NCBI GenBank assembly: GCA_004322435.1
Contig: SCTT01000227.1
Span: 1-33,291 of the forward strand
Length of the DNA: 33,291 nt
Reading direction: 5' to 3'
DNA from: a bacterium
Lineage (GTDB): Bacteria > Elusimicrobiota > Elusimicrobia > UBA1565
The notes under the pieces were generated by a model that saw nothing but the letters and a program-made list of their open reading frames with translations, searched no databases and was not told where the DNA came from. Each line of letters starts with the position of its first letter. The first letter of the stretch is position 1. The position numbers were made by a program, and so were the translations under genes. Positions 1 to 33,291 of the stretch are shown piece by piece.

Positions 1-2
1 CC

Positions 3-485
3 AACATGCCCGACCTCGACGCGGCGACGCTCTATCCGGGCATCGCCTGCTTCGAGGCCGCGAACGTCTCGGTGGGCCGCGGCACCGAGCGCCCGTTCCG
101 CTGGGTCGGCGCCCCGTGGATGGACGCCGCCGCCGTGGTCAAGCGCCTGCGCGCCGAGGACATCCCCGGCGTCGAGTTCACGGCGCACAGGGACATGCCC
201 ACCAAGAGCGTCTACGAGGGCGTGCCCTCCAACGGCGTCCGTCTGCGGGTCACCGACCGCGACGCCCTGCGCCCGCTGCGCGTCTGGCTGCACCTGGCGG
301 TCGCGCTCCGGGACCTCCACCCGAAGGACTTCGCGGTCGACGCGGAGCGCCTGCCGCTCTTCGTCGGCAACAAGCGCTTCGTCGAGCTGTTTCAAGCGGG
401 CGCTCCGCTGTCCGCGCTCGAGCCGGCTTTAGACGACGGCCTGGCCGCCTTCAAGGCCCGCCGCGCCGCGTTCCTCCTCTACTGA
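3..485 (+). CDS. 3' end of DUF1343 / NamZ-like exo-beta-N-acetylmuramidase family protein (5' truncated by window edge)
   Basis: Frame is open to the window start; 'NMPDLDAATLYPGIACFEAANVSVGRGTERPFRWVGAPWM' matches the conserved DUF1343 block as I recall it; stop TGA at 483-485. Confidence 0.8.
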   Translation, partial: NMPDLDAATLYPGIACFEAANVSVGRGTERPFRWVGAPWMDAAAVVKRLRAEDIPGVEFTAHRDMPTKSVYEGVPSNGVRLRVTDRDALRPLRVWLHLAVALRDLHPKDFAVDAERLPLFVGNKRFVELFQAGAPLSALEPALDDGLAAFKARRAAFLLY

Positions 486-486
486 C

Positions 487-3291
487 TTGATCCCTCCCGC
501 CCTGGCCGCGTCGACGCTGCTCGCGGGGGCCGCGGCGCTGGTCTTCGAGACGCTCTGGGTGCGTCTGGTGACCTTGCACCTGGGCCACACGGCGCCCGCC
601 GTCTCGGCCGTGCTCACGGCGTTCATGGCCGGCCTCGCCGCCGGCAGCTGGCTCGCCGGGCGCGCCGCCGACCGCCGCTCGCGCGCGGACTGCCTGCGCC
701 TGTACGCCCTCTGCGAGCTCGGGGCGGGCCTGTTGGGACTCAGCATGGGCCCCCTCCTCGACGCCGCCGGCCGCGCCGCCGTCGCCTCCGGCCTCACCGG
801 CCTGACCCCCGGGACCCAAGCCGGCGCGACCTTCCTCATCGCCGCGCCGCTGTTGGCCCTGCCCGCCGCGGCGATGGGCGCCAGCCTTCCGCTCCTCACC
901 CGCGCGCTGGGCGGAGGAGACTCCCCCGAAGCCGCGCTCGCCCCGATGTACGGCTTGAACACCGCCGGGGCGATGTTCGGCTGCCTCGCCGCGGGCCTGT
1001 TCCTGCTGCCCGGCCTCGGCCTCAAGCGCTCGCTCATGCTCGCCGCCGTCTGCGACGGGGCCGCCTCCCTCCTGGCCTGGCGCGCCGCGGCGGAAGCCGA
1101 CCCCGCTCCCGTGAAACCCGGCGCCGCGGCGGCGGGCCCGAGCGCCGCGCCGGGCCCGCTGTTCTTTCTGGCCCTGACCGGCGCCGCCGCGATGGCCTGC
1201 GAGACCGCCTGGGCGCGCGCGCTGGCGCTCTTGGCCGGCTCGACCGTGTTCGCGTTCACCGCCGTGGTGGCCGCCGTGCTCGCGGGCCTGGCGCTCGGCA
1301 GCCTGACCTTCTCCCGGCGGCGGCCCGAGAGCTCCGGCGGCCTCGGCGTCCTGCTGGCCCTCCTCGCGCTGGCCGTCGCGCTCCCTTTGGCCGCCTACGA
1401 CAGCCTGCCGTTCTTGCTGACGCGGTTCCGGGTCGGGACCGCCGACGCCGCCTTCCTCGGCGCCGCGTTCCTCGCCGCCCCGGCGGCGCTCCTCATGGGA
1501 GCCGTCCTCCCCTGGGCGGTGACCTTGGCCGCTCCGGCCGAGGCGCGCCTGGGCCGCGCGGTCGGCGCACTCTACTCGGCCAACACCGCGGGCGCCATCG
1601 TCGGCGCCGCCGCCGCCGGGCTCGTCCTCCTGCCGGGCTGGGGCTGGCGCGGGACCTTGGCCGCGTGCGCCGCGGGCTACGCCGCCTTAGGCGCGGTCCT
1701 CCTCGCGCGCGCCGGACGGACGGGGGCCGCGCTCGCCGCGCTCGCCCCCGGAGTCCTGGCGGTGCTCGTGCGCTCCGGCAACCCGCGCCTCGAGGCCAGC
1801 GGCATGTTCCTCTACGCGCGCTACTACCGCGAGGCGCCCAACGCGGCGGAGTTCGCCGCCGAGCTCGGCCGCGACCGCGTCATCTTCCACGAGACCGGCC
1901 GCGACTCGACCGTCACGGTCCTCGAGTCCCCCTTCAACGAACGCTTCCTGCGCGTCAACGGCAAGACCGACGCGTCGGAGGGCGGAGACATGTCGACCCA
2001 GCTGCTCTTGGGCTACATGCCGCGCCTGTGGGGCCCGGCGGCCCCCAAGCGCGCGCTCGACATCGGCCTCGGAGCGGGCCTGACCGCGGCGGCGCTCGCC
2101 GAGGACAAGGGCCTCGAAGCGCTCGACATCGTCGAGATCGAGCCCGCCGTGGGCCGCGCGGCGGCGCTCTTCGCGCGCTCGAACCGCGACGTGCTGTCCG
2201 ACCCGCGGGTGCGGCTCCTCTTCGCCGACGCGCGCCAGGTCCTCGCCGCGCCGGGGCCGCGCTACGACCTCATCGTCTCCGAACCCTCGAACCCCTGGAT
2301 CGCCGGCGTCTCCGCGCTCTTCACGCGCGAGGCCTTCGCGCTGGGACGCCGGCGCCTGAACCCGGACGGCGTCTTCTGCCAGTGGTTCCACAGCTACCAT
2401 ATGCGGCCCGACGACTTCCGCCTCGTCGCGCGCACCTTCGCCGCGGTGTTCCCGCACGCGGTCCTGCTCTCGAACGGAGAGGCCGACTACTTCCTGCTGG
2501 GCTCCGAGTCCCCGCTCGAGCCCGACTTCGCGCGCTTCAAGGCGGTCTACGCCTCGGACTCCGTGTTCCGGAAAGACCTCAAGCGCCTCGGCACCGCCTT
2601 CGACCAGCCGTTCCTCCTGTTGACGGGCACCTTCGCGCTGGGCGACGCCGACCTGCGCCGCTGGGCCGGCGAAGGGCCGCTCCACTTAGACGACCGCCCG
2701 ACCTTGGAATCCAACGCCGCGCGCAGCATCGGCCTGGCCTCGGCGGGCGCCATCCTGTCCGGAATCAACGCCGCCAAGACCGCCTGGTCCCCGCCGGGAA
2801 CGAAGAACCTGGACGTCCGCAACAGCGACCTGTCGCTGCTCTTCGCGAAGGCCGCCGAGACGATGCTCGACGCCGAGAAGGCCGCCGGGGCGCAGGCGCC
2901 CGCCGAGCGCGCGCTCAAGTACGACCCCAAGTCCGGCCGGGCTTGGACGGCTTATGGGCGCTGGCTCGACGCGGTGGACCGGGACCCGGAAGCGTTCTCG
3001 GCCCTCGTCAAAGGCGCCAAGCTCGCGCCGGAGTCTCCCGCCGGCCGCGCGCGGCTGGGCATCTTCCTCTATGCCAAGGGGAACGCCAAGGACGCGCGCC
3101 CCGAGCTCGAGGCCGCGCGGCGCCTCGAGCCCGGGCATCCGCTGGCGTGCCTGGGGCTGGGCTGGATGGCGCTCGAGGCGCACGACAAGGCGGCCGCGCG
3201 CCTGGTCCTCGCCGAAGCTTTGGCGCGCCCCGTCCCCTCGGCCTCGCTGCGCGCCGACCTCTCCTCCGCCCTCTCCGCCGCCAACAAGTAA
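487..3291 (+). CDS. Fused polytopic membrane (MFS-like) + spermidine-synthase-like methyltransferase domain + C-terminal TPR-like repeats
   Basis: N-terminal multi-TM region, then 'ALDIGLGAGLTAAALAEDKGLEALDIVEIEPAVGRAAALF...DPRVRLLFADARQVL...YDLIVSEPSNPWIAGVSALFTREAF', typical of fused MFS/spermidine synthase proteins; helical repeats at the C-terminus. TTG start directly after the previous stop. Confidence 0.85.
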   Translation: MIPPALAASTLLAGAAALVFETLWVRLVTLHLGHTAPAVSAVLTAFMAGLAAGSWLAGRAADRRSRADCLRLYALCELGAGLLGLSMGPLLDAAGRAAVASGLTGLTPGTQAGATFLIAAPLLALPAAAMGASLPLLTRALGGGDSPEAALAPMYGLNTAGAMFGCLAAGLFLLPGLGLKRSLMLAAVCDGAASLLAWRAAAEADPAPVKPGAAAAGPSAAPGPLFFLALTGAAAMACETAWARALALLAGSTVFAFTAVVAAVLAGLALGSLTFSRRRPESSGGLGVLLALLALAVALPLAAYDSLPFLLTRFRVGTADAAFLGAAFLAAPAALLMGAVLPWAVTLAAPAEARLGRAVGALYSANTAGAIVGAAAAGLVLLPGWGWRGTLAACAAGYAALGAVLLARAGRTGAALAALAPGVLAVLVRSGNPRLEASGMFLYARYYREAPNAAEFAAELGRDRVIFHETGRDSTVTVLESPFNERFLRVNGKTDASEGGDMSTQLLLGYMPRLWGPAAPKRALDIGLGAGLTAAALAEDKGLEALDIVEIEPAVGRAAALFARSNRDVLSDPRVRLLFADARQVLAAPGPRYDLIVSEPSNPWIAGVSALFTREAFALGRRRLNPDGVFCQWFHSYHMRPDDFRLVARTFAAVFPHAVLLSNGEADYFLLGSESPLEPDFARFKAVYASDSVFRKDLKRLGTAFDQPFLLLTGTFALGDADLRRWAGEGPLHLDDRPTLESNAARSIGLASAGAILSGINAAKTAWSPPGTKNLDVRNSDLSLLFAKAAETMLDAEKAAGAQAPAERALKYDPKSGRAWTAYGRWLDAVDRDPEAFSALVKGAKLAPESPAGRARLGIFLYAKGNAKDARPELEAARRLEPGHPLACLGLGWMALEAHDKAAARLVLAEALARPVPSASLRADLSSALSAANK

Positions 3292-3339
3292 CGTCTGGTG
3301 CCAGGCATACGGAAGGTCGGAAGTGGGTAGAATGACCCC

Positions 3340-4215
3340 GTGAACTTCGTCCTCCTCGCGGTCGCCGTCCTGTGCATGTCCCAGCCCGCGAACCTCATCC
3401 GCTGGGCGCACGCCCCCATCGAGGTCATCGGCTTCTGGCGGCTCGCCATCGCGACTTTGGCTCTGGCGCCGTTCGCCTGGAGGGCGCGTGCTTCCTGGCT
3501 CGCACTGCAGACTCGCCAGCGCGGCCTCCATCTGGCGGCCGGCGTGTTCCTGTTCGTCCACCTCTGGACGTACGTGTACGCCGCCCAGCACACGCTCATC
3601 GCCAACTGCATGGCGGCGTTTTGCACCCACCCGCTCCTGGTCGGGCTGGGAGCGTGGATTTTCCACGGCGAGAAGCCGACCGCGCGCCTCGGCGTCTCCT
3701 ACCTGCTCGCAGGCCTCGGCGTGTGGGCGCTCTTATCGGGCTCGATGAGCCTCGACCCAGCGCGCCTGGCCGGGGACTTGGCAGGCATCGCCTCGGCGGG
3801 GTTCTACGCGGGCTACGTCCTGCTAGGACGTTCGCTGCGGAAGTCTCTCGACAATCGCGCCTACGCGACGGGCGTGTACGCGGTCACTGCGGCGCTGTTC
3901 TTCGTCACCGGGGTCGCGCGCGGGGTCGCCTGGGACGGACAGCCGCCGGTGTTCTGGCTCTCCGTCGCGGGCCTGGGACTCGGCGTGACGCTCGGCGGGC
4001 ACGCGATGTTCTCGTACTTGCTGGGCTCGATGAACGTGAACGTGATGACGACCGCCAAACTCCTCGAACCCATTTTCGGCGGCCTCACCGCCTGGCTGGC
4101 TTTCGGCGAGCCGCTGCGGGCCCGGACGGGGCTGGCCTTCGCGCTCATCGCGGGGGCCGTCGTCGTCCTCGTAACGGACCCCAGGCACCCAGGTCCGATG
4201 CCCGAGGAAGACTGA
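3340..4215 (+). CDS. EamA/DMT-superfamily transporter
   Basis: About 10 hydrophobic segments; 'WAHAPIEVIGFWRLAIATLALAPFAWRAR' and C-terminal 'TAKLLEPIFGGLTAWLAFGEPL' are EamA-like. GTG start. Confidence 0.85.
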   Translation: MNFVLLAVAVLCMSQPANLIRWAHAPIEVIGFWRLAIATLALAPFAWRARASWLALQTRQRGLHLAAGVFLFVHLWTYVYAAQHTLIANCMAAFCTHPLLVGLGAWIFHGEKPTARLGVSYLLAGLGVWALLSGSMSLDPARLAGDLAGIASAGFYAGYVLLGRSLRKSLDNRAYATGVYAVTAALFFVTGVARGVAWDGQPPVFWLSVAGLGLGVTLGGHAMFSYLLGSMNVNVMTTAKLLEPIFGGLTAWLAFGEPLRARTGLAFALIAGAVVVLVTDPRHPGPMPEED

Positions 4216-4219
4216 ATTT

Positions 4220-4262
4220 ATACCTTGTAATTATCTTAGTCGCCACGTAAAATACAAGGTAT
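4220..4262. promoter_or_regulatory. Promoter and putative operator: perfect 10-bp inverted repeat ATACCTTGTA (4220-4229) / TACAAGGTAT (4253-4262), overlapping -35-like TTGTAA (4225-4230), the end of -10-like TAAAAT (4248-4253), and the ATG
   Basis: Read directly; 17-nt spacer between hexamers; AT-rich island in GC-rich surroundings. Confidence 0.6.
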
Positions 4263-5430
4263 GAATATAGCCCGCGACGCGGAAGCCGGGCTGCGCTCGT
4301 TCTTGGCGACCTTCCCGGTCGTGCTCGTGGCGGGCCCGCGCCAGTCGGGAAAGACCACGCTCGTCAGGTCGGCGCTGTCCGCCTGGAGGTACCTGGACCT
4401 CGAGAACCCGACGGACTACGACCTGCTCTCCTCGGACCCCGAAGGTTTTCTGGCCGCGAACCCCGGCCGGGTCGTCATCGACGAGGCGCAGAGGTTCCCC
4501 GAACTCTTCCCCATCCTGCGCGGGGTCGTCGACAAGCGCCGCAAACCGGGCTCCTTCGTCCTGACTGGCTCGGCGGCCCCCGGACTCATGCGGCAGGGCG
4601 GGGAGACGCTGGCTGGCCGAATCGGCGTCCTCGAGTTGACGCCGTTCGGCTCCGCCGAACTCTCGTCCCGCCCCCACTGGCAGGCTGAACGCTGGTTCTG
4701 GGGCGGATTTCCTCCGCTCTACGCGCTCGGGAAGCTCGAGCGGAAGACAGCCTGGCTGGACCAGTTCGTCGCGACCTTCCTCGAACGGGACATCCCGGCC
4801 CTGGGAATCCAGGTCCCCGCGCTCCGCCTGCGCAAGCTCTGGATGATGCTCTCCCACGTCCACGGCGGCCTCCTCAACGTTGCGGACCTGGCCCGCTCGC
4901 TCGACATGGGGGTGACCGCCGTCTCACATCACCTGGACATCCTCGAAGGGGCGTTCATGGTCCGCCGTTTGCAGCCCTACCACGCGAATGTGGCAAAGCG
5001 GCTCGTGAAGAGTCCGAAGCTGTACATCCGCGACACGGGCCTCCTGCACCACCTAGCCGGACTGCGGTCCCCGCGTGAGTTGGAAACATGGCCCGGACGG
5101 GGGCTTTCCTGGGAGGGCTTCGTCATCGAAGAACTCATCCGACGCGCCCACCTCCGCTGGCCGTCCCCAGGCTGCTGGTTCTGGCGGACGCAGGCCGGCG
5201 CCGAAACGGACCTGCTGGTCGAGCATGGTCGGACGAGGCTGGCCATAGAGATCAAGGCGTCCGCCTCGTTGTCCGCGAAGAGCCTCCTAGGCGTGCGCCA
5301 ATGCATGAAGGACTTGGGACTGAAGCAGGGTTATGTCGTCTACCGGGGGGACCGGGTCCTTCGGGTCGCCCCGGGTCTGACGGCCCTGCCTTGGGGACGG
5401 CTGGCTGACGGCGGCCTCCCCGGGGATTGA
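4261..5430 (+). CDS. AAA ATPase with C-terminal DUF4143 / PD-(D/E)XK-like region
   Basis: Walker A 'AGPRQSGKTTLV', Walker B-like 'GRVVIDEAQRFPELFPIL', 'VLTGSAAP', C-terminal 'ETDLLVEHGRTRLAIEIKAS'. Confidence 0.9.
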   Translation: MNIARDAEAGLRSFLATFPVVLVAGPRQSGKTTLVRSALSAWRYLDLENPTDYDLLSSDPEGFLAANPGRVVIDEAQRFPELFPILRGVVDKRRKPGSFVLTGSAAPGLMRQGGETLAGRIGVLELTPFGSAELSSRPHWQAERWFWGGFPPLYALGKLERKTAWLDQFVATFLERDIPALGIQVPALRLRKLWMMLSHVHGGLLNVADLARSLDMGVTAVSHHLDILEGAFMVRRLQPYHANVAKRLVKSPKLYIRDTGLLHHLAGLRSPRELETWPGRGLSWEGFVIEELIRRAHLRWPSPGCWFWRTQAGAETDLLVEHGRTRLAIEIKASASLSAKSLLGVRQCMKDLGLKQGYVVYRGDRVLRVAPGLTALPWGRLADGGLPGD

Positions 5431-5521
5431 TTTCAGTCCCAATCCAAGGGGGACCTTTGCCGGACGACCTCTAGGCCCCCCGCTCCTCGTGCCGGACCGC
5501 CTTTCCTTATATTCTTAAGCC

Positions 5522-8257
5522 GTGACACTGAAACGGCCCCTGGCGGCACTCTTGGCCGCGGCGACCGTCCTCAACTCCCTCCCCGCCGCCGCCCAGCGCG
5601 TCGTGGCTCCCGTCGTCGCGCCGCTCAACACGCCTTCCGTCCTGCCCGGCGCCTACAGGCTGCCATCGGCGCTGACCCTGCCCAGCTTTTCTCCGCAAGC
5701 CCTATCTCTCCCTCTCCCGCTTGCGGGAGAGGGCGGGGTGAGGGTCCCTCACCCTATCCCTCTCCCGCAAGCGGGAGAGGGGATCAAAGCCGCCCAAGCC
5801 GCCTCCCCCGCGACCCCCGCCGAGTCCCTCAAGGCCTTCACCGCCGAGCTGGCCGAAGCCAAGCCCGGCGGCGACGCGGCCGCGGCTCCGCTCCTCGGCC
5901 GCTTCTTCGACGCGGGCCTCGCGAAGGGCTCCCCCGCCGACGCCGTCGTCTCCGAACCCTCGGCCGGCTCCGCCGCGCTCCTCCAGCGCCCGCTCGCGTC
6001 GCTCAAGGAACTGCGCGTCGGCACCTACAACGTCTTAAACCTCATGGAGAAGGTCGGCAAGCACGTCCCCGACCCCGACCACCCCGGCCGCATGATCCAG
6101 ATCTCCGGGCGCACGCCCAAAGAGGAATGGCAGCTGCGCGAGCAGGCCAAGGCCATCCTCGAATCCAACCTCGACGTCGTCGCTCTCCAAGAGGTCGAGA
6201 CCATCGCCGCGCTCGACGAGTTCAACCAGCGCTACCTGGGCGGCGCCTACAAGACCCTGCTCATCGAGGGCAACGACCCGCGCGGCATCGACATCGCCTT
6301 CCTCGTCAAGAAGGACATCCCGTTCCAAGTCGAGCAGCGCTCCCACAAGGGCGAGACTTGGAGCGACCCGACGCAGGGAGGGGCGCAGGCCGCCATCTTC
6401 TCGCGCGACCTGACGTCCTTGGTCGTGCGCGCGCCCGGACTATCGAAGCCCTTGTTCGTACTCCTCGGAACGCATTTTAAGTCCAAGCGCGACCGCCCCG
6501 GCGACCCGAACTCGGAAATCCTACGCGTCGCTCAAGTGAAGCGCGCGGCCGAAATCGCCGCGCGCTATCGGAACGAGTTCGGCGAGGACGTGCCGCTGAT
6601 GCTCGCCGGAGACTTCAACGGCGACCTGAACGGCGGCCCCGAGTTCGCGCCGCTCTGGGACGAGGCCGGGCTCACGAACAGCCTGGACTTAGGCGACAAG
6701 CCGCTGCGCGGCGAAGACCGCGTCACCCACACCTATCATCCGAAAGACGGCCCCAGCCATTTCGCGCAGATGGACGGCGTGCTGGTCTCGAAGAGCCTAG
6801 CGGCCCTCGTGCGCCGCGCCGAGGTCTACCGCTACAAGAACGCCGACGGGACGCTGCGCCCCATCCCGCGCACCTACAAAGAGCGCGAGCAGAACCCCTC
6901 GGACCACTTCCCGCTCTTCATGACGCTCGATTTCCAACCGCTGCTGCGCCGGGTCTCTCCGGCCCTCTTCGGTCCCTCGGTCCAAGGACGCTCGGGCGTC
7001 ACCGAGACCCCGCCCGTGAAGCCCGCGCCGGTCCCGGGCGAGCGCCGCCTGGCCGTGCTCGGGATGGCCTGGAGCTTCCTCGCCATCGCGTCCATGTACA
7101 TCGTGATGCCCGTGCGCTCCGCCTTTTTGCTCACGCAGTTCGGCCCCGAGGTCATGCCCTGGGTGTTCATGGCGAGCGCCGCCTTCACCGGCCTGGCCGC
7201 CTGGGCTTACGGCCGCTTCTCGAACGCGCCCCGCGCGAAGCTCCTCGGCGGCGCGCTGGCCGTCCTCGGCGCCGGCCTCGTCGGCTGGTGGCTGGCCGCG
7301 CCCGTGGCGATGGCCTCGGCGCCGGTGTCCTTCGCCTTCTCGATGTGGACCGACGCCTTCAGCATCATGTCGGTGACGCTGTTCTGGACCTACGCCGACG
7401 ACCGCTTCAAGGGCGAGACCGCCAAGAAGTGGTTCGGCGCCTTCGCCGCCGCCGGCGCCTTGGGGAGCATCGTCGGCTCGGGCGTGACGCGCTATCTGGT
7501 CGCCGCGCTCGGCGCGCCGCACCTTCTGCTCATCGCCGCCGCGACGTTCGCGGCCATCGGCGGCGTGTTCTGGGCGATGGAGCGCACCGCCTACGCCCCC
7601 GTGACGACGGCCGCGGCCCCGCAGAAGGCCGCGGCGTCCGGCTCGGGAGCCTGGGCCACGGCCAAGGAGATCGCGCGCTCCCCCTTCCTCCTCGCTCTGG
7701 CCGCCTTGGTGTTCTTCGAGCGCCTCGTCCCCGACTTCGGGCAGTACCTCTTCAGCCTCCAGGCCCAGCACGCCTACGCGACGAAGGAGGCGATGGCCGC
7801 CTTCATGGCCGGCTTCGGGATGGTGACCGGCGCGACGTCGCTTTTGATGAGCGCGCTCGCGACGCGCTGGATCCTCAAGAAGTTCGGGGTCGGCAAGGCG
7901 CTGATGAGCGCGCCCCTGATGAGCCTTTTGGGCTTTGCGGCGATGGGCGCCGCTCCGACCTTGCCGGTCACCGTCGGGGCCAGCCTCGCCGAGGGCCTGC
8001 CGCGCTACACCGTCTTCAAGGCCGCCAAGGAGGCGACCTACACCACGGCGGACAAGGACGTGATCTACCGCGTGAAGGCCTACATCGAGATGTTCGTCTA
8101 TCGCTTCGCGCGCGGCGTCGCAGGCCTGATGCTGCTCTTCCTGACCGGGCCCGCCTTCCTCGGCTGGGGCCCCGCCGCCGTCGCCTGGGCCGCCGTACCG
8201 CTGGCGTTGGCCTGGGCCTACTCCGCCTGGCGGCTCGCCCGCATCAAGTCGCCGTAA
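5522..8257 (+). CDS. Exported fusion: signal peptide + low-complexity linker + endonuclease/exonuclease/phosphatase (EEP) domain + Npt/TLC-type nucleotide transporter-like membrane domain
   Basis: EEP motifs 'GTYNVLNL', 'VVALQEVE', 'LLGTHFKS', 'LAGDFNGD', 'SDHFPLFM'. C-terminal multi-TM half includes 'FWTYADDRFKGETAKKWFGAFAAAGALGSIVGSGVT' and 'YTVFKAAKEATYTTADKDVIYRVKAYIEMFVYRFARG', resembling ATP/ADP translocase-like proteins. GTG start. Confidence 0.8.
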   Translation: MTLKRPLAALLAAATVLNSLPAAAQRVVAPVVAPLNTPSVLPGAYRLPSALTLPSFSPQALSLPLPLAGEGGVRVPHPIPLPQAGEGIKAAQAASPATPAESLKAFTAELAEAKPGGDAAAAPLLGRFFDAGLAKGSPADAVVSEPSAGSAALLQRPLASLKELRVGTYNVLNLMEKVGKHVPDPDHPGRMIQISGRTPKEEWQLREQAKAILESNLDVVALQEVETIAALDEFNQRYLGGAYKTLLIEGNDPRGIDIAFLVKKDIPFQVEQRSHKGETWSDPTQGGAQAAIFSRDLTSLVVRAPGLSKPLFVLLGTHFKSKRDRPGDPNSEILRVAQVKRAAEIAARYRNEFGEDVPLMLAGDFNGDLNGGPEFAPLWDEAGLTNSLDLGDKPLRGEDRVTHTYHPKDGPSHFAQMDGVLVSKSLAALVRRAEVYRYKNADGTLRPIPRTYKEREQNPSDHFPLFMTLDFQPLLRRVSPALFGPSVQGRSGVTETPPVKPAPVPGERRLAVLGMAWSFLAIASMYIVMPVRSAFLLTQFGPEVMPWVFMASAAFTGLAAWAYGRFSNAPRAKLLGGALAVLGAGLVGWWLAAPVAMASAPVSFAFSMWTDAFSIMSVTLFWTYADDRFKGETAKKWFGAFAAAGALGSIVGSGVTRYLVAALGAPHLLLIAAATFAAIGGVFWAMERTAYAPVTTAAAPQKAAASGSGAWATAKEIARSPFLLALAALVFFERLVPDFGQYLFSLQAQHAYATKEAMAAFMAGFGMVTGATSLLMSALATRWILKKFGVGKALMSAPLMSLLGFAAMGAAPTLPVTVGASLAEGLPRYTVFKAAKEATYTTADKDVIYRVKAYIEMFVYRFARGVAGLMLLFLTGPAFLGWGPAAVAWAAVPLALAWAYSAWRLARIKSP
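5710..5782. repeat. Pair of inverted REP-like palindromic elements (CCCTCTCCCGCTTGCGGGAGAGGG...GGGTGAGGG) inside a CDS
   Basis: Two copies of CCCTCTCCCGC(TT/AA)GCGGGAGAGGG back to back in inverted orientation; translated in frame as 'SLPLPLAGEGGVRVPHPIPLPQAGEG'. Confidence 0.85.
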
Positions 8258-9015
8258 AGGTTGACGAAGAACGCCGTCAGCCAGGCGCCGGCGAGCGCGT
8301 CCAGGTATCCGGCCGCCACGCCCTGCGCCGCGTCGGCCGCCGGGTGATACGCCTTCGGCAGGAAGAGCTCGAACACCGCGGTCCCCAGCCCCAGCACGAA
8401 GAAAAGGGCCAGCACGCCGGTCAGCGTCAGCAGCCAGGCGACGAGCGCGTTGCCGACCACCTTGCCGGCGTAGCGCCCCATGAACTCCTTGCTGCGCGCC
8501 AAAGCGGCCGGTCCGGAGAGCCCCTCGAGCATCACCGCCTGCTGGGTCAGCGCGTAGCGGAAGGCGAGCACGACGCCCGGCACGACGAGGCACAGGGTCC
8601 CGAGCAGGATGTAGGCGAGCTGGCGCGCGAAGGTCTTCACGAGCGGCCAGAGGCGCTCGAGGAGGAACGCGTACGCCTGCGCCGCCGAGACCACGGTCCC
8701 CGACGCGCGGCCCGCCACCACAGGATAGACGGCCAAAGCGGCGGCGGCGCCGAAGGCGCGGGAGACGAGGCCCAGCGCGCTCGCGGTCCCCACGCGTCCG
8801 AATTCGCCCGCATCGATGGCCGCCTTGAGCGCCTCGCGCCCGTCGATGCCGGTCCAGGCCGCCGAAGCGGCCGCGATCACGGCCGCCGGCACCGCGCCCC
8901 AGGCCACCGCGACGGCCACCTCCGGCAGCGCGGCGCGGTAGAGGTCCCAGCTTTCGGGGATGAGGGTGCCGAGGGTCCGGGGCTCGACCGACGGCGGAGG
9001 CGGGGCGGCGTCCAT
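8218..9015 (-). CDS. Polytopic membrane protein of unknown function
   Basis: Several hydrophobic helices; 'SWDLYRAALPEVAVAVAWGAVPAAVIAAASAAW'. Second ATG (9015) preferred because the ORF-track ATG overlaps -10-like TAACAT (9023-9028). Convergent 40-bp overlap with the preceding CDS. Confidence 0.75.
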   Translation of the reverse strand: MDAAPPPPSVEPRTLGTLIPESWDLYRAALPEVAVAVAWGAVPAAVIAAASAAWTGIDGREALKAAIDAGEFGRVGTASALGLVSRAFGAAAALAVYPVVAGRASGTVVSAAQAYAFLLERLWPLVKTFARQLAYILLGTLCLVVPGVVLAFRYALTQQAVMLEGLSGPAALARSKEFMGRYAGKVVGNALVAWLLTLTGVLALFFVLGLGTAVFELFLPKAYHPAADAAQGVAAGYLDALAGAWLTAFFVNLYGDLMRASRQAE

Positions 9016-9042
9016 CGCGCCCATGTTAGCCGCGCAGCGCCT

Positions 9043-12000
9043 TTAAGGCAAGAGCGCGAAAAGCTGCCGAAGGACCTCGGCGACGCTCCAGGCCTGCGAG
9101 CGCGTGCCGCCGCGGTTTTGGACGCGGGGCAGCGAGGCGACGAGGGGTCCCAGGCCCGCGGGGTCCTCGAGCGAGAAGGCCTTGAGGGCCTCGGCCGGCT
9201 CGCCGCCGTCGAACACCTCGGGCAAAGACCCCTCGGCGGAGCCGGCGAGGAACTCGGCCAGCGGCGTCAGGAGGCCGCGCACCTCGGCCCGGATGCGCGC
9301 GTCCTCCCAGCCCTGGGCGCGCCGGACCTTGACGAGCGCGTCCACGTAGGAGCCCATCAGCCACGGCCAGACCGTGCCCTGATGGTAGGCCTGGTCCTTC
9401 TCGAGCGGGGGCTTGGCCGTGTCGTAGCGGCCGTGGTAGCGGCTGTCCCGATAGGACAGGGTGCGCAGGCCGTAGGGGGTCAGCAGGTCGCGCGTCGCGG
9501 CCTGGACGACCGCGCGCTGGCGCTCGGCCGGCAGCAGGTCGCCGCCATGGCTCACCGCGAAGAGCATGTTGGGGCGCACCGCCTCGCCGTGCGGGTCCCC
9601 TTCGACGACGTCGCGCAGCGCGCCGCCGCCCCAGGCTCGCCGGTTGTCCTCGGTCTCGAGCCAGAACTTCTTGTTGAAGGACTTCCGGACCATCTCCGCC
9701 TTCCGGTCGGCCTCCGCGGCCGCGGCCTCGTCGCCGGCGGCGCGCTCCAGGCGGGCCAGAGCCCTCAGGTCCGAGTACCACAGGGCGTTGATCTCGACGG
9801 CCTTGCCGTGGCGCGGAGTCACCGGGCGGTCGCGGCCCTCGGGGTCGGCGTCCATCCACGTCGCCTGCGCGGGGCTGACGATCAGGCCGTCGGAATCCAT
9901 GTAGATGCGGTTGAAGCGGCCGTAGCGCTGGTAGCCGGTGCCCGCGGCGTAGCTGGCCATCACCCGGCGGATGACCGGGAGCATCTCGGCGGAGAAGGCC
10001 GGGTCGCCGACGCGCTCGACGGCCTGCACGAACCACAGCGAGCCGTCGACGGTGTTGTACTCGGAGTCCTTGGCGATGCGGTTGGGGATGAGGCCGCCGC
10101 GCTCGTGGCGCGCGAACTGCCGGATGTTCTCCTTGGCCTCGTCGGTCCGGCCGGTGCTCAAGAGCAGGCCCGGAAGCGAGATGAACGTGTCGCGGCCCCA
10201 CTCCTCGAGGAACCAGTCGAGGCTCGCGGCCCAGATCTGCACGGTGCCGTCCACGTGCTTGACGAAGGTGCCCGCGGCCTTCGCGAAGGCGGACTTGAGC
10301 GCGCCGGCGGCGGCCCAGACGTTCCCCGCCAGCGCCGCGGTCCAGGCGCCGAGCTGGGCGCGGACGTCGGAGCGGGCGCGGTTGGCGTAATCGGGGTCGG
10401 AGGGCAGCGGGATGCGCCAACGCCAGAGCGAGCGCCCGGCGGCCATCTCCTTGACCGGGAACGGGTCCCCCCACTCGTCGCCCAAGGTGTAGCCGACGAA
10501 GCGGGCGCTGCGGCCCGAGCCGCTTTGGCGGCTCAACGACGTGAACTTCCCCATGAAGTCGCCGCCGCGGAGGTCGTCGTGGGAGGACAGCTTCTTCCAG
10601 TCGCCATAGACGGTCACAAAGCCCAAGCGCTCGGCGGCCTCCGCCTTGCCCTCAAAGGCCTCGGCCAGCGGGAACGCGCCGCGCTCCTTGAAGACCTCGG
10701 CGAGAGCGCGGACGTAGTCGTCGCCGGGCTCGTCGCCCGAGGCCAGCTGGCCGTTCCCGAAGTTGTACGCGAAGTGGAGGGCGTCCACGCGGGCGCCGTC
10801 GAAGCCGAAGTCGAGCCAGCGGCGGTACGGCTCGAGCATCGGGCGGTAGCCCTCGGCCCGGGCCTTGGTCCAGTTCCACAGCGCCAGGTCCTTCCAGTCC
10901 TCGTTTATCCACTGGTTCTTGATGCCCGGGTTGCGGGTCTTGAGGTCGGTGAAGCTCCCCGGCCGCTTGTACGCGTCCACGGAGTCCTTCGCTCGGAACA
11001 TCGGGATGTCGAAGAGGACGCGGCCGCCGGCGGCGTGGACCGCGTCGAGGGCCTCCTTGAGCTGGCCGACCGCGAGCCACTGCGTCCACTCGTGCGTCGC
11101 CGCGAGCCCCGCGAAGGACGCGTCGGCCTTGGCGGAGGCCACGTCCTCGGGCGTCCACGCCAGGGCGGGCTTGCCGATGAGCCGCGAGAGCGCCATGAAC
11201 TCGCCGTACTCGCCGAGCCAGGCGGCGTTCTCGGTCTTGAAGGCGGCGTAGGCGCGGCCGCGCTCGGAGGCGGGGTCGAAGCGCGCGTAGGCGGCCGCGG
11301 CGACGGCGCCCTCGCGCGCGCGCAGCTTCGGGTAGTCGACCGCCTGCTTTTCGGCGAGGCCCCCGGCCTTCAGGCGCTCGCGGCCGGCGGCGTCGACCTC
11401 GGGCACCGCGGCCCAGTCGACGTGGCTCTCGTTTAGGGCGTTGAGGCTGACCGGCGCGTAGGGGCTCTCGTCTTTCACCGCGAAATGCGGCAGCAGGTGG
11501 ACGACCTTGACGCCCGCGGGCGCGAGGGTCTCGCGGTAGTATCGTCCCAAGTCGGTGTACTTGCCGATGCCCGGGTCGTCGCCCTCCCGGCGCAGCGCGT
11601 AGAGCGGGAGCGTGACGGCGGCGTGCGTCGCCGAGGCGTCGCGCCACCAGGCCGAGCGGCCCAGCGCGGGGCGCGCGACGCGGGCGCTCGGGGCGGAGGG
11701 CGTGACGCCGACGGCGCCTTTCGCGGAGAAGCCGCCGTCGAAGAACCGTCCGAAGGTCGGGGCCGGGGCCTTCGCGGCCTGGGCCGCGACCGTCGTGAGC
11801 GACTCGCGGGCGGCGGGGAGGACGGCGGCCTGCGGAGCCGGAGCGGCGGCGACGGCGACGGCCGCCGCCGCGACGACGGCCTTGACGGCGGGCAGGACCG
11901 GGCGCGGGAGCGCCGTCGCGGCGAGCGTCGGCAGCGCGGGCGCGGCCAGGGCCGGACCCGTCAGCGACGGCGACAGCGTGACCGTCGGCAGGACCGGCGC

Positions 12001-12120
12001 GGAGAGGGTGGCCTTAAGCGGCGCCGTCTTGACGACTTGGGCGGCGACGGGAGCGGCGGGCGAGAGGAGGAGCGCCAAGGCGACGCGCACGAGCCGAGCG
12101 AAGGTGCCGCGGGCGTCCAT
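9043..12120 (-). CDS. Exported bifunctional glycan-debranching-like enzyme: clan GH-H (GH77/GH13-like) domain + GH133 amylo-alpha-1,6-glucosidase-like domain
   Basis: N-terminal signal-like 'LVRVALALLLSPAAPVAAQV'. 'VTLPLYALRREGDDPGIGKYTDLGRYY...VVHLLPHFAVKDESPYAPVSLNALNESHVDW' is GH77-like and 'FDGARVDALHF' clan GH-H-like. C-terminal 'WFLEEWGRDTFISLPGLLLSTGRTDEAKENI...GLIPNRI...YNTVDGSLWFVQAV...HQGTVWPWLMGSYVDA' is GH133 (GDE C-terminal)-like. Confidence 0.85.
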   Translation of the reverse strand: MDARGTFARLVRVALALLLSPAAPVAAQVVKTAPLKATLSAPVLPTVTLSPSLTGPALAAPALPTLAATALPRPVLPAVKAVVAAAAVAVAAAPAPQAAVLPAARESLTTVAAQAAKAPAPTFGRFFDGGFSAKGAVGVTPSAPSARVARPALGRSAWWRDASATHAAVTLPLYALRREGDDPGIGKYTDLGRYYRETLAPAGVKVVHLLPHFAVKDESPYAPVSLNALNESHVDWAAVPEVDAAGRERLKAGGLAEKQAVDYPKLRAREGAVAAAAYARFDPASERGRAYAAFKTENAAWLGEYGEFMALSRLIGKPALAWTPEDVASAKADASFAGLAATHEWTQWLAVGQLKEALDAVHAAGGRVLFDIPMFRAKDSVDAYKRPGSFTDLKTRNPGIKNQWINEDWKDLALWNWTKARAEGYRPMLEPYRRWLDFGFDGARVDALHFAYNFGNGQLASGDEPGDDYVRALAEVFKERGAFPLAEAFEGKAEAAERLGFVTVYGDWKKLSSHDDLRGGDFMGKFTSLSRQSGSGRSARFVGYTLGDEWGDPFPVKEMAAGRSLWRWRIPLPSDPDYANRARSDVRAQLGAWTAALAGNVWAAAGALKSAFAKAAGTFVKHVDGTVQIWAASLDWFLEEWGRDTFISLPGLLLSTGRTDEAKENIRQFARHERGGLIPNRIAKDSEYNTVDGSLWFVQAVERVGDPAFSAEMLPVIRRVMASYAAGTGYQRYGRFNRIYMDSDGLIVSPAQATWMDADPEGRDRPVTPRHGKAVEINALWYSDLRALARLERAAGDEAAAAEADRKAEMVRKSFNKKFWLETEDNRRAWGGGALRDVVEGDPHGEAVRPNMLFAVSHGGDLLPAERQRAVVQAATRDLLTPYGLRTLSYRDSRYHGRYDTAKPPLEKDQAYHQGTVWPWLMGSYVDALVKVRRAQGWEDARIRAEVRGLLTPLAEFLAGSAEGSLPEVFDGGEPAEALKAFSLEDPAGLGPLVASLPRVQNRGGTRSQAWSVAEVLRQLFALLP

Positions 12121-12126
12121 GCGCAG

Positions 12127-12132
12127 AGTATA
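12127..12132 (-). promoter_or_regulatory. -10-like hexamer TATACT, 6 nt from the start of the debranching-enzyme gene
   Basis: Minus-strand reading TATACT-CTGCGC-ATG. Confidence 0.6.
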
Positions 12133-12244
12133 AGGAGGGGCACCCGGCGGTGGGCGGGTCCGGCGTCCCGTCCAGGCCGGCTAATCGGCCTACGTCCTCG
12201 TAGGCCTTTGGGTGCTGACCACCGTCATCTTCCGGAGCGTCCCG

Positions 12245-12508
12245 CTAGAACAGCGGGAACACCCGGTGCCGCACGACGACGTGCTGCGGAGGTTTGGCCG
12301 GCAGGATGCGCCGCCCGTGCTTGCGGGTCGGATGCGCCATGCCCGGCCGCTCCGGCTCCGCGTCGCGCCCGCGGATCCGCTCGAGCGTCCGGACCCCGGC
12401 GTAATACAGCAACCCGCCTCCCCACAGCACCGCCCCGGCGACCGTCGCGCTGACGACCCACACGACGACCAGATAGGCGGTGACCCCGACGAAGTCCATG
12501 AAGCCCAT
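12245..12508 (-). CDS. Small one-TM membrane protein (87 aa), unknown
   Basis: 'MGFMDFVGVTAYLVVVWVVSATVAGAVLWGGGLLYYAGVRTLERIRGRDAEPERPG...'; internal start within the 150-aa track ORF. Confidence 0.5.
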   Translation of the reverse strand: MGFMDFVGVTAYLVVVWVVSATVAGAVLWGGGLLYYAGVRTLERIRGRDAEPERPGMAHPTRKHGRRILPAKPPQHVVVRHRVFPLF

Positions 12509-12598
12509 CGCGCCCCCACGCGTCCCGTCCCCATAGGGTTGCGCCGGAACCTCGGAAATTCCATGACCCCGGTCACCCGGTTTTCCTATAGTCCCGCC

Positions 12599-13033
12599 AT
12601 GGAGCATCCCTGCCTGTCGCCGTGGAAGGGCGCCGTCGCCGGCGGACTCATCGCGTTCGTCTGGGGCGCGGTCTCCTGGACCGTCCTCCCGCTGCACGCC
12701 TGGGCGCTCGGGCCGGACCTGCCGCCTCCCGCCGGGGACGCCATGGCCCGGATGCTGTTGACCGCGCTCATTTTGCAGGGCTTCGGCGGCTTCTGGTGGA
12801 CCTGGATCCTCGGGAAGATCCCCGGCCTGACGTCCCTCGACGCCGCCAAGTACGGCGCGATGTTCGGGCTCTGCCTGGGCGCGCTGGGCGCCCTGCCGGA
12901 CTCCGTCTGGTGGAATGCGTCATGGGCCAACGGCTTGGTCGAGACCCTCGACTACGTCGTCGCCTGGGGCGTCGCCAGCCCGGTCATCGCGCGCTGGTGC
13001 CGGGCCGCCGTCTGCGCGCTGCCCAAGCGCTGA
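12599..13033 (+). CDS. Small polytopic membrane protein (144 aa), unknown
   Basis: 'MEHPCLSPWKGAVAGGLIAFVWGAVSWTVLPLHAW...' with several TM helices; start corrected from the 12212 track ORF; TATAGT hexamer 6 nt upstream. Confidence 0.75.
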   Translation: MEHPCLSPWKGAVAGGLIAFVWGAVSWTVLPLHAWALGPDLPPPAGDAMARMLLTALILQGFGGFWWTWILGKIPGLTSLDAAKYGAMFGLCLGALGALPDSVWWNASWANGLVETLDYVVAWGVASPVIARWCRAAVCALPKR

Positions 13034-13176
13034 CGGCTGGGCCCAAAGACTCCGCGCGGTTGCCCCTTCGGCCCTGACGCCGGGGCGGCGGCGCGCGCAT
13101 CCTACCCCAATGCAAATCCACGGACGCGAACGCCTGCCCCGGTTGGTCTCCCTCGGGGTCACCGACCCCAAAAAAT

Positions 13177-13752
13177 TCAGTCGTTAGCCTTGAACCCGTC
13201 GCGGAAGGCGGCGAAGGCCGCCGCCTGCTTCGCCCACGCGGCCGCGGGCGCGCTGACCGTCACGACCCAGAAGCCTTCCTTGCCCTGGAGCACCGTCAGC
13301 TCCTCGCGCACGGCCACCTCGCGCGGCTCCGCGGCCGGCGCCCGGTGGACGGCGAACGTGTCGCGCCGCAGGCTCTTCGCCGGGCGGCCGGAGAGCTTCG
13401 CCTCCTCGACGGGGCCCGTCTTCTCCCCTTGGATGGGGACCGGCGACGGCGCGGTCTGGCGCGCGAGGAAGTCCGCCGCGTCCTTGAAGTGGGGGTTGCC
13501 CTTGGCGTAGTAGACGGCGGAGGCCGTCGGCGCCGGGGCGTCGGGCGCGGCGGGGCCGGTGACCTGCAGTCCCGTCCCTTCGCGGTCCTTGGTGACACGC
13601 CAGCCCTTCGGGGCGGCCGCCTTGAAGCGGCCGCCCGACACCTCTTCGACACGGCTCATCGCGGCCTCCGGGCGGGCCTTCACGGGACGCTTGGCGGACG
13701 CGGCTTGAACGGCCGGCGCGGCCAACAGCAGAAAGGCGAGCAAGGCCCTCAT
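13177..13752 (-). CDS. Predicted exported protein (191 aa), unknown
   Basis: Signal peptide 'MRALLAFLLLAAPAVQAASA'; start overlaps the upstream gene's stop by 4 nt. Confidence 0.75.
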   Translation of the reverse strand: MRALLAFLLLAAPAVQAASAKRPVKARPEAAMSRVEEVSGGRFKAAAPKGWRVTKDREGTGLQVTGPAAPDAPAPTASAVYYAKGNPHFKDAADFLARQTAPSPVPIQGEKTGPVEEAKLSGRPAKSLRRDTFAVHRAPAAEPREVAVREELTVLQGKEGFWVVTVSAPAAAWAKQAAAFAAFRDGFKAND

Positions 13753-15653
13753 TTCTTCTTCCCCGGGCCGCCGCCGCCCGTCGGAGCCGGCACGAAGCCC
13801 GTCTTCGTCAGCGACCCGCCGGCGAAGCCCCCGTTCGGCTGGGGAGACGACAGCGAAGCCAGCACCCCGGCGGCCAGGGCCTGCGTCTCGGCGTCGCGCG
13901 CGCGGTATTCGGCGTAGGTGCGCGGGACCGCGGCCCGCGCGTCGGTCCGCGCCGCCAGGGCCTGCTCCTGCCGGCCCATCATCGTCCGAAGCGTCTCTTC
14001 CTTGAGCCCGGGCAGCGCGGCGACCCAGGTGTCCCGCGTGAAGCGCCCCTGGAGGCCGGCCTGCCCCGCGGCGTCCAGAGCGGTCCGCTGCGCGCGCGGG
14101 AGCGCCGCGCGGCGGGCCAGCTCGGCGCGCAGCTGATCGCGCATGTCGGTCATCACGCCGTTGTCGTAGGCGCGCGCGGCGTTGGCCTCGATGGAGACCT
14201 CGGCGGGGTAATAGTCCGCCTGGATGGACATCCGGAAAGTCTCGGGCGAGCGCTGCATCTTGTTGGCGAGCGCCGCGCCCTCGCGCACGAAGACCGAGCT
14301 CTTCTGGTTCTCGGCCATGAACTTCCCGTAGCCCTTGGGGTCCTGGGCCGACTTCTGCAGGATGAAGGCGGCCTCGAGGGTCTTGGCCTCCATCTCGTGC
14401 TCGACGACGTCCCAGTAGGGCACCTTGTGGTCCCGCCGCCAGACCGCCTGCTCTTGGTGGACCGACTCGTGCACGATGGTCGACAGCGTCGACTTAAGGG
14501 CGCGGTCGAACATCTCGCCCTTGAGGAGGTCCCCGGCAGACTTGCCCTGCTCGCGCGCCATGCGCAGGAGGAGGTCCTCGCTGACGGCGAGGACGTTGTC
14601 GTGGGCCGTGTACTGACCCATGATGCCGGCGGGCATGGGTTTGACGACCAGGTTGAAAGGCTCCTTGGCGTACATCCGCAGGAGGCGCTCGCCGACCACC
14701 GTCCCGGCCATCTCGCGCTTGACGCCGGTGACGAGCATCTCGCTCAAAGCCTGGCGCCCCGCTGCGTCGAGGCGCTGGTCGGCCCGCCCGGGTCCGGCGC
14801 GCTCGACGGCTTCGTTCCGCACGTTCATCCCGTCGAAGAGGGAGCCGAGCTTCCCGAGCATCCCGTCCACGTCGCCGGACTTGCGGGCCTCGGCGAGCTT
14901 GGCCGCCAGCGCCGGGTCGGGGTTCTTCCCGAGCTTGCTCTCCGCGTCGGCCAACGCCGCGGAGGCGGCGTCGGTCTTCTCGAAGTGCTGCAGTAGCGCC
15001 GCCTTCACGTCCTTGTCGAGGTACGTCCAGATCTTCTGGGCCTGGTCCCGCAGCGCCTTGGCCTCGGCGGGCGTGCGCGCGACCGAGCCCTTGAGCCGGT
15101 CGACGGCGGGGTTCAGCGCCGCCTCGAGGGCGTCCGAGCGCGCGCCGTAGCCGGTGCCCGCCCACTCCCCGGGTTTCTTGCCCGCCGCCGTCAGAGCGGT
15201 GCGGACCTCGGCGGGCAAGGTGGTCCACTCGAGCAGGGCGGCGCGGAGGGTGTCCTCCTTCTGGTAGTCCGCGTACTTCTTTCGCCAGGAGAGCAGCTCG
15301 GCCGGCTTCTCGAGGAGCGGGTATCCTTCGCGCTTCGAGAGCGCCTCGCGCAGCGACGTCGTGTTGACGTGGTCGACCATCACCCGATGGAGGTCGACGA
15401 GCTGGGAAGCCCCCTCGAAGAGGCGGTCGAAGGCTTGAGGGTCCGCCTTGCGCAGGAGCTCATGCGAGTCGGTGCGGTCGAGGAACGCCTTCGACGCGTA
15501 AGGGTCGCGGTCGGTGAGAATCTCTTTGGAGAGCTCGGCGAAGAGCGGCGCGGCGCGGGCTTTGAGCTCGGGCGTGGCTTCCGGCTCGGGAGGGGCGGCC
15601 CGCCCTGACAGGGGGGCGAGGAGGAGGAGCGCTGCGAGGGGTAGCAGCCGCAT
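13749..15653 (-). CDS. Predicted exported HExxH protein (putative zinc metallopeptidase), family not recognised
   Basis: Signal peptide 'MRLLPLAALLLLAPLSGRAA'; 'LSTIVHESVHQEQAVW' (HESVH = HExxH) followed by 'DVVEHEMEAKTLEAAF'. Confidence 0.75.
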   Translation of the reverse strand: MRLLPLAALLLLAPLSGRAAPPEPEATPELKARAAPLFAELSKEILTDRDPYASKAFLDRTDSHELLRKADPQAFDRLFEGASQLVDLHRVMVDHVNTTSLREALSKREGYPLLEKPAELLSWRKKYADYQKEDTLRAALLEWTTLPAEVRTALTAAGKKPGEWAGTGYGARSDALEAALNPAVDRLKGSVARTPAEAKALRDQAQKIWTYLDKDVKAALLQHFEKTDAASAALADAESKLGKNPDPALAAKLAEARKSGDVDGMLGKLGSLFDGMNVRNEAVERAGPGRADQRLDAAGRQALSEMLVTGVKREMAGTVVGERLLRMYAKEPFNLVVKPMPAGIMGQYTAHDNVLAVSEDLLLRMAREQGKSAGDLLKGEMFDRALKSTLSTIVHESVHQEQAVWRRDHKVPYWDVVEHEMEAKTLEAAFILQKSAQDPKGYGKFMAENQKSSVFVREGAALANKMQRSPETFRMSIQADYYPAEVSIEANAARAYDNGVMTDMRDQLRAELARRAALPRAQRTALDAAGQAGLQGRFTRDTWVAALPGLKEETLRTMMGRQEQALAARTDARAAVPRTYAEYRARDAETQALAAGVLASLSSPQPNGGFAGGSLTKTGFVPAPTGGGGPGKKK

Positions 15654-15714
15654 GGTCCAAGTTTGACCCCGGAAGCGGGGGTTTTCAAGGGGCCTGGGCC
15701 GCGAACCGTTGAAC

Positions 15715-16069
15715 AGCGTAATTTACGCGCCTCGGGCGCGTGGGTTCGAGGATTCCATGCGGCCGGAATCCTCGAACCTCCTCTCCTTGAACGGCGAGAA
15801 TCCTGGAATACTGGCCAGTTCATCCACAGCAGAAGTGGTCTGAATTGACAAAATTCGACTCGAAATTTTCGACAGATTTTACCGCCATTCTGGCGGTAAT
15901 TACTCCTGATATTTGCAGCATGATTTTATTCAAATCCGCCCACTACGTTGTGGATAAAACCCTTGGGACGACCCTGAATTCCTGACCATCGCCGTTCATT
16001 GCGAGGAGGTTCGAGAGTCGCGGCCGTCTGCGACTCTCGAACCCACGCGCCCGAGGCGCGTAAATCGCT
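15715..16069. repeat. Large structured quasi-palindrome (~355 bp): nested hairpins in mirror arrangement around an AT-rich centre with DnaA-box-like 9-mers
   Basis: 15721-15750 ATTTACGCGCCTCGGGCGCGTGGGTTCGAG is the exact reverse complement of 16036-16065. Internal 14-bp hairpins 15743-15778 and 16008-16043. Central 9-bp hairpin TTACCGCCA-TTC-TGGCGGTAA 15879-15899. Confidence 0.9.
15949..15957 (-). promoter_or_regulatory. DnaA-box consensus match TTATCCACA, paired with TCATCCACA at 15820-15828 (+)
   Basis: Exact 9-mer on the minus strand (plus: TGTGGATAA); the partner has one mismatch and opposite orientation. Confidence 0.4.
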
Positions 16070-16138
16070 CCGTCAGGCTGTAATGCCTGAAATAGTCCGG
16101 GACTCGGGAGGCCCAGTCCGCTTCTAGGCCTTTTGGGT

Positions 16139-16144
16139 TACAAT
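16139..16144 (+). promoter_or_regulatory. -10-like hexamer TACAAT, 6 nt from ATG 16151
   Basis: TACAAT-GTCCCT-ATG. Confidence 0.6.
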
Positions 16145-16150
16145 GTCCCT

Positions 16151-16771
16151 ATGAGAATCCTCCTCGCCGTCGCCCTGCTGGCCCTCTCCTCCGCCTCCGG
16201 CTCCGCCGCCGAGAAGAACCGCCGCTACGTCAGCGCCGACATCCGGGGCACCTTCCGCGACCGCTGGGACATCTCGGACCACCAGGGCAAACTCTGGATG
16301 AACGTCTCCACCTTCGGCAACTCGGTCAATTTCAGCGGGCGGCCCATCTCGGGCTCGGTCTGGGGCGGGGGCAACAGCTGGTCCATCTCGGGCGGCTCGG
16401 TCTCCGGGACGGTCAGCAAGTTCGGCAACAGCCTGTCGGTGCGGGCGACCATCCACGGCCCGCGCGGCAGCCGCTGGGTGAACTTCGAGCTTTATGCGAT
16501 GGGGCCTATGGACGACCCCAACCGGGCGCCGTCCTTGAGCCTGAGCGGCATGGACGCGAACCTCAACTTTTCGCCCTCGTTTAACCGGGACTACTCGGTG
16601 AGCGGCTCCATCGACGAGGAGCGCTTCGGGGACGAGGGGCTGGCCGTGGCCTGCCTAGCGGCGGCCCTGGTCCTCAAGGAGCGACCGCAGACGGCCGCCA
16701 TTCCCGGCAAAGACTTCCTTAATAAGAGCGCGGTGGTCGCGCCCTTCCTCAAGACCGGCTTCGCGCGGTAG
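16151..16771 (+). CDS. Predicted exported protein with Gly/Ser-rich beta-repeat-like segment, unknown
   Basis: Start corrected from 16133 to 'MRILLAVALLALSSASGSAAE'; repeats 'FGNSVNFSGRPISGSVWGGGNSWSISGGSVSGTVSKFGNSLSV'. Confidence 0.7.
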   Translation: MRILLAVALLALSSASGSAAEKNRRYVSADIRGTFRDRWDISDHQGKLWMNVSTFGNSVNFSGRPISGSVWGGGNSWSISGGSVSGTVSKFGNSLSVRATIHGPRGSRWVNFELYAMGPMDDPNRAPSLSLSGMDANLNFSPSFNRDYSVSGSIDEERFGDEGLAVACLAAALVLKERPQTAAIPGKDFLNKSAVVAPFLKTGFAR

Positions 16772-17824
16772 CTACCCCGCGGCCGGGGCCTCGTCCGAGC
16801 GCACGACCGCGAACTCCGGGTCCTTGTAGAAGGTCGTGAACACGAAGTAGCTGCCCCAACTCAAGACGAGCACGCTCCCGGTCAGCATCGCGTAGAACTT
16901 CTGGTAGCCGAAGGCCGCGAACAGACCGAACTGCATCGTCAGGCTCGTCACCTGGTAGAGGTGCATCATCGTCGAGTGGCTGATGGCGCCGACGCGGCGC
17001 ATCTGGTTGACCGCGGGGATGAGCGGCCCGCCCGAGACCATGCCCTGCAGGATGTTGATGAAGACCAAGGCCAGCCCCTGCGGGGTCATCACCAGCGGGT
17101 TCTCGCCGAGGGGGCCGAGCACCAGGCGGTTCAAGAACTCGAACCCGCAGAGCTGGATGTACACGAACACCATGTCCCCGACCTGGGCGTTGAACACGCG
17201 GACCATGCCGGTCATGCGCCCGAGGAACTTCATGTAGGTCTGCCCGAACACCGTGAAGACCGCGTCCTGGATCTGGTACCAGGAGGTCGAGAGCACGGCG
17301 CGCACCATCGGCAGCTCGCCCGAGTTCACGGCCTTCGACACGAAGAAGAGGCGGATGGCCAGGTTGAAGGTGAAGGTCTTCGTGGCGAGCCAGGTGTAGT
17401 CCTGGCGGTTGGGCTTCGTCATGGATTCTTTGAAGAGCCTCCCCATGTCGCGCAGGTAGCCCGCGTCGAAGCGCAGCGGCGCCGAGGCCTCCTTGCGCGC
17501 CGCCGCGTGCTGCTCGGCCGTGCGCGGCGGGGCGTCGGAGACCTTGTAGCAGGACAGCGCCCCGCCGCAGGCCTTCCGCGCCGCGCGCAGCATCGCCCGG
17601 TCCTCCGGGGAGAGGTCGGCCGGCGCGGAGGAGCCCATGCCTTCCGAGTACGTCTTCGTCGGCCAGATGTAGACGCTGGCGCCCGACCCGTTGGCGCCCA
17701 AAGGCGTGCCCGGGACCCAGGCCTGAAGCGCGCCCGCCTTCCCGACGCGGTACTCCCGGACCGCCGCGCCGTCCTTTTGGACGTCCTTGGCGACGATGAC
17801 GAACGTGTCGGCGGTGGGTTTCAT
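16772..17824 (-). CDS. Multi-TM membrane protein B, paralogue of the membrane half of 22277-23629, with its own N-terminal domain
   Basis: True start 'MKPTADTFVIVAKDVQKDG' overlaps the amylase stop (ATGA); shares 'WYQIQDAVFTVFGQTYMKFLGRMTGM' and 'NRLVLGPLGENPLV' with the paralogue. Confidence 0.85.
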   Translation of the reverse strand: MKPTADTFVIVAKDVQKDGAAVREYRVGKAGALQAWVPGTPLGANGSGASVYIWPTKTYSEGMGSSAPADLSPEDRAMLRAARKACGGALSCYKVSDAPPRTAEQHAAARKEASAPLRFDAGYLRDMGRLFKESMTKPNRQDYTWLATKTFTFNLAIRLFFVSKAVNSGELPMVRAVLSTSWYQIQDAVFTVFGQTYMKFLGRMTGMVRVFNAQVGDMVFVYIQLCGFEFLNRLVLGPLGENPLVMTPQGLALVFINILQGMVSGGPLIPAVNQMRRVGAISHSTMMHLYQVTSLTMQFGLFAAFGYQKFYAMLTGSVLVLSWGSYFVFTTFYKDPEFAVVRSDEAPAAG

Positions 17825-20205
17825 CAGAGCTCCAGGAGGACGTGGTCGTAGACCTTGGGGACCTTCACGCCCGGCCCCTCGGTCGTGTAGAAATTCCAAT
17901 CTTCTTTCTTCGGGGCCACCGCGCGCAGCTCGCCCAGGTAGCCGTCCCAGGTCGAGAGGAACACCTTGACCCCCGAGAAGTCCGCCACCGGCGCGAAGTA
18001 GCCGCTCGAGAAGGTGAACTCGACGAGGTTGCGCTCCTTGTCGGCGCGCGCCGTCACGTCGCCCACCAGCGGCTTGCCGTACGCCTCCGGGGTCGAGTCC
18101 TCGGCCCCGAAAGAGCGCATGTCCCAGCCGTAGAGCAGGAACCCGGCGTTGAAGTCGAAGCCGGCCGGCGCGTAGCCGAGCTTCGGCAGGAACCGCTTGC
18201 CGGCCACGCCCGGGAAGTCGAAGAACACGCTGAAGTAGACGTGGTCGAAGCCGTGCGGCGGGTTCCACTCGTCGGTGACCTCGGTCATGCGCAGGCGGAG
18301 CTTGAGGTCGCGGCCGCTCGTCAAGGCGTCCACGCGCGAGAGGGAAAGCTGGCCGCGGTAGCTGGGGTCGGCCGGCGGCCGCACCATCCCGCCCAGACCC
18401 CCCTTCTGGCCCGCCGGCACCTTCGCTCGGGCCATCAGGCGGTAGGGGTTGCGGACGGTCACCGTCACGGGGGCCGACAGGGCCAGCCCGCCCTTCGACT
18501 TCGACAGGAGGCGCAGCTCGTGACGGCCGTTGCCGAGGCGCGTGGTGTCGAGCTCCACCGACCCGGCCGCGGGGTCGGCCAGCGGGACCCGCCTCCCGTG
18601 GTCGCCGTTGTCGAGCAAAGAGAGCTCGCAGGCCGGGTCCGGCAGCGCGTAGTCGAGCTTGACGGTGCCGCGCACCGTCTTGCGGGCCGGGGCGGAGAGC
18701 GTCGGGCCGTGGTTGGGGACGGGGGCCGCGGCGCCCTGCAGGATGAGGAATTCGTCGGGCTCGAGCAGGAAGGTGGCGGGGACGGAGGCTCGGCCCGCCG
18801 AGGAGAGCAGGACCTTGAGCCCCTCCCCCCCCGCGTCGCAGGCCACCGCGTTCGGGGCGGTGTTGAAGACCGAGAGCAGGCGCTCTCCTTTATAAGTGCT
18901 GGACCAGGCCAGCAGGCCCGGCCCGTGGCTCGAGCGCTCGAGGCGGAGCTTGCCGCGGCTGAGCGCCCGGTGGGCCTTGCGGAAGGCGATGAGCTCCCTC
19001 AGGAACTTGGCCAGCGGCGCCTCCAAATCCGCCTTCGCGTCGTCGAAGAAGTCCTCGCGCGCCCCGGTGAGCCCGGCCTCGGTGCCGTAGTAGACGCAGG
19101 GCAGGCCCGGCAGAGTGAAGAGGGCCGCCAAGGACTGGCGGACCGTGCCGGGCCCGGCCCGGGCGCTCATGCGCTCGATGTCGTGGTTGTCCAAAAAGTT
19201 GACCCACAGGTGCCGGTTCGCGCGCGCCGCCTTGAGCGCCCCTTTGAGGCGCTCGGTGGGCGCCTTGCGGTAGAAGACCTGGGTCAGCGCCTCGTTGAGC
19301 GGCAGGTCCACCGCCGCGTCGAGGCGCGGCCGGCCCGGCCCCTTGATGTAGGCGTTGATGGCCTTCGCGTCGTAGGACCAGACCTCGCCGAACACGAAGA
19401 AGTCCTTCTTGCCGCGCTTGGCGGCGTGGCGCTTGATGCCGTCGTCGTCGTAGAGGAACTTCTCGTAGAAGTCCTCGGGCGTGTAGTAGACGGTGTCGAC
19501 GCGGAAGCCGTCGACGCCCGCCTCGTCGATCCAGAACTTGTAGATGTCCTTGAAGCGCTGGACGGCCAAGGGCGAGCGCAGGTTGATGTCGTCCAGGTCG
19601 CCCATCGTCCAGGACAGCGTCTGCTCGCGGCTCTTGAAGTCGGCGATGTTCGGCGTGAAGTTGTAGACCGCGGCGCGCTTGTGCTCCGGGTTGTTCGGGT
19701 CGTTCATCCCGAAGACCGGGTCTTTGGGCGCCATCAGCGCCCCGTCGGCCAGCTTCCAGTTGAGCTCCGGCCGCGCCGGGTCGTAGCCCGCGCCTTCCAC
19801 CGTGAAGAAGTTGCCGGTGTGGTTCACGACGATGTCCTGGATGACCTTGAGCCCGTGCTCGTGGGCCTTGGCCACGAAGGCCTTGTAGTCGGCCAAGGTC
19901 CCGAAGTGCGGGTCCACCGCGGTGAAGTCGTAGGCCCAGTAGCCGTGGAAGCCCTTGGTCTTGATGTAGGGGTTCACCCACTGGTTGTGCACCGGCGGCG
20001 TGACCCAGACGGCGTCGTAGCCCATGGCCTTGAGGAAGGGCAGGCGCGCGGTGAGCCCTTTGAGGTCGCCGCCGTGGAAGCAGTCGTCGTCCTTGGGGTC
20101 GTACTCGCCCTTGCCGAAGTCGTCGTTGGACTTGTCGCCGTTGGCGAAGCGGTCGATGAGCGCCAGATAGACGACCTTGTCGCGCCAGGCGCCGAGAGGG
20201 TTCAC
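17824..20205 (-). CDS. GH13 alpha-amylase-family protein with C-terminal glucodextranase-type/DOMON-like binding region
   Basis: Start corrected to GTG at 20205 (GTGA overlap). 'FHGGDLKGL', 'DIVVNHTG', 'VDGFRVDTVYY', 'FFVFGEVWS', 'VNFLDNHDIER' intact. C-terminal 'LRLRMTEVTDEWNPPHGFDHVYFSVFFDFPGV...'. Confidence 0.9.
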   Translation of the reverse strand: MNPLGAWRDKVVYLALIDRFANGDKSNDDFGKGEYDPKDDDCFHGGDLKGLTARLPFLKAMGYDAVWVTPPVHNQWVNPYIKTKGFHGYWAYDFTAVDPHFGTLADYKAFVAKAHEHGLKVIQDIVVNHTGNFFTVEGAGYDPARPELNWKLADGALMAPKDPVFGMNDPNNPEHKRAAVYNFTPNIADFKSREQTLSWTMGDLDDINLRSPLAVQRFKDIYKFWIDEAGVDGFRVDTVYYTPEDFYEKFLYDDDGIKRHAAKRGKKDFFVFGEVWSYDAKAINAYIKGPGRPRLDAAVDLPLNEALTQVFYRKAPTERLKGALKAARANRHLWVNFLDNHDIERMSARAGPGTVRQSLAALFTLPGLPCVYYGTEAGLTGAREDFFDDAKADLEAPLAKFLRELIAFRKAHRALSRGKLRLERSSHGPGLLAWSSTYKGERLLSVFNTAPNAVACDAGGEGLKVLLSSAGRASVPATFLLEPDEFLILQGAAAPVPNHGPTLSAPARKTVRGTVKLDYALPDPACELSLLDNGDHGRRVPLADPAAGSVELDTTRLGNGRHELRLLSKSKGGLALSAPVTVTVRNPYRLMARAKVPAGQKGGLGGMVRPPADPSYRGQLSLSRVDALTSGRDLKLRLRMTEVTDEWNPPHGFDHVYFSVFFDFPGVAGKRFLPKLGYAPAGFDFNAGFLLYGWDMRSFGAEDSTPEAYGKPLVGDVTARADKERNLVEFTFSSGYFAPVADFSGVKVFLSTWDGYLGELRAVAPKKEDWNFYTTEGPGVKVPKVYDHVLLEL

Positions 20206-22280
20206 TTCGCCTTGCGGACCAGCACGCGCGCGCCGTGGGCGGGCACGCGCACCGTCACCTTGGACCCGCCCTCGGCCCCGGCGTGGGTCTCGACGCCGTA
20301 GGCGCCGTCGAGCGCGTCGGCCAGCGCGGTGCCGGCGGGGGTGAGGCCGCCGTCGACGAACATCTCCGCCTCGCGCGCCTCGCCCGCGGTGTTGAGGACC
20401 ACGACGACTTCCTGGCCCTCGTGGATGCGGCTGAAGGCGTAGATGCCGGCGCCCCAGGGGTCGGACCAGCGCACGTACTGGGCGCCGCGGCGGAGGGGCG
20501 CCAGGTCCTTGCGGGTCTCGGCGAGCTTCTGGAGCAGCTTGTAGGCCGGCGAGGCCGCGTCGAACTTGTCGCCCCGCGACCATTCCGACTTGAACTCGCC
20601 GTCGGCGAACATGTCCTCGCGGTTCTGCGGGTCGGCCGGGGCGTCGCCGCCCTCGGGCGTCAGGCGGCCCTGGACCTGGCGGAACGCCTGCTCGGCGCCG
20701 TAGTACACGAGCGGGATGCCCGTCGAGAACAGCAGGAAGGCGAAGGCGGCCTTGAGGAGCCCTTCGGGCTCGCCCTGGCGCAGGAAGCGGTAGGTGTCGT
20801 GGTTGTCGATGAAGCGGACGATGCGACCGAGCGCCCCGCCCAAAGCGTCGGCGGCGGCGCGGAAGCTGTCTTCCAGCTGGCGCGTCGGCGCCTTGCCGTG
20901 CAGCGCGAAGCTCTGGCGGCGGTACTCGGGGTAGTTGTAGCCCGAGTCCACGCCGCGGCTCAAATCGCCGAGCACCTCGCCGTCGACGCCGGTGGAATTC
21001 TCGCCGACCACGATGAAGTCCTTCTTGCCCAAGGAGGCCGCGTAGCGCTTGATCTCGGGGCCGAAGCGCGCGACGAACGAGGGCGCCATGTGGCGGATGG
21101 CGTCGAGGCGCACGCCGTCCACGTCGGTCTCCTTGAGCCACCACTGGGAGACCTTGATAAGGTCGTCCTGGACCTCGCGCTTCTCGGTGGCCCAGTGGCG
21201 GTAGTTGGGCGGGAAGTCGCCGAACTGGGACTGGTCGTGGTCGTTCCAATTGTCGATGACGCCGCGGCGCGTGAAATGCTCGGGATTCGCCATGTCGCGG
21301 GGCAAAAGCTCGTTGGTCCACTCCCCGATCTCCTTGGCCGGGCCGTCCATCCCCCGCCATTTGGAGCCCTCGGCGTACTCGAAGACGGGGCCGACGTGGT
21401 TGAGCACGAGGTCCAGGATGACGCGGATGCCGCGCTTGTGGGCCTCGGCGACCATCGTCTTGTAGTCGTCCATCGTGCCCACGTGCGGGTCGACGGCCAA
21501 GAGGTGCGTCGGCGCGTAGCCGTGGTAGGCCTCGGGGATGCCCATCGTCACCGGCGACATGATGATGGCCGTGACGCCCAGGCCCTTGAGATAGTCCAGC
21601 TTCTCGGTGACGCCCTTTATGTCGCCGCCGTGGCGCGAGACCCCGCTCTTCGGGTCGCCGACCGGCTTGCCGTCCTTGGAGCGGTTGAAGCGGTCGAGCA
21701 TCAGCGAGTAGACGACCTCGTCGCGCCAGTCCGCCGGGGAAGGGTAGTAGGTCTTACCGGGCGTGGGGATGACGTCGACGTCGGCCAGGCGCTCGGGGGT
21801 GCCGGCCGGGGGTTGGAGCTTGCCGAGGCGGCCCTGGGTCTGGGCGACCGCCTTCGCGACGGGAGCGGGCTCGGTGCGGGCGGCGTCCTTGGCGACCCGC
21901 TCAAGGTCGGCGGGGGTCGACTGGGCGGCAACCTGGACGGCGGGCCCGACGTCGGGGACGACGGCCTTGGCGCCGTCCTTGGGCGCCTCCGCCTTGGCGG
22001 CGTTGATGGCCGACGGGGCCGCCGGCTGCGCAAGAACCTGGACCGGCGCCGTCTGTATCCCTCTCCCGCTGGCGGGAGAGGGTAGGGTGAGGGTGGGCGC
22101 CGTGAGGCTTGGCGCCGTCAGCGTCGGCGAAAGCGTCGGCTTCGCGAGCGAGGCCCCGGCCGCGGCCGCGCCGGAGACTCCGACGGGAGCGACTTCGATG
22201 ACGGGGACGGCCGTCTTGACCTGGGCCGCCGACGGACTGACAAGGGCCGCCGAGAGCAAAGTCGCGAGCAGGCGCCTCAC
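20202..22280 (-). CDS. Exported GH13 alpha-amylase-family protein
   Basis: Signal peptide 'MRRLLATLLSAALVSPSAAQV', Ala/Pro-rich linker with a REP-derived 'TLTLPSPASGRG', then 'RHGGDIKGV', 'DLVLNHVG', 'VDGVRLDAIRHM', 'IVVGENST', 'RFIDNHDTYRFL'. GTG start overlaps the upstream stop. Confidence 0.9.
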   Translation of the reverse strand: MRRLLATLLSAALVSPSAAQVKTAVPVIEVAPVGVSGAAAAGASLAKPTLSPTLTAPSLTAPTLTLPSPASGRGIQTAPVQVLAQPAAPSAINAAKAEAPKDGAKAVVPDVGPAVQVAAQSTPADLERVAKDAARTEPAPVAKAVAQTQGRLGKLQPPAGTPERLADVDVIPTPGKTYYPSPADWRDEVVYSLMLDRFNRSKDGKPVGDPKSGVSRHGGDIKGVTEKLDYLKGLGVTAIIMSPVTMGIPEAYHGYAPTHLLAVDPHVGTMDDYKTMVAEAHKRGIRVILDLVLNHVGPVFEYAEGSKWRGMDGPAKEIGEWTNELLPRDMANPEHFTRRGVIDNWNDHDQSQFGDFPPNYRHWATEKREVQDDLIKVSQWWLKETDVDGVRLDAIRHMAPSFVARFGPEIKRYAASLGKKDFIVVGENSTGVDGEVLGDLSRGVDSGYNYPEYRRQSFALHGKAPTRQLEDSFRAAADALGGALGRIVRFIDNHDTYRFLRQGEPEGLLKAAFAFLLFSTGIPLVYYGAEQAFRQVQGRLTPEGGDAPADPQNREDMFADGEFKSEWSRGDKFDAASPAYKLLQKLAETRKDLAPLRRGAQYVRWSDPWGAGIYAFSRIHEGQEVVVVLNTAGEAREAEMFVDGGLTPAGTALADALDGAYGVETHAGAEGGSKVTVRVPAHGARVLVRKAK
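22059..22094. repeat. REP-like palindromic element inside CDS (CCCTCTCCCGCTGGCGGGAGAGGGTAGGGTGAGGGTG)
   Basis: Same element as at 5710 and 23246. Confidence 0.8.
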
Positions 22281-23629
22281 AGCTTGGGCTCCAGCCCCGG
22301 CTTGGGCTTCGCGAAGAAGGAGAGGCCGATGTAGGCCGTCCAGGACAGGACCATCAGCACGGTGGTCAGCACGGTGAACAGCCCCTGGTAACCGAAGGTG
22401 GCGAGGAGCCCCAGGTGCATCGTGAGGCTGGCCGCCTGGTAGAGGTAGTTGCTCGTCTTCTCGCTGATGAGGCCGGCGGCGCGCATCTTGTTGATGACCG
22501 GGATGAGCAGCCCGCCCGAGACCATGCCCTGGAGGTTGTTGAGGAGGAGAAGCCCGATGCCGCCGGCGGAGTAGACCAGCGGGTTCTCGCCGATGGGTCC
22601 CAGCACCAGCCGGTTCATGAACTCGGAGGCCACCAGCTGCACGTAGACGAAGAGGAGGTCGCCGAGCTTGGCGTTGCCGATGCGGAGCATCCCGGTCATC
22701 TTGCCGAGGAACTTCATGTAGGTCTGGCCGAACACAGTGAAGAAGGCGTCCTGGAGCTGGTACCAGGCGGTGGAGACGATGGCGCGCGTCAGACCCAGGT
22801 CGCCGCTGGTGACTCCCTTGATGGCGAAGGCGACGCGGACCGCGAGGTTCAAGCCGAAGGTCTTCGTCACCAGGAACATGTAGTCCTGCTTGTTCGGCTT
22901 GGTGGCGGACTCGGCGAAGAGCTTCTTGATGTCCTTGAGGTATTGGACGTTGAACTCGAAGAACTTGCGGCCGACGGTCGGGGCCGGGACCTTCGCCTCG
23001 GCGGGAGCCAGAGAAGGCTCGGGCGCCTTGAGGCCGTTCTGGGCGGCGGAGGCGGAGCGCAGGGACCCCTGTGGGCCGGCCGCGGGCTCGACGGCGTTGC
23101 CCGCCGCGCGGCGCGCGCCGTCGAAGTAGAGCGAGAGGGCGGGGGCGGCGTGCGCGCGGCCCTTGGCGAGCTCCCCGCCGACGGCGCGGAGTTCCTTAAC
23201 GACCATTTCCCCTCTCCCTTCCCCTTTCTCTTCTCCAATCTTTTCCCCTCTCCCGCTTGCGGGAGAGGGTAGGGTGAGGGAGGGAGACGCCGCCTGAGCG
23301 ACGGAGGCCGCCGCAACCGGCGCCAGAGCCGCGGCCGGGGCGGCGTGGGCCGCGACGGCCCCCACCTTGGGCGCCGCAGGCAAGGGGAGGAGCAAGGTGG
23401 GCGTCAGCGAAAGGGGCGAAGAGGCGATGGGCGAGAGCGTGGGCGCCGAGACCGCGGGAGCCACCGGGACCACGGGGGCGACGGCCGTCCCGCCCGTCAC
23501 GCGGCCGGTGACGACCTGCGCGGCGGCCTCAGAAATCAAAAGTCCCTGCTGGTTCAGCAGGGACAAGGTGAGGGTCAGAGCCGCGGCCTTTCGTCCGCGT
23601 CGCCCGAGGTCGTTGGCTGGCCACCTCAT
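22277..23629 (-). CDS. Exported/low-complexity N-terminus fused to multi-TM membrane protein A (paralogue of 16772-17824)
   Basis: Signal-like N-terminus ending 'EAAAQV'; 'SLYFDGARRAAG'; membrane half 'WYQLQDAFFTVFGQTYMKFLGKMTGM...FMNRLVLGPIGENPLVY'. Confidence 0.85.
   Translation of the reverse strand: MRWPANDLGRRGRKAAALTLTLSLLNQQGLLISEAAAQVVTGRVTGGTAVAPVVPVAPAVSAPTLSPIASSPLSLTPTLLLPLPAAPKVGAVAAHAAPAAALAPVAAASVAQAASPSLTLPSPASGRGEKIGEEKGEGRGEMVVKELRAVGGELAKGRAHAAPALSLYFDGARRAAGNAVEPAAGPQGSLRSASAAQNGLKAPEPSLAPAEAKVPAPTVGRKFFEFNVQYLKDIKKLFAESATKPNKQDYMFLVTKTFGLNLAVRVAFAIKGVTSGDLGLTRAIVSTAWYQLQDAFFTVFGQTYMKFLGKMTGMLRIGNAKLGDLLFVYVQLVASEFMNRLVLGPIGENPLVYSAGGIGLLLLNNLQGMVSGGLLIPVINKMRAAGLISEKTSNYLYQAASLTMHLGLLATFGYQGLFTVLTTVLMVLSWTAYIGLSFFAKPKPGLEPKL
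23246..23280. repeat. REP-like palindromic element inside CDS (CCCTCTCCCGCTTGCGGGAGAGGGTAGGGTGAGGG)
   Basis: Translated in frame on the minus strand as 'SLTLPSPASGRG'. Confidence 0.85.
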
Positions 23630-23708
23630 ACTCTGAGTCTAACGAGGGCCCTATAGGAAGGCATGGGCCCCCAGGCCGTCATATGGTCGTCATAGGGCCC
23701 AGATGCCA
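23630..23708 (-). promoter_or_regulatory. Control region of the glucan operon: TAGACT -10-like hexamer (23636-23641), inverted GGGCCC repeats, two adjacent 11-bp direct repeats
   Basis: GGCCGTCATAT (23674-23684) and GGTCGTCATAG (23685-23695); GGGCCCTAT 23646-23654 versus ATAGGGCCC 23692-23700. Confidence 0.5.
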
Positions 23709-25154
23709 TTAGGCCCTCCGGCTGTGCGACGAAACCGCCTCGCCGCGGGCCAAAAAATGGGTCAGCCCGGCCGCCGCCGCCGCGGTCAAAAGCGGGGCCC
23801 AATGCCACCCCTTCGGCGAGGCGGAGCGCGCCTCGAGGGTCAGCAGGACCAGCGCGAACAGGGTCGCCGTGGCTAAGGCCGGGACGGCTCCCGCCGAAGC
23901 TCGGCGCGGGCCGAAGCGGCCGTAGAGGACGAGGCCCAGCACGGGCGCGTAGGCCGCGGTCGCGAAGCGCGCGGCGAAAGCGGAGAACCCCGGACGCCCG
24001 AAGGCCGCCGCCGCCGCGAGCGCGATGAGGACGGCGGACGCCGCCGCGGCGGCCCGCGCGGGCACCGGCGAGTCCTCGGGCTGGGCGAAGCGGCCGCGCA
24101 AGCCCAGGTCGTCTAAGAGCACGGCGGCGAGGCCCACGAGCGGCAGGTCCATCACCGCCGCGACGAGCAGGGCCGCCACCAACTGGCTCGCCCAGCGGCC
24201 GGCGTTCTGGACCGCGAAGTGGGGGAGGATGGACTCGGGCGCGTCGGGCAGAGCCAGCGCGGTGTTGTGGTCGTAGTAGGCCCACAGCGCCGAGCCCAGT
24301 CCCAAGTACACGACGAGCAAAGTCAGCGCCGCGAAGGCCGAGCCGATGAGGCCGCGCCGCCCGGCGTCGCCCGGCGCGTGGAGCGCGCCCTGCATCATCT
24401 CCTGATCGCCGGCGAAGGCCGCCATCGAGCCGACGAGGCCCCCGGCCAAGGCGGCGGGGGCCCAGGCGCGGTCCACGAACATGCCGCGCAGGAGCCCCCC
24501 TTCGGGCCAGAACCTCCAAACGGCGAGCTTGTGCGCCGTGTCGGCCGCGCGCAGCGCCTCGAACGGGCCGCCCTCGAGGACCACGCCCGCATAGAGCGCG
24601 AGGACCGCCCCGCCGGCGATGAGGAAGGCGGTCTGCGCCGCGCCCAGGTAGGCCGCCCCGCGCAGCCCGCCCCAGGCGGCGGCGCCGGCGGCGAAGACGG
24701 CCAACACGGCCAGCCAAGCCGCGGGCGGGGCGCCGGCCACCACGGACAGGGCGGCGGCGGCGGCCATCAGCCGCACCGCGGTCAGCAAAAAGCGCGCCGA
24801 CACGAAGGCGCCGCCGGCCCAGCGGCGGGTGCCGGGCCCGAAGCGGCCTTCGAGCCAGGCGAAGGCCGTGAGCGCCCCGCCGGCGCGCAGCGTCGGCAAG
24901 AGCCACAGCGCGATGGCGACGCGCGCCGCCGCCGAACCCGCGAAGAACTGCAGGTAGCGCCAGTCCTCGCGGAAGGCCGCGGCGGGCACGCCGAGGACCG
25001 TCATCGCGCTGGCCTCGGAGGCCGCGAAGGAGAGCGCGACGGCCCAGGCCGGCAGGGCCCCGCTCGCGGTGAAGAAGTCGCGCTCGCCCGCCGCCGGCCC
25101 CAGACGCCTTAAGAGGAAGGCCGCCCCGCCGAGGACCAACGCGCAGGCCAGCAT
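23709..25154 (-). CDS. Sodium:solute symporter (SSS family)-like transporter
   Basis: 'RDFFTASGALPAWAVALSFAASEASAMTVLGVPAAAFREDWRYLQFF' and a ~12-TM profile, typical of SSS proteins. Confidence 0.85.
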   Translation of the reverse strand: MLACALVLGGAAFLLRRLGPAAGERDFFTASGALPAWAVALSFAASEASAMTVLGVPAAAFREDWRYLQFFAGSAAARVAIALWLLPTLRAGGALTAFAWLEGRFGPGTRRWAGGAFVSARFLLTAVRLMAAAAALSVVAGAPPAAWLAVLAVFAAGAAAWGGLRGAAYLGAAQTAFLIAGGAVLALYAGVVLEGGPFEALRAADTAHKLAVWRFWPEGGLLRGMFVDRAWAPAALAGGLVGSMAAFAGDQEMMQGALHAPGDAGRRGLIGSAFAALTLLVVYLGLGSALWAYYDHNTALALPDAPESILPHFAVQNAGRWASQLVAALLVAAVMDLPLVGLAAVLLDDLGLRGRFAQPEDSPVPARAAAAASAVLIALAAAAAFGRPGFSAFAARFATAAYAPVLGLVLYGRFGPRRASAGAVPALATATLFALVLLTLEARSASPKGWHWAPLLTAAAAAGLTHFLARGEAVSSHSRRA

Positions 25155-25200
25155 CCTCTCTATTTACCCCGCTTCCCCCCTTTCCACAAGCCCCAACTCC

Positions 25201-25255
25201 AAATTAGGGACAGTCCCCTATTTGTAGTCTCCAAATAGGGGACTGTCCCTAATCT
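25201..25255. repeat. 24-bp inverted repeat AAATTAGGGACAGTCCCCTATTTG / CAAATAGGGGACTGTCCCTAATCT (REP-like)
   Basis: 23 of 24 arm positions complementary, 7-nt loop; each arm contains the smaller palindrome GGGACAGTCCC / GGGACTGTCCC. Confidence 0.85.
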
Positions 25256-25299
25256 GTAGTTTACGGCCGGGCCATATTTACGTAACTCTGGACGAGCAC

Positions 25300-25305
25300 T
25301 ATAAT
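25300..25305 (+). promoter_or_regulatory. -10 TATAAT, with -35-like TTTACG (25277-25282) at 17-nt spacing
   Basis: TATAAT-GGCGAAG-ATG. Confidence 0.65.
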
Positions 25306-25312
25306 GGCGAAG

Positions 25313-27568
25313 ATGAGGGCTCCCTTATTGGCGGCGGCGGTGCTCCTGGCGGGCGCCGCGTGGGCGGCGGGTCCGGACGCCCCGTTCGACATCCACGACA
25401 TCCCGGTCGACAACTGCGACTTCATGCTCCTGACGGAAAAGGGGTACTCCTTCGACGCCGAAGGCATGCTGCGCTCGCCCAACAAGATGACGGTCTCGCG
25501 CGAGGATGCCGCCTACATCCTGGAGGACCTGCGCAGCCGACGGCGCCTGGCCGACCTCCTCGAGATCAAGATCATCCAGGACCGCGCGGCCGTCAACGGC
25601 CTGCTCTCCAAGGAGGACAAGGCGGCGCTGCGGCGCATCGGCCAGCGGGACTGGCCCATCCTGAGCAAATCCGCGCGTGAGCAGCTCAAGTCCGTGTTCA
25701 CCGACCGCGAGCTCTACGACATGGCCGCGAGCGCGCCGAAGGCCCCCCTCCCCGACTCCTCCGCGGTGTCCCCGCCCGACGTGCGCCCGAGCCAGGTGCC
25801 GGCCGCCGTCCCGCTCGACCAACAGCTAAACACTTTGAGCGGGACGCTCATGCCGCTGGGCGCCCGGGCCCCCCAGGCTCCGTTCCGGCCGCCGCTTCCC
25901 CCGGCCCCTCCCGTCGCCGCGGCGCCGGTTCCCGCTCCGGCACCGACTCCGGCCGCTCCCCCGGCTCCCGCTCCAGTGCCCGTCCCGCCGGCGGCTCCGG
26001 CTCCCACCCCGGTCCCGACGCCCGCGCCGGCCGCCGAAGCGATCCCCCTCGACATCAAAGCCTTGCCGGCCCCTTGGGCGAATCTGCCGGCGGCGCCGGT
26101 TCCCGCCGCGCCGGCCGTACCGGCGACCCCGGCCCCGCAGGCCGCTCCAGTCGTCCAACCGCCCCCAACGGTGACGGCGGCGCCCACGCCGGTCGTCCCA
26201 GTCCCCGCTCCTGAACCCGCCCCGGCGCCCGTCGTTGCACCCGCCCCCGTCGTCGCCCCGGCGCCCGTCGCCCCACCCCTGCCGGTCGCCCCGCCGCCGG
26301 CGCCCGCATCGGCCCTCCCCGCACCGAAGGCGGACCCTAACGCCCCGGCACCGCTGCCCAGCGAGGAGGAGCTCGAGAACGCGCCGCTGGAGGCCCCGAA
26401 GGCCGCCGCGCCCCCGGTGAAGGCGCCCGCCGCCGCCGCCCCCGACGTGAACCTCGCCTCCCTCCCGCCGGCGGTGGCCGCCGCGCTGTCCGCCCCCGCC
26501 GCCGCGCCCCCGCCGCAGGTCGCCGCCGCCGCGGGACTGACGCCGCCGCCCGTCCCCCTGACCATCCCGGCCGAGGGCTACCGCATCGAAGCCGCCGCAC
26601 CCCCGCCCGTGCGCCAGGCCGAAGGGCTCTCCCCCGCCGCCCTCCCGAACTCCACGCTCGTCGCCCCGCCTCCGCCGGCGGCCCCGGCCGCCCCGGTCCC
26701 GGCCGGCCCCCCGTATCCGCCGGTGACGCCCGACGCGTTCTCCGCCTTCCTGGCCCAGGCCCCCTACGGCCGCACGGAGAAGTCGCTGCTCGCGATGGTG
26801 TCGGCCAACCTCCCCGAGCCGGAGCGCACGCGCGCGTTGGGCGTGCTGGTCAAGCGCATGCCGCACGTGGTGCTCGACTCCCGGCGGGCGGGCCTCGACG
26901 CCCGGGCCTCCATCACCCTCACCGCGGCGCCCGGACAGCGCGCGCTCGAGACCGTGGCGCTCCACGACGGACCCATCCTGCGCTCGGCCGACTCCTTCCT
27001 CAAGGCCGACCACGCCTGGCTGCTGCCGGACGACCCGGCGTTCTACGCCGCGCGCGGCCTGCCCGTCCCGCCGGACGCCGCGTTCTCCCGCGAGAGCGCT
27101 TCCGCCGGCGAGCAGGCCACCAAGTGGGGCCGCGCGAAGGTCTATCCCGACGGCTCGCGGCGCCTGTCGCGCTCCGAGACCGTGCTGGCCGGGGCCCTGA
27201 CCCGGGCTCTCCTCCTCCTCGACGCCCGCACGCGCATGCCCGGGGACGCCGTCGGCGCCGAGCTCTCCGCGCGCGTCGGCGAGTTCCGGCTCTATCAGTC
27301 CCTCGAGAAGGCGGCCAACGACGAGCCGGCGCTCGACAAGGACACGCTGGCGCTCTACCACGAATGGCGCGACCGCCCGATGGACTTCGTCGACACGATG
27401 GCGCACGGCTTCTTCGCGGTCGACGCCGGCGCGCGCATCGCCGGCGAGGCGGGGCTCGGCGTCGGCCGGGAGCCCCTGTCCGCCGCCCCGCCGCTGCCCG
27501 CCGCCGGCTCGGCGGCGGAGGCCGCCTGGCTCGAGTCCGAACGGCTGGCCCGGGAGGTCCGCGAATGA
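25313..27568 (+). CDS. Exported protein with ~280-aa Pro/Ala-rich segment, unknown
   Basis: Start moved to the second ATG because the track ATG (25304) lies inside TATAAT; 'MRAPLLAAAVLLAGAAWAAG' signal peptide; folded N- and C-terminal parts separated by PAPAPVP-type sequence. Confidence 0.8.
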   Translation: MRAPLLAAAVLLAGAAWAAGPDAPFDIHDIPVDNCDFMLLTEKGYSFDAEGMLRSPNKMTVSREDAAYILEDLRSRRRLADLLEIKIIQDRAAVNGLLSKEDKAALRRIGQRDWPILSKSAREQLKSVFTDRELYDMAASAPKAPLPDSSAVSPPDVRPSQVPAAVPLDQQLNTLSGTLMPLGARAPQAPFRPPLPPAPPVAAAPVPAPAPTPAAPPAPAPVPVPPAAPAPTPVPTPAPAAEAIPLDIKALPAPWANLPAAPVPAAPAVPATPAPQAAPVVQPPPTVTAAPTPVVPVPAPEPAPAPVVAPAPVVAPAPVAPPLPVAPPPAPASALPAPKADPNAPAPLPSEEELENAPLEAPKAAAPPVKAPAAAAPDVNLASLPPAVAAALSAPAAAPPPQVAAAAGLTPPPVPLTIPAEGYRIEAAAPPPVRQAEGLSPAALPNSTLVAPPPPAAPAAPVPAGPPYPPVTPDAFSAFLAQAPYGRTEKSLLAMVSANLPEPERTRALGVLVKRMPHVVLDSRRAGLDARASITLTAAPGQRALETVALHDGPILRSADSFLKADHAWLLPDDPAFYAARGLPVPPDAAFSRESASAGEQATKWGRAKVYPDGSRRLSRSETVLAGALTRALLLLDARTRMPGDAVGAELSARVGEFRLYQSLEKAANDEPALDKDTLALYHEWRDRPMDFVDTMAHGFFAVDAGARIAGEAGLGVGREPLSAAPPLPAAGSAAEAAWLESERLAREVRE

Positions 27569-28104
27569 GGCTCCTCGCGCTGGCCTTGGTCCTCGCCCTC
27601 CCCGCCGTCGCCGAGGACGAGGTCCCTTACACCCCGCCGAGCCGGGCCTTCTCGTGCACGCTGCCGATGGGCTGGACCGCCTACGAGCAGGCGACGCCGG
27701 CCGGCACCGTCGCCCATATCGTCGGCCCCGAGACGGCCGCGGGCTGGCGCCCCGCCTACCACGTCCACGTCGTCGAGAAGGGGAAGCCCGGCTGGCGCCG
27801 CGGCCGGGACACCCTCAAAGCGCTGCGCCGGTCCGAGGACGCCGCCGAACGGACCGTGACGGGCCTCAACTCGTGGCGCGTCGCGCGCAAGCCCGCCCGC
27901 CTCTTCGAGGCCCGCGAGAGCCGGATGTTCCCGCCCGGCCGCCTTCCCGCCGAGTACCTGGAGCTGCACCACTTCTACGCCTACGTCCCCTCCGTCGGAG
28001 AGGATTACATCGTCGTCAAGCTCACGACGCGGGAATCCGAATACCTCGATTACCGCAAGGAGTTCACCCGCTTCCTGGAATCCATGCGCGTGCTAGGATA
28101 CTGA
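27565..28104 (+). CDS. Predicted exported protein (179 aa), unknown
   Basis: 'MRLLALALVLALPAVAEDEVPYTPPSRAFSCTLPMGW'; ATGA overlap with the upstream stop. Confidence 0.8.
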   Translation: MRLLALALVLALPAVAEDEVPYTPPSRAFSCTLPMGWTAYEQATPAGTVAHIVGPETAAGWRPAYHVHVVEKGKPGWRRGRDTLKALRRSEDAAERTVTGLNSWRVARKPARLFEARESRMFPPGRLPAEYLELHHFYAYVPSVGEDYIVVKLTTRESEYLDYRKEFTRFLESMRVLGY

Positions 28105-28105
28105 C

Positions 28106-28459
28106 GTGGCGGCGACCCACTTCAACTGCCCGCGCTGCCGGCGGCAGCTCCGGAAGAGCCCGCAGGCCTTCGTGATGGGCTGGGCGGGCATCAAGGCCGG
28201 TCCGGAAGAGGCGGGCTTCCCCCCCACGGTGACCTGCCCGGGCTGCGGCTACGCCATCTCCACCGCCGCGATGCTCGCCGGGGACTTGGACCCCAAGCGC
28301 GACTGGGTCACCCCCATCGCCGTGACCTTCGGGGTCTTGAGCTTCCTCTACTTCCGCCTGGGACAGGGCCTCTCGGACGCCAAATCCGTGGGCGCCGGCT
28401 TCGTGGTGACCTTCGTCCTCTTGGGCGCCGCCGACCTCTACGACCGCCTGCGCCGCTAA
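28106..28459 (+). CDS. Zinc-ribbon-like protein with C-terminal TM segments
   Basis: 'FNCPRCRRQL...TVTCPGCGYAIS' (two CxxC pairs), hydrophobic C-terminus; GTG start 1 nt after the previous stop. Confidence 0.75.
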   Translation: MAATHFNCPRCRRQLRKSPQAFVMGWAGIKAGPEEAGFPPTVTCPGCGYAISTAAMLAGDLDPKRDWVTPIAVTFGVLSFLYFRLGQGLSDAKSVGAGFVVTFVLLGAADLYDRLRR

Positions 28460-28471
28460 GACCCTCCGCTG

Positions 28472-29572
28472 TTAACGGATGACCTTGCCGAGCACGCGCG
28501 CGCCGCGCGCGCCGGTGGCCTTCGGGCAGTGGTTGAGCCGGCCTTGCACGGCAAAGAGCCCCATCACCGCCATGAGCGCGGGTTCCTTGGCCAAAGGCGG
28601 CAGGCCGTGGGCCGAGCTGGGGACCACGGGGACCGGCATGAGCGCCGCCAGGTCGCGCATCAAGGTCGGATTGAGGGCGCCGCCGCCGCTGACGACCAGC
28701 TCGCGGACCCGCGCGCGCGGCAAAAGGTAGCGCCGCGCCTGGTCGGCGATGCTCGCCGCCGTGAAGCGCGTCGCCGTCGCCAGCGCGTCCGCGTGGGAAT
28801 AGCGGGAGCGCGGCAGCCAGCGCGCGAGGAAGGGTTCGGCGAACTCCCCGCGGTCGAGGCTCTTGGGCGGCCGGCGCGAGAAGAACGGGTTCTTAAGGAG
28901 GCGGCGCACCAAGGCCTCGTCGGCCCGGCCGCGCGCGGCGATCTTGCCGCCGCTGTCGTAGTCGAGGCGCCCTCCGGTGGCGCGGCGCGCCGCGGCGTCC
29001 ATGACGGCGTTGCCCGGGCCTGTGTCGAAGGCGACGGTCGGCGCGCCGCGGCCGACCAACGCCGCGTTCGCCACGCCCCCGATGTTCTGAAGAATCCGCG
29101 GCGGGCCGTCGCCGTAGAGGAGCTCGTCTAGGAAGGGCACGAGCGGCGCGCCTTCGCCTCCGGCGGCCATGTCGCGCGGCCGGAAGTCGCAGGCGACCGG
29201 GACGCCCAGCGCCTCGGCCAGAAAAGAGGCTTCCCCGATCTGCAAGGTCGACGGGTCCGCGGCCCGCGGCCGGTGGACGACGGTCTGCCCGTGCGAGCCG
29301 ACGGCGGCCAAGCGGCGCGCCGGGACGCGTTCGGCCTTGAGGAACCGCACTGCCGCCTTCGCGAAGGCCCGGCCCAACTCGAAGTCGAGCGCCGAGAGTT
29401 CTCCGGCCCGCGCCTCGGGGGCGGCCAAAATGCGGCGGCGCAGGGCCGGCGCGTAGGCATAAGTCGCGTGGGCCCTCACCCGCAGGCGCCGCCCCGAGAC
29501 TTCGACGAGCCCCAAACTCACGCCGTCGGCGGAGGTCCCGGACATGAGCCCCAAGGCTAAAGGCGGTTTCAC
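28472..29572 (-). CDS. anmK: Anhydro-N-acetylmuramic acid kinase
   Basis: 'LALGLMSGTSADGVSLGLVEV', 'VGSHGQTVVHRP', 'LQIGEASFLAE', 'NIGGVANAALV', 'FDTGPGNAVMD', 'VVSGGGALNPTLM'. Confidence 0.95.
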   Translation of the reverse strand: MKPPLALGLMSGTSADGVSLGLVEVSGRRLRVRAHATYAYAPALRRRILAAPEARAGELSALDFELGRAFAKAAVRFLKAERVPARRLAAVGSHGQTVVHRPRAADPSTLQIGEASFLAEALGVPVACDFRPRDMAAGGEGAPLVPFLDELLYGDGPPRILQNIGGVANAALVGRGAPTVAFDTGPGNAVMDAAARRATGGRLDYDSGGKIAARGRADEALVRRLLKNPFFSRRPPKSLDRGEFAEPFLARWLPRSRYSHADALATATRFTAASIADQARRYLLPRARVRELVVSGGGALNPTLMRDLAALMPVPVVPSSAHGLPPLAKEPALMAVMGLFAVQGRLNHCPKATGARGARVLGKVIR

Positions 29573-29674
29573 CCGCCTACTTTATCAAGTCTGACGCGCA
29601 CTGACCCCCGGCGGCTGGCCCGCCGGGCGCCGAACTGCTACTACTACTAGAGCCGTGCCGGAGGGAAGATGGCC

Positions 29675-30172
29675 ATGATTCGAACCGTCTCTGCTCTCGT
29701 GTTCGCGCTCGCCTGGGCTGTTCGCGTCGGATACGCCGCCGAGAAGAGCGCCGCGACCCCGGAGATGAAGGCCGAGTACAAAAAGATCATGGCCTTGCCG
29801 GAGGCCGAGCGCCCGGCGGCCATCGACGCCTTCCAGAAAAAGCACGGGCTCGTCCCGAAGATCGAAGAGGCCCGCCCCTCGAAGAAGCCCGCTCCCAAGG
29901 AGGAGGCCGCCCCGCCTCCCGAGGCTCCGTCCCCCGAGCTCAAGGCCGAGTATCTGCGCCTCAAGGCCCTGCCCGAGGACCAGCGCGAGGCGGCGCTCAA
30001 GGAGTTCAACGCCGCCCACCCCGGCGAGGCCAAGGGCCGCCGCCGGAAATCGCTCAGCTCCGAGACCGCGCGCATCATGGAGCTGCCGGAGGCGGAGCGG
30101 GAGCCGGCCCTGCGCGCGCTGCGCGCCCGGTTCGGGATGCGCGAGGGCGAGGCGGCGAAGAAGAAACGCTAG
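29675..30172 (+). CDS. Exported protein with three imperfect internal repeats, unknown
   Basis: 'MIRTVSALVFALAWAVRVGYAA' signal; GGAGGG SD-like motif upstream; repeats 'MKAEYKKIMALPEAERPAAIDAFQKKHG' / 'LKAEYLRLKALPEDQREAALKEFNAAHPG' / 'ETARIMELPEAEREPALRALRARFG'. Confidence 0.7.
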   Translation: MIRTVSALVFALAWAVRVGYAAEKSAATPEMKAEYKKIMALPEAERPAAIDAFQKKHGLVPKIEEARPSKKPAPKEEAAPPPEAPSPELKAEYLRLKALPEDQREAALKEFNAAHPGEAKGRRRKSLSSETARIMELPEAEREPALRALRARFGMREGEAAKKKR

Positions 30173-30175
30173 GCG

Positions 30176-31192
30176 CTACGCGGCCTTGGCGAACCCGGCC
30201 TTGAGGCGCGCGAAGCCCACGTCGTAGCGGTCGCCGATGCCGAAGTGGCCGCCGCCGTGCTCCTCGTGGACGTGGGGCACCTTGAGGCGCTTGAGCTCGC
30301 GCGACAGCGCGCGGGCGCCCAGGTGCAGGTAGAACTCGTCTTTGACCCCGCAGTCGAAGTAGAGCGTCTTGAGGCTTTTAAGCGCCTTGACGTGCTTGGC
30401 CGCCAGCTTCACCGGGTCGTGCTCGAGCCAGCGCGCGAAGACGGGCCCGACGACCTCGCCGGTCCTCGTGTCGAAGGGCAGATCGAAGCCCAACTCGCTC
30501 TTGGGATTGGGCGAATAGGCCGAGGCCATCCCCGCCATATTGATGAGAGAGTGGTCCAAGCTCTCCTTGTCCCGCGCCGCCGCGAAGGCCTCGAGGAACT
30601 TCTTGAAGTCGCCCCCGTAGGGCGCGAGGGCGTTCACGCATTTGGGGAAGTCGGCGCCGTAGGACACCTCGAAGAGCGTGTCGCCCGAGTGGCTGACGCA
30701 GTGCCCGAACACGTCGGGATGGCGCATCGCGAGGACCAGCGAGGCGTAGCCGCCGCTCGACTTGCCCAAGACCGCGCGGCCCGCGGGCTTGGCGGAGGTG
30801 CGGAAGCGCCCGTCGATATAGGGGACGAGCTCGGCCACCACGTGGTCCTCGTAGCGCCCGGTCCCTTCCGAGTTGATGTACTGCCCGCCGCCGTAGCGCG
30901 TGAAGCCGTCGGGGAGGACCAGCACGGCCTCAGGGGCCTTCCCCTCCTGGATGAGGCGGTCGAAGCGCTCGACGGGGTTCTCGCGCCAGGGATGGCTCAG
31001 CGCGGACCACTTGGCCAGGCCGGTGAAGCCCTGCAGGAAGTAGACGACGGGATAGCGGCGCTCCAGGTCTTCCTTGTAGGAGGGCGGCAGGTAGACGGGG
31101 ATCTCGCGCAGGCGCGGGTCGCCCAGCGGGTTCCCCTTGAGGACGACGCTCCCGACGGTCTCGGTCAGCAAGGTCCCGGCGAAGTTCTTCAT
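30176..31192 (-). CDS. Alpha/beta-hydrolase, putative esterase family
   Basis: 'RYPVVYFLQGFTG', nucleophile-elbow-like 'VLGKSSGGYASL', C-terminal 'HEEHGGGHFG'. Confidence 0.85.
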   Translation of the reverse strand: MKNFAGTLLTETVGSVVLKGNPLGDPRLREIPVYLPPSYKEDLERRYPVVYFLQGFTGLAKWSALSHPWRENPVERFDRLIQEGKAPEAVLVLPDGFTRYGGGQYINSEGTGRYEDHVVAELVPYIDGRFRTSAKPAGRAVLGKSSGGYASLVLAMRHPDVFGHCVSHSGDTLFEVSYGADFPKCVNALAPYGGDFKKFLEAFAAARDKESLDHSLINMAGMASAYSPNPKSELGFDLPFDTRTGEVVGPVFARWLEHDPVKLAAKHVKALKSLKTLYFDCGVKDEFYLHLGARALSRELKRLKVPHVHEEHGGGHFGIGDRYDVGFARLKAGFAKAA

Positions 31193-32088
31193 CGCTCCTC
31201 CAACGCGCGTCTTAGCGAGCCGCCCTTGGCCTTGAGGCGCCGCCGCGCCGCGGGCCGGTCGAGCTTGCGGCGCGCCATCAGCACCGCCGTCTTCACGTGG
31301 CGGCCCGAGGCGGTGAAGAGACCCTCGGCGTCCTTCGGGCCCACCCCGCCCAGGTGCGCGATGACGCGCACCGCGCGCGCGACGAGCTTCTTGTTGGTGG
31401 GCTTTAAGTCCACCATCCAGTTGTCGTAGACCTTGTTGAGCCGCGACATCGCCGCGGTCGTCAGGGCGTTTAAGACGAGCTTGGCCGCCGTCCCGGACTT
31501 CAGGCGCGTCGAGCCCGCCAGCACCTCGGGGCCCGTGCGCGGCGCGATGACGACGTCGGCGATGTTGGCCAGAGCCCGGTTGTTCGCGGTGATGAAGGCG
31601 GTCTTGCAGCCCAGCCGCCGCGCCTGGGCCAGCGCCCCGCGCACGAAGGGGGTCACGCCGCTGGCGGCGATGCCCACGACGAGGTCCCCGCGCCGGGCTT
31701 CTTGGCGCACACGCCGCGCGCCTTCGGGGGCGTCGTCCTCGGCACCCTCTTTGGATTTGAAGACCGCCCGCCGCCCGCCGGCCATGATGGCTTTGACGCG
31801 GGAGGGCGACGTGCCGAAGGTCGGCGGGATCTCGGCGGCCTCGAGGACGCCCAGGCGTCCGCTCGTGCCCGCGCCGACGAAGACGATGCGGCCGCCGGCG
31901 GCCAACGCCGCCGCGGCGAACTCGGCGGCCTTCGCGATGCGCGGGGCCTCGGCGGCCACCGCGCGCGGCACCACGAGGTCCTCGCGGCAGATGACGGCGA
32001 CGAGGTCCTTTAAGGGGCGGCGGTCCAGGCCGCGCGAGGCGGGGTTCGGCTGCTCGGTGGGCAGGAGCCGGAAGCGGTCGGCGGCCAT
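31189..32088 (-). CDS. murQ: N-acetylmuramic acid 6-phosphate etherase
   Basis: 'TEQPNPASRGLDRRPLKDLVAVICREDLVVPRAV', 'GGRIVFVGAGTSGRLGVLEAAEIPPTFG', 'GDLVVGIAASGVTPFV', 'LTTAAMSRLNKVYDNWMVDLKPTNKKL'. Confidence 0.95.
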   Translation of the reverse strand: MAADRFRLLPTEQPNPASRGLDRRPLKDLVAVICREDLVVPRAVAAEAPRIAKAAEFAAAALAAGGRIVFVGAGTSGRLGVLEAAEIPPTFGTSPSRVKAIMAGGRRAVFKSKEGAEDDAPEGARRVRQEARRGDLVVGIAASGVTPFVRGALAQARRLGCKTAFITANNRALANIADVVIAPRTGPEVLAGSTRLKSGTAAKLVLNALTTAAMSRLNKVYDNWMVDLKPTNKKLVARAVRVIAHLGGVGPKDAEGLFTASGRHVKTAVLMARRKLDRPAARRRLKAKGGSLRRALEER

Positions 32089-32092
32089 GCGG

Positions 32093-32998
32093 CTAGTCGT
32101 TGAGCGCGGGGTCGTCGCCGGGATCTCCCGACGGCGCTTGGCCGTCGGCGGGCGCCGTGGAAGCCTCGATGCCGCTTAAGGTGTCCGAGGACACGTCGAG
32201 CTCGGGCGCCTTCACCGGCGTGTCCACCCATTCCAGGATGGAATCCATCAGGCCTTTGTTGAAGATCAGCATGCGCGTCCCGTGGCCCCGCGCGGCGGTC
32301 AGCACGGTCACGTTCATCTCGCCGGCGGCCTGCCGGGCGAACTGACCCATGATGGCGGTCTCGGCCGCCGACTTGCGGTCGTCTTCGGCGACGACGAAGA
32401 GGATGGGGCGGTCCTTGTACGCGCGCACCGCGTTGACGGTCGCGATGTCGCGGTAGCTCATGCCGGGCGAGAGGATGAACACCATGGCTATCTCGGGATG
32501 CAGCGCCGCGTACTTGAGCGCCAGGCTGCCGCCCAAGTCCGCTCCGCCCAGCGCCACGGCCTCGGCCGGGACGCCCTTCGATTCCAGGAACTTGGCGGCC
32601 GCCGCGATGTCCTCGCGGATGCCTTCGTAGGGGTTGTCGCGGCGGGAGACGATGAACTCGCGCCAGTTGGCGGGCTTGCCGGCCGGGGCCTTCGTGCTCA
32701 GGCCGTGCCCGCGCATGTCGATGGCCAGGTAGCCGACCCCGCGCGCCGTCATCTTGCGGGCGAAGGCCGCCCAGTTCTGCAGGCGCCCGCGGCCGTCGTG
32801 GAGCAGAATGAAGGTGAGCTGGTCCTCTTCCTTGGACGGCGAATAGCGCCCCGCGATGGTCCAGCCGTCGGCGGTCTGGAACTCGACGGGCTCGCCGGGG
32901 AACTCGCGGAGGACGGGCTTCTTGGGCGGCGTGGGTGCCGGTTCCGCCGCGCCGGCGGCCAGGGCGGCCGCCAGCGCGACGGCGACGAACGGGCTCAC
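32093..32998 (-). CDS. Exported alpha/beta hydrolase
   Basis: Start corrected to GTG 32998 (overlaps ndk stop, GTGA); 'FILLHDGRGRLQNWAAFARKMTARGVGYLAIDMRGHGLS', 'ALGGADLGGSLALKYA'. Confidence 0.8.
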   Translation of the reverse strand: MSPFVAVALAAALAAGAAEPAPTPPKKPVLREFPGEPVEFQTADGWTIAGRYSPSKEEDQLTFILLHDGRGRLQNWAAFARKMTARGVGYLAIDMRGHGLSTKAPAGKPANWREFIVSRRDNPYEGIREDIAAAAKFLESKGVPAEAVALGGADLGGSLALKYAALHPEIAMVFILSPGMSYRDIATVNAVRAYKDRPILFVVAEDDRKSAAETAIMGQFARQAAGEMNVTVLTAARGHGTRMLIFNKGLMDSILEWVDTPVKAPELDVSSDTLSGIEASTAPADGQAPSGDPGDDPALND

Positions 32999-33291
32999 GC
33001 GCGCGCGAGCTGGCCGCTGACGATCTCGCCGGCCTTGAACCACAGCGCGACTTCGCGCGCGGCGTCGGCGGCGTTGCCCGAGGCGTGGATGACGTTCTCG
33101 AACTGGCCGTCGGTCGTGATGCGGCCGAAGGTGCCCCGGATGGTGCCCGGGTCGGCCTGCTCGGGGTTGGTCGCGCCGGCGACCTTCCGGACCAGGGCGA
33201 TGGCGCCTTCGCCTTCGTAGACGAGGGCGAGGACGCGGCTGTCGGGGATCTTGTGGAACTCGCCGCGGATGTAGCGGATGAGGTTCGGGAA
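32995..33291 (-). CDS. ndk: Nucleoside-diphosphate kinase, C-terminal part (5' end outside window)
   Basis: Own translation of the minus strand: '...LALVYEGEGAIALVRKVAGATNPEQADPGTIRGTFGRITTDGQFENVIHASGNAADAAREVALWFKAGEIVSGQLARA*', with the NDK 'GATNP', 'PGTIRG', 'NVIHxS' motifs. Confidence 0.85.
   Translation of the reverse strand, partial: FPNLIRYIRGEFHKIPDSRVLALVYEGEGAIALVRKVAGATNPEQADPGTIRGTFGRITTDGQFENVIHASGNAADAAREVALWFKAGEIVSGQLARA

Follow-up and report, generated by a model that had tools for sequence, protein, structure and literature searches.

We propose that the array of hairpins at about positions 15713-16073 of the window, a stretch of 33,291 nucleotides from an Elusimicrobiota MAG, is one copy of a non-autonomous mobile repeat of the REP/BIME kind, and we give this reading a probability of roughly 0.8. 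The repeat is not a GTAG/CGTC REP and belongs to no named family. A non-autonomous mobile element was among the candidates listed in the initial annotation, which was made from this single copy; it is now supported by the many dispersed copies, by their sharp ends and by orthologous sites that are empty.

The limits of the copy, originally placed at 15715-16069, had to be moved, because flank conservation at 101 ends puts the beginning of the conserved unit about 9-10 bp outward of TTTACG. Read on the plus strand, the left end begins with the terminal motif ACAGCGTAA (15713-15721; family consensus RACGGMGNAR read inward), whose conservation has a sharp edge at -10/-9 before TTTACG. It is followed by TTT with the fixed hairpin H1, ACGCGCC-TCG-GGCGCGT (15722-15741, H1 itself 15725-15741), and by the variable hairpin H2 (15743-15778), with covarying stem GGTTCGAGGATTCC and loop ATGCGGCC. 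The right end carries the same parts on the minus strand, namely H2' (16008-16043; covarying stem GGTTCGAGAGTCGC read inward, loop AGACGGCC), H1' with AAA (16045-16064, H1' itself 16045-16061) and the terminal motif, ACGGAGCGA read inward (16065-16073). Between them lies a core of subtype M1 (15779-16007, no strand assigned). Alignment of 13 M1 copies describes it as an imperfect palindrome with TGAACGGCG motifs inside on both sides and a central hairpin, TTACCGCCA-TTC-TGGCGGTAA (15879-15899, plus strand). The four hairpins originally recognized are thus all in place, and the outer arms of 30 bp are indeed perfect (15721-15750 pairs with 16036-16065). H2 and H2' differ at four stem positions, not at six as first counted.

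The two ends of the window copy form an ungapped inverted repeat of 77 nt with 83% complementarity. Its predicted fold is a four-way junction, in which the end parts in common pair together and the differing parts make local hairpins. The fold of 15710-16075 reaches -189.2 kcal/mol, compared to -110.2 +/- 5.4 kcal/mol in 100 dinucleotide shuffles (z = -14.6), none of which was as good. The terminal motif ACGGMGNAR is repeated just inside H2 as TGAACGGCG (15713-15797 and other ends), so that imperfect direct repeats flank the H1-H2 unit. A further motif, TAGTCCGGGACTCGGGA, is present at 16093-16109 (no strand assigned). A minority of ends have such an outer extension, some 44-49 bp beyond TTTACG; in the window copy its membership in the mobile unit is putative.

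The copy in the window is one of many. Its own genome contains 124 end motifs, i.e. more than 60 copies, compared to 0 for a reversed-pattern control, and two genomes of the same genus contain 19 (G001) and 4 (G002). BLAST of the own genome finds the repeat in dozens of places with differing flanks. The repeating unit of about 70 nt comprises the terminus RACGGMGNAR, the near-invariant hairpin H1 (TTTACGCGCC-TCG-GGCGCGTG) and then H2, which varies in sequence. The usual copy consists of two facing units and, between them, a variable core that measures about 60-300 bp and is often palindromic. Paired copies range from 203 to 436 bp in length and have their ends in common, while the cores differ (M1 in the window, M2 with GGATGGGACCGTCCTGAATTCAGG, others with central AACTATCCCTAGGGATAGTT); single-ended copies occur as well. 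A covariance model of the end matches 9 of 295 Elusimicrobiota genomes, all from one order. In one of them, from another genus (G003), pairs of about 245 bp with other stems recur, and lone H1-H2 units are found in more distant genomes from other families of the order (G007, G010, G014 and G019). Plasmid and phage collections yielded no match to the repeat.

Orthologous gene pairs that lack the insert in two sister species show that copies have been acquired. Inside a single species, no transposition event was observed. At one locus (L055), G002 has the flanking convergent genes side by side, with no insert between them; at another (L057), it is missing between the orthologous convergent genes in both G001 and G002. 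By eye, no target-site duplication was recognised in copy flanks or at the two empty loci, but at about 75-85% DNA identity the divergence of the sister species is too great to place junctions to the base. Empty sites, which the initial annotation had suggested looking for, are thus present at copies other than that of the window, where synteny is not kept in the sister genomes. In G001, an H unit and its outer extension, together about 174 bp, follow immediately on the stop codon of a transposase of the IS66 type and lie inside the IS tip, GTAACTGCTCAGGTCG, and the G003 homologue of this IS66-type end is uninterrupted. Seven G001 contig ends carry the composite of H unit and IS, with different outer flanks. 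The GTAACTGCTCAGGTCG tip was also considered as the element's own end in G001 and rejected, since the G003 copy assigns it to the IS66-type element.

The initial annotation proposed that pairing, not sequence, is preserved, and this holds strongly across copies. In a set of 62 distinct ends, taken from three genomes, standard pairs fill 98.4% of cells, compared to 86.7% in shuffles. H1 is near-constant within the genus (98.6% of cells paired in the 62 ends). In H2, double changes occur in 12 of 14 pairs and amount to 146 cells, versus 35 in shuffles, and the signal is lost when the partner is shifted by 1-3 columns. A separate stem search, which favours paired stems, finds H2 without mismatch at 145 of 151 ends. 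Half-changed H2 cells are scarce, with 3 G-U and 4 A-C in fixed register on the A2 alignment and hence no G-U excess. An apparent RNA-strand signature in H2 (33 GT versus 3 AC) was discarded, as it came from a biased, GT-tolerant stem finder and became 3 versus 4 in fixed register. Because RNA selection would predict an excess of G-U in H2, recognition of a DNA hairpin or template-switch correction fits the covariation at least as well. Of the selection on RNA or cruciform structure that the initial annotation invoked, the maintained pairing is confirmed; selection itself is not proven, given the missing G-U bias and the few half-changed intermediates.

The most serious competing explanation, to which we would give perhaps one chance in three, is that the perfection and covariation of H2 are mainly the work of template switching that corrects quasi-palindromes as they replicate, structure itself being under little selection. 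The repeat would be mobile also in this case. The 146 double-changed cells next to almost no half-changed ones, with G-U about equal to A-C, agree with such correction, and template switching is reported to be capable of both making and preserving perfect hairpins (PMC8794818). Two observations are at odds with it. Firstly, H1 hardly changes and H2 changes freely, though both are palindromes, which points to some constraint on sequence or structure. Secondly, the two H2 stems within one copy are kept different. An identical stem arm at both ends was found in 1 of 47 pairs, compared to 8.6 expected under random pairing, although these pairs are not independent, as subfamilies inherit both end types and copies are related by descent. 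The five G003 pairs that were read, with stems unrelated to these, are likewise heterodimers. Heterodimer preference in REP dimers has been reported without explanation (PMC3733652), and the same rule of differing ends appears here in two genera.

If mobility is accepted, the repeat might still be a classical MITE, i.e. an internally deleted DDE insertion sequence with the terminal inverted repeat RACGGMGNAR-TTTACGCGCC. The inverted ends, the sharp terminus and several subfamilies of 200-430 bp would suit this origin, which we nevertheless regard as doubtful: the copies read show no target-site duplication recognisable by eye, a search of the Y1 family gave no transposase with these ends, and lone H1-H2 units in other families of the order are not easily accounted for by a transposon with two ends. 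That search covered the Y1 family only, in MAGs whose contigs are broken by repeats and which may miss genes; none of the 21 Y1/RAYT (PF01797) loci (L145-L149, L169-L184) of three same-genus genomes (G000, G001 and G002) carries H1-H2 ends, and RAYT genes were rejected as their carriers. Many of the 21 loci are flanked by inverted repeats of their own; several have terminal inverted repeats of 30-40 bp, often starting with GGTGTCAG. Given the hairpin ends and the absence of a recognised target duplication, our best guess is that an enzyme with HUH/Y1-type activity moves the repeat, a DDE transposase being the alternative.

The copies are placed preferentially at the 3´ ends of genes. Convergent junctions hold 22 of 41 paired copies, whereas among the other junctions 6 of 88 are convergent (p = 8e-9). 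These statistics include copies related by descent and rely on gene calls from a simple finder, which had been trained on the codon usage of six ORFs. Ends facing a stop codon mostly lie 0-30 bp from it, with a median of about 20 bp, and for start-facing ends the distance to the start is mostly 60-130 bp. Such a placement can arise purely from selection against insertions that do harm. The surroundings are gene-dense, as initially stated, but the window copy lies between divergent genes (13749-15653 on the minus and 16151-16771 on the plus strand), unlike most copies.

Proximity of stop codons is also what one would expect of a structured RNA element at gene 3´ ends (mRNA stabiliser, processing site or bidirectional terminator), which would be under selection for RNA folding and would have spread secondarily. 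The strong folding and covariation are in line with this, as is the U-G pair common beside the H1 loop (52 U-G versus 88 C-G and no C-A). We nonetheless find such an element unlikely. Selection on RNA would favour G-U intermediates, yet A-C cells in H2 are as numerous as G-U cells; 15600-16200 contains no G+C stem with a T run behind it, as an intrinsic terminator would have; no described Rfam family was matched, with one sub-threshold chance hit; the sites are not conserved between sister species; and the window copy stands between divergent genes.

Some additional features were seen at gene ends. H1 by itself occurs as a minimal palindrome, TTACGCGCCTCGGGCGCGTAA, directly after a stop codon (L204; G001:C21 near 40355). 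At start-facing ends, an outer motif like CCAAGTTCCCGGACTATTC is found 44-49 bp outside TTTACG (L021, L023, L029, L031 and others), and in four loci the called start codon is about 95 bp from TTTACG, with TTGACA-like -35 sequences adjoining.

Two motifs in the core of the window copy resemble DnaA boxes, both putative by sequence: the DnaA-box-like TCATCCACA (15820-15828, plus strand) and TTATCCACA, which matches the consensus (15949-15957, minus strand). Such motifs are more frequent in element cores than in flanks. That the repeat serves replication, segregation or DnaA binding is very improbable all the same: TTATCCACA occurs in some cores, with 9 exact matches in 18 kb of elements versus 0 in 117 kb of flanks, counts that come from copies related by descent, but the motif is confined to a minority of copies of certain subtypes, and there are more than 60 copies at sites that are not conserved. 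Nothing else was found in support of the replication or segregation site considered initially. DnaA titration was rejected likewise, since the motif is absent from most copies. That the repeat is an inverted-duplicate chimera of assembly, feared at first, is refuted by the sequences themselves: contigs frequently end inside copies, but the two halves are not identical, more than 60 copies have different flanks, uniquely flanked copies exist in several independent assemblies, and orthologous sites elsewhere are empty.

Among known systems, GTAG/CGTC REPs combine an invariant tag with varying stems and form dimers of opposite orientation (BIMEs), with heterodimers preferred in many families (PMC3733652, Di Nocera et al. 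2013). They lie mostly between convergent or co-directional genes, conv-REPs less than 20 bp from both 3´ ends (PMC3733652). Like them, the Elusimicrobiota repeat is dispersed and intergenic and often forms inverted dimers at gene 3´ ends, and like CGTC REPs (PMC3733652) it had no linked transposase in the Y1 search. Whereas a REP is a single palindrome of 20-40 bp, the unit described here has about 70 nt and two hairpins, and its cores, unlike those of tagged REPs and BIMEs, reach about 300 bp. The REP tag is an unpaired GTAG or CGTC; in the Elusimicrobiota repeat, CGTG precedes H2 at all aligned ends, mostly within the 3´ side of H1. Elusimicrobia are not mentioned in the text of the REP survey (PMC3733652). 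REPINs with their RAYT transposases (PMC3116915, PMC8266576) resemble our repeat in being inverted hairpin pairs and non-autonomous mobile DNA that has multiplied inside a genome, and TnpA-REP cleaves GTAG REPs as folded single strands (PMC8266576). The repeat differs from REPINs in the lack of a GTAG tag, in its longer unit and core, and in the absence of a RAYT gene with these ends in the three same-genus genomes. Prokaryotic MITEs (PMC10969869) are similarly short, non-coding and intergenic, with inverted ends and stable transcript folding. Our repeat is unlike them in that no target-site duplication was recognised, no parent insertion sequence was found in the Y1 search, and the subterminal hairpins differ between the ends. 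The bcr1 repeats of the Bacillus cereus group are another mobile intergenic repeat with conserved secondary structure. They are set apart by their description, being unlike the Elusimicrobiota repeat in sequence, size and phylum.

We suggest that REP-like mobility could work here as follows. A trans-acting enzyme would recognise the H1-H2 end, either folded from a single strand or extruded. The arms of H2 would be kept matched through hairpin recognition, template-switch correction or both, and inserts would survive best at gene 3´ ends, where they do the least harm. A bolder version, which we offer tentatively and consider rather unlikely to hold as a whole, is that H1-H2 represents a two-hairpin mobile unit of ancient origin in one Elusimicrobiota order, served by an undescribed single-strand recombinase of its own. 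H1 would then be the fixed recognition hairpin and H2 a freely changing, always-paired arm, and either the enzyme or replication would enforce different H2 stems in a dimer. The family extends REP-like repeats to Elusimicrobiota, with the constant hairpin separate from the variable one, and presents a natural data set on whether hairpin arms are matched by structure selection or template switching.

Several copies (L037, L042, L049, L110 and on G001:C16) sit between two inverted REP-like sequences, e.g. GGTGTCAGTGTTTCGGAAGTTTCGGAACT, as if inserted within another palindromic pair. In one case (L139:1696-2413, on G001:C16), a gene of 144 aa from the family DUF6998 lies between two H1-H2 ends. 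On either side of this copy, which possibly carries cargo, are inverted versions of a sequence similar to the repeat at RAYT locus L171.
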